Source of the DNA: a virus
IMG/VR virus record: IMGVR_UViG_3300037586_002213
Coordinates: 1 to 36,870 of that record
Direction: 5' to 3' (one strand)
Length of the DNA: 36,870 bases
Part shown: positions 1 through 36,870 of the stretch, piece by piece
How positions within the stretch are numbered: the stretch's first letter is position 1
Layout: every line of letters begins with the position of its first letter
Translations under genes and position numbers: made by a program
The notes under the pieces: model-generated
Seen by the model: the letters and a program-made list of their open reading frames with translations, nothing else
Told to the model about the DNA's origin: nothing
The model's database searches: none

Positions 1-124
1 AAAGACCGAGACGTTCACCTCTGTACAAGTTCTCTCCTTTTGGGTGGAGGTAAACTTCCTATGAGAAGTGAACCCTTCTCCCCAACAACAGTGGGTGTCT
101 GAAATATGGCACCCACACACTCTT
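1..124. other. Left-end stretch without a recognised gene; one hairpin
   Basis: I see no convincing gene here. One hairpin is visible: GTGGGTGTC at 91-99 pairs with GGCACCCAC at 108-116 (9 bp, one G-T wobble, 8-nt loop), with no T-tract after it. In frame 1 the stretch is open up to TGA at 100-102, so it could be the end of a gene that begins outside the window. Confidence 0.35.
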
Positions 125-202
125 ATGATTTTGTATAATCTAATATCAGTAGCAACAATTCTTTTTGTAATCTTTAGTCCTGCAGGTGAGGATTCTTTTT
201 AA
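125..202 (+). CDS. Predicted 25-residue membrane peptide
   Basis: This small ORF encodes 25 residues, starting MILYNLISVATILFVIF and ending in a short acidic tail. The first 17 residues are almost entirely hydrophobic and could form one short transmembrane helix. Its TAA (200-202) overlaps the ATG of the methyltransferase remnant at 202, the TAATG coupling seen elsewhere in this operon, and this is the main support for it. No family is recognised. Tiny membrane peptides recur in this phage (1160, 2150, 10991). The length is so short that chance cannot be excluded. Confidence 0.35.
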   Translation: MILYNLISVATILFVIFSPAGEDSF

Positions 203-544
203 TGAAATACTTTAGTACATTTAGCGGCATAGGAGGTTTTGAATTAGGAATAGGAGACAGGACTATATGCAATTCCAGTCTTAACACCAGACAGAGTAAA
301 GAAAAGACAGAATGGTAGGAGATTTAAGGAGGACGGAGAACCAAGTTTTACGCTAACTTCACAGGATAAACATGGGGTGTACGACGGAGAAAAAATCCGC
401 AGACTCACCCCTACAGAGTGCGAAAGACTACAGGGATTCCCTGATGGATGGACGGAAGGACTATCAGATACACAGAGATATAAAACTTTGGGAAATGCGG
501 TTACAGTTAATGTGATTAAAGCGATAATGGAGAAACTAATATAA
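202..544 (+). pseudogene. C5 cytosine-specific DNA methyltransferase remnant with an internal deletion
   Basis: Frame 1 from the ATG at 202 encodes MKYFSTFSGIGGFELGIGD, the start and motif I (FSGIGG, S-adenosylmethionine binding) of a C5 cytosine methyltransferase, then runs out of homology and stops at TAG 316-318. Frame 2, open from about 254 to TAA 542-544, encodes the family's C-terminus: AIPVLTPDR, then RRLTPTECERLQGFP (motif IX region) and RYKTLGNAVTVNV (motif X). The middle is absent: motif IV with the catalytic PCQ cysteine, motif VI ENV, motif VIII and most of the target-recognition region. About 200 codons and the reading frame have been lost near 253-268. Both ends still overlap their neighbours through TAATG, so the deletion looks recent or is an assembly error. 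No active enzyme can be made from this copy. Confidence 0.85.
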
Positions 545-915
545 TGGGAAACTCAAAATACAGCTTTACAATCGAAGGCTCAATACCTTCAAAGAAGAAT
601 CGTCATATCCGTTATAGGAACGGAGCTATTGGACCAGATGCCTCTTACAGAGAGTGGGAAGACCAGGCAGGATGGCAACTTAAAGGGCAGAAACGCCCCT
701 CTACGCCCTTATTAAAGACCGTTGAGATAAGTATCACCATATACCCCAAAACAAGGAGAAAGGCAGATTTGGACAATAAGTCTACGAGCATTTTAGATCT
801 CCTAGTAAAGATGGAAATATTAAATGACGACTCCTGGTTTGTAGTGGGTCGTCTTGTCTTAGAGCTTGGCGGTGTTGATAAGCAGAATCCACGTTGCGAA
901 ATTGAAATCTGGTAG
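544..915 (+). CDS. RusA-type Holliday junction resolvase
   Basis: This 123-residue protein matches the RusA endodeoxyribonuclease family in length and motifs. RusA is a dimeric, metal-dependent enzyme that cuts four-way DNA junctions during phage recombination and clears branched DNA before packaging. The sequence shows the N-terminal beta strand, IPSKKNR at about residues 14-20, the core KADLDNKSTSILDLL with D75 and D77 in the places of the E. coli RusA catalytic aspartates and K79 nearby, and the later DDS (D95, D96) that supplies the third acid. The start overlaps the stop of the methyltransferase remnant (TAATG), which fixes the ATG. No Shine-Dalgarno site is visible, so translational coupling is likely. 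The nuclease, annealing and exonuclease genes further along form a plausible recombination set with it. Confidence 0.88.
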   Translation: MGNSKYSFTIEGSIPSKKNRHIRYRNGAIGPDASYREWEDQAGWQLKGQKRPSTPLLKTVEISITIYPKTRRKADLDNKSTSILDLLVKMEILNDDSWFVVGRLVLELGGVDKQNPRCEIEIW

Positions 916-963
916 TTATCAACACATAGCACTTTGACTCCTGGCAGGATACTGCCCTATAAT
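916..963 (+). promoter_or_regulatory. Promoter P1 with upstream DnaA-like box and spacer inverted repeat
   Basis: A sigma70-like promoter is readable: TTGACT (934-939), an 18-bp spacer and TATAAT (958-963). TTATCAACA (916-924), one mismatch from the DnaA box TTATNCACA, lies 9 bp upstream of the -35. The spacer holds a perfect inverted repeat, GGCAG (943-947) N4 CTGCC (952-956), a likely operator. The expected transcription start is near 970, just past the ATG at 966 and next to the ATG at 972. Confidence 0.8.
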
Positions 964-965
964 AT

Positions 966-1163
966 ATGAAAATGTCAAAAGAAAGAATTAAAAAGCTCGA
1001 TGAGAAATTTGGCTTGAAGCCAGAGGTTGCCAGAGCACACGTTGCAACTCAGGTAAAGAGGGCTATCTTCAGAAGAAGGATAAAGCTCGGACTACAGGAG
1101 GGAGAATACATAAGGCTCCTGATAATAAATGACCTGGAGAAAAACAAGGTGAGAATAATATGA
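966..1163 (+). CDS. Small basic protein, possibly ribbon-helix-helix-like
   Basis: This 65-residue basic protein is the first gene after promoter P1. It starts MKMSKERIKKLDEKFGLK and ends with IKLGLQEGEYIRLLIINDLEK, a pattern like the second half of a ribbon-helix-helix repressor (LGLS..EYIR.LI), so a small DNA-binding regulator is possible but unproven. There are two candidate starts. ATG 966 is only 2 nt from the -10. ATG 972 (63 residues) lies 8 nt past it and would be at or near the 5' end of the transcript, so leaderless initiation at 972 is my preferred reading. The stop overlaps the next ATG at 1160 (ATGA). Confidence 0.7.
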   Translation: MKMSKERIKKLDEKFGLKPEVARAHVATQVKRAIFRRRIKLGLQEGEYIRLLIINDLEKNKVRII

Positions 1164-1270
1164 AGCAATCGATCCTCACGTTCTTAATGGGTGTCTAGCT
1201 AGGTTTTTCATTGTACATAGTCGTAGCAATGATCTACATGGCAACCGTAATAATAAAAATAATAATATGA
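1160..1270 (+). pseudogene. Small membrane-peptide gene interrupted by an in-frame amber codon
   Basis: From ATG 1160 the frame reads MKQSILTFLMGV, then TAG (1196-1198), then continues open as LGFSLYIVVAMIYMATVIIK to TGA at 1268-1270. Without the amber it would be a 36-codon single-span membrane protein. Both ends overlap their neighbours in the ATGA manner typical of this operon: ATG 1160 with the previous TGA, and TGA 1268 with ATG 1267. This argues that the full 36 codons were once one gene. TAG ends other genes here (for example RusA), so it is not generally reassigned. A nonsense mutation, suppressor tRNA, readthrough or sequencing error could all explain it. Confidence 0.55.
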
Positions 1271-1662
1271 CAAAACAATACGAAACTGATTTCACGCCGA
1301 AGCCAAAAGAGAAGAAGAAAATAAACGCAAAGCCGATTGTAATAGGACTTGTGGCTTTTCTTGTGGGGCTTGCTTTTACAAATACCTACTACCAAAACGC
1401 AATAGACGATGCAGAAGGCTTGGCTGGTAGAAGTGACGAGGATGTAAGAGAAGAAGTGCGAGAAGGGCTTGTTGCAGAAATATTTGCGCGAACAGAAAGA
1501 CAGCTTACGATCAACGACTTCCCCGAAGAGTGCCAACCAGTTCTTCAGAAGCAAGTAGATGGAGGGACACCAACACCAGAAGAAGAGTTCGTCATGGGAC
1601 ACTGTAATACTTGGTTTAGCGGATTTAATCAGGGTAAAACAATGGTGAGGGCTGATTTATGA
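1267..1662 (+). CDS. Single-span membrane protein of unknown function
   Basis: This 131-residue protein has a charged N-terminus with a KPKEKKKINAK stretch, one clear transmembrane helix at about residues 25-41 (IVIGLVAFLVGLAF), and a C-terminal region of about 85 residues rich in Glu and Asp. The positive N-terminal side suggests N-in topology with the acidic domain outside. It contains two cysteines (in EECQP and GHCNTW), compatible with a disulfide if exported. No family is recognised. It sits between two other membrane-associated genes and overlaps the next gene by 4 nt (ATGA). No Shine-Dalgarno site is visible; the start lies in AATAATATG. Confidence 0.75.
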   Translation: MTKQYETDFTPKPKEKKKINAKPIVIGLVAFLVGLAFTNTYYQNAIDDAEGLAGRSDEDVREEVREGLVAEIFARTERQLTINDFPEECQPVLQKQVDGGTPTPEEEFVMGHCNTWFSGFNQGKTMVRADL

Positions 1663-2153
1663 AACGCAAATTCTTTATAGCAATAATTGTCTTGGTAGCC
1701 CTCTTGGGCTTTGAAGTTGGCAATCTATATAAGGCACTGAAAAATTGGGGAGGGGGGGGAGTTATAGCCCCAGAGCAGGTGATTGGTCCTTTTGGCGCGG
1801 GCGAGGTAATAAGGTGCGCCATACGAGAATACAGCGTTTCCATACGAAGGATCGTGGATGGTGACACTGTGAGAATGGATATTAGGCGAGGACACGGGCT
1901 TGTTTCTACAAATGAGAGTGTGAGGCTGTGGGGTATAAACGCCCCTGAGATGAAGGGTGACTCCAAAGAGGCGGGGAAGCTATCAAAAGCCCACCTGGAG
2001 GAGCTTTTGGATGATCTGGGGGGCATCGTAACCCTACAAGCCCTAGAGAACAGGGACAGTTTTGGACGCATCCTCGGCACTATCTTTGTAGGTAGTGTAA
2101 ACATAAACAGAATGATGATCGATGAGGGGTACGCAGTAGAAGATATTAGATGA
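1659..2153 (+). CDS. Staphylococcal-nuclease-like (thermonuclease) protein with N-terminal membrane anchor
   Basis: This 164-residue protein has an N-terminal hydrophobic segment (residues 5-18, FFIAIIVLVALLGF) acting as signal or anchor, then an SNase-like OB-fold domain from about residue 57. The family signature is clear: RIVDGDTVRMD (D67, D69), VRLWGINAPE (R89, E97) and SFGRILGTIF (R137), matching the catalytic and calcium-binding positions of staphylococcal nuclease. The aspartate equivalent to D40 is N94, as in many homologues. Known family members are calcium-dependent nucleases cutting DNA and RNA with little specificity. With the anchor it probably acts outside the cytoplasm or at the membrane, for example against incoming or external DNA; that location is inference. 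The start overlaps the previous gene (ATGA). Confidence 0.85.
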   Translation: MKRKFFIAIIVLVALLGFEVGNLYKALKNWGGGGVIAPEQVIGPFGAGEVIRCAIREYSVSIRRIVDGDTVRMDIRRGHGLVSTNESVRLWGINAPEMKGDSKEAGKLSKAHLEELLDDLGGIVTLQALENRDSFGRILGTIFVGSVNINRMMIDEGYAVEDIR

Positions 2154-2314
2154 TTAAAGCCCTGGCAGGACTAATAATAATGATATCCGTGACAGTATTC
2201 TTAATTGCCATAGCAGTAATGATTGGATGGTTTCTATGGGCGTGTTTCGCTACAGTAACCCTCATAGTTGGAGGGACGATAATAATGATAAAGAGGATGT
2301 TTTATGGGAAATAA
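2150..2314 (+). CDS. Predicted 54-residue double-span membrane protein
   Basis: This small ORF encodes 54 residues that are almost wholly hydrophobic: residues 5-29 (LAGLIIMISVTVFLIAIAVM) and 31-46 (ACFATVTLIVGGTIIM) could be two membrane helices, with a basic tail MIKRMFYGK. Its ATG overlaps the TGA of the nuclease gene (ATGA), the coupling used throughout this operon. It overlaps the next coding region at 2227 in another frame. No family is recognised; a holin-like or accessory membrane role is possible but unsupported. Confidence 0.55.
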   Translation: MIKALAGLIIMISVTVFLIAIAVMIGWFLWACFATVTLIVGGTIIMIKRMFYGK

Positions 2315-2418
2315 ACAAGACAATAACTAAAGTGTATGATGGATGGTCTGATTTTGGAGACGGAAATAACACCACCCTTCAAGCTATCCAAGAGAAAATA
2401 AGGGAGAAATATTTATGA
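2227..2418 (+). CDS. Small acidic protein of unknown function, start uncertain
   Basis: Up to 63 residues are encoded, with a polar C-terminal part (WEINKTITKVYDGWSDFGD and QAIQEKIREKYL) that looks like a real globular or helical protein. Its stop overlaps the ATG of the next gene (ATGA at 2415), which supports the frame. The first 29 codons overlap the membrane ORF at 2150 in another frame, so the true start may be further in; no later ATG is available and no Shine-Dalgarno site decides it. No family is recognised. Confidence 0.45.
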   Translation: MVSMGVFRYSNPHSWRDDNNDKEDVLWEINKTITKVYDGWSDFGDGNNTTLQAIQEKIREKYL

Positions 2419-2618
2419 GATGTAAAACCTGCAACAAACGAGAGGCGAAGCAACAGGTCTGGAAATCCCCAGAGCAGAAAAAACATTGCTTCACTTGCTG
2501 GCATTTTATTCAGTATGTGAAGGCTCATATTTTAGCGTTTCAAAACATTGCGGATCAGAAAAAAATACCGAAGACGATTATGGTTTATTTTAATCGGAAG
2601 TATGATGATGAAGGATGA
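2415..2618 (+). CDS. Small zinc-binding protein (two CxxC knuckles)
   Basis: This 67-residue basic protein starts MRCKTCNKREAKQ and continues with HCFTCWHF, giving two CxxC pairs (C3, C6 and C26, C29) that would bind one zinc ion, followed by a helical C-terminal part. Small treble-clef or ribbon proteins of this kind are common in phage early regions and usually bind nucleic acid, but no specific role can be given. AAGGGAG about 9 nt before the ATG is one of the few SD-like sites in the window. It is the last gene before the terminator at 2708. Confidence 0.65.
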   Translation: MRCKTCNKREAKQQVWKSPEQKKHCFTCWHFIQYVKAHILAFQNIADQKKIPKTIMVYFNRKYDDEG

Positions 2619-2707
2619 ACAAGCGGAAGCAAGGACTTCAAAGGGATTCAATTCTGTGGTATTGTAGTAAGGTCCCATCGGGGATGGAAAACAGGCGGCG
2701 AATTGCA

Positions 2708-2729
2708 TGAAAGCCCTTCGGGGTTTTTG
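2708..2729 (+). terminator. Rho-independent terminator of the first early operon
   Basis: AAAGCCC, loop TTCG, GGGTTTT forms a stem of 7 pairs (one G-T) closed by a UUCG tetraloop and followed by a run of T. It ends the operon that starts at P1. Confidence 0.75.
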
Positions 2730-2732
2730 TGT

Positions 2733-2741
2733 TTATCCACA
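2733..2741 (+). promoter_or_regulatory. Perfect DnaA box TTATCCACA
   Basis: TTATCCACA matches the DnaA consensus exactly. A second exact copy is at 4380-4388. The two flank the initiator gene and its internal repeats, consistent with a replication origin region. Here it is 60 bp upstream of the P2 -35, unlike the 9-11 bp spacing at the other promoters. Confidence 0.6.
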
Positions 2742-2801
2742 GGTTGTCCCATTTGCCACTTTCGCGTTCTTGCAAAATAGTTTATAGTTTTAAGTACATA
2801 T

Positions 2802-2829
2802 TTGACACACTCGATGAAGCGAGTATTAT
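2802..2829 (+). promoter_or_regulatory. Promoter P2 with inverted-repeat operator
   Basis: TTGACA (2802-2807) is a perfect -35, followed by a 16-bp spacer and TATTAT (2824-2829). A perfect 5-bp inverted repeat ACTCG (2809-2813) N6 CGAGT (2820-2824) fills the spacer and reaches the -10, where a repressor would block RNA polymerase. Transcription should start near 2836, just before the hairpin at 2842. Confidence 0.7.
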
Positions 2830-2841
2830 AGTTACACATCG

Positions 2842-2876
2842 CCCGCTCCCGCTTCATCGGGGGCGGGTTTTGTTTT
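2842..2876 (+). terminator. Terminator or attenuator hairpin between P2 and the HNH gene
   Basis: CCCGCTCCC (2842-2850), loop of 8, GGGGGCGGG (2859-2867) gives a 9-bp GC-rich stem with one G-T pair, followed directly by TTTTGTTTT and then the ATG at 2877. This is a strong intrinsic terminator only a few bases after the P2 start. It would yield an RNA of about 40 nt and limit expression of the HNH gene. Confidence 0.75.
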
Positions 2877-3314
2877 ATGATTCAACAACTATATAAAATA
2901 GGAAAAAGGAAATGCTGTTTGTGTAAAAAAATATTTCTGTTAGATGGAGAAAATTTTTATACAAGTAAAAAATCTGGTTCTCGTGGATTTAGGCACGAAT
3001 GTAAAGATTGTCGCTATCCTGATGTTAGAAACCATAAAACTATCGAGGCAAGGCTTATACATTATAAAGATGGGGCAAAAAGAAGAGGTATTGATTTTGC
3101 TTTGACTAAAGATCAATTTTCTACTTTTTGGAAAAAACCTTGTTTTTATTGCGGGGACAATATTGAAACAATCGGACTAGATAGGATAGACAATTCCACG
3201 GGATATACAGTAAAAAATATAGTTCCATGCTGTTCGATCTGCAACAAAATGAAGCTGGGGTCATCACAAGAAGATTTTTTTGAAAGGTGCGGAAGAATAG
3301 CACTATTTAGGTAA
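2877..3314 (+). CDS. HNH endonuclease (homing-type)
   Basis: This 145-residue protein has an N-terminal zinc site (C13/C14, C16, C42, C45) and a C-terminal HNH nuclease core: CFYCGD (C89, C92), GLDRIDN (D102, D105), N114 and CCSICNKMK (C118/C119, C122, K125). This is the zinc-bound HNH type found in free-standing phage homing endonucleases, which cut DNA to spread into related genomes. The gene is visibly more A/T-rich than its neighbours and sits alone between a terminator and the replication gene, fitting a mobile insertion. Its ATG directly follows the T-tract of the hairpin, with no Shine-Dalgarno site, so expression is probably low. A helper role in packaging is also known for HNH proteins, but those genes usually lie next to the terminase. 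Confidence 0.8.
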   Translation: MIQQLYKIGKRKCCLCKKIFLLDGENFYTSKKSGSRGFRHECKDCRYPDVRNHKTIEARLIHYKDGAKRRGIDFALTKDQFSTFWKKPCFYCGDNIETIGLDRIDNSTGYTVKNIVPCCSICNKMKLGSSQEDFFERCGRIALFR

Positions 3315-3331
3315 TTTAATTTTATAAACAT

Positions 3332-4045
3332 ATGCAAAAAAGAATGTTACATATCGATATTTGGGACAACCGACAATTTGCTCTTTTGTCTCATGAAGCG
3401 AGGTTGCTTTTTATTGGAATGATAACTTTGGGAGATGATGAGGGGCGGTTTCGAGCTGATATTTTACTGCTTCGAAGTAAGGTTTTTCCGAGGGATGACA
3501 TGGCTTCGGAAAAAGTGCAAGAATTGAGGGATGAAATTGAAAAAACAAATTTAATTACAATTTATCAGGTGGGTGACGAAGACTATGGATACCACCCAAA
3601 TTGGCTAAAGTATCAGGTTTTACGGGCTGATCGCAAGAAGAAAAGCAACATTCCAAAACCAGTTGTCAACCAAGCGTCAACCAAGCGTCAACCAAATGTC
3701 GGCATAAGAGAAGATAAGATAAGAGAAGATAAGATAACTAAAGATAATCTTGCAACGAAAAACGTTGCGGATACCGTAAATAAGATCATAGGACTATTCA
3801 AAACGCTCAACCCCTCTTACGGGAGATTATTTAAGAATAAAACCCAAAGGGATTCCGCAGAAAGATTGTTAAAAAAATATGGAGACAAATTACCTGGGAT
3901 GATCGAGTATGCAAAGTTCTGTCTAGGAGAAAAGTACGCCCCTACGATTACTACTCCCCATGAGCTAGAAAGCAATCTTGCAAAACTCATGGCTTACCAC
4001 CAGAAAGAGAAAGGTCAACCAAAATTTATAAATCTAGATATATGA
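3332..4045 (+). CDS. Replisome organizer / replication initiation protein
   Basis: This 237-residue protein starts with a winged-helix-like region of the phage replisome-organizer kind (HIDIWDNRQFALLSHEARLL, then TLGDDEGRF and FPRDD, residues about 6-60). A basic linker follows (RADRKKKSNIPKP), then a repetitive linker QASTKRQPNVGIREDKIREDK, and a C-terminal helical domain with NPSYGRLFKNKTQRDSAERLLKKYG. Such proteins bind origin repeats, often inside their own gene as in lambda O, and recruit the host helicase. Tandem repeats at 3665-3748 within this gene fit that. No primase, helicase or polymerase gene is visible nearby, so the phage probably relies on host replication proteins. The stop overlaps the next ATG (ATGA). 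Confidence 0.72.
   Translation: MQKRMLHIDIWDNRQFALLSHEARLLFIGMITLGDDEGRFRADILLLRSKVFPRDDMASEKVQELRDEIEKTNLITIYQVGDEDYGYHPNWLKYQVLRADRKKKSNIPKPVVNQASTKRQPNVGIREDKIREDKITKDNLATKNVADTVNKIIGLFKTLNPSYGRLFKNKTQRDSAERLLKKYGDKLPGMIEYAKFCLGEKYAPTITTPHELESNLAKLMAYHQKEKGQPKFINLDI
3665..3748 (+). repeat. Candidate replication origin: iterons plus A/T-rich repeats inside the initiator gene
   Basis: GTCAACCAAGC occurs in tandem at 3665-3675 and 3676-3686, with a third copy differing at the last two bases at 3687-3697. It is followed by two exact copies of the 15-bp unit ATAAGAGAAGATAAG (3704-3718, 3719-3733) and a third at 11/15 identity (3734-3748). Iterons beside an A/T-rich unwinding-type segment inside the initiator gene match the lambda-O layout. 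Perfect DnaA boxes lie on both sides at 2733 and 4380. Confidence 0.6.
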
Positions 4046-4374
4046 CAAAAGCAATAGAAAAAGAACAGATGTGTGTGTGTATGAGACATGGAATTGAGAT
4101 TTGGACAACGAAAGATAAAGCACAGGAATTAAAACAAGCCCTACAAAACATAACCTCATCAACTTTTGTAGGATTTGAGGGGAGGGTCATAAATACAGCA
4201 GATGTGATCGGAATATTTTTTCCTGAAGATATGGAGGACATGGTTCTTAGGAAAAACGGACAGTGGAAGTGTAAGGCGGGAACATGGCATGAGAAGTTTA
4301 AGGAGTGCCTATGTTTCAAAAAGGATATAGGCGAAATGTCACAAGAGGAGCTTAGAAGGAAGATGCAGGGCTAG
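4042..4374 (+). CDS. Uncharacterised phage protein, coupled to the initiator
   Basis: This 110-residue protein has no recognised family. It has an N-terminal part with MCVCMRHG and a helical stretch (TKDKAQELKQALQNI), a beta-rich middle (FVGFEGRVINTADVIGIFF), and a C-terminal part containing WKCKAGTWHEKFKECLCFKK. Five cysteines in a small intracellular protein could bind metal, but their spacing is not a standard finger. The ATG overlaps the initiator's stop (ATGA), so the two are probably translated together, and a replication-accessory role is the simplest guess. It is followed by promoter P3. Confidence 0.6.
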   Translation: MTKAIEKEQMCVCMRHGIEIWTTKDKAQELKQALQNITSSTFVGFEGRVINTADVIGIFFPEDMEDMVLRKNGQWKCKAGTWHEKFKECLCFKKDIGEMSQEELRRKMQG

Positions 4375-4379
4375 TTCAC

Positions 4380-4426
4380 TTATCCACAGATGAGCTACTT
4401 GACTTCTGTACTCTAGTGTATATACT
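4380..4426 (+). promoter_or_regulatory. Promoter P3 with perfect DnaA box upstream
   Basis: TTATCCACA (4380-4388) lies 10 bp upstream of TTGACT (4399-4404); a 16-bp spacer leads to TATACT (4421-4426). The spacer contains the imperfect palindrome TAC-T-CTAG-T-GTA (4409-4420), and AGTGTATATACT overlaps the -10, resembling the AGTGTA/TACACT repeat of promoter P4. The next ATG is at 4433, 6 nt after the -10, where transcription should begin. Confidence 0.78.
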
Positions 4427-4432
4427 TATATT

Positions 4433-4570
4433 ATGAAAACAATAAGAGAGAAGAAATGTTTGCGGTGCGGATACAAATGGTTTCCCACCACCACGAAGGA
4501 GCCTATGACCTGTGCGGGGTGTCGATCCCCATACTGGAATAAGGAAAGACGAATTAAAAAGAAGAAGTAA
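4433..4570 (+). CDS. Small zinc-ribbon protein
   Basis: This 45-residue protein has the pattern CLRCGYKWFP (C9, C12), CAGC (C27, C30) and RSPYWNKERR, ending in a lysine run. The two CxxC knuckles define a rubredoxin-like zinc ribbon of the small CxxCGYxW..CRSPYWN type, which I associate with Patescibacteria, archaea and their mobile elements (memory of sequence style, not a search). Such ribbons often bind nucleic acid or regulate transcription. It is the first gene of the P3 operon, and its ATG lies at the predicted transcription start, so its mRNA should be leaderless. The next gene follows after 5 nt. Confidence 0.75.
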   Translation: MKTIREKKCLRCGYKWFPTTTKEPMTCAGCRSPYWNKERRIKKKK

Positions 4571-4575
4571 GGGGA

Positions 4576-4962
4576 ATGAAAAAGGCGAAACTAAGATGTT
4601 CGAAGTGCAAGAAGATGGTTGATAGGGCTGTAAAGCACGGCAAGAGTAAGGGGGGAGTTCGGTATTACAGGTGCAACCCGTGCAATACAGATCACATGAG
4701 GAAGTATTACCGCACTAAGAAGGGAAGAGAGAGGGTTGGAGTAGCCGCAAAAAAAAGTTATCGAAAATATAAGAAGAAACAATACGCAAGATCAGTATTA
4801 AACCAAGCCGTACAGGCTGGAAAAGTCGAAAAACCAAAATCATGTAGTAAGTGTAAGGAGAGAAAAAGGATAGACGGTCACCATGAGAGCTACGCAAGAG
4901 GATTTGAGTTAGATGTGATCTGGTTGTGCCGAACGTGTCATACACTACTACATAAAAAATAA
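4576..4962 (+). CDS. Zinc-finger / HNH-like phage protein
   Basis: This 128-residue, very basic protein has two metal-binding parts. The N-terminal one has CSKCKKMV and CNPCNTDH; the C-terminal one has CSKCKERKRIDGHHESYA and WLCRTCHTLLHKK, a pattern common in small phage proteins related to HNH fingers (CxxC, then GHH, then CxxCH). The GHH could be the catalytic HN/H site of an HNH-like nuclease, but the core is reduced, so a non-cutting nucleic-acid-binding role is equally possible. AAGGGGA lies almost against the ATG, too close for a standard Shine-Dalgarno site. Confidence 0.6.
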   Translation: MKKAKLRCSKCKKMVDRAVKHGKSKGGVRYYRCNPCNTDHMRKYYRTKKGRERVGVAAKKSYRKYKKKQYARSVLNQAVQAGKVEKPKSCSKCKERKRIDGHHESYARGFELDVIWLCRTCHTLLHKK

Positions 4963-4966
4963 TTCT

Positions 4967-5074
4967 ATGTCAGAACAAGAGATAAACGAGTTTAGAGAGT
5001 CAGTAGATAGATTGGGGAAGTTAGTCGCAGAACCATACGATGATATCGTTGTCGAAAACGAAATAAGAAGTTAA
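4967..5074 (+). CDS. Small acidic protein, 35 residues
   Basis: This short ORF encodes MSEQEINEFRESVDRLGKLV followed by an acidic tail. It is predicted to be mostly one amphipathic helix. It fills the gap between two clear genes, in the same direction, and its start context (AAATAATTCTATG) is identical to that of the next gene at 5083, which supports it as a real gene. No function is recognised. Confidence 0.6.
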   Translation: MSEQEINEFRESVDRLGKLVAEPYDDIVVENEIRS

Positions 5075-5082
5075 ATAATTCT

Positions 5083-5370
5083 ATGAAAATACTTACACAA
5101 CAAGAAGCAGAGGGGTTGAAGTACAAATTTGCAGGAGGTAGAGGACGCAGTTGGAATGAGGACGTGTACATCATGTTAGAAGGGGTGAGACTAAACGAGT
5201 CTTTGTTTGTAGGAACCGAGGACTGGAACGGCAAGAACGCACCAATAAGCAATATCGTGTCGATGGCAAAAACACACACCAAAAAGGGTAGCGGAAGGTT
5301 TGCTGGAAAGGCATTTTCAGGAAGAACCCTTATTGATGAGTCGGGTTGGGTGTTTACTAGGTACGAATAA
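5083..5370 (+). CDS. Uncharacterised phage protein
   Basis: This 95-residue protein of mixed composition has no recognised motif. Segments such as KYKFAGGRGRSWNEDVYI and GSGRFAGKAFSGRT are glycine-rich and the protein is basic overall, which would allow nucleic-acid binding, but this is not evidence of function. It is in the P3 operon just before the putative annealing protein. The start has the A/T-rich AATAATTCTATG context and no Shine-Dalgarno site. Confidence 0.55.
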   Translation: MKILTQQEAEGLKYKFAGGRGRSWNEDVYIMLEGVRLNESLFVGTEDWNGKNAPISNIVSMAKTHTKKGSGRFAGKAFSGRTLIDESGWVFTRYE

Positions 5371-5389
5371 ATAAAAATTCTATAAAAAA

Positions 5390-6088
5390 ATGAGCAATAA
5401 AAAAACAAAACAAATAACAACAACAAAAACATATAATCTCGGCTCGCCTTCACAGATGATTGCGATGTCGAAAGTGCTACGAAAGCACGTTGTAGATCAA
5501 AAGCTTTATGCAAACATTGTCGGCAAGAACTATGCTTATGTGGAGGGTTGGCAGTTTGCAGGAGGATTGATGGGGCTTTATCCGAGAGTGAAGAGGGTGA
5601 AGGACTTGTCCACAGAGAAGGAGATCAAGTGGAGAGCGGACGTGGAGATTATCGACATGAAAACACAGGATGTTGTCGGCTACGGCATGGCTCTTTGCTC
5701 ATCTTTGGAGGCTAAGAAAAAAGGCTTTGATGAGTACGCGATTGCGTCTATGGCACAGACTAGGGCTATTGGAAAAGCGTACAGAAACCTTATCGGGTGG
5801 GTGATGAAGCTTGCAGGGTACGAGGGTACTCCAGGCGAGGAGATGTTCAAGACGGGACAGGATCAAAAGGAAAAAGAAGAGAAGGCTATGCCGAATGTGA
5901 AAGGGATATGGCAAGAGACGGGAGATATTCTAAAGATTCTTAATGAGCTTGGATTTGAGAGTGACGCTAAGAAGATTGCGGAGATTGAGAGGATCACAAG
6001 TGGTAAGGTGAAGACGTTGAAAATGACACACGGACAGGCAAAGACAGTTTTGGCGGAACTGTTGGTATTAAAGGCGAAGAAAAAATGA
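5390..6088 (+). CDS. Putative single-strand annealing recombination protein (ERF/RecT-like)
   Basis: This 232-residue protein shows features I associate with phage strand-annealing proteins: a beta-rich first half (NYAYVEGWQFAGGLMGLYPRV, then WRADVEIID and GYGMALC) and the helical motif FDEYAIASMAQTRAIGKAYRN before LAGYEGTPGEEM. The ASMAQTRA.GKA.RN segment with the E..TP.EEM tail recurs in phage proteins annotated near recombination genes. Such proteins bind and pair single-stranded DNA during phage recombination. The nearby Cas4/RecB-type nuclease (6791) and the small protein at 7546 make an exonuclease-annealase-SSB cassette likely. Assignment to ERF, Rad52 or RecT cannot be settled by eye. 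The stop overlaps the next ATG. Confidence 0.5.
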   Translation: MSNKKTKQITTTKTYNLGSPSQMIAMSKVLRKHVVDQKLYANIVGKNYAYVEGWQFAGGLMGLYPRVKRVKDLSTEKEIKWRADVEIIDMKTQDVVGYGMALCSSLEAKKKGFDEYAIASMAQTRAIGKAYRNLIGWVMKLAGYEGTPGEEMFKTGQDQKEKEEKAMPNVKGIWQETGDILKILNELGFESDAKKIAEIERITSGKVKTLKMTHGQAKTVLAELLVLKAKKK

Positions 6089-6612
6089 ATAAAGATAAAT
6101 TAAGGGAATTGCAGAAGCTTGATGTAGGGGTAGAGTTTTTAGAGGTTATTAGAGGAATATTGGATGCCCTCCTAGAAGACGCGCCCGAAGTTGGGGAGCC
6201 AAAAGAGGAGCCAAGACTTGAAAAAATTTGTAGGAGGCTGATCATGTTCGCGTTTTATATTAAGCCATTCCACAAGGAGGTCATGGAGCATATACACCTC
6301 TTTCCAGAGAATTACCGAAACTTACTAGAAAAACCTGATCCGCAAACAAAAAAACTAATTACCAAGAAGGCGGAGAAGGAATTTTATGGAGTCCTGCACA
6401 CAAAACTTAGTGCTGAGCTGGAAAGCCTACTTAGGGAATTGAAGTTGGAAAACCTACGCAAAAAAAAGATGACTCTTCGAGAGTTGATTAGAGAACTTGA
6501 TGGGGGTGGCATTTCCGAAGACGAGGGGGAAAGTATGCGCTTGCTGGAAAAGTTTTATGAAGTGTCAAAGGAGATGGATTCCATTCGAAATCAAGCAGAC
6601 TTAAAAAAATAA
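6085..6612 (+). CDS. Helical protein resembling the C-terminal domain of DnaG primase
   Basis: This 175-residue protein is almost entirely helical and charged. Its second half (AELESLLRELKLENLRKKKM, then LRELIRELDGGG and RLLEKFYEVSKEM) resembles the end of the DnaG C-terminal, helicase-binding domain (ELEELL..L....LR..L.EL......GDEE....LL.EF.ELSKEL). The earlier part (LIMFAFYIKPFHKEVMEHIH) is placed like the helical bundle at the start of that domain. There is no zinc finger and no TOPRIM catalytic region, so this is not a primase. A stand-alone helicase-interaction domain, for recruiting or blocking the host helicase, is a plausible role. The resemblance is at pattern level only. The ATG overlaps the previous stop (ATGA). 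Confidence 0.4.
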   Translation: MNKDKLRELQKLDVGVEFLEVIRGILDALLEDAPEVGEPKEEPRLEKICRRLIMFAFYIKPFHKEVMEHIHLFPENYRNLLEKPDPQTKKLITKKAEKEFYGVLHTKLSAELESLLRELKLENLRKKKMTLRELIRELDGGGISEDEGESMRLLEKFYEVSKEMDSIRNQADLKK

Positions 6613-6624
6613 ATAATAAAAACA

Positions 6625-6789
6625 ATGTCAAAAATAATTCAAATAACTACAGCAGTTGAGGTGTATAAAAATGGAGAGGTTTACACCGATGTCTATGGGC
6701 TAGGTGAAAATGGATCGTTATATATCCATAGTGGGTTGGAGTGGATATTGGTAAGCTCGTCAAACCAAGTAAGCGAAAGAGGAAAATAA
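6625..6789 (+). CDS. Small protein of unknown function, 54 residues
   Basis: This short ORF encodes 54 residues starting MSKIIQITTAVEVYKNGEVY. The sequence alternates polar and hydrophobic residues and has several Gly, Tyr and Trp, suggesting a small beta-sheet protein. It fits exactly between its neighbours (13 nt after one stop, and its TAA is followed by T and the next ATG), and its A/T-rich start context AAAACAATG matches the rest of the operon. No family is recognised. Confidence 0.6.
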   Translation: MSKIIQITTAVEVYKNGEVYTDVYGLGENGSLYIHSGLEWILVSSSNQVSERGK

Positions 6790-6790
6790 T

Positions 6791-7534
6791 ATGTCAGAAA
6801 TAAAAATAAGCAAGCCGTACGATGACGTTGAATTGCAGTTCTATGAGAAGTCTCATAGGTTCAAAGCAAATGGAGAGTGGGTTGATCTTTCGGTGAGTGC
6901 TATCACGGGGATCGTGGATAAATCTCGTCCGCTCATTTATTGGGCTACGGGATTGATGAGGGATAATTTGATTGCAATTCTTGAGGAGAACTCGGATGCA
7001 AAGATTGGACACGATGATATTATTTTCGCCTCGAAGCTTCACGCTCAGTTTTTGAAGAAGGCGGCGGATAAGGGAACGATGGTGCATAACTGGATTGAGA
7101 AATTCTTGAAGGGGCTTGATCCTGAGTTGCCAGAGGAGCGCGAGATTAAAAATGGAGTGTTGGCGTTTCTGAAATGGATGGATAAGAATGATGTAAAGAT
7201 GCTGAACTCGGAGTCTCATATCTACAGCAAGAAACATAAGTACGCAGGGATTCTTGATCTTGAAGCGGAGGTGAATGGGAAGCTTGCGATTGTGGACTTC
7301 AAAACTTCGAACGGCTTGTATCCTGAGATGAGGTTGCAGGTTGCAGGGTATCAGATCGCGATGGAGGAGATGACTGGCAAGGAGTACGAGGAGCGTTGGT
7401 TGATTCGATTCGACAAAGAGACTGGGGAATTTCACGATCACTTGCTAGGTGACTTTGCTAAAGACAAAAAAGCTTTTATCGGGGCGATCCCACTAAAACG
7501 TCGGATAAAAGAATTAGATACATACAAAAAATAA
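6791..7534 (+). CDS. PD-(D/E)XK nuclease of the RecB/Cas4 type
   Basis: This 247-residue protein has the full motif set of RecB-family exonucleases: GTMVH (H99), YAGILDLE (D156), AIVDFKTS (D169, K171) and RLQVAGYQ (Q183, Y187; the QxxxY motif). The family uses two metal ions to degrade double-stranded DNA ends. I do not see the four iron-sulfur cysteines of true Cas4, so a lambda-exonuclease-like role in producing 3' single strands for the annealing protein at 5390 is more likely than adaptation-type activity. AGAGGA about 7 nt upstream is one of the better SD sites in the region. It ends just before the 7546 gene. Confidence 0.85.
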   Translation: MSEIKISKPYDDVELQFYEKSHRFKANGEWVDLSVSAITGIVDKSRPLIYWATGLMRDNLIAILEENSDAKIGHDDIIFASKLHAQFLKKAADKGTMVHNWIEKFLKGLDPELPEEREIKNGVLAFLKWMDKNDVKMLNSESHIYSKKHKYAGILDLEAEVNGKLAIVDFKTSNGLYPEMRLQVAGYQIAMEEMTGKEYEERWLIRFDKETGEFHDHLLGDFAKDKKAFIGAIPLKRRIKELDTYKK

Positions 7535-7545
7535 TAAAAAAAATT

Positions 7546-7905
7546 ATGGCAGAATATAAAAACCCAAACCCAGGACTGTTGAAGGCGGAGGATGTAAAAG
7601 AGGGCGACCGCGTACGAATTTTAGAGGAAGCGTACTCATCTTATAACGAGGAGAAGGATCGAACGTACTGGAATATGAAGGTGGAAATTTCGGAGGATGT
7701 TCGAAAGTTGGCGGGAATATATGGTGAGTCTGGCGACAACATGGCGAAGGCGTGGGGTACAGATACAAAAAAATGGATCGATAAAACAGTGGAGATAGGC
7801 ATTAAGGATGGTAAGTATATAACATTTTATGCGGTTGGTGATGATGGAAAAGCTATCAAGCCCGAACCTTTGGCAGATGTAAAAGCGGAGGATGTAGGGT
7901 TTTAA
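7546..7905 (+). CDS. Putative single-stranded-DNA-binding-like protein of the recombination cassette
   Basis: This 119-residue acidic protein contains GDRVRILEEAYSSYNEEKDR, YWNMKVEISED, then AWGTDTKKWIDKTVEI and ITFYAVGDDG. The spacing (a strand region, W.M.V, then a D..KWI.KTV segment) is like small OB-fold-type proteins encoded beside phage annealing proteins and nucleases. Stand-in for SSB is my inference from context and strand pattern, not a motif match. It is the last gene of the rightward early block, followed by terminators at 7937 and 7972. Confidence 0.4.
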   Translation: MAEYKNPNPGLLKAEDVKEGDRVRILEEAYSSYNEEKDRTYWNMKVEISEDVRKLAGIYGESGDNMAKAWGTDTKKWIDKTVEIGIKDGKYITFYAVGDDGKAIKPEPLADVKAEDVGF

Positions 7906-7936
7906 TCTATTTATCGGGTTGTAATCTATTTGTTGG

Positions 7937-7971
7937 GGAGGGGATATTGTTTCCCTCCTTTTTTGGGAAAC
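7937..7971. terminator. Rightward terminator with an overlapping alternative hairpin
   Basis: GGAGGG (7937-7942) pairs with CCCTCC (7953-7958), followed by six T: a plain intrinsic terminator for the rightward operon. The same CCC is also part of a second perfect hairpin, GTTTCCC (7949-7955) with GGGAAAC (7965-7971). The two folds exclude each other. Confidence 0.7.
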
Positions 7972-8025
7972 AAAAAAAGCGATATATATTTGCGTGCGTG
8001 GTGCGCTTTTATATATCGCCTTTTT
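7972..8025. terminator. Bidirectional terminator between converging operons
   Basis: GCGATATATA (7979-7988) and TATATATCGC (8010-8019) form a perfect 10-bp stem. It is flanked by seven A (7972-7978) on the left and five T (8021-8025) on the right, so it works as an intrinsic terminator on either strand. It lies between the rightward early genes and the leftward block. Confidence 0.8.
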
Positions 8026-8037
8026 GGTTTTTGACTT

Positions 8038-8277
8038 TTATTCGTCTTTTTCCTTTTTGGTTTTTGGTAGTTTTACGTTCTCCCCTGTTGCGGTGAGATA
8101 TACCCAGTCGTTACAGTCAATGTAAATCTTTATGCCATCCCCTACTTCGTCTTTGTAGGTTTCTACTTTGAGGGTAGCGCAAACATTTTTATTACTGTCG
8201 TATATGTTTATGTCTAGGTGTTCTCCTCCTTGTCCTTTGCTTGCTCGTTCTGATGCAACGGTTGCGTATAGTTTCAT
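8038..8277 (-). CDS. Small conserved phage protein, last gene of the leftward block
   Basis: From the ATG at 8277 this gene encodes 79 residues, beginning MKLYATVASERASKGQGGEH and continuing into a beta-rich part (LDINIYDSN, ATLKVETY, IKIYIDCNDW). The opening ATV.SERASKGQGG pattern is one I recall from small hypothetical phage proteins. The 16 extra upstream codons that remain open are probably not used, because ATG 8277 overlaps the stop of the preceding gene in ATGA fashion. The product ends with a lysine- and acid-rich tail. Function unknown. Confidence 0.65.
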   Translation of the reverse strand: MKLYATVASERASKGQGGEHLDINIYDSNKNVCATLKVETYKDEVGDGIKIYIDCNDWVYLTATGENVKLPKTKKEKDE

Positions 8278-8465
8278 GCTTTTGGCTCGTTGTTTGCGTC
8301 CCTTGTCTTGTGTAGCACTTCCCAATCTACATAACCATTATGCTCTAACATCATTTCCAAGTCCTTGTTAGCATTTTCCCTTGCTTGTCTTTCGGCTCCC
8401 TCCTTGGTGGTTGCTTTAATGTCATAGACAAGGGGAAGTGATAGTTTTATTGTGTATGTTTTCAT
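8274..8465 (-). CDS. Small MKTY-family protein, paralogue 1
   Basis: This 63-residue protein starts MKTYTIKLSLPLVYDIKATT and continues with KEGAERQARENA. It is clearly paralogous to the product of 10390-10560 (shared MKTYT, P...Y.IKA..KE.AE, and VLHKT), and more distantly to those of 9433 and 9206. The pattern, one beta hairpin with A.....EA...A helix, resembles small DpnD/PcfM-like proteins. Function unknown; four copies in one operon suggest diversification under selection, as in anti-defence or host-takeover genes. It overlaps both neighbours by 4 nt. Confidence 0.65.
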   Translation of the reverse strand: MKTYTIKLSLPLVYDIKATTKEGAERQARENANKDLEMMLEHNGYVDWEVLHKTRDANNEPKA

Positions 8466-8905
8466 GCTGATTCGTTTTCATTAAGTACCCACGACCTTAA
8501 CATCTCGCAAGCCCTCGCCACTTCTTGTTCATACCAAACTGCACAAGCGGTAGAGATATCGCAGTCAAGCTCTTTTACAATGTCTGACACTTCATCTTGA
8601 TTCCATATATCCATGTAGGATAGTCGTGTATTGTTATAGACGCTTGCGGTATCGTTTGAAAGCTCGTATGTGTCCGCCTCTTCAAGTGCTTTGTCTTCAA
8701 CGTCTGAAAGTACCATGCAAGCCGAGTCCATAATCTCGTAGTCTATTTCCCTGAATTTGTCTGCGAGCTCACGCTGTATATCTTTCATTTGGCTGTAATA
8801 TGGGTTTTTTTCATTGAAGACTGTGATCTCTTCCCTTTCGTCTTCCACCTTCTTTGCTGTGTAGGCGTCTGAAAGGCTATCGAGCTTTTTCTTTACTTCA
8901 TTCAT
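8462..8905 (-). CDS. Acidic helical protein of unknown function
   Basis: From the ATG at 8905 this gene encodes 147 residues, starting MNEVKKKLDSLSDAYTAKKV. The product is strongly acidic and helical, with stretches such as EDKALEEADTYELSNDT and DEVSDIVKELDCD. An alternative GTG start at 8929 adds 8 residues. I prefer 8905 because its upstream sequence (ATTAAAAATCTACATG) has the A/T-rich context used by other genes here. The high acidity is shared with the other genes of this block and would suit protein or DNA mimicry, but no motif shows it. Confidence 0.6.
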   Translation of the reverse strand: MNEVKKKLDSLSDAYTAKKVEDEREEITVFNEKNPYYSQMKDIQRELADKFREIDYEIMDSACMVLSDVEDKALEEADTYELSNDTASVYNNTRLSYMDIWNQDEVSDIVKELDCDISTACAVWYEQEVARACEMLRSWVLNENESA

Positions 8906-8940
8906 GTAGATTTTTAATGTGCAGTCCACGCTCTGCGGTT

Positions 8941-8993
8941 AAAAAGGGCAATAATGCCCTCGGTCTTGCCTAAAAACTGGGTTTTCGGGCAAG
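8941..8993 (-). terminator. Internal terminator in the leftward operon, with preceding long hairpin
   Basis: Reading the minus strand, GGGCA, loop TTAT, TGCCC and then TTTTT (plus-strand 8959 down to 8941) is a small intrinsic terminator. Just upstream on that strand a larger hairpin pairs CTTGCC with GGCAAG (8965-8970 and 8988-8993), with an inner AAAAC/GTTTT stem. The pair sits between the genes at 9003 and 8905, so the last three genes probably get less transcript. Confidence 0.6.
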
Positions 8994-9002
8994 GTGAGGG
9001 GG

Positions 9003-9203
9003 TTATTTTGCAGGTGTGCAAATGCCCTGTTCAATGAGGGCTTGTGCTGTTCTTCCAAACCATCCCTGAAGGCTTGAAGTCATGTCATTGTCTATTATGT
9101 ATTGCCATGCCTCGATCTGCTCCTCTCTGCTCGCTCCTTCGCCTTCGCAAAAACCCTCTGCTATTGCCGTTGCAAGATATGGTGTTAGTTTTGTTTTTTT
9201 CAT
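9003..9203 (-). CDS. Small conserved phage protein (LQGWFGRTA motif)
   Basis: This 66-residue protein has segments ATAIAEGFCEGEGASREEQI, EAWQYIIDNDM and LQGWFGRTAQALIEQG. The AWQYLIDTG..W.LQGWFGR.A..LIE.G.C pattern is, as I recall it, shared by many small phage proteins of unknown role, so this is likely a conserved family. It is predicted helical. It is followed by the internal terminator and preceded by a 2-nt gap to the gene at 9206. Start: ATG 9203 with an A/T-rich leader (AATAATTATG) and no Shine-Dalgarno site. Confidence 0.65.
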   Translation of the reverse strand: MKKTKLTPYLATAIAEGFCEGEGASREEQIEAWQYIIDNDMTSSLQGWFGRTAQALIEQGICTPAK

Positions 9204-9205
9204 AA

Positions 9206-9430
9206 TTATTCGTTTTCTCGATCCTCATGCGGATCGTCTGTTTCTGTTACGTCATAGATTATTCCGAATTCAGTTTCGGGATCTCGGTCTTCGTGGAGGT
9301 GGTGTGTTCCTGATTTTGCGATTTCGTTCCATTTTGTGTTGGCTTTGTCTTTTGCCTCGCTTTCGTCTTTTGCTGTTACGTCCACTATGTATATTTGTGT
9401 TTGTATTATTTCGATTTTGTATTTATTCAT
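9206..9430 (-). CDS. Small MKTY-family-like acidic protein, paralogue 2
   Basis: This 74-residue protein starts MNKYKIEIIQTQIYIVDVTA and continues DESEAKDKANTKWNE, keeping the family layout (short strand, second strand ending V.A, then an EA-containing helix). The C-terminus is very acidic and histidine-rich (HLHEDRDPETEFG and ETDDPHEDRENE). It is the most divergent of the four related genes. Function unknown. It is spaced 2 nt from both neighbours. Confidence 0.6.
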   Translation of the reverse strand: MNKYKIEIIQTQIYIVDVTAKDESEAKDKANTKWNEIAKSGTHHLHEDRDPETEFGIIYDVTETDDPHEDRENE

Positions 9431-9432
9431 GT

Positions 9433-9618
9433 TTATTCGTCTGTTATTACTTCCGCATTAGTTATATAATATTCATCTTGTGGCAAGGGGCTTTCATTCA
9501 TTCCATAACTACATCCCACAAACTCCCTTGCTTTCTCTTGTGCTTCTTTTAATGTTTTTGCCTGTACTTCCTCCTCAATAAGAACAGGGGCTGTTAGGTA
9601 TATTTTGTATGTTTTCAT
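9433..9618 (-). CDS. Small MKTY-family protein, paralogue 3
   Basis: This 61-residue protein starts MKTYKIYLTAPVLIEEEVQA and continues KTLKEAQEKAREF, matching paralogues 1 and 4 in the MKTY.I.L..P start and the EA..KA.E helix, then diverging into an acidic tail (DEYYITNAEVITDE). It resembles DpnD/PcfM-like small proteins in layout. No known function. It lies directly after the ArdA-like gene (2-nt gap), so it may share an anti-defence role; that is inference from position. Confidence 0.6.
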   Translation of the reverse strand: MKTYKIYLTAPVLIEEEVQAKTLKEAQEKAREFVGCSYGMNESPLPQDEYYITNAEVITDE

Positions 9619-9620
9619 GT

Positions 9621-9905
9621 TTATATGTTCCTAAAATAATGCCCTTCGCTTTCTGCGTAGTCCATCATTATATCGCTTGCGGTTCGCTCCCAGTCGATAT
9701 GGATGTAGGGCGGTAAGTCTTTCGGGATGGTTCCAGTGTCCTCTAGCAATTCCTGTACAAACTCACCATTCGAGCTGTACTCTCCCTGATATGCCTCTTC
9801 AAAGTTTTCAAGTTCGTCATTCCCTATTCCGAGATCAATATATGCTTGTACAGCCTCCTCGTTCCAGTTGTTTTCCTCTGTAAGTTCTTTTTGTTGTTTG
9901 TTCAT
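9621..9905 (-). CDS. Short ArdA-like antirestriction protein
   Basis: This 94-residue acidic protein contains NFEEAYQGEYSSNGEFVQEL, LEDTGTIPKDLPPYIHIDW and ASDIMMDY. This is the C-terminal domain pattern of ArdA (F.EAYQGE....EF...L.E..G.IP..L..Y.D....A.D......). ArdA proteins mimic B-form DNA with surface acids and block type I restriction and modification enzymes. Full-length ArdA is about 165 residues with three domains; here only the last part is kept, as seen in short phage versions. The gene sits in the leftward early block, where an antirestriction function at entry would make sense. The loss of the phage's own methyltransferase (202-544) makes such protection more relevant. Confidence 0.7.
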   Translation of the reverse strand: MNKQQKELTEENNWNEEAVQAYIDLGIGNDELENFEEAYQGEYSSNGEFVQELLEDTGTIPKDLPPYIHIDWERTASDIMMDYAESEGHYFRNI

Positions 9906-9909
9906 AGTT

Positions 9910-10173
9910 TTAATCTACCTCTACACTCGTTCCCCCTCGTTCGTCCTTTTTGCTGATTATGTTTAAGACTGTGATACAGCTATCAGTTGAAAGCATGGCA
10001 ACGTAACTCTTGTTTTGCCAAACTTGCTCTACGCTCGTATCGCCACACATTCGCATTACAACGTCTTTCGCAGTTTCGTCTGCTGGTTGCTTTTCCCCTA
10101 CTTGGTACAGTAGATGGTTTGCAAGTGCTGTGATGTTTTCGTCGTCGCAGTTTATGAAGTAGTTATTTGTCAT
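9910..10173 (-). CDS. Small protein of unknown function
   Basis: This 87-residue protein starts MTNNYFINCDDENITALANH and includes VVMRMCGDTSVEQVWQNKSY and TVLNIISKKDERGG. It has no recognised motif, is mildly acidic, and is predicted alpha/beta. It is the gene upstream of the ArdA-like gene in the leftward block. Its ATG at 10173 is preceded by an A/T-rich stretch and it follows the stop of the 10176 gene by 2 nt. Confidence 0.6.
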   Translation of the reverse strand: MTNNYFINCDDENITALANHLLYQVGEKQPADETAKDVVMRMCGDTSVEQVWQNKSYVAMLSTDSCITVLNIISKKDERGGTSVEVD

Positions 10174-10175
10174 AT

Positions 10176-10388
10176 TTATATTATTAGTTCGTAACTTCCG
10201 AGCGTACTGACTGAATACGCCATGTATGTGAGTACAAGGGCTATAGCGTGGATTGCAAGGAAAATGGATAGTCTGCTCCCAAAGTCTCTTGCTCTCGCTT
10301 TAGAACGCTGTTTTTGCTCTTTAATGGGGTAATACAGGTGATTGATCCACGTTGCTGTTACCTGTGAGTGTTTTATCTTGTGTTTCAT
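10176..10388 (-). CDS. Small membrane protein
   Basis: From the ATG at 10388 this gene encodes 70 residues. It has a basic N-terminal half (MKHKIKHSQVTATWINHLYY, then EQKQRSKARARDFG) and one membrane helix (LSIFLAIHAIALVLTYMAYS). The positive-inside rule puts the N-terminus in the cytoplasm. Twelve further codons upstream are open, but the neighbouring gene ends at 10390, so 10388 is the likely start. Function unknown; superinfection exclusion is a role often filled by such proteins, but nothing here shows it. Confidence 0.6.
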   Translation of the reverse strand: MKHKIKHSQVTATWINHLYYPIKEQKQRSKARARDFGSRLSIFLAIHAIALVLTYMAYSVSTLGSYELII

Positions 10389-10389
10389 G

Positions 10390-10560
10390 TTATTTATTTG
10401 TTTTATGTAGCACTTCAAAATCAATTTCGTGTCCTTCCCGTATCATTCTTACAAGATCGTCAAATGCTTCTTTTTCTGCTACTTTTTCCGCTTCCTCTTT
10501 GCTCCTTGCCTTTATTTCGTAGATAAAGGGGATCGCCACCTTCATTGTGTATGTTTTCAT
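10390..10560 (-). CDS. Small MKTY-family protein, paralogue 4
   Basis: This gene encodes 56 residues, starting MKTYTMKVAIPFIYEIKARS and continuing KEEAEKVAEKEAFDDLV, with FEVLHKTNK at the end. It aligns along its whole length with paralogue 1 (8274-8465), including the VLHKT motif, which confirms that both are real genes. Its ATG overlaps the stop of the first gene of the block (ATGA) and its TAA ends 1 nt before the next ATG. Function unknown. Confidence 0.72.
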   Translation of the reverse strand: MKTYTMKVAIPFIYEIKARSKEEAEKVAEKEAFDDLVRMIREGHEIDFEVLHKTNK

Positions 10561-10844
10561 AGATATTTTTCGTACTTTTTATTATATTGTGCGGTGATCT
10601 TTTCGGCTTTTTCGTTCCATTCGTCAAGCTCGTTTATGATCTCCTCGCAGTCCATATCCTCGTCAACGTGTTTTAGGTGCATTGGATGATCTACTTCAAA
10701 AGATGGATACGTCCCGAAGTCGTGCGGATTGCTTATTTTTCGGGTCGAGCCGTCAATCTTTGAAAACTCTTGTCTCAAAAATTGTAGTGCTTCCCCTTGT
10801 TTTTCGGTTGGTGCGTCAAATGTTGTGTATGTTCCATATCTCAT
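10557..10844 (-). CDS. First gene of the leftward block; unknown function
   Basis: This 95-residue protein starts MRYGTYTTFDAPTEKQGEAL, with SNPHDFGTYPSFEVDHPMH in the middle and an acidic helical C-terminus (DEDMDCEEIINELDEWNEK). No known family is identified. As the promoter-proximal gene of the leftward operon it should be the earliest and most strongly made product of the block. Unlike the rightward first genes it is not leaderless: about 45 nt of A-rich leader with repeated CAAAAC-type sequence separate the predicted transcription start near 10890 from the ATG at 10844. Confidence 0.65.
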   Translation of the reverse strand: MRYGTYTTFDAPTEKQGEALQFLRQEFSKIDGSTRKISNPHDFGTYPSFEVDHPMHLKHVDEDMDCEEIINELDEWNEKAEKITAQYNKKYEKYL

Positions 10845-10896
10845 AGTTTTGTCGTTTTATTGTTTTGTTGTTTTCGTCTGATCGACCTTTGTATCA

Positions 10897-10944
10897 AGTG
10901 TATTACACTCATGTATATAAGTCAAGCGTAGAATATGGGGATAA
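10897..10944 (-). promoter_or_regulatory. Promoter P4 (leftward) with DnaA-like box and operator
   Basis: On the minus strand: TTATCCCCA (10944-10936), 10 bp, TTGACT (10925-10920), a 17-bp spacer and TACACT (10902-10897). A perfect inverted repeat AGTGTA-T-TACACT (10897-10909) covers the -10 and is a strong operator candidate. Transcription should start near 10890 and read the whole leftward block. Confidence 0.8.
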
Positions 10945-10984
10945 CTTTTTAGGGGTTGCTATCTTTATATAAACAAGGGATAAT
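10936..10984 (+). promoter_or_regulatory. Promoter P5 (rightward), divergent from P4
   Basis: TTGCTA (10956-10961), a 17-bp spacer and GATAAT (10979-10984). The same box used by P4 (TGGGGATAA on this strand, 10936-10944) lies 11 bp upstream of the -35, so one site can serve both promoters. The first ATG is at 10991, exactly 6 nt after the -10, as at P3, again predicting a leaderless transcript. It drives the packaging and head genes. Confidence 0.7.
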
Positions 10985-10990
10985 ATAGGC

Positions 10991-11107
10991 ATGAAGTTAT
11001 TGGGGAATATTATAAAGTTATCGATTCTTTTTTTGATCGTAGTTTTCACTGGTTTTGCTTTGTTGTTTTTCACTTTGTTTTTATCGGTTGTACATATTTA
11101 TGGATGA
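10991..11107 (+). CDS. Predicted 38-residue membrane peptide
   Basis: This small ORF encodes 38 residues starting MKLLGNIIKLSILFLIVVFT; residues 10-33 are hydrophobic and form one membrane helix. The ATG lies at the predicted transcription start of P5 and the stop overlaps the small terminase start at 11100, so it would be the leader cistron of the late operon and could couple translation into it. No family is recognised; tiny hydrophobic peptides occur at operon starts elsewhere in this phage. Confidence 0.55.
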   Translation: MKLLGNIIKLSILFLIVVFTGFALLFFTLFLSVVHIYG

Positions 11108-11519
11108 TGTAAAAAAGAAAATGGGGCGTCCTCCTGTATATACTCAAGAATTGGGTGAGCTTATTTGTCGGAGGATTGCGGAAGGTGAAAGTGTTTTGAA
11201 GATTTGTAAGGATGATGATATGCCTTGTCGTAAGACTGTTACCACTTGGTTATTAGATCCTGATAAAAAGGAGTTCTTACGCAATTACGAGTCTTCTGTT
11301 AACGTTCGAACAGACAATATGTTTGACGATTTGGAAGAGATTGCGGGGAACACAAAAGGGGAAGTTCAGCGTGATAGATTGAGGACTGATGTACGCAAAT
11401 GGTACTTGTCAAAAGTCATGCCTAAAAAGTATGGTGATAAGATTGACGTTACTTCTGGCAACAAACCGATCCCGATTTTGGGAGCGTTGCCTTTAGAGAA
11501 AAAGGAGGAGGAGGAGTAA
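11100..11519 (+). CDS. terS: Terminase small subunit
   Basis: From ATG 11100 this gene encodes 139 residues. It begins with a DNA-binding region (MGRPPVYTQELGELICRRIA, then GESVLKICKDDDMPCRKTV and TTWLLDP, a helix-turn-helix), followed by a helical oligomerisation region (NMFDDLEEIAGNTKG, DRLRTDVRKWYLSKVMPKKY GDK) and an acidic tail. This is the usual small-terminase pattern that recognises the packaging site and loads the motor. The frame is open 15 codons further upstream (11055), but that part overlaps the membrane peptide in another frame, and MDDVKKK at 11100 is the natural start. The position directly before the large subunit confirms the call. Confidence 0.85.
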   Translation: MDDVKKKMGRPPVYTQELGELICRRIAEGESVLKICKDDDMPCRKTVTTWLLDPDKKEFLRNYESSVNVRTDNMFDDLEEIAGNTKGEVQRDRLRTDVRKWYLSKVMPKKYGDKIDVTSGNKPIPILGALPLEKKEEEE

Positions 11520-11523
11520 ATAA

Positions 11524-12732
11524 ATGTACAACGCCACCACCGCAACGAAAAAAGTTATCGCTATGGATGAGCGTATTCGTGTCGTACAGGGCGGTACTTC
11601 CGCTTCAAAGACGATCTCCATCCTCTTGTACCTGATACACCTTGCACAAAGCGATACAACGCCAACGACAACAAGTATAGTGTCCGAGTCCTTCCCTCAT
11701 TTGCGGAGGGGTTGTATTAAAGACTTCCTTTCAATCATGGAGGAACACCAGTATTACGTTGACGGAAACTGGGATAGAACAAACTTCACTTACACGTTCG
11801 AAACAAAAAGCAAGATAGAGTTTTTTAGTGTCGATCAATCCGAAAAGGTAAGGGGTGCAAGGCGTGATAGATTATTTATAAACGAAGCAAACAACGTAAC
11901 CTTTTCCGCCTTCGAGGAATTGGAGGTGAGGACTAAAGAATTTATCTATATCGACTTCAATCCGACTAGCGAGTTTTGGATTTTTACTGATGTGCTTGGA
12001 GTTCGTACTGATTCGGGGCATGTCATCCTTACATACAAAGATAACGAGGCATTAGATCAGTCAATCGTTGACTCAATCGAACAAAGAAAAAATAGGCGTG
12101 GATGGTGGCAAGTGTACGGCTTGGGTCAGCTTGGCGAAGTGGAGGGCAAGATATACAAGGACTGGAAAATAATCGATTCAATCCCACATGAGGCAAAGCT
12201 CGTGCGCTATGGACTGGATTTTGGGTATACAAATGATCCCTCATCCATTGTGGCAGTCTATGAGTACAATGAAGGGCTTATTGTTGACGAAATAACGTAT
12301 CAGACAGGGCTTAAAAACCGCCAGATAGCGGATGTGTTCGATACGCAAGAAAAAGCCCTTACAATCGCAGATTCAGCCGAGCCGAAGTCTATTGACGAAA
12401 TAAAAGAATATGGCGTAAACATTGTGGGAGCTGTAAAAGGAAAAGGATCAGTCATGCACAGGATACAAGCGACACAAGAGAAACGTATATCTGTTACGAA
12501 AAGATCAATAAATATTATTAAGGAGTACCGAAATTATCTTTGGCAAACCGACAAGGAAGGAAAGACGATCAACGAACCCGAGCACCAATTCTCGCACAGC
12601 ATGGATGCGATATCGTACGCCATAGCATCCCTCGATCCTATTCCTGAAGATCCCACGAAAAGAAGGCAACGGCACATTATTAGACAACAACGTATACAAG
12701 ATGTAAAAAAAGATGTAGGATTATACAATTAA
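11524..12732 (+). CDS. terL: Terminase large subunit
   Basis: This 402-residue protein is the ATP-driven DNA packaging motor and nuclease. The ATPase half has a deviant Walker A, GGTSASKT (residues 23-30), an arginine-rich region HLRRG, and a Walker B RLFINEAN (116-123) with E121 as the catalytic acid, followed by YIDFNPTSEFW. The nuclease half has LDFGYTNDP (D232), TIADSAEPKSI (D283) and HSMDAISYA (D361), the three acids of the RNase H-like domain. The length is on the short side but complete, like PBSX-type terminases. GGAGGAGGAG just upstream gives an apparent Shine-Dalgarno site but also codes for the Glu tail of the small subunit. Confidence 0.93.
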   Translation: MYNATTATKKVIAMDERIRVVQGGTSASKTISILLYLIHLAQSDTTPTTTSIVSESFPHLRRGCIKDFLSIMEEHQYYVDGNWDRTNFTYTFETKSKIEFFSVDQSEKVRGARRDRLFINEANNVTFSAFEELEVRTKEFIYIDFNPTSEFWIFTDVLGVRTDSGHVILTYKDNEALDQSIVDSIEQRKNRRGWWQVYGLGQLGEVEGKIYKDWKIIDSIPHEAKLVRYGLDFGYTNDPSSIVAVYEYNEGLIVDEITYQTGLKNRQIADVFDTQEKALTIADSAEPKSIDEIKEYGVNIVGAVKGKGSVMHRIQATQEKRISVTKRSINIIKEYRNYLWQTDKEGKTINEPEHQFSHSMDAISYAIASLDPIPEDPTKRRQRHIIRQQRIQDVKKDVGLYN

Positions 12733-12736
12733 TATT

Positions 12737-14512
12737 ATGGATTCCAAAAACCCACTTGGAGTACAAATCGAAAACGAGTTGAAAGACTATTTCACAAGAG
12801 TTGTAAGAATTGGAGAGGATTGGTACTCACAGGAAAGATTGGTACGCAGGATAGGGATGTTTGAAAACAAGGTGTACCCCACAGGAAAATTTGATACGGA
12901 AGGGAACTACAAGTTTTGGTTTGATATCATTTCACCAAGAGTTTCCGCCGAAGTTAAGAACATAGACTTTGATACAAAGGATGTTTTTGTTTATTCAAAC
13001 AGGGAGATTGATACGCTCCCGAACCTTGTTACCAATTTGAAAGTTGGCGAGTACATGAAGAAAACAGGGCAAGCCGAGGAGATCAATTCTTCTATTGAAG
13101 AAGGATCGGCGAGGGGAAATGTTGTTTGGAAAAAGGTAAGGGGAACGTACGAGCGTGTTGATGGGCGTAACTTTTTCGTTATAAATCAGACCGCCGAAAA
13201 TCTTGATGAGTCGCCAGTAATTGAAAGGCATGAACTTTCAGCCAAGCAGTTACGAGCAAAGAAAGAGAAGTGGCAGTACATTAAAGAGGCTTTGGAGGAC
13301 TGCAAGACGAATAGTTATTCCAACAGCTCGGAGGATCAAGATAATGAGTCTACTACGCCTTTTTACGAGATTTATGAGAGGAATGGAGAAGTGGCGTTGA
13401 AAGACTTGAAGGAGTGGAAGACTGAGAATGGCGTTAAGACTGATGCAGTTGCCGAAGGAGATGAAGATATTTACATACTTGCAAAGGTAATCGGCGCAGG
13501 GTTGAAACCAGACTCAAGTGGAACCGCCGAGATCAAGCACGTTTTGTTTGCCGAGGAAATGTCGAAGATGCCCTACGAGGAATATCACCGTTCTGCTTAT
13601 AAAGGGAAGTGGTACAGAGAGGGCTTGTACGAGCTTCTATTCGACTTGCAGATCAGAGCTAACCAGATCGGTAATCAGATCGCACAAGGGCTTGAGTGGT
13701 CATCAAAGACCATCTTCGTAAGCCCAGACAACGTAGGAGCCGACAATGTTATTGCGGATCTTATGAACGGCGATATCGTGAAGGCAAGCACTCTTTCACA
13801 GGTGCCTGTTCGTATGCAAGGTATCGATCAGCTCATTGCAGACTGGAACCGAGTTATCAACCAAGCGAACGAGATAGCGAACTCCCAGGAGATTGTGCTT
13901 GGCATAACTCCTGCTTCGGGAACTCCGCTTGGTACTTCAAGGCTTTTGAACCAGAACGCAGGTAAGTTGTTTGACTTCATCCGAGAAAAGATTGCAATTC
14001 CTTTCGGGGCGATTTTCGAGAATTGGATCGTTCCTTCGCTCATTAAGGATATTAAGATGCAAGACGTACTGCGCCTTACGGGGGATAGCGACATGATGAA
14101 CCGTTTTTACGAGCTTGTTGTTGATAGTTGGTATGTGAATAACTTGGCGGAGATTGGGGCTCATTCCGAGGAAGTTGCCGAGACAATAAAGGCAGACAAG
14201 ATGGAGGAGCTTGTCGCACGACCTGAAATAATGATTGAAGGGCTAAAAGAGGTATTTCAAGACTACAAACCGTTCGTTTCAGTGGTTATTACAGGCGAAA
14301 ACACCAGATTACCACAGGAAATAGAGGATTTGGCAACCTTTATCGGACTTGAAACTGATCCTATTCGGAGAAGTGCCATGATCGAGCTTGCCATGAAGAA
14401 AAAGAGCATTGACGTTGCAGGATTGCCGAAAAGCGACCCTGAACAGATACAAAATCCAACCCAACCATCACCATCTAGCCCGCCAGATATAGAAGTGGGA
14501 GCCGAAACGTAA
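12737..14512 (+). CDS. Portal protein
   Basis: This 591-residue protein lies immediately after the large terminase, the usual portal position. Its length and mixed alpha/beta composition fit portals of podoviruses and SPP1-like phages. Recognisable parts are the N-terminal wing region (FWFDIISPRVSAEVKNIDF), an AKQLRAKKEKWQYIKEAL helix, the QIRANQIGNQIAQG helix and stem-like region, and LGITPASGTPLGTSRLLNQNA before the crown. Portals form 12-mer rings at one capsid vertex through which DNA enters. The C-terminal 40 residues are rich in Pro, Gln and Ser and probably disordered. There is no Shine-Dalgarno site (ATTAATATTATG). Confidence 0.82.
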   Translation: MDSKNPLGVQIENELKDYFTRVVRIGEDWYSQERLVRRIGMFENKVYPTGKFDTEGNYKFWFDIISPRVSAEVKNIDFDTKDVFVYSNREIDTLPNLVTNLKVGEYMKKTGQAEEINSSIEEGSARGNVVWKKVRGTYERVDGRNFFVINQTAENLDESPVIERHELSAKQLRAKKEKWQYIKEALEDCKTNSYSNSSEDQDNESTTPFYEIYERNGEVALKDLKEWKTENGVKTDAVAEGDEDIYILAKVIGAGLKPDSSGTAEIKHVLFAEEMSKMPYEEYHRSAYKGKWYREGLYELLFDLQIRANQIGNQIAQGLEWSSKTIFVSPDNVGADNVIADLMNGDIVKASTLSQVPVRMQGIDQLIADWNRVINQANEIANSQEIVLGITPASGTPLGTSRLLNQNAGKLFDFIREKIAIPFGAIFENWIVPSLIKDIKMQDVLRLTGDSDMMNRFYELVVDSWYVNNLAEIGAHSEEVAETIKADKMEELVARPEIMIEGLKEVFQDYKPFVSVVITGENTRLPQEIEDLATFIGLETDPIRRSAMIELAMKKKSIDVAGLPKSDPEQIQNPTQPSPSSPPDIEVGAET

Positions 14513-14513
14513 C

Positions 14514-14657
14514 ATGAAACCAGAAGCCGACAAAAAACATTGGGATAGTATGATGGATAGCCTGAAAAATCCCGAAAGGAGAAAGGATGCAGTAAAGTTT
14601 GAGAAAAAGATGGCGAGAAAGGACATGAAAATAAGAGATACAGGATTATATGAGTAA
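14514..14657 (+). CDS. Small basic helical protein, 47 residues
   Basis: This short ORF encodes MKPEADKKHWDSMMDSLKNP followed by ERRKDAVKFEKKMARKDMKI, a charged, helical sequence. It starts 1 nt after the portal stop and its TAA overlaps the start of the next gene at 14650. Such small charged proteins between portal and scaffold genes may be assembly cofactors, but no family is recognised. Confidence 0.6.
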   Translation: MKPEADKKHWDSMMDSLKNPERRKDAVKFEKKMARKDMKIRDTGLYE

Positions 14658-14886
14658 ATTGGAAGACAAAAAAAAGGAGTTACAGGTATTGACTGATTTA
14701 ATTGATCTTTACGGGAGCGCGACAATGAATTTGGAGCAAGCAAAGGTCAACGCATTATTTGAAAACTTGGGCGTAGCGCATGACGAACTACTAAAGAAGA
14801 TGCAACTTGAGGAAGTGGAGCTGAAAATCGATATCTTCCAAAAGGTTGTAGATTTATTAAAACCACATCATGAAAAACCTAAATAA
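14650..14886 (+). CDS. Small helical protein of the head module
   Basis: This 78-residue protein is almost all helix, starting MSKLEDKKKELQVLTDLIDL, with heptad-like spacing of Leu and Val that suggests a coiled coil. It overlaps both neighbours: 14514-14657 on its left and the gene at 14870 on its right. Function unknown; head assembly is inferred only from position. Confidence 0.6.
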   Translation: MSKLEDKKKELQVLTDLIDLYGSATMNLEQAKVNALFENLGVAHDELLKKMQLEEVELKIDIFQKVVDLLKPHHEKPK

Positions 14887-15142
14887 AGAGCACATCAAGG
14901 TATTAACCGCCATTCGAAAGATTGTCGAAGCAGAGAGGTTTAAGGCGGATCAGATCAAGGGCAACACCGCGCTTCTCTACAATGGCAAGGAGCTTGGAAA
15001 AGAGTACGAAGGCGTGGCGAAACTCATGGAAGACACTGAGAAAAACATCCTTGCAGGGATACTCACAGACTTGGGATACGAACAGGGAATAAATTATGGA
15101 GTCGATCTAAAAACTGGGAAGGTTACCAAACAAGATGGATAA
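14870..15142 (+). CDS. Small helical protein of the head module
   Basis: This 90-residue charged protein has a predicted long helix (KEHIKVLTAIRKIVEAERFK, then QIKGNTALLYNGKELGKEYE) and a small C-terminal beta segment (INYGVDLKTGKVTK). No family is recognised. It overlaps the preceding gene by 17 nt and the next gene by 8 nt, indicating tight translational coupling in this cluster of four small genes between portal and scaffold. Confidence 0.6.
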   Translation: MKNLNKEHIKVLTAIRKIVEAERFKADQIKGNTALLYNGKELGKEYEGVAKLMEDTEKNILAGILTDLGYEQGINYGVDLKTGKVTKQDG

Positions 15143-15377
15143 AGAAGCTATAAAAGCATTAAAGGAGAGCGTTCACTTCCAGGAGTTTGTGAAGTATATA
15201 CGGCAACACATTGAGTCTCTTGATCGAGCTACAGATATTCAAGGCGCGTCAAACGAACAGATAGCAACAGAGGTTGTTGCAAGGGTGCGCGCCGTTGATA
15301 CGTTAAAAGTCATCCTTGACCCAGTTATCGATTTTAAGGATAATAAAAATAACAAAGACGATGGTTACGTTGTCTAA
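15135..15377 (+). CDS. Small helical protein of the head module
   Basis: This 80-residue protein starts MDKEAIKALKESVHFQEFVK and continues into a helical region (QIATEVVARVRAVDTLKVIL) with a polar tail. No motif is recognised. It resembles the small helical proteins often found next to portal genes in size and composition only. It overlaps the previous gene by 8 nt. Confidence 0.6.
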   Translation: MDKEAIKALKESVHFQEFVKYIRQHIESLDRATDIQGASNEQIATEVVARVRAVDTLKVILDPVIDFKDNKNNKDDGYVV

Positions 15378-15406
15378 AGGTCAACTCATTTAATAATTTT
15401 AATAAT

Positions 15407-15706
15407 ATGCCGAAAAGAAAAAAAGACACAACGGTAAAAGACACCAAAGCCGCCGACAAGATTCTCGAACAAAACGAAGAGAAGATTGCCGCAGAACAAA
15501 AGGCGAAAGATAATGACGCGAAAGCCAAAGCGAGGAAAGATAATCCAGGGCGCGGAGATGCGATTGTCCTAGATTCTGAGGGAAGGTATGAGCGAACATA
15601 CTCAGCCGAACACAACGACCCTAAAGGGTTGAAGGGAGGCAAGGATTATAAGGAGAAGGCAGAGGGATACGCAAGAAAGATCGGAGGATCAGTCCGTAAG
15701 GGATAG
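15407..15706 (+). CDS. Lys/Glu-rich small protein of the head module
   Basis: This 99-residue protein is dominated by Lys, Ala, Asp and Glu (MPKRKKDTTVKDTKAADKIL, then EQNEEKIAAEQKAKDNDAK). The second half is glycine-rich (DPKGLKGGKDYKEKAEGYA). The low-complexity, highly charged composition suggests a disordered or coiled-coil protein, perhaps DNA-associated in the head. The start has the A/T-rich leader TTTAATAATATG. It is the last gene before the structured element at 15723. Confidence 0.6.
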   Translation: MPKRKKDTTVKDTKAADKILEQNEEKIAAEQKAKDNDAKAKARKDNPGRGDAIVLDSEGRYERTYSAEHNDPKGLKGGKDYKEKAEGYARKIGGSVRKG

Positions 15707-15722
15707 ATCATCGACAATTTAT

Positions 15723-15836
15723 AAAATTCTACACTTGGAGGTGCTCTCATCATGTCCATGAATCGTTAGGTTTTGTAGAATTTTCCTATGTAAGTATTTA
15801 TGGACATGGCGACAGCACTTTCAGGGTGCTGTTTTT
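15723..15836 (+). ncRNA. Structured RNA or leader element with interleaved helices, mini-ORF and terminator
   Basis: Two inverted repeats interleave. AAAATTCTACA (15723-15733) pairs with TGTAGAATTTT (15774-15784), 11 bp, perfect. CATGTCCAT (15751-15759) pairs with ATGGACATG (15800-15808), 9 bp, perfect, extendable to 13 bp with one wobble. This is pseudoknot topology, or two competing folds. The first loop holds GGAGGTG (15737-15743), a perfect Shine-Dalgarno site, 8 nt before a 5-codon ORF, ATG TCC ATG AAT CGT TAG (15752-15769), whose start lies inside the second helix. ACAGCAC (15812-15818) and GTGCTGT (15826-15832) with a T-run form a terminator. Its AGCAC could instead pair with GTGCT (15741-15745) in the Shine-Dalgarno region. 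The scaffold and capsid genes follow. I recognise no known RNA family. Confidence 0.65.
15812..15836 (+). terminator. Intrinsic terminator before the scaffold gene
   Basis: ACAGCAC, 7-nt loop, GTGCTGT gives a 7-bp stem followed by TTTTT (15832-15836). A small separate hairpin, GAGCC-TAT-GGCTC (15854-15866), lies downstream, 12 nt before the scaffold ATG, and would be at the front of any message that starts or reads through here. Confidence 0.75.
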
Positions 15837-15878
15837 AATACACAAAAAATAACGAGCCTATGGCTCAAAAACAAAATT

Positions 15879-16541
15879 ATGGCAAAGCCAGAAAAAATAG
15901 AGGTTTCTCCTGAAGAAGCAAAGGCTGAAGAGGAGGGCATGAAGGAGGCAAAAGAAGACGAGATAAGAGATAAGATTGTTGATGAACTAGACCTGAATGA
16001 AGAAGATGACGCTAGTATGATCGACAAACTCGTTGCTAAAGAGGTTGATAATCGGACAAGACTCTCACAGGCGATTGGTCAGAAGATTAAACATCGGGAG
16101 CGAGCAAATGAGCTCACACCTGATCCTGAACCAGAACCCCAAGGGACTCCCGAAGAGAAGCCTGATCCTTCAGAGGAGGGGAACACACCGAAAGTCCCTT
16201 CACAAGAAGATATCGGAAAGACTGTAAATGAAGCACTCGATCAACGCGACTTAAATTCCAAGGGTTACCCCGAAGAACTACAGGAGCAGATCAAGCGCAC
16301 CGCGCAGATTTCGAATATCTCTGTACAAGAAGCTCTCAAAGATCCGTATGTCGCATCTCTTATTGAGGCACACGACAAGGAGCAGAAAACGGAAGACGCA
16401 TCCAACAGTCGTACGAATCAACAAAGTGGTGATACAAAATTTGACGTAAATGCTCCACCGAAAGGCTTGGACATGAACACCGAAGAAGGGCGAAAGGCGC
16501 ATGACGCATGGATGAAAAAAGCCATCAAAGCGACCTCATAA
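15879..16541 (+). CDS. Scaffold-like capsid assembly protein
   Basis: This 220-residue, very acidic protein rich in Glu, Asp and Lys has a helical N-terminal region (SPEEAKAEEEGMKEAKEDEI), a Pro/Glu-rich disordered middle (LTPDPEPEPQGTPEEKPDPS) and a helical C-terminus ending GRKAHDAWMKKAIKATS. Composition, size and position immediately before the major capsid gene are those of phage scaffolding proteins, which line the procapsid and leave before or during packaging; the C-terminal basic helix would contact the capsid protein. No protease gene is recognised. The start context is AAAATTATG without a Shine-Dalgarno site. Confidence 0.7.
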   Translation: MAKPEKIEVSPEEAKAEEEGMKEAKEDEIRDKIVDELDLNEEDDASMIDKLVAKEVDNRTRLSQAIGQKIKHRERANELTPDPEPEPQGTPEEKPDPSEEGNTPKVPSQEDIGKTVNEALDQRDLNSKGYPEELQEQIKRTAQISNISVQEALKDPYVASLIEAHDKEQKTEDASNSRTNQQSGDTKFDVNAPPKGLDMNTEEGRKAHDAWMKKAIKATS

Positions 16542-16588
16542 CTCATTCTTACTAATCTTGTATTGTCATTCATATTTTCCATAATTTT

Positions 16589-17806
16589 ATGGCAAATACA
16601 TTAACAACCGTAAACCCTGAAATCTGGGCGCGAGAAGCAGAGCGATCTTTGTTCGTAGAGAACAAGGCAATGGCTATTGCTAACATGACGCTTAGAAACC
16701 TTGTGGCTGGAGAAGGTGACCAGGTAAATCGGCAGATTCTTTCATATCCTGCTTCCTCGACTTACACTCCTGGAACAGATATCACGAATCTAAACATAAC
16801 CTCCGCACAAGAAAGCCTCTCGATTGCAACTTGGTTTGCTTCGAAGGTAACGATTGATGACACTGAGAAAGTTCAGTCCATCATTCAGTTGGTACAAAAC
16901 GTAACCAAGAAGATGATGAAAGACCTCAACAACCGCATCGAGCAGGTTGTTACAAACGAAACCTCAAACGCACAGTGGTCACTTGATGCCGCAAACGTAG
17001 GAGGTACCGCAGGGAGCAACATCTCAGTCAATACGGATAACATCCCGCAAATCTTTATTGCGGCTGATACCAAGCTTGACGCAACGGATGCTCCAACCGC
17101 AGGACGAACTGCTGTAATTGGTGGACATGTTCTTGGAACATTGAAGCTTCAGCAAGCCGCCCGTGGAACTGTCTTTTCAGACGGTGTAAACACGCGAGGA
17201 GTGGTAACTAGCCTCTTTGGTTGGGATATCCTCTACTCAAACAACTTGCCTTACTCAGCAACCCTGGGATTGGCAACAAACCCTACCGCAACAGACACAG
17301 TGACTATTGCAGGGGTTGCCTTCACCTTCGTTGCTACTTTGGCGACGGCTGGTGATGTTCATATCTGTTCATCTGCATCGGCAACGGTGACGAACTTTGT
17401 GAACGCACTTAATTCTCCTGCAACAGCTATTGCAGAAGCGTCTAATACTGGTTACACACCTGTATCCGCAGAAAATGCCTTCCTCTTGCGGGACAAGAGA
17501 CGGCTCACAGCAACTGATAACACAACATCTATCGGTATCACAGGATACGGAGATATTGTTGTGGCAGAAACCTTCACAGATGGAACAGACGCATGGAGCG
17601 CACAGCTTCAGAAGTCTCTCTTCACTATTGCTGGTTCTGTAGACATAATCGTTCAAATCCCACCTAAGATAGAGGTGGTAAGAGACCCAGATCAATTCTC
17701 TGATATCGTAAAGTCGCTCCTCGGTTACGGTGTAAAAACCTTTGCTGACGGTGCGCGAGAGATGGTCTATGTAAAGGTTGACGCTAGCACTAGCGATTGG
17801 TCCTAA
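16589..17806 (+). CDS. Major capsid protein (HK97-fold type) with inserted domain
   Basis: This 405-residue protein follows the scaffold-like gene. The start, PEIWAREAERSLFVENKAMA, then QVNRQILSYPASSTYTPGTD, and the long helix FASKVTIDDTEKVQSIIQLV are typical of the P22/HK97-type capsid N-arm and E-loop region. TAVIGGHVLGTLKLQQAARG, the later IPPKIEVVRDPDQFSDIVK and the C-terminal KTFADGAREMVYVKVD match the P-domain and A-domain layout. Between them, at about residues 230-335, lies an insert with TVTIAGVAFTFVAT and FVNALNS, a surface module I recall from other capsid and decoration proteins. A weak promoter-like TTGTAT-N16-CATAAT ends just before the ATG. No Shine-Dalgarno site is visible. 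Confidence 0.85.
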   Translation: MANTLTTVNPEIWAREAERSLFVENKAMAIANMTLRNLVAGEGDQVNRQILSYPASSTYTPGTDITNLNITSAQESLSIATWFASKVTIDDTEKVQSIIQLVQNVTKKMMKDLNNRIEQVVTNETSNAQWSLDAANVGGTAGSNISVNTDNIPQIFIAADTKLDATDAPTAGRTAVIGGHVLGTLKLQQAARGTVFSDGVNTRGVVTSLFGWDILYSNNLPYSATLGLATNPTATDTVTIAGVAFTFVATLATAGDVHICSSASATVTNFVNALNSPATAIAEASNTGYTPVSAENAFLLRDKRRLTATDNTTSIGITGYGDIVVAETFTDGTDAWSAQLQKSLFTIAGSVDIIVQIPPKIEVVRDPDQFSDIVKSLLGYGVKTFADGAREMVYVKVDASTSDWS

Positions 17807-17820
17807 CATTAACTGGTAAC

Positions 17821-17841
17821 GGGGTAGGAATTGCCTACCCC
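17821..17841 (+). other. Perfect GC-rich hairpin after the capsid gene
   Basis: GGGGTAGG, loop AATTG, CCTACCCC is a perfect 8-bp stem just after the capsid stop. It lacks a T-tract, so it is more likely an RNA-stability or processing hairpin protecting the capsid message than a full terminator. Confidence 0.6.
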
Positions 17842-17855
17842 TGCATCTCAAAAAA

Positions 17856-18527
17856 ATGAGCAAACCAAAAATAATCTTTATATCGGCACTTGCAGTATTC
17901 CTCGTAGTTGGAGGAGTGCTACGAGCAAGTGGACAAGCTGGCGGTGGAGTTGAAAAGCTCTTTGAACACGTTGAGAACTACTACGAAGGTAGCGGCATAG
18001 GCTCTGAAGAGGGTCTTGTCGGTGGCGGAACTGGTACGACTCACAGACAGAAAGAATCCTTTGTTCAAGGACTCTTCGTTGGAACGACTCGACAGCTAAA
18101 CATCGACAACACTGGAGCATTTGTAGGTCAACTTACAGTAGACAGACTACGGTTTGCTGGGGGCAATACTGCTCTTGCAACCCAAACGGGCGCAAGCAGT
18201 ACACTCGCCGCTTCGGAGGCTTGTGGACTGAGTATCGCAACCTGGACACCTACGGATGGAGGAACAGCAATAACGCTTCCTAGCTACGCGGCTATGCAAG
18301 CAGATTGTATTCCCGCAGTTGGAGATCAGAGGATTCTCTTTCTTCACAACGCAGGACTTGCTTCAACCACGATTACTACTTGGACTGCTGGAGCATCTTC
18401 AACAGTCGATCATGTAAGCTCCTCCACTCTATCTGGTCAAAATCTAGCTCGATTAACATTCCTCAATACAACCGCAACAAACGGTTCGGATATGTTAAGA
18501 GTCCTAATTGAGACTGGACAGTTCTAA
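17856..18527 (+). CDS. Membrane-anchored virion-module protein with beta-rich C-terminus
   Basis: This 223-residue protein has an N-terminal hydrophobic segment (residues 5-21, IIFISALAVFLVVGGV), a Gly-rich stretch (GGGVEKLF, GGGTGTTHR) and a Ser/Thr/Ala-rich beta region with repeats of ASST and TTIT. It follows the capsid gene directly, where a decoration or fibre protein is expected, but the membrane segment is unusual for a virion protein. Two cysteines occur (EACGLS, QADCIP). No family is recognised. The start follows AATG-type A/T-rich sequence with no Shine-Dalgarno site. It may be exported or tethered to the host membrane. Confidence 0.6.
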   Translation: MSKPKIIFISALAVFLVVGGVLRASGQAGGGVEKLFEHVENYYEGSGIGSEEGLVGGGTGTTHRQKESFVQGLFVGTTRQLNIDNTGAFVGQLTVDRLRFAGGNTALATQTGASSTLAASEACGLSIATWTPTDGGTAITLPSYAAMQADCIPAVGDQRILFLHNAGLASTTITTWTAGASSTVDHVSSSTLSGQNLARLTFLNTTATNGSDMLRVLIETGQF

Positions 18528-18536
18528 TGTAATGCC

Positions 18537-18563
18537 TTCCCTCCTCCAGTTGGGGGGAGGGGA
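18537..18563 (+). other. Hairpin after the 17856 gene
   Basis: TTCCCTCC (18537-18544) pairs with GGAGGGGA (18556-18563), 8 pairs with one G-T, and no T-tract follows. Like the hairpin after the capsid gene it sits directly after a stop codon and may act in mRNA processing or stability. Confidence 0.5.
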
Positions 18564-18578
18564 TGTTGAATAAACATA

Positions 18579-18989
18579 ATGAAAAACATAATTATCATAT
18601 TTCTCGTTGGCATTATTGCGGTAGGTAGTTTGATGGTCTACATCACAAGGACAGACGAGAGTGTTCCCCAAGTTGGAGGATTCTCCACCCTTAAAGCTAC
18701 TGTAACTTCAGCTAATTCTACGGTTAGTAACATCGACACACTGGTTGTGAGCCCGAATAACCTACAGTACATTTTCGCCGACAATATAGGTGGCGCAGAT
18801 ATCTACTGTACCTTTACCGCGACAACGACCCTCTCTTCAGGGGTTGCCGTTGGTAGTGGTCTCAGGTTTGACGCAGGGAGCGCAACTTCAACTGAGACAT
18901 CTAGAGAGGTGACACAGCCAATCCTTCTTGCAAAATATATGCACTGTATAGGAGCCGCTACATCAACTCTTAGCATCCTCAAGTACTAA
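18579..18989 (+). CDS. Small membrane-anchored protein of the virion module
   Basis: This 136-residue protein starts MKNIIIIFLVGIIAVGSLMV, a strong membrane or signal segment, followed by a Thr/Ser-rich beta domain (LKATVTSANSTVSNIDTLVV, GLRFDAGSATSTETS). Two cysteines (DIYCTF, YMHCIG) could pair if the protein is exported. Its C-terminal part resembles small beta-sandwich decoration proteins only in composition. Function unknown. It is in a run of three N-terminally anchored proteins (17856, 18579, 19180). Confidence 0.6.
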   Translation: MKNIIIIFLVGIIAVGSLMVYITRTDESVPQVGGFSTLKATVTSANSTVSNIDTLVVSPNNLQYIFADNIGGADIYCTFTATTTLSSGVAVGSGLRFDAGSATSTETSREVTQPILLAKYMHCIGAATSTLSILKY

Positions 18990-18991
18990 TA

Positions 18992-19183
18992 ATGTCATTC
19001 ACAAACGAGACAAAACCTAGCTCCTCTGTCTCAGGCGAAACGAAGCCTTCAAGCTCCATTACGAATGAGACAGAGGCAGTCCGTCCCAGCGTCTTTAGCG
19101 TAGCTCGATTCGGGAAAAACAGATTCGGGCAAGGACAAGCGGGGCAGTCAACACAATTCCAAAACGAATCAAAGCCTTCATGA
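18992..19183 (+). CDS. Small Ser/Thr-rich repeat protein
   Basis: This 63-residue protein contains a short repeat: MSFTNETKPSSSVSGETKPS followed by SSITNETE, and closes with NESKPS. This is a tandem (T/S)(N/G)ETKPSSS unit. The middle has SVARFGKNRFGQGQAG. Low-complexity sequences of this sort occur in phage fibre or linker proteins. It starts 2 nt after one gene and overlaps the next by 4 nt. Function unknown. Confidence 0.5.
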   Translation: MSFTNETKPSSSVSGETKPSSSITNETEAVRPSVFSVARFGKNRFGQGQAGQSTQFQNESKPS

Positions 19184-20283
19184 ATATTTTAGTTTACATA
19201 CTTATCGCGTCAGTAGGAGTTCTTAGTGGGGCTGGTGGATATGGATATATAGACGCACGACACGATCTCCAAAACTCGCAGGAGGAACTTCGCTTATTAA
19301 AGAGCGAGAAGGATGTCCCCGCAACATTCTCTTCAGTGGAAGGTATGCTCGGTGCCGCGACTGCCTCAAACGATTTTCCAAATACTTTAAGCAACGTCCA
19401 AGATGACGATATTATTCAGGCTGGTGACTGGAACCATATTGAATACGCCCTTGGAACAATGACTTCCGAGGTTACGACCTCAACCAATTATCTTTTAAGA
19501 AGTACATCGTCCCTTAACCCAGGGCATTTTCACAACTCAGCATCCGTGTCAGGAACACAGAGCATAGCAACGGGAGGAACGGCAACGTCATCCTATAGGT
19601 TCAGACAGGGACTCGTAACGGCGAGTGGCACAAATGCCCTTTCTTCGCTTGTAACAATGGGAGATGGGAGCCTTGCTATTGGTAATGGAAGTAGCTGGTC
19701 TGTGGGAACGCTGACCTCTGGTGCGGGAATAAATATATCAAATGCTTCTGGCTCTATAACGATTACAAACTCTGCAACCGTATCTGCTTCTAGTACGAAA
19801 ATTCTTATTGCCTCAACAACGCTTTCTACGGCGACCACCTCGCTTGTAAGTCAGACGTTTACAACGACTGGATACAAGAACCTTGAGGTTGAGATATTTC
19901 TTATGAAGCAAACTACGGGAGGTGGGCATATTCTTGTATTTAACAATGCTACAGGAACACAGGAGTATGGCTGGAGATTTTCTGAGAACGGGGCGGCACA
20001 AGCCACGGGTGGAAATACTGCTGGAATAGTGTTTGCTGGCTCCGACCCAAATACATCTTCGACATTTACAAATGCAATTGTGAACCAGCACGATAGTTTT
20101 TCGCAAATTAATTTTCAGAGCGTTCAGACCGCAAGTACCACTGCATATTCTGGTGGTATTCCCGATTATATTGTTGGTGCTGGACATTGGGCAAGCACAA
20201 CGCCAATAACAAGCATAGGAATTGTTGCGGGAGGAGGAGCGTCGTTTCCTCCAGGGTCATATATTAAGGTGTTTGGATTTTAA
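19180..20283 (+). CDS. Membrane-anchored fibre-like protein
   Basis: This 367-residue protein has an N-terminal membrane segment (MNILVYILIASVGVLSGAGG), a helical stretch (DARHDLQNSQEELRLLKSEK), then a fibre-like beta region (LNPGHFHNSASVSGTQSIAT, LTSGAGINISNASGSITI). The C-terminal jelly-roll-like domain (YKNLEVEIFLMKQTTGGGHI ... GSYIKVFGF) is of the kind I recall at the receptor-binding end of tail proteins. A receptor-binding or surface protein is likely; the N-terminal anchor is unusual for a tail fibre. The start overlaps the previous gene by 4 nt and the stop overlaps 20283 by 1 nt. Confidence 0.6.
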   Translation: MNILVYILIASVGVLSGAGGYGYIDARHDLQNSQEELRLLKSEKDVPATFSSVEGMLGAATASNDFPNTLSNVQDDDIIQAGDWNHIEYALGTMTSEVTTSTNYLLRSTSSLNPGHFHNSASVSGTQSIATGGTATSSYRFRQGLVTASGTNALSSLVTMGDGSLAIGNGSSWSVGTLTSGAGINISNASGSITITNSATVSASSTKILIASTTLSTATTSLVSQTFTTTGYKNLEVEIFLMKQTTGGGHILVFNNATGTQEYGWRFSENGAAQATGGNTAGIVFAGSDPNTSSTFTNAIVNQHDSFSQINFQSVQTASTTAYSGGIPDYIVGAGHWASTTPITSIGIVAGGGASFPPGSYIKVFGF

Positions 20284-20438
20284 TGGGAAAAATACTAGAA
20301 CAACGCATAACACGGTTTGATGGAGGAATCTCTGGCGACCCAAGAGATGATAGGTTCAACGTAGGTGAGCTTTTTCTAAACAATGGGCGCACTCTTTGTC
20401 AGGGGTGCCATAAATTAACACCAAATTTTGGTATATAA
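20283..20438 (+). CDS. Chimeric small ORF: nozzle-like N-terminus and HNH-like C-terminus
   Basis: This gene encodes 51 residues. The start, LEQRITRFDGGISGDPRDD, resembles the opening of phage tail nozzle or beta-propeller proteins (RF.GGIS.DPR). The end, LFLNNGRTLCQGCHKLTPNF, resembles the C-terminus of an HNH endonuclease (NNGRTLC..CH..T). Together they look like debris of a homing endonuclease insertion followed by deletion, now a short ORF. It is coupled to the previous gene by TAATG. It may also be a functional small protein; I cannot tell. Confidence 0.45.
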   Translation: MGKILEQRITRFDGGISGDPRDDRFNVGELFLNNGRTLCQGCHKLTPNFGI

Positions 20439-20447
20439 AACAATAAA

Positions 20448-21227
20448 ATGGTTTTCTATGACAGCGTAAATAAGACTGGAATAGTGTCGGATGTCTTCTT
20501 TCTTCTTTTCGGAACGTCAGATGACAGGACGGCTGATTACCCGTTGGTGGATATCGCACGAAACGTAAACAGACATTACGACAACGTAGTCACAAAGATT
20601 CTTCGAGCTGATAAGAGGTGGGAGTGGGATGATACGAATAAGACTGATCTTCCTATAGCGGGGATTGACCTTGTCGCAAGTCAGGAGGGGTACGGTGTAA
20701 CTGCCGCAACCTTCTTAAAGATAAAAAGGATCGATGCAAAAGACCAAGATGGTAATGCAATTCCTCTTCGTCCATTCGACCTAGATCAGATTCCACATAT
20801 AGGAGATAACGAGTTTCTAAACACAGCAGGGACACCACGCTACTACCGAATACAGGGAAGCTCAGTATTCCTCTACCCAAAGCCAAGCTATGCCTCAACA
20901 GGCGGGCTTCGAGTGTTCTACCAGAGGAACGTCACTTACTTCACAGCATCAAGCACCGACACGGTGCCAGGGTTTGCCGAGAACTTCCACAGACTTCTTT
21001 CCTTGGGCGCGGCGTATGACTATGCCATCGCAAACGGATTGAATGTGAAGGCGGCAACCTTCCAGGGAATGATGAACGAACTATTCGCCGAGATGATTGA
21101 GTTCTACGCACAACGACTAAATCAAAAAGAAAGCTTCAGCACAAGGAAGCAGGATTACGGGCAGATCGCAATGACAAACCAAGGAAACGTATCACCATAT
21201 CGTAATACCAAAGGATTCTATATATAA
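20448..21227 (+). CDS. Head-tail adaptor (tail-tube-like gatekeeper) protein
   Basis: This 259-residue protein has an N-terminal helical region (DIARNVNRHYDNVVTKILRA), a beta domain (FLKIKRIDAKDQDG, YYRIQGSSVFLYPKPSYAST, GLRVFYQRNVTYFTAS) and a C-terminal helical part (FHRLLSLGAAYDYAIANGLN, then MMNELFAEMIEFYAQRLNQK). This order of helix bundle, beta barrel and C-terminal helices is typical of podovirus adaptor proteins that sit under the portal (T7 gp11 or P22 gp4 position). The gene order after the capsid gene agrees. Identity is by layout, not by a specific motif. Confidence 0.6.
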   Translation: MVFYDSVNKTGIVSDVFFLLFGTSDDRTADYPLVDIARNVNRHYDNVVTKILRADKRWEWDDTNKTDLPIAGIDLVASQEGYGVTAATFLKIKRIDAKDQDGNAIPLRPFDLDQIPHIGDNEFLNTAGTPRYYRIQGSSVFLYPKPSYASTGGLRVFYQRNVTYFTASSTDTVPGFAENFHRLLSLGAAYDYAIANGLNVKAATFQGMMNELFAEMIEFYAQRLNQKESFSTRKQDYGQIAMTNQGNVSPYRNTKGFYI

Positions 21228-21229
21228 AT

Positions 21230-22021
21230 ATGTTGCAAATCGGACCACAAAAAGCATTTCCTATCGTCTGGGTCAACTCCTGGGCTACGAATACCTCTAC
21301 GCTTTATGTTCAGGCGGTTGTTCGAAACGCACTCACGAACGCAACGCTGAAAACCGTAAATCTCACAGACCAAAATGGCGACAGTAGTGTTTTCTCTGCT
21401 TCATACACAGCCCCACAGGACCCGTCACAGACGGGGACGGGGCTATATATTATTATCACGGTCACTGTCTATGACGACAGTGGGTACACAAACGCATCGA
21501 GCAACTACGCGGTAGTTACAGACCAATATCTTGTGAAGACGCTCGTAAACCCCCTCTCTTTCTTGGGAGGTGGTGGCGGAGTCATCAATGAGAAGGCAAT
21601 AGAGGCTGTGGTTGCTGGTGTTGTTAAGGCGACAGAGAGCAAGAAGACGATCTTCGGAAGGGAGAAGAAGTTTCCTACTAAGAAAATCTTGAAGCATATC
21701 GACAAAAGGATTGATGGACTTCCAACTCCAGTGACGCAGGAAGTAATAAACAACCAACTCATCGACATAAACAGCATTAGCAAGGGAATCTCCTCAGTGC
21801 TAGGTGCGATCAAGGCAAAACCAGTCACAAAACAGGCAGACCTACGAGGGGTTACGTCCGACATAAAAACGCTTCAGTCAGCCGTTTTGAAGCTTGAAAA
21901 GGCTATTGAGAGAGTGGAGAAAAGAGAGTTGAAGATGCTTATGGCTCCCGAAGTTCGAGAAGCCGTAAACAAGAAAGAGGCATTTTTAGGAATGTTAAAA
22001 CAAAAATATGGCATCAGTTAA
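21230..22021 (+). CDS. Structural protein with Ig-like N-terminus and helical C-terminus
   Basis: This 263-residue protein has a beta-sandwich-like N-terminal domain of about 100 residues (TLYVQAVVRNALTNATLKTV, TGLYIIITVTVYDDSGYTNA), a glycine linker (LGGGGGVINEK) and a C-terminal helical region with a likely coiled coil (DIKTLQSAVLKLEKAIERVE). A tail or neck structural protein is likely from position. No family is recognised. It overlaps the next gene by 14 nt. The start AAATATG lacks a Shine-Dalgarno site. Confidence 0.55.
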   Translation: MLQIGPQKAFPIVWVNSWATNTSTLYVQAVVRNALTNATLKTVNLTDQNGDSSVFSASYTAPQDPSQTGTGLYIIITVTVYDDSGYTNASSNYAVVTDQYLVKTLVNPLSFLGGGGGVINEKAIEAVVAGVVKATESKKTIFGREKKFPTKKILKHIDKRIDGLPTPVTQEVINNQLIDINSISKGISSVLGAIKAKPVTKQADLRGVTSDIKTLQSAVLKLEKAIERVEKRELKMLMAPEVREAVNKKEAFLGMLKQKYGIS

Positions 22022-23462
22022 AGACGACAGCTTCATAATAGAGTTTGAGAAGTTTTATCAGGGATACTCCCAGATGGCAGCTTTTAATTCCCTTACCGAG
22101 CACGGAGGAGGGGGGCAAGCGTCAGTGATGACGAATATGGATGTGCTCGCCGCCGACTACATGACTCAAGGACCAGGGCTTTCTACTCTTACAAATGGTG
22201 ACCAGGACGGAGCAGTTGATGAGCTTATCAACTACATTCTCGATAAGGCAGTTTCAGACGACAAGACATACGGAATCGGACCAACAAAGCTTTTCGAAAT
22301 ATCAGCCGCCTCAGTAGCAAATGCTGGCGACTTCCCCCGCACGATCACGGGCGCAACAGATGGCTCAAGTGTCGCTCTCTTAAAGGGCAAGTTGTATTAC
22401 TTCTTTAATAAATCTAGCAACGCAGACATAGGACAGTTCGATCTCTCATCTACTTTTGATGATAACTGGGGCTCAACCGTCCCTACGGGGGCGGCGGCAC
22501 TTCAAGATGCGCCTCATCCTGTAGCAACCAAGGAAGACCTTATGGTGTTTGGAAATGGACGCTACGTTGGAACTTATACAGATGCAACGACAACACTTGC
22601 TCCTTCGAAGTTGGACTTTGGAAATGACGCGATTGTTGCAGACGTAGCATTTCAAGGCAACCAGTGGATTATCGCCGTAAACTCTGGTGTCTCTGGCACA
22701 AACAAGAACAGCTCCAACATCTTCTTATGGGGAGCAGACGCAACAAGCTCAATCCTAGATGATGAGACAGGGGCAGGACCACAGAAGATTGGCTTCATCT
22801 ACCCTATCGATGGAACTATCTTTGTCGCCTACCAAGACCTTACAACTACGTCAGGGTTCAAGATTGGGTTTGTGAATGGAAGGAAGATCACGGCACTTGG
22901 ATATTATGCAGGAGCACTCCCAACCTTTGCACAGAAGACAATGTTTAGAGATACCATCCTGTTCTTTGCCGCAGGTCTTACCTATTCAGCAGGAGCAATG
23001 GTGGAGAGTCTTCCACTTCAGCTCTCACAGATTGCAGACGGAGGATACGCAACAGGAGGAGCAATCGCCGCACCGTTTGGAACACCAATGGTTGCCTCGA
23101 CAGATGGGGGAAGCAACCACAAGCTCGCGAATTTTGCGAACTATGGCGTGAACTGTACCTGGAAGAGTATTGTAGTCCCCACCCTACGAGGAAGGGAGCG
23201 TGGATATATTGATGAGATTATTGTGGTTACCAATGCTCTTGGAGCTGGAGCGTCTTGCGCCTTGACCGTTGAATACAACCAGGGAGTCAGCTCGTCTACC
23301 AACACCATGACAATCGCGACAACAGGCAAGACCAGGCATAAGTTCACCCCAGGAATAGGGGATGTAGAGGACTTTAGAGTTGCCCTCGATTTTTCAGGAG
23401 GTAGCACAACCAACCCTGTAAAGATTCGAAAGATAATAGTTCTAGGAAACTACAGGGAATAA
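22008..23462 (+). CDS. Putative tail nozzle protein (beta-propeller-like)
   Basis: This 484-residue beta-rich protein has repeated strands of the type LLKGKLYYFFNKSS, LMVFGNGRYVGTYTD, NQWIIAVNSGVSG, GTIFVAYQDLTTTSG and MFRDTILFFAAGLTYS, which read like blades of a beta-propeller, then a beta-sandwich at the C-terminus (ALTVEYNQGVSSSTNTMTIA to KIRKIIVLGNYRE). Podovirus nozzle proteins (such as T7 gp12 and P22 gp10) are large beta-propeller proteins below the adaptor, and the gene position fits. The call is structural inference. Confidence 0.55.
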   Translation: MASVKDDSFIIEFEKFYQGYSQMAAFNSLTEHGGGGQASVMTNMDVLAADYMTQGPGLSTLTNGDQDGAVDELINYILDKAVSDDKTYGIGPTKLFEISAASVANAGDFPRTITGATDGSSVALLKGKLYYFFNKSSNADIGQFDLSSTFDDNWGSTVPTGAAALQDAPHPVATKEDLMVFGNGRYVGTYTDATTTLAPSKLDFGNDAIVADVAFQGNQWIIAVNSGVSGTNKNSSNIFLWGADATSSILDDETGAGPQKIGFIYPIDGTIFVAYQDLTTTSGFKIGFVNGRKITALGYYAGALPTFAQKTMFRDTILFFAAGLTYSAGAMVESLPLQLSQIADGGYATGGAIAAPFGTPMVASTDGGSNHKLANFANYGVNCTWKSIVVPTLRGRERGYIDEIIVVTNALGAGASCALTVEYNQGVSSSTNTMTIATTGKTRHKFTPGIGDVEDFRVALDFSGGSTTNPVKIRKIIVLGNYRE

Positions 23463-23463
23463 C

Positions 23464-23952
23464 ATGAAAGACATCACGCCAAAAATGAAAACACAGACAA
23501 AGGAGCGAGTGCTTGGTATTCCCGTCCCCAATATGCGGTCACTCCTCGGAGGATTGAGGGGGTATGACGTGAAGAAAGCGTCCGTTGAGGGAGAGAAGCT
23601 TGCAGATGATGCTCTTGGATCAAGTCAGATTGCAGATGACGCAGTTACGACAGCAAAGATTGCAAACCTCGCAGTTACATTGGGAAAGCTTGCCTCGATA
23701 GTTGCCCCAACCCGTGTTGTTAAATATTCAGGAGTAGTAACTTGGACTGGTAGTGGCACTAGCTTTGCCCCGACAGTTAGCGGAGTCTTATCAACTGATA
23801 TCGTAATGGCGAACATAGTCGTTAAGCCTACGCAAGCAGCGTATCTTGTAAGCACAGCACCAACGGCTAATACGATTACGTTTGTGTTGAGCGAAGCAAA
23901 TACAAGCAATGACGCGCAAATAGCTTATACGGTTTTTAGAGCAACAAGTTAA
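23464..23952 (+). CDS. Small fibre-type protein
   Basis: This 162-residue protein has a basic N-terminal linker (PKMKTQTKERVLGIPVPN), a run of short repeats (GEKLADDALGSSQIADDAVT, TAKIANLAVTLGKLA) of the kind that form triple-stranded fibre stems in phage fibres, and a C-terminal beta domain (VVKYSGVVTWTGSGTSFAPT). It probably forms a trimeric fibre or base segment. No enzymatic motif is visible. Confidence 0.6.
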   Translation: MKDITPKMKTQTKERVLGIPVPNMRSLLGGLRGYDVKKASVEGEKLADDALGSSQIADDAVTTAKIANLAVTLGKLASIVAPTRVVKYSGVVTWTGSGTSFAPTVSGVLSTDIVMANIVVKPTQAAYLVSTAPTANTITFVLSEANTSNDAQIAYTVFRATS

Positions 23953-23971
23953 AATAATATAGAATACATAT

Positions 23972-25600
23972 ATGGCACAAACATTTTTTTCAGGTCTGTC
24001 GAATAAACAAATACTAAAGACGATTGCAGAGAATCCAACGAGTGCTTTCGGTCAAGTTGAACGCTCCATTGAAGCCTTTGGACAATCTCGTGATCCAAGT
24101 GATCTCTCTAATGCAATTCAAGGGTTTAAGAGAGTAGAAGCGGGTCTTAGAGGAAGAGGCATAAACCCAGCCGACGTACCTCAGATTGCCAGCTTTAGAA
24201 GTAGAATCGGCGGATTACCCGATCCATTCAAGTTTTCAAATGCACAGGCAACAGGCGCACCATCAAGACCTACTGGCACTGTCCCTCGTGCAACCATTTT
24301 TCAAAGAGAAGGGTTTGGTGATTTTGGTGATCCAGTAGATGTTCGACCCGAAGCAGGACCCGAAGAGTTTGGTTCTGCTCTTACAAGACGATTTGGCTCA
24401 ATCTCAAATATCCCTGGGGTTATTTCCGCAGGAGATATCAATGCAAACATCCAGGCACCAGACTTACCTGATCCACAATCATTAGCAATAAATGAGTCTC
24501 TTTTGAATACTTCGGCGCAGAACCTTGCGTCTGCATCAAGTGCTTTCGAAAAAACAAGTCAGGCAGAACTAAAACGTCTTAAAGAAGAAGAGGTTGCTAC
24601 AGATAAAACCTTGGGTGAATTTGAAACGCTCCAACAGGAAAATCTTATAGGGAATATTCGTGAACGCTCACAGCCCTTTAGACAGAAACTAATAGAAAAC
24701 GAGCGACAACGACTTTCTGTAGAGGCAAACTTTGCGGCAAACCAACAACTTACAAGTGAGCTTGGAACCTTACTTACTGAGGGAAATGATTTGATCGCAC
24801 AACAGAAGGGAGTCACAGGGCTCGCCTCAATTCGAAATCCTCGTATCGCAAAAACAATCCAAGATGTACAAGCTCGCGCAGGTGTTATTCAGGCTGTGAT
24901 GGCGGCACGAAATAACCAGATCACAATGGCAGAGAGGCTTATTGATAATACGGTAGCCGCCGTAAATGCCGACAGAGTTGATGCCCTGAACTACTATGGA
25001 GCACTCAATGACTTCTACGAGAAGAATATCGTCAGCATTACTAAGGAGAAGAAGGCATTTGTAGATGCACAAATTGATCTTAATAACGCTGAGATAGAGA
25101 GTAGTAGAGAGACTGCCGACAATATTAAGGAGGCAATGATTGATCCTGATACTGCTGGAGCCTATGCGGAGGCTGGGATTACGCTGAATGACACAGTAGA
25201 GGAGATAAACGAAAAGCTTGCCAGGCATTTCCCACGGGGGATACCAGGAAAGGGGGATGCAGATGACCCAGATGTGATCTTTACAGAGAAAACTCTCACG
25301 CCAGAATTGAGAACAAGCATTATTGAAACCCTTACAGAGGCGGCAAATGCTGAGCCTCCAGTTGAAATAACTATTAGTGAGCTTATGCAAACATACCCAA
25401 ATGTAGCAAGAGAGGCATTGGAGAACTTTCAAAGGCTTGATTACACAAGGATAGGAGCCGAGGAAGAGGAGGATGGAGGACCAGGACCCATTAAGAGGGC
25501 GGTAGACTTCTTGGCAAGAGGAGCAAAGTTCGGCGCAAAATCATTCATTAAACAGAAAACAGCACCAGCAAGGACATTCCTAGACGCACTTAATAAATAA
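23972..25600 (+). CDS. Large helical virion protein, candidate ejection protein
   Basis: This 542-residue protein is mostly helical. It has a disordered N-terminal third (SRPTGTVPRATIF, FGDFGDPVDVRPE), a long helical middle (KLIENERQRLSVEANFAANQ, TKEKKAFVDAQIDLNNAEIE) with coiled-coil character, and an acidic C-terminal linker before a basic tail (KRAVDFLARGAKFGAKSF). Podovirus ejection proteins have this kind of long helical make-up and are encoded between the tail nozzle and the fibres. No lytic transglycosylase motif is visible. Function is inferred from composition and order. Confidence 0.5.
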   Translation: MAQTFFSGLSNKQILKTIAENPTSAFGQVERSIEAFGQSRDPSDLSNAIQGFKRVEAGLRGRGINPADVPQIASFRSRIGGLPDPFKFSNAQATGAPSRPTGTVPRATIFQREGFGDFGDPVDVRPEAGPEEFGSALTRRFGSISNIPGVISAGDINANIQAPDLPDPQSLAINESLLNTSAQNLASASSAFEKTSQAELKRLKEEEVATDKTLGEFETLQQENLIGNIRERSQPFRQKLIENERQRLSVEANFAANQQLTSELGTLLTEGNDLIAQQKGVTGLASIRNPRIAKTIQDVQARAGVIQAVMAARNNQITMAERLIDNTVAAVNADRVDALNYYGALNDFYEKNIVSITKEKKAFVDAQIDLNNAEIESSRETADNIKEAMIDPDTAGAYAEAGITLNDTVEEINEKLARHFPRGIPGKGDADDPDVIFTEKTLTPELRTSIIETLTEAANAEPPVEITISELMQTYPNVAREALENFQRLDYTRIGAEEEEDGGPGPIKRAVDFLARGAKFGAKSFIKQKTAPARTFLDALNK

Positions 25601-25603
25601 CAC

Positions 25604-27751
25604 ATGGCAAGCAGACTATCACAAATACAGGCTCGCAGAGAAAAGTCTGATGTGGTAACGGCTTCTCCAACCAGTACAGGAAGTAGGTTCAATCAAATAT
25701 TAGAGAGAAGACAACAACCGACACAAGAACTTCCAGTAGAAGGGGAACCAACCGCACCAACAGGAAAAGAGCAGGGCATCTTTGGCTCTTTTGTGTCGGG
25801 CGTACGAGTTGGAATACCACAGGCGGCGTCTGCCATAAAAAGCACTGGTGCGTTGTTTTTAACTACTCAGCAACGCAAGAATAAGGAGGCAAGAGAAAGA
25901 CGTGAAGCTCGCGGACTGCCACTTACTCCTTTAATGGAGAGGCAGAAAAAGGCTGAGTTGACCAAGGAAGAAGGTGGTTTCGGTGGCAAGACTCCACAGG
26001 AAATATCTAAACAGCTTCAGGTAAGCTCACATGAAAGCCTCGCAAAGGCAGATGAGATTATTCTTAAAAACTTTCCAATAGACGACCAGAGAAAGTTTAC
26101 CGAAAAAATACGCGATCCAAATTGGATTGCACAAGGAATAGGAATGAACGCCCCAAATCTTCTTGCCAGCCTTGGTATGGGTGCAGTTGCTACTGCTGTT
26201 ACAGGAGGAAACGTCCCCGCAGGACTTGTGGCGGCATTTGGAACGACATTTACACTTGAGGCTGGAGCAGTCTACAGCGAAGCTCTTTCTCTTGGGGCAG
26301 ATGAGCAAACTGCGGCTAATGCAGCGTTCTTGACTGGGACCGCAAATGGAATGCTCGACATTATTCCTATTGGTAACTTTCTTACAAAATCTCCCGTAGG
26401 AAGTGCCTTGAGGAGAAATATTCTTTCAAAAGTATTAAAAGATATTCTTCTTCAGGGAGGGCTTGAGGCAGGTACGGAATCTATGCAGGAGATTGTCGCA
26501 AATGCAATCGGTAAAACCTATGACGAGAATAGAGAGTTGTTTCAGGGAGTTGATGAGGCTGCCTTCTTTGGTGGAATCCTTGGACTAGGTACTTCTCTTC
26601 CAGGTGCTACGGGTGATGTTGTAAGTGACGCAAGAAGGCGGTCCGAAAAGAGGGCAGCAGACGCAAAAATAGCCGAAGAGGACGCTGATATTGATACAGA
26701 TGCTGAAGCAGACCTACAGAAAAACATTAAATTCCATAAGGAGCAGGGAGGGTTTTCAGTGGGAACCGAAACAGAGAGCGCACCGCTTCGAGACATAAAT
26801 ACAGCGATTGAAACTACGGAAGGAAAAGCTGTTGCGGATAGAGACATTCAACGAGCAATAGAGGGGGGAGATATTAAAGTTGGGGAGGACGGGAAGATTA
26901 CTCTCTTCAGGGCTGGCGAGGTTGGAGATGCAAACGTCCTTACGAGCACAACATTTGATGAGAGCGTCGCAAAGCAATTTCAGGAAGAGGCGAAGTTGCG
27001 CGGTCAGGATATCCCATTGCAGAAGTTTTCTGTTTCCCCAGAGGACGTATCAGTGTTTATCGGTGGTGCTGAGTCAGAGGTTTTGATACGAGGAAGCGTA
27101 GTAAAGCCAACTCCAACACCAACTCAGGCAGAAGTAAAACCCAAGAAGCAAGTCGTCACCGTCCCAAGATCACAGCTTCCTATAAAAGACGCGAAAGCAA
27201 AGAAGGGGGTTAGTAGGTTGGAGGCGAGGATTAAAGGAATCGTGAACCTGGATAATGTTGAGAAGGCAAAGATAGAGGCGGAGGAGAAGGGTCTCGATAT
27301 TACTATCTTCGACAAAATCAGCAAGCCAGACCAGATAAGGAAGGCATCGGAATATGTGCATGGCGCATCGGATCAGGACATCATAGACATTATAAAGGGG
27401 GACAAGGAACCACCAAGGGGAATCTTAGGAAACTCAGTTCTTATCGCGGCAATAGAAAAGGCTAAACTAGATAAGAATACTGGTCTTGCGGCAAAAATTG
27501 GCTCCCTCAAGGCAACAAGGCTTGGTCAGGAGATTGGTATTTTAAGTGAGATCGACAAGCTTGATGCCGTAAGCGCGATAGAAACTATCGTCCGAGCAAG
27601 AGCCGAGCGTGTAAAAAAGAGTCTGAAGGGCGGGGAGAGCATCCGAACACAGACTGCTTCTACGAAAACTAGCATTGATAAGGCGGAGAAGGCTGGTCGT
27701 CTCAAAATCGCCGAAGCAAAAAAAATATTAAACGAGATCGTCTGCGACTAA
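25604..27751 (+). CDS. Large ejection-type (polyvalent-like) protein with ADP-ribosyltransferase-like domain
   Basis: This 715-residue protein has a charged, disordered N-terminus, a hydrophobic region with membrane-active glycine-rich segments (residues about 182-245, LASLGMGAVATAVTGG, and 320-334, AAFFGGILGLGTSLP), an R-S-E type ADP-ribosyltransferase-like domain at about 420-500, and a long helical C-terminus. The domain has ITLFRAGE (R436), LTSTTFDESVAKQF (S448) and GGAESEVLIRG (E490, E492), the order and spacing of NAD-binding arginine, S-T motif and E-x-E catalytic glutamates. Such domains occur in phage MuF and polyvalent proteins and in T4 Alt, which enter the host with the DNA and modify host proteins. 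Carriage inside the virion and injection are inferred. The stop is 1 nt before the next gene. Confidence 0.65.
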   Translation: MASRLSQIQARREKSDVVTASPTSTGSRFNQILERRQQPTQELPVEGEPTAPTGKEQGIFGSFVSGVRVGIPQAASAIKSTGALFLTTQQRKNKEARERREARGLPLTPLMERQKKAELTKEEGGFGGKTPQEISKQLQVSSHESLAKADEIILKNFPIDDQRKFTEKIRDPNWIAQGIGMNAPNLLASLGMGAVATAVTGGNVPAGLVAAFGTTFTLEAGAVYSEALSLGADEQTAANAAFLTGTANGMLDIIPIGNFLTKSPVGSALRRNILSKVLKDILLQGGLEAGTESMQEIVANAIGKTYDENRELFQGVDEAAFFGGILGLGTSLPGATGDVVSDARRRSEKRAADAKIAEEDADIDTDAEADLQKNIKFHKEQGGFSVGTETESAPLRDINTAIETTEGKAVADRDIQRAIEGGDIKVGEDGKITLFRAGEVGDANVLTSTTFDESVAKQFQEEAKLRGQDIPLQKFSVSPEDVSVFIGGAESEVLIRGSVVKPTPTPTQAEVKPKKQVVTVPRSQLPIKDAKAKKGVSRLEARIKGIVNLDNVEKAKIEAEEKGLDITIFDKISKPDQIRKASEYVHGASDQDIIDIIKGDKEPPRGILGNSVLIAAIEKAKLDKNTGLAAKIGSLKATRLGQEIGILSEIDKLDAVSAIETIVRARAERVKKSLKGGESIRTQTASTKTSIDKAEKAGRLKIAEAKKILNEIVCD

Positions 27752-27752
27752 T

Positions 27753-29729
27753 ATGGCAACCTGTTTACCAAAAGAAAATAGACAAAACCTACTTGAAGCC
27801 CTCCAAAAGGGGAGGATTTCGATCGAGGGGCTTTACGACATGACGAGCGAACAGCGCAGAGCAAAGCTTGAAGGTTTTGTGGGGAAAGAAAATGCAGTCT
27901 TCGTAAATGGAAAGTTCGAACAAGCTATGGTTTCGAATCAGAAAAAAGCCTTCGCCAACTGGATTGAGCGCACTGTGTCCCGAAAGAATCCCGTTCGAAG
28001 AGATATGCTGAAGAAAGTTGAGCGCGTAAAGAAAGTTCTATCTCCACAGGAAAGAGTTGGTTTCTTAGAGGATTTGGCGGAATTGAAGCTCGGACTACAG
28101 GTATCAGAAGAGGAAGCTGGATTTCTATTAAAGACAAAAGAGAAGATTGATGAGTTGAAGGCAAAGATTCCTGAGAACTCACCTATTCGAAGTGTGGCAA
28201 GACTTCAATATGGATTGGCGGTTGCAAGGTTTAAGGCTTTTGTCGGGACAAGAAAACTTGCGGCAGAAACTATTACTCCAAGAGAGCGACTAAGGTTAAA
28301 GAGTTTCGGCAAAAACCTAGTAGATTTTGGAGGCTTCACAAAAGCACTATTGGCATCGCTTGATAACAGCTTTCTTGGAAGGCAGGGCTTGAAAGTATTG
28401 ATTACGGGACATCCTAAAATATGGGGACGAGCCGCAGTCAATAGCTTCAAGGATTTTGGAAGTGAGCTTGTTAAGAAGGGTACTAGAACTGGATTCTTGG
28501 TAAATAGGGATGACGCGATCATGCAGGGAATACAGGCAGACATCCTTTCTCGACCAAATGCCCTTAATGGAAAGTACAACGCCGCAAAGAATGGATATGG
28601 TCTTGGAGTGCTAAAAGAGGAGGAGTTTCCAAGCTCCCTACCACAGAGGGTCCCTATTCTTGGGAGGTTCTTTAAGGCATCCGAGACTGCATTTGCTGGG
28701 TCTGCACTTCGCATGAGGGCTGATCTTGCCGATGCCGTTATTACGGCGGCAGAAAAAGGTGGCGTTGATATGCTCAATGAGACAGAGGCTTCGGCGCACG
28801 GTAGGATCGTATCTTCAATGACTGGGCGCGGAGAACTAGGAAAAGCTGAGCCAGCAGGAAGATTTCTTAATGTAGCGTTCTTCTCTGTAAGGTTTTTAGC
28901 ATCTAACATCGATACACTTACTGCTCACAGTTTTAATAAAAACATTACTCCCTCGGCAAGAAAGCTTGCGGCAAAAAACTTGATGAAAATAGTGACAAGC
29001 ATTATGTCCATACTCGTTTTTGCGAACCTTCTTGATGAAGATAGTGCCGAGCTTGATCCCCGAAGTGCGAAGTTTGGACAAATCTGTGTAGGGAAGGATC
29101 ACAATAAATGTTTTGATGTCACTGGCGGCATGAGGGGACTGGTAATACTCGGAGCGCGGGTGCTTCCAACAAAGCATAAAGGAGAATGGGGATGGTGGAG
29201 CAAGAGTTCTACTACTGGAAAATTTATACGAAAGAATCAGGGAAACTTTGGAGAGCAAACTGTATTGGATGTGCTTGAGAGCTTTATAGAGGGAAAATTC
29301 TCACCGATGCTTTCAGTGGTTAGAGATGTGGCTCGCGGTGAACACTTTGGAGGCGACAAGCCTACCGTACTCAGCTCTGCAAAGGGGTTGGTTGTCCCAA
29401 TATCAGCACAAAATCTTATGGAAGAAATTGAAAAGGGCAACGATGATGTTTTGCTTTCAATGGTTATGGAGGGTCTTGGCTTCGGATCAACCGACTTCGC
29501 CTTCAGGGGGACAAGCAAGAAGTGGAAGAAGCTAAAAGAGAAGAAGGGCAATAGGACATATAATGATTCTCTTCGCACTCTTCGAACTAAGTTTAATAAG
29601 AAGAAAAAGAAGCTTGAAAAAACAAGACGTTGGAAAAACATGGACAATGAGGAGCAAAACAAGGCACTTGATAAGATCAAACGAGATGAAGAAAAGCGCA
29701 TATTTGCTAGGCATAACATCAAATTATGA
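27753..29729 (+). CDS. Large virion protein with polyvalent-associated helical domain
   Basis: This 658-residue, mostly helical and basic protein contains ALLASLDNSFLGRQGLKVLI, GRAAVNSFKDFGSELVKKG, AIMQGIQADILSRPNALN and FKASETAFAGSALRMRADLA. This series resembles the large polyvalent-protein-associated domain (S....RQG...L...P........K.....EE....  .RP......   .G....... SE..F........R.D) found in big phage ejection proteins. The C-terminal 60 residues are very basic and helical, likely DNA-binding. It starts 1 nt after the ADP-ribosyltransferase-like protein, so the two may be halves of what is one polyvalent protein in relatives. No enzymatic motif is visible. Confidence 0.55.
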   Translation: MATCLPKENRQNLLEALQKGRISIEGLYDMTSEQRRAKLEGFVGKENAVFVNGKFEQAMVSNQKKAFANWIERTVSRKNPVRRDMLKKVERVKKVLSPQERVGFLEDLAELKLGLQVSEEEAGFLLKTKEKIDELKAKIPENSPIRSVARLQYGLAVARFKAFVGTRKLAAETITPRERLRLKSFGKNLVDFGGFTKALLASLDNSFLGRQGLKVLITGHPKIWGRAAVNSFKDFGSELVKKGTRTGFLVNRDDAIMQGIQADILSRPNALNGKYNAAKNGYGLGVLKEEEFPSSLPQRVPILGRFFKASETAFAGSALRMRADLADAVITAAEKGGVDMLNETEASAHGRIVSSMTGRGELGKAEPAGRFLNVAFFSVRFLASNIDTLTAHSFNKNITPSARKLAAKNLMKIVTSIMSILVFANLLDEDSAELDPRSAKFGQICVGKDHNKCFDVTGGMRGLVILGARVLPTKHKGEWGWWSKSSTTGKFIRKNQGNFGEQTVLDVLESFIEGKFSPMLSVVRDVARGEHFGGDKPTVLSSAKGLVVPISAQNLMEEIEKGNDDVLLSMVMEGLGFGSTDFAFRGTSKKWKKLKEKKGNRTYNDSLRTLRTKFNKKKKKLEKTRRWKNMDNEEQNKALDKIKRDEEKRIFARHNIKL

Positions 29730-31144
29730 GATTTTTCAACGAACATAAAAGCAAACTAGCCATCTTCCTTATTGGAATGTTCTTCTACAGTTCTGCCCTC
29801 GCACAGACTGGCTTCCTTTTGCCACAGTGGAAACTTCAAGGAACGACAGTTGTACCGCGAAATGCGAGTAGTTCTGTTCGTATTGATTCTCTAGGATCGG
29901 CAGGAAACCCATGTCTTACCGTAAGCGCGACAGGAACGATAGCCACTTCTTCTTGTGGAACGAGTATCACATCAACATCCTCTCTTGAGGTTTTGAGTGT
30001 TTCTTCCACCAATTCCTTCTCCATAAATTCCACAACCACAAACCTTGCAGTTACAGGATTGACGGCAGATAGACTCATCCGAACTATCACTGGAGGCATA
30101 TTACAAGCTGTGGCTACCCTCACGGACTGGATTACAGGTGGAACGGGCATCAGGGTAGATGATGACGGAGATGGCACAGTAACCATCGTGAACGAGGGCG
30201 TAACTTCTATTGTGGCTGGTGCGAATATATCTATTGACCAAGGCACCAGTACAGTAACCATCACGGGGACAGCAAGTGGAGGTGGAGATAACTCGCAAGC
30301 CTTAGACGCTACCTCTTCACCGACATTTGTGACGCAGACTCTTACAGGGGCATCTGGCGGGTTCTTAAAAACAAACTCGGCTGGTCTTATTGGCACTAGC
30401 ACCATAGCTCTGTACCCAGATGTGGAACTCGTATCAAGCTCGGCAGTATCTGCGAACCTTCACGATGTCCTTAAATGGAATGGTAGCCAGTGGGTAGCGG
30501 TGCCAGAGGGTACGGTGTTCTCATTCTCAATCGCCTCCTTCACAGATAACAACAGCTCGCCCCAAGAGATTGGTACGGGACAGTGGGAAGCCATTGGAGG
30601 CATTTCATTCTCGGCAACATATAACAACGGACCAGCCACAACCTGTAATGTAACCATGTCTGGCGCAGGAAACTCATGGACAAACAAACTTGCTCTTACA
30701 AATGGGTGTCTTGGCGCAACTACAAACACAGAAGCAGTTACGCATCGAAGTTCTGTGGGAAGTATTACATGGACACTCACTGCTACAACTACGGCAGAGT
30801 CAGACACACAAAATGTTTCTGTGTCATTCCAAAATAGAAGGCATTGGGGCGTAACAACTAAGACAAGTGGATATACTTCGGCAGACATCGGAGGCTTTGA
30901 TAGCAACCAACTCTCTAACTCAAGGGCTAAGACTTTCACTGTAACAGCAGGGGCAGGAGAATACATTGTATATTCATATAGAACAGCCCTTGGAACAGCA
31001 ACGTTTACAGTTGGAGGATTTGAGGGTGGGTTCCAGGCACCAGAAACAGTATCACGAACTAATGACAGTGGTTTTGTCGAAAACTTTTATGTCTATAGGT
31101 CAACTAACGCCAATCTTGGTACGGTTGAAGTTGTAGTAAGCTAA
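29726..31144 (+). CDS. Secreted fibre-like protein with signal peptide
   Basis: This 472-residue protein begins with a classical Sec signal peptide: basic n-region (MRFFNEHKSK), hydrophobic core (LAIFLIGMFFYSS) and an Ala-x-Ala-like site (ALA before QTG). The rest is Ser/Thr/Gly-rich beta fibre with repeats such as ITGGTGIRVDDDGDGTVTIV and VTSIVAGANISIDQGTSTVT, also present in the next gene. Two cysteines lie near the N-terminus (PCLTV and SSCGT). A receptor-binding or surface fibre is likely. A cleavable signal is unexpected for a tail fibre and suggests it passes the host membrane. The start overlaps the previous gene by 4 nt. Confidence 0.68.
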   Translation: MRFFNEHKSKLAIFLIGMFFYSSALAQTGFLLPQWKLQGTTVVPRNASSSVRIDSLGSAGNPCLTVSATGTIATSSCGTSITSTSSLEVLSVSSTNSFSINSTTTNLAVTGLTADRLIRTITGGILQAVATLTDWITGGTGIRVDDDGDGTVTIVNEGVTSIVAGANISIDQGTSTVTITGTASGGGDNSQALDATSSPTFVTQTLTGASGGFLKTNSAGLIGTSTIALYPDVELVSSSAVSANLHDVLKWNGSQWVAVPEGTVFSFSIASFTDNNSSPQEIGTGQWEAIGGISFSATYNNGPATTCNVTMSGAGNSWTNKLALTNGCLGATTNTEAVTHRSSVGSITWTLTATTTAESDTQNVSVSFQNRRHWGVTTKTSGYTSADIGGFDSNQLSNSRAKTFTVTAGAGEYIVYSYRTALGTATFTVGGFEGGFQAPETVSRTNDSGFVENFYVYRSTNANLGTVEVVVS

Positions 31145-31145
31145 T

Positions 31146-34100
31146 ATGAAAAAAATACTTACACTCTTAATAATACTCTTGCTCGGATGGCAGAACGTGA
31201 CTTACGCCCAGGTTGGCAAGATTCCTCTCATTGCGGAGATTGTACCGAGCAACTTTGGATTTACAGACCTTGTAGATGCTTCGTATATCTTTGGAAATGG
31301 TGGTACGTCCACAATTCGATTAGCGGCAATAGGAACATCAAGTATTTATCAGCATCTTTCAGCAGGAGGGGGGCTTACGTTTAGTGCTGGAACTTACACT
31401 CTCAACATGGCAGGGGGTACTTGTGGGGGCACAAACAAGATATCGTCTATCTCTGCTACGGGTACGATTATCTGTACCGCAGACCAGGGTGGAGGAGGGG
31501 GAGGTTCGGCAACTACAACCATCACAGATACCAACACCACTAGCTCTGTAATTGCCTACACCTTCTTATCTTCCTCTACGGGGTTCACAGTGGGGGTACA
31601 AACTGGTGGAGCTATTACATGGGGACTATCACCTGGCTATGAGCTGGTGCTTAACGCATCTAGCGCACAGTGGTCAGCATTTGAGTCTGCACCATCTTCA
31701 CGAATAACAGCAGGGACTAACCTCTCATGGAGTGCAAACACCCTAAACAACGACATCACCTTCCCTATAGGGATTGCTTCGACTACAGGAATACAGAACA
31801 TAATCACATTCCCCCTACCATTCGCATCATCAACTCATGTGGGTATTTTAGGGGGGAGTGCGATTCAGGTATCTACAACTGGCAACACCTCAACGATTAT
31901 AAACGAAGGTGTAACTTCCCTTGTGGCTGGAGATGGAATGTCAGTAGACACCGCCACTGGTACGGTAACTGCAACATTAAGCATGGCGGGCATTACCTGT
32001 ACTGGTAACGATAAGGTATCTCAAATAAACGCAAGCGGTACTGCTGTGTGTACGCCAGATATTCATGGGTCAGGAACATTCACCACGTCTGGCGTGTCAG
32101 GGCTCTCAATCGCTTCATCCTCTGGCACGTGGACATGGAGTCAATCAACATCCTCTAGGGCGTTGCCTGGATTCCTTTCTGCCGCAGACTACCTAACTTT
32201 CGATTCCAAGATAACGACAACCTCTCTATCTGCTACTGCTCCAATCATATACAACAATACAACTGGCTTATTCTCCTTAGGAATAGACGCTGTTTCTTCA
32301 ACGAGAGCGATAAACACCACAAATGGAATTGCAGGGGGAGGAGACCTATCAGCAGATAGAACACTTTATCATGCGCTAACATTCACCACGTCAGGGGCAT
32401 CTGGCATCTCAATAGCATCATCATCTGCAACATGGACATTCAGCCAGGCAACTTCAACCGCCGCAGTAAGCGGGTATCTCTCATCTGCCGACTTCGCAAC
32501 TTTCAATTCAAAGATAACAACATCTTCCCTATCTGGTACCGCACCAATCTTTTTTAATGCTGTAACTGGCGAGATTAGCCTTGGAATAGACGCGGTGTCT
32601 TCCACAAGGCAAGTAATAGCGGGCTCAGGACTTAGAGGAGGAGGGGCATTGTCTAGTGATGTAACCCTAGTAAACGAGGGTGTTGTAAGCCTTCAGGGGA
32701 CAGCCAACGAAACCGAGGTGAACGTAGCAACTGGTACGGTAACTCTCGGCATAGTAGATAACCCTCATTTCCCTCAAGGGCTTACTGCCAGTAGCGCAAG
32801 CCACTTCGATTCTATCTTCGCTGGCTCTCTTGCTGTAACCCTGGAAGTAACAACAACCCTTGCTGTAGCGGATGTAACTGTATCAGATACACTCACTTTG
32901 AATGACACAATTCCCACTAAACTCTTAAAAACAAATGCAAACAAAGTAGTAACCTCAACCAACATCACACCCTACCTCGCAGGAACGTCTAACCAGATTA
33001 CCGTAACTGATGACGGAGATGGTTCGGCAACCCTCTCTACCCCACAGGACATACACACAGGAGCCTCAAACTTCACTGTAGCGGGAGCATCTACTACAAA
33101 CCTATCCATTACAGGGCTTACAGCAGGTTCTGTGCCATTCATCACAACTAGCGGAGTGGTTACACAAGATAACGCTCACTTCTTTTGGGATACGTCAGGA
33201 GAACACCTTATTTTGAAGACAACCTCATCTGCATTTATCGACCCATCGGGAACTCTTAATGTTGCGGCGGGAGGAACCGCCATAGACGTAGATGGAAATA
33301 TTGGCATCTTCGATAGAGATGGAAACAGTTATTTTATTATTACTTCAAATAATGATGATGCAGGGGGTAACGATGCAAGGGTTATCTTTAGGGACAGCTC
33401 ACTATCAAACAACTTCCTCATGGGTCAGTCGCAGGATGGTGGAGATTTTAGGCTTCATTCCATAGGAAATGGAAATGATGATTTTACGGTTTCAAGCTCT
33501 ACGGGACACGTTGGAATAAATACTCTTCCTACAGGGATTCAACTTGAGGTAAACGGAAGCTCAACCATAAATAATGACTTGGTTGTTTTGGGTGCTACCT
33601 CAATAGGAACAACAACACAGGCAGATACGCTTACTATTGCTGGCGGTGGGGTGTTAATAGATTTTACAGAGACATATAAATCTTATGACTCTGGTGGAAC
33701 TGCACGAAACCTACTCTTTAAGGGTGGGGACGACCAGACTGTGCTTGGAACATCTGCAAATGAGGACATAGCGTTTCAAGACAGTGCGGACGTAAATATG
33801 ACGATTGTTGGGGCTACGGGATTTGTGGGTATAGGAACCACAACCCCAGAAGACGTACTCGTCTTAGCCACTGGTTCAGTTTTACTTGCCAACAACAAAG
33901 CATATAAGGGCTACGACACAAGCGGAACTCCACGAAACCTTATAAGGGTAAGCGATTCAGACGAAACACAGATTTCTGTCAAAAGTAGTGGAGATATAAT
34001 TTTCACGGATGCTTCTGATATAAATATGTTTATTGATGGCTCGATTGGAGATATTGGTATAGGCACCACAACTCCACAGGCAAGGCTTCACATTACTGAG

Positions 34101-35408
34101 ACTGGTTCTACAAATGCGCTTCTTGTAGAAGATGAAACATCTGATGCTTCCCCACTTGTTATTGATGCGAGTGGAAACGTAGGCATCGGAACTGCCACGC
34201 CAGCAACAAAACTTGATATAGACACTGGCTCAAATGTAGATGGCTTGCGACTTAGAGGAACAGCAGAACAGACCGAGATTGCAGATATTTTTGTAGGGGC
34301 AAATGGAAAACTTGCACTAAGTACTCGCGCTGGGGGTGGTAGTTCAGGATATGTAGAAGTACAACCAGAAGATAATAACTTTGGGCTCCTTATTATGGAG
34401 AGCGATGGGGGAGCGGCGGCTTACGCAAACATTTATGTAACTGATGCCACGCCAGATAGAATGTCAATTACTGTTGGTAGCGCAGAAGACGGAGATGCCC
34501 TAATAATAACGGCAGACAATGAAGTTGGAATAGGAGACGCAACCCCCGACTTTGCCCTTGAGGTTGAAGCATCCTCAACAGATGGATACTTCGGAGTCTC
34601 AGAGAATGGAAATGGGGACATATTTACCATAGATGATAATGCTAATGTTGGGATAGGAGACGCAACCCCTTCTTTCACCCTCCAAGTTGGAGATCCCCTT
34701 AGTGTAAAGGATGCAACAGTAGCCATAGCAAAAACTGGAGCGGCAAGTGCAACCCTAGCATTTGTCAGGGGAGTGAATGAGATAGTTGATGCCTTCATTT
34801 CCCTTGATAACCAAGAGGAATTAAATATTGTATCTGCTCTTGCCAATGAAGATATTAACTTCATCGTAAATGATGGGGGGGTGCAGACTGTGGTAATGAC
34901 AATAGAAGGCTCTGCCTCTGCTGTTGGAATAGGAGACCAAACACCAAACTACGGACTTGATGTGGTGGCAGACGTAAACTCGGATGACTGCTACAGAGAA
35001 GCTGGTGTTCAGGTTGCAGGAACATGTACGTCAGACATCCGCCTCAAGAAAAACATTAATACCCTTACAGGAAGTCTCGACAAGATATTGAACTTGCGAC
35101 CCATAGAGTTTGAGTGGAAAGAGGGTATTGGAGATTTAAACGGACCAACAGGAACGATACGATACATTGAAGGCAGACAAGTTGGGCTTATCGCTCAAGA
35201 GGTGGAGGAGGTGCTTCCACATCTTGTACAAGAAAAGAACGACTACCTCTCAATCTCGTATAACCTCGAGATGCAGATGATGCTTATAGACGCTGTGCAA
35301 GAACAGCAGGAGCAGATTGAGGCAATGCAAAAAGAAATCACTCGTCTCAAAAGAAACCAAGGAGTAATAACTCAAATATTATTAAAGATTAAAAACTACC
35401 TCTTATGA
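31146..35408 (+). CDS. Giant fibre with signal peptide and S74 intramolecular chaperone
   Basis: This 1420-residue protein has an N-terminal signal peptide (MKKILTLLIILLLGWQNVTY, cleavage after TYA before QVG), a long Ser/Thr-rich stem with duplicated 101-residue units and many VGIGTTTP or VGIGDATP repeats, and a C-terminal peptidase S74 chaperone. The S74 domain is clear: TSDIRLKKNI with Ser1296 and Lys1301 as the catalytic dyad, RPIEFEWKEG, GRQVGLIAQEVEEVLPHLV, and a closing coiled coil (QEQQEQIEAMQKEITRLKRN). S74 domains fold trimeric fibres and then cut themselves off. It should be a trimeric receptor-binding fibre or adhesin. Signal plus S74 on one protein suggests assembly outside the cytoplasm (inference). 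Confidence 0.8.
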   Translation: MKKILTLLIILLLGWQNVTYAQVGKIPLIAEIVPSNFGFTDLVDASYIFGNGGTSTIRLAAIGTSSIYQHLSAGGGLTFSAGTYTLNMAGGTCGGTNKISSISATGTIICTADQGGGGGGSATTTITDTNTTSSVIAYTFLSSSTGFTVGVQTGGAITWGLSPGYELVLNASSAQWSAFESAPSSRITAGTNLSWSANTLNNDITFPIGIASTTGIQNIITFPLPFASSTHVGILGGSAIQVSTTGNTSTIINEGVTSLVAGDGMSVDTATGTVTATLSMAGITCTGNDKVSQINASGTAVCTPDIHGSGTFTTSGVSGLSIASSSGTWTWSQSTSSRALPGFLSAADYLTFDSKITTTSLSATAPIIYNNTTGLFSLGIDAVSSTRAINTTNGIAGGGDLSADRTLYHALTFTTSGASGISIASSSATWTFSQATSTAAVSGYLSSADFATFNSKITTSSLSGTAPIFFNAVTGEISLGIDAVSSTRQVIAGSGLRGGGALSSDVTLVNEGVVSLQGTANETEVNVATGTVTLGIVDNPHFPQGLTASSASHFDSIFAGSLAVTLEVTTTLAVADVTVSDTLTLNDTIPTKLLKTNANKVVTSTNITPYLAGTSNQITVTDDGDGSATLSTPQDIHTGASNFTVAGASTTNLSITGLTAGSVPFITTSGVVTQDNAHFFWDTSGEHLILKTTSSAFIDPSGTLNVAAGGTAIDVDGNIGIFDRDGNSYFIITSNNDDAGGNDARVIFRDSSLSNNFLMGQSQDGGDFRLHSIGNGNDDFTVSSSTGHVGINTLPTGIQLEVNGSSTINNDLVVLGATSIGTTTQADTLTIAGGGVLIDFTETYKSYDSGGTARNLLFKGGDDQTVLGTSANEDIAFQDSADVNMTIVGATGFVGIGTTTPEDVLVLATGSVLLANNKAYKGYDTSGTPRNLIRVSDSDETQISVKSSGDIIFTDASDINMFIDGSIGDIGIGTTTPQARLHITETGSTNALLVEDETSDASPLVIDASGNVGIGTATPATKLDIDTGSNVDGLRLRGTAEQTEIADIFVGANGKLALSTRAGGGSSGYVEVQPEDNNFGLLIMESDGGAAAYANIYVTDATPDRMSITVGSAEDGDALIITADNEVGIGDATPDFALEVEASSTDGYFGVSENGNGDIFTIDDNANVGIGDATPSFTLQVGDPLSVKDATVAIAKTGAASATLAFVRGVNEIVDAFISLDNQEELNIVSALANEDINFIVNDGGVQTVVMTIEGSASAVGIGDQTPNYGLDVVADVNSDDCYREAGVQVAGTCTSDIRLKKNINTLTGSLDKILNLRPIEFEWKEGIGDLNGPTGTIRYIEGRQVGLIAQEVEEVLPHLVQEKNDYLSISYNLEMQMMLIDAVQEQQEQIEAMQKEITRLKRNQGVITQILLKIKNYLL
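32081..32690 (+). repeat. Duplicated 303-bp fibre unit
   Basis: Two copies of a 303-bp (101-codon) unit follow each other inside the giant fibre gene, beginning at 32081 and at 32384. Both begin TTSG.SG.SIASSS, and contain SKITT.SLS.TAPI and LGIDAVSSTR. Divergence between the copies is visible mainly at third codon positions and in the middle of the unit. Confidence 0.75.
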
Positions 35409-35809
35409 AATACCTAGCACTCATATTCCTATTCCCTATTGTGGTATCTGCACGGGTCATTTCCAGGCAGGATTACCAGATAGACTCCTTCCAAAGCTAC
35501 TACCTAAATAGCAACCAAAAGGGGCTTAAAGTGGGAAATATCATCAAGAACGCCACCCTCAAGGAGAAGAACGATGCGCTGTCTGGCTACGCTTATGCAG
35601 ATGTTAAGGCCGAACTTGTCCACATGGTAGATGAGATGCTTTTCAAGGGTAGGATACCCACCTATGCGAGCTTTTTGGTATACGCAGACATGGTTAAGAG
35701 GGAGGGTAAGGAATGCAAGGCTACTCCATATTATGTAAATTTGAGAGGTGTCAGCCCCAGAGATATTCTTATTTGGTACAATGGTTATATACATGACAAC
35801 TGCTTATGA
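35405..35809 (+). CDS. Small secreted protein of unknown function
   Basis: This 134-residue protein has an N-terminal signal-like segment (MKYLALIFLFPIVVSARVIS), with likely cleavage after SAR or SA, and then a charged alpha/beta domain (DYQIDSFQSYYLNSNQKGLK, YADVKAELVHMVDEMLFKGR). Two cysteines (GKECKA, HDNCL) could form a disulfide. A periplasmic or surface role is likely. No lysis or enzyme motif is recognised. It overlaps both neighbours by 4 nt. Confidence 0.6.
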   Translation: MKYLALIFLFPIVVSARVISRQDYQIDSFQSYYLNSNQKGLKVGNIIKNATLKEKNDALSGYAYADVKAELVHMVDEMLFKGRIPTYASFLVYADMVKREGKECKATPYYVNLRGVSPRDILIWYNGYIHDNCL

Positions 35810-36087
35810 GCGCTGGAATAATAAAAACATTCTTATCAGGGCTAACTCACAAGGATAAGATTGTCTTAGTGACCAGCGTGGGGAGCTTCTTTATTGCTAT
35901 TGCACTTATCTTTGTGCAGAGCAATGAGAGAAAAACATGGTTCAGGTCAAATGAAAGGGTGACTACAGAATTTAGCGATACTACAAAGCTGTTTGTGGAA
36001 GCGACTCTTATGAGTAGCAGGGGGACATACACAACAAGCCCAAGACAGTCGGTAGTATCAGCATCATCATCTCATGCCACAGACTAA
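35806..36087 (+). CDS. Small membrane protein, possible holin- or spanin-like
   Basis: This 93-residue protein has one membrane helix (residues 19-38, IVLVTSVGSFFIAIALIFVQ) after a short basic N-terminus, then a charged and Ser/Thr-rich C-terminal tail (VEATLMSSRGTYTTSPRQSV). Size and topology allow a holin or inner-membrane spanin, and it lies between a secreted protein and a peptidase, as lysis genes often do. There is no motif to decide. Confidence 0.5.
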   Translation: MSAGIIKTFLSGLTHKDKIVLVTSVGSFFIAIALIFVQSNERKTWFRSNERVTTEFSDTTKLFVEATLMSSRGTYTTSPRQSVVSASSSHATD

Positions 36088-36129
36088 CATCAATAGATAA
36101 ATCCTTAATTTATATAAGAGCAAGAATCA

Positions 36130-36870
36130 ATGAAAAATCTTAAAAACTTCGGACTAGACCTAAAATTAGAAGAAGAACACCAGTCGGATGATGACTGGAG
36201 CTTTGGTGCGGCTTCCCTGCCCTGCCTTGCGGAGATGTCGAAAGAAGACAAAGACAAGTACCGCCCCGCAGGTGAGCTTCAGGAAACCCCGAAGGGCGAT
36301 ATGATGGATTGCGCCTCACGATCTGTAAACAATATTGTTGAGACAAAGTTTAACTACGTCTATAGCAAGAAGATAATTGGTGAGGAGAACAGAAAGTGGC
36401 TTGAGAAGAATGGATATGTCCAAGACGGCAAGATCACCTTCTCAGATGCCTTCGTAGCCATAAATTCGGGTACTACGAGGCGCGGAAACTCGCTCAAGGC
36501 ACCGATTGAGGCGATCCGAAAGAAGGGCTTGATACCAAAACATCTCATGCCCCTGGAGCAATGGATGGCGTGGGAGGACTATCACAACCCGCGAAGAATC
36601 ACCAGCAAGCTTCGAAAACTTGGTAGGGAGTTCTCAAAACGATTCACCATCAACTACGACAAGGTGATGGTGGAGCAGTTCGATCACGTTAATTTGAAGA
36701 ATTTTATTGATGTCGGAGGACACGCATGGTCTGTACCTGTGGATGGCGTATACCCAAGAACTGAGGATCCGTTCAATCACGCTTTTGTACTGTGGCACAA
36801 GCCTAATTACCAGGCTTTCGACAATTACCCCAATTCTTATGATGGGTCTTTCATGAAGAATCTTGCGCCC
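36130..36870 (+). CDS. Papain-like cysteine peptidase, partial at window end
   Basis: 247 codons are present and the frame is open at the window end. The catalytic cysteine candidate is C61 in KGDMMDCASRSVNNI, the position of the papain nucleophile; the His is in FNHAFVLW (H217), followed by FDNYPNSYDGSF (N232), matching a Cys-His-Asn triad. A second HA motif, GGHAWSVP (H198), is an alternative. NSLKAPIEAIRKKGLIPKHL between them fits papain-fold enzymes. The family could cleave host wall peptides or process virion proteins. From position near the membrane gene at 35806, an endolysin or virion peptidase is plausible. The C-terminus is beyond the window. Confidence 0.65.
   Translation, partial: MKNLKNFGLDLKLEEEHQSDDDWSFGAASLPCLAEMSKEDKDKYRPAGELQETPKGDMMDCASRSVNNIVETKFNYVYSKKIIGEENRKWLEKNGYVQDGKITFSDAFVAINSGTTRRGNSLKAPIEAIRKKGLIPKHLMPLEQWMAWEDYHNPRRITSKLRKLGREFSKRFTINYDKVMVEQFDHVNLKNFIDVGGHAWSVPVDGVYPRTEDPFNHAFVLWHKPNYQAFDNYPNSYDGSFMKNLAP

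Follow-up and report, generated by a model that had tools for sequence, protein, structure and literature searches.

The window, by which we mean the whole 36,870-base viral record analysed here, contains an RNA element just ahead of the scaffold and capsid genes that is probably a cis-acting, pseudoknotted transcription attenuator setting transcription into these genes. Elements of the same anatomy are carried by about 40 non-redundant viral loci related via the capsid protein, and across these relatives the fold is kept with almost no letters conserved. The best-supported assignment is a terminator/antiterminator attenuator with an unusual architecture, and no known family matches it. Its carriers are a large group of little-known phages. 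If the attenuator reading is true, the element is an undescribed regulatory RNA, apparently common among phages, that is positioned where transcription enters the genes for head assembly.

Anatomy of the element

The window carries terminase, capsid and tail-type genes, and the element is placed between a 99-aa ORF (15407-15706) and a putative scaffold gene (from 15879); the features are collected in Table 1. The first-pass annotation had described two perfect inverted repeats interleaving at 15723-15836. Both exist and interleave, and the observation is confirmed in a stronger form than was stated there. Arm A abuts the 5' base of the long hairpin. The second repeat is longer than had been described, spanning 33 nt at 76% complementarity (15736-15768 with 15791-15823, core CATGTCCAT/ATGGACATG) and extending across the terminator's 5' arm. 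The stretch 15734-15825 folds as a single long hairpin of 33 pairs with A' alone in its apical loop, a point that the annotation missed. The predicted RNA fold has an energy of -43.5 kcal/mol (z = -5.86), and 0 of 200 shuffles were as stable. That such a repeat geometry is improbable by chance, as had been claimed, is borne out by dinucleotide shuffles of 28 regions, 0 of 2,800 of which reached a detector score of at least 56; in the same 28 regions the first geometry detector gave 19 real scores of at least 60. This detector forbade bulges and so missed the window element and several members; a bulge-tolerant version recovers the window.

Table 1. Coordinates of the element and of the neighboring features in the window
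Feature	Position	Strand	Remarks
Small ORF, 99 aa	15407..15706	+	Stop codon 16 nt before arm A
Conserved motif CTTTnACAATTTA (window: CATCGACAATTTA), boxA-like, identity putative	15709..15721	+	Sequence conserved
Arm A, AAAATTCTACA	15723..15733	+	Perfect complement of A', 11-bp repeat
Long hairpin, 5' strand (proposed antiterminator)	15734..15771	+	Holds the lineage-specific SD and mini-ORF
SD-like GGAGGTG	15737..15743	+	Not conserved in relatives
5-codon ORF, ATG TCC ATG AAT CGT TAG	15752..15769	+	Not conserved
Arm A', TGTAGAATTTT	15774..15784	+	Makes up most of the long hairpin's apical loop
Long hairpin, 3' strand	15785..15825	+	Toward its 3' end it supplies the terminator's 5' arm and loop
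Intrinsic terminator, ACAGCAC-TTTCAGG-GTGCTGT and T-run	15812..15836	+	5' arm common to the long hairpin
Short GC hairpin (GAGCC-TAT-GGCTC), separated from the scaffold start by an A-rich spacer	15853..15865	+	
Putative scaffold gene, 220 aa	15879..16541	+	Assigned from position and from 36-42% identity to the equivalently placed proteins of close relatives
Major capsid protein, 405 aa	16589..17806	+	phrog_267, E = 2.6e-18

Conservation among relatives

Capsid relatives were collected from viral contigs and species genomes, their capsid identities spanning roughly 75% to 30%. The element lies nearly always just 5' of the scaffold-capsid genes, mostly 750-900 nt before the capsid start. The members have in common the 5' arm A and a long hairpin; about 3 nt plus A', which is exactly complementary to A, make up the apical loop of this hairpin. 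An intrinsic terminator is present in 31 of 40 elements, and its 5' arm usually doubles as the 3' strand of the hairpin. The same layout can be read in unrelated letters in locus L007: AAACATCAC-AC-[TCTGGTGGCGTCCATTTTGCCGCCGAGG]-TTA-{GTGATGTTT}-[CCTCGGCGGTAGAATAGGCGTCATCAGA]-CGCCGATTTTT.

The compensatory changes that the first-pass annotation had named as a check were looked for in these relatives, and massive covariation was found. In the 40 elements tabulated the arms measure 7-14 nt (mean 10.2), A and A' form Watson-Crick pairs at 99.3% of 407 positions, and the start of A is separated from the start of A' by 39-56 nt in 38 elements. Of the 7 core positions of A, 6.98 pair with the A' of the same element and 2.12 with the A' of other members; there are 34 distinct core 7-mers, with all four Watson-Crick pairs at every core position, and these counts are not fully independent because the 40 elements are phylogenetically related. 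In one clade that can be aligned, 89.4% of cells pair, compared to 42-49% with slid partners, and the covariation score was exceeded in 0 of 500 shuffles. The selected form is the + strand RNA, since in the long helix G-U outnumbers A-C by 96 to 36 when G-T and A-C are scored in a strand-neutral manner (p = 1.7e-7).

Our improved detector returned 52 forward hits in 1.74 Mb, clustering at the scaffold-proximal position, against 17 scattered hits on the reverse strand, one of which is a reversed copy of the window element in L029; because of this background, isolated hits away from a scaffold gene were not trusted. An exact pattern scan matched near-identical copies of the window only, and a BLAST search of the element against phage records gave nothing useful. 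Annotated phages supplied two distant capsid relatives only, with no convincing element 5' of the capsid gene in MW202577. No such element was found before the gene in L003, L012 and other relatives, and L010 has kept the long hairpin and lost A'. Ordinary homology tools miss the element because its shape alone is conserved, and conservation of this kind implies that similar elements may be common. In one distant phage (L014:1798-1900) a similar element lies between terminase-like and portal-like ORFs, so the element may not be limited to scaffold genes; a search for relatives of the L014 portal recovered L014 itself only and no second such case.

Two competing folds

The SD region had been noted as able to pair with the terminator arm, and competition of the 5' strand for this arm is seen in the relatives as well: in 20 of 22 evaluated elements the long hairpin takes up most or all of the terminator's 5' arm, and so offers an alternative structure that sequesters it. 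Terminator and long hairpin are mutually exclusive, and the two states that we model are the pseudoknot plus terminator on the one hand and the full-length antiterminator hairpin on the other. The energy of the terminator state minus that of the readthrough state is -6.6 +/- 4.6 kcal/mol (sd) before any pseudoknot penalty, which the state energies omit, and the near-zero linkers from A' to the hairpin lie beyond the energy calculation. Typical pseudoknot penalties amount to several kcal/mol and would offset the -6.6 kcal/mol lead, so that the two states would be of comparable energy. When the A:A' term is left out, the full hairpin is computed to be favoured in most members. The computed probability of A:A' pairing has a mean of 0.87 when A' has just emerged, with values above 0.5 in 37 of 40 elements, and a mean of 0.18 after 48 further nt under the nested model. 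In most members the fully zipped hairpin, about 25-35 bp long, is separated from A by 0-5 nt; with a linker this short and a helix this long, A should on geometric grounds be unable to reach A' in cis.

Proposed attenuator mechanism

Arm A would leave the RNA polymerase first, followed by the long hairpin's 5' strand and after it by A', and the computed folds predict that A pairs with A' immediately on emergence. When the 3' strand emerges, two outcomes would compete. If A:A' holds, the upper half of the long hairpin alone would form, as a pseudoknot, and the lower 3' strand, left free, would pair with the next stretch to make the terminator and stop transcription at about 15836. If A:A' is blocked or opened, the hairpin would zip fully, taking up the 5' arm of the terminator, and readthrough would follow. 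We infer that this switch works in vivo and that the occupancy of A is its input. Candidate occupants are a factor, of phage or host origin, on the conserved CTTTnACAAT motif beside A, and alternatively the speed of the RNA polymerase together with trailing ribosomes. As a counterpoint, a terminator directly before the most-needed proteins is an odd arrangement, unless it is strongly regulated.

The first-pass annotation had suggested an attenuator or riboswitch-like control that senses ribosomes. The part that finds support is the pseudoknot-plus-terminator RNA, with its attenuator-like anatomy and covariation; the sensing of ribosomes through the SD and the 5-codon ORF is not supported, these features being confined to the window lineage.

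Alternative explanations

An intrinsic terminator with its T-run stands ahead of the genes in the window and in 31 of 40 elements, where at least four T occur at the terminator position (a tally that includes L046, scored in the two-state evaluation). The nine remaining elements keep A:A' and the long hairpin and have no TTTT run at the expected place; several of them belong to one clade with a promoter-like sequence just 5'. These nine imply that termination is perhaps not the sole function and that a role independent of termination is possible, such as mRNA protection, processing or pairing between molecules besides attenuation. They are also what favours reading the element as a structured 5' leader that acts after transcription, capping either the mRNA for scaffold and capsid or an RNA of about 115 nt left by termination, where it would give protection from nucleases or set processing or translation, with the terminator being secondary. 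The extended -10-like sequence just 5' of the element in several members, from which the RNA would start near A, and the second small hairpin before the scaffold start fit such a leader, which we nevertheless consider unlikely because the T-run in 31 of 40 elements, the terminator arm within a hairpin strand and the near-balanced states would all be superfluous for mere protection.

The element could instead be an attenuator whose structure is chosen by ribosomes, either those ending the preceding gene or those translating the mini-ORF, a reading that we hold to be improbable. It draws on the upstream stop codon, which lies 6-54 nt before arm A in 28 members (mostly 8-21 and usually about 17, with nearly all at 6-29), and on the perfect SD and mini-ORF of the window. 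The annotation was right that the genome is poor in SD sites, SD-like sites being found before 4 of the 39 gene starts checked, and that the intergenic GGAGGTG is the only one: it has eight copies on the + strand, and the seven besides this one fall within ORFs when set against the ORF list. However, a perfect SD in the element's 5' portion with a 5-codon ORF after it occurs in the window lineage only (the identical L002 and L029); the SD letters are at the same time the 5' strand of the long hairpin, where relatives read TTGGGAGTACC, CTTGGAAGGGTT, CTCTGGTGGCG and so on. The few other coincidences of an SD and a start among relatives are in different places and different frames. No conserved short ORF overlapping the structure, as in a leader-peptide attenuator, was found among the relatives, and the model based on the SD and mini-ORF was rejected for lack of conservation there. 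The suggestion of a small RNA that binds ribosomes finds no support for the same reason. A ribosome at a stop codon covers an estimated 10 nt or so beyond it; one halted at the preceding stop would, by this estimate, not reach A in most members, and the space between stop and A is occupied by the conserved CTTTnACAAT motif.

It is similarly doubtful that the A:A' pairing joins separate molecules instead of parts of a single one. The fully zipped hairpin exposes a free 5' arm and a loop that is perfectly complementary to it, so that copies could join head to tail. If this is true, the RNA could assemble into rings or chains, or the nascent transcript that comes next could be switched by a copy that has terminated, giving a concentration-sensing RNA tied to capsid production.

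The CTTTnACAAT motif directly 5' of A is conserved, and its match to an rRNA-boxA-like string averages 9.3 of 15 positions compared to 7.6 of 15 after other stop codons (p = 1e-7). It is similar to the boxA consensus of gamma-proteobacteria, GYTCTTTAANA (PMC5725501), from which the boxA of the host may differ. In one clade the motif partly overlaps or adjoins an extended -10-like promoter sequence; such sequences lie just 5' of arm A in L054, L073, L128, L143, L144 and L145 and suggest a transcript start near A in these loci. A distant capsid relative has, in the corresponding gap (L015:2630-2750), three boxA-like GTTCTTTRA-like strings within and beside strong hairpins. The motif and the RNA might together form a processive antitermination site of the nut or put type, which loads factors onto the RNA polymerase and makes it ignore local and later terminators. 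Phages do employ such RNA elements, as in HK022 put (PMC9378689). We think it quite unlikely here, because put RNAs share their sequence and act on distant terminators, while in our element the helix sequences drift freely, the terminator makes use of the structure's own strands, and the motif is possibly part of a promoter instead.

A role at the DNA level, as palindromes for packaging, recombination or protein binding, is very improbable and was rejected on the G-U asymmetry: near-perfect palindromes do adjoin the head genes and one pair of loci (L145/L146) has a template-switch-like palindrome correction, but the asymmetry between G-U and A-C, like the T-run, is a signature of RNA from one specific strand, and the arm sequences vary where a DNA-binding site would be conserved.

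Comparison with known systems

A search of Rfam 15 with the window and 12 related loci found no family at the gathering threshold, and a relaxed search gave sub-threshold hits only, to unrelated families. A limited literature search of open-licence papers found no description of the element. Its design, a terminator switch in which the loop of a hairpin pairs with a 5' arm, is unmatched in Rfam and in the literature searched.

The element shares with the terminator/antiterminator leader attenuators (trp/his type and riboswitch expression platforms) two exclusive folds that have the 5' arm of the terminator in common, as well as a position ahead of the regulated genes; a protein-controlled example is the Bacillus rplJL leader (PMC4538822). 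It differs from them in that the competitor is a pseudoknot between a 5' arm and the antiterminator's own apical loop, in that neither a ligand pocket nor a leader peptide nor the sequence of a protein site is conserved, and in having phage structural genes downstream. The preQ1-II and SAM-II riboswitches have the same H-type pseudoknot topology linked to an expression platform; in contrast to these, the element lacks conserved ligand-binding nucleotides and its stems vary freely. With the HK022 putRNA (PMC9378689) and lambda nut/boxA it has in common that it is a phage cis-acting RNA tied to the control of termination, with a possible boxA-like motif. However, put consists of two stem-loops with conserved contacts to the RNA polymerase and no terminator in its own strands; the element has no such conserved residues, and in place of a sequence-similar pair of stem-loops it shows a different anatomy with no sequence conservation. 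GOLLD and ROOL (PMC12286853) are likewise phage-encoded structured RNAs of unknown function, which oligomerise through kissing loops; they are hundreds of nucleotides long, usually lie near tRNA genes and have Rfam families, whereas the element is about 115 nt long, is associated with the scaffold gene and has no Rfam hit.

Other observations

Between loci L145 and L146 there are 5 differences in 6,113 positions, and four of these are clustered within 12 nt of one hairpin strand (1683-1694); the L146 arm is thereby a perfect complement, which makes a perfect palindrome. The pattern resembles the renewal of hairpins by template switching, which has been described (PMC8794818), or may be an assembly artefact. 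Template switching could explain a fast turnover of sequence with the pairing preserved.

GC-rich hairpins with 3-nt loops, comparable to the one before the scaffold start in the window, precede the scaffold start in many relatives, among them L009, L011, L041, L043, L045 and L068. Their loops often contain AAT or TAT and an A-rich spacer lies 3' of them; this hairpin is possibly a start-site element in SD-poor genomes. Another hairpin, GGGTAGG-AATTG-CCTACCC, lies at 17822-17840 between the capsid gene and the ORF at 17856, and has no T-run. Further downstream, a 715-aa ORF (25604-27751) gives a weak PHROG match (6e-5) to a region of virion RNA polymerase-type giant proteins.
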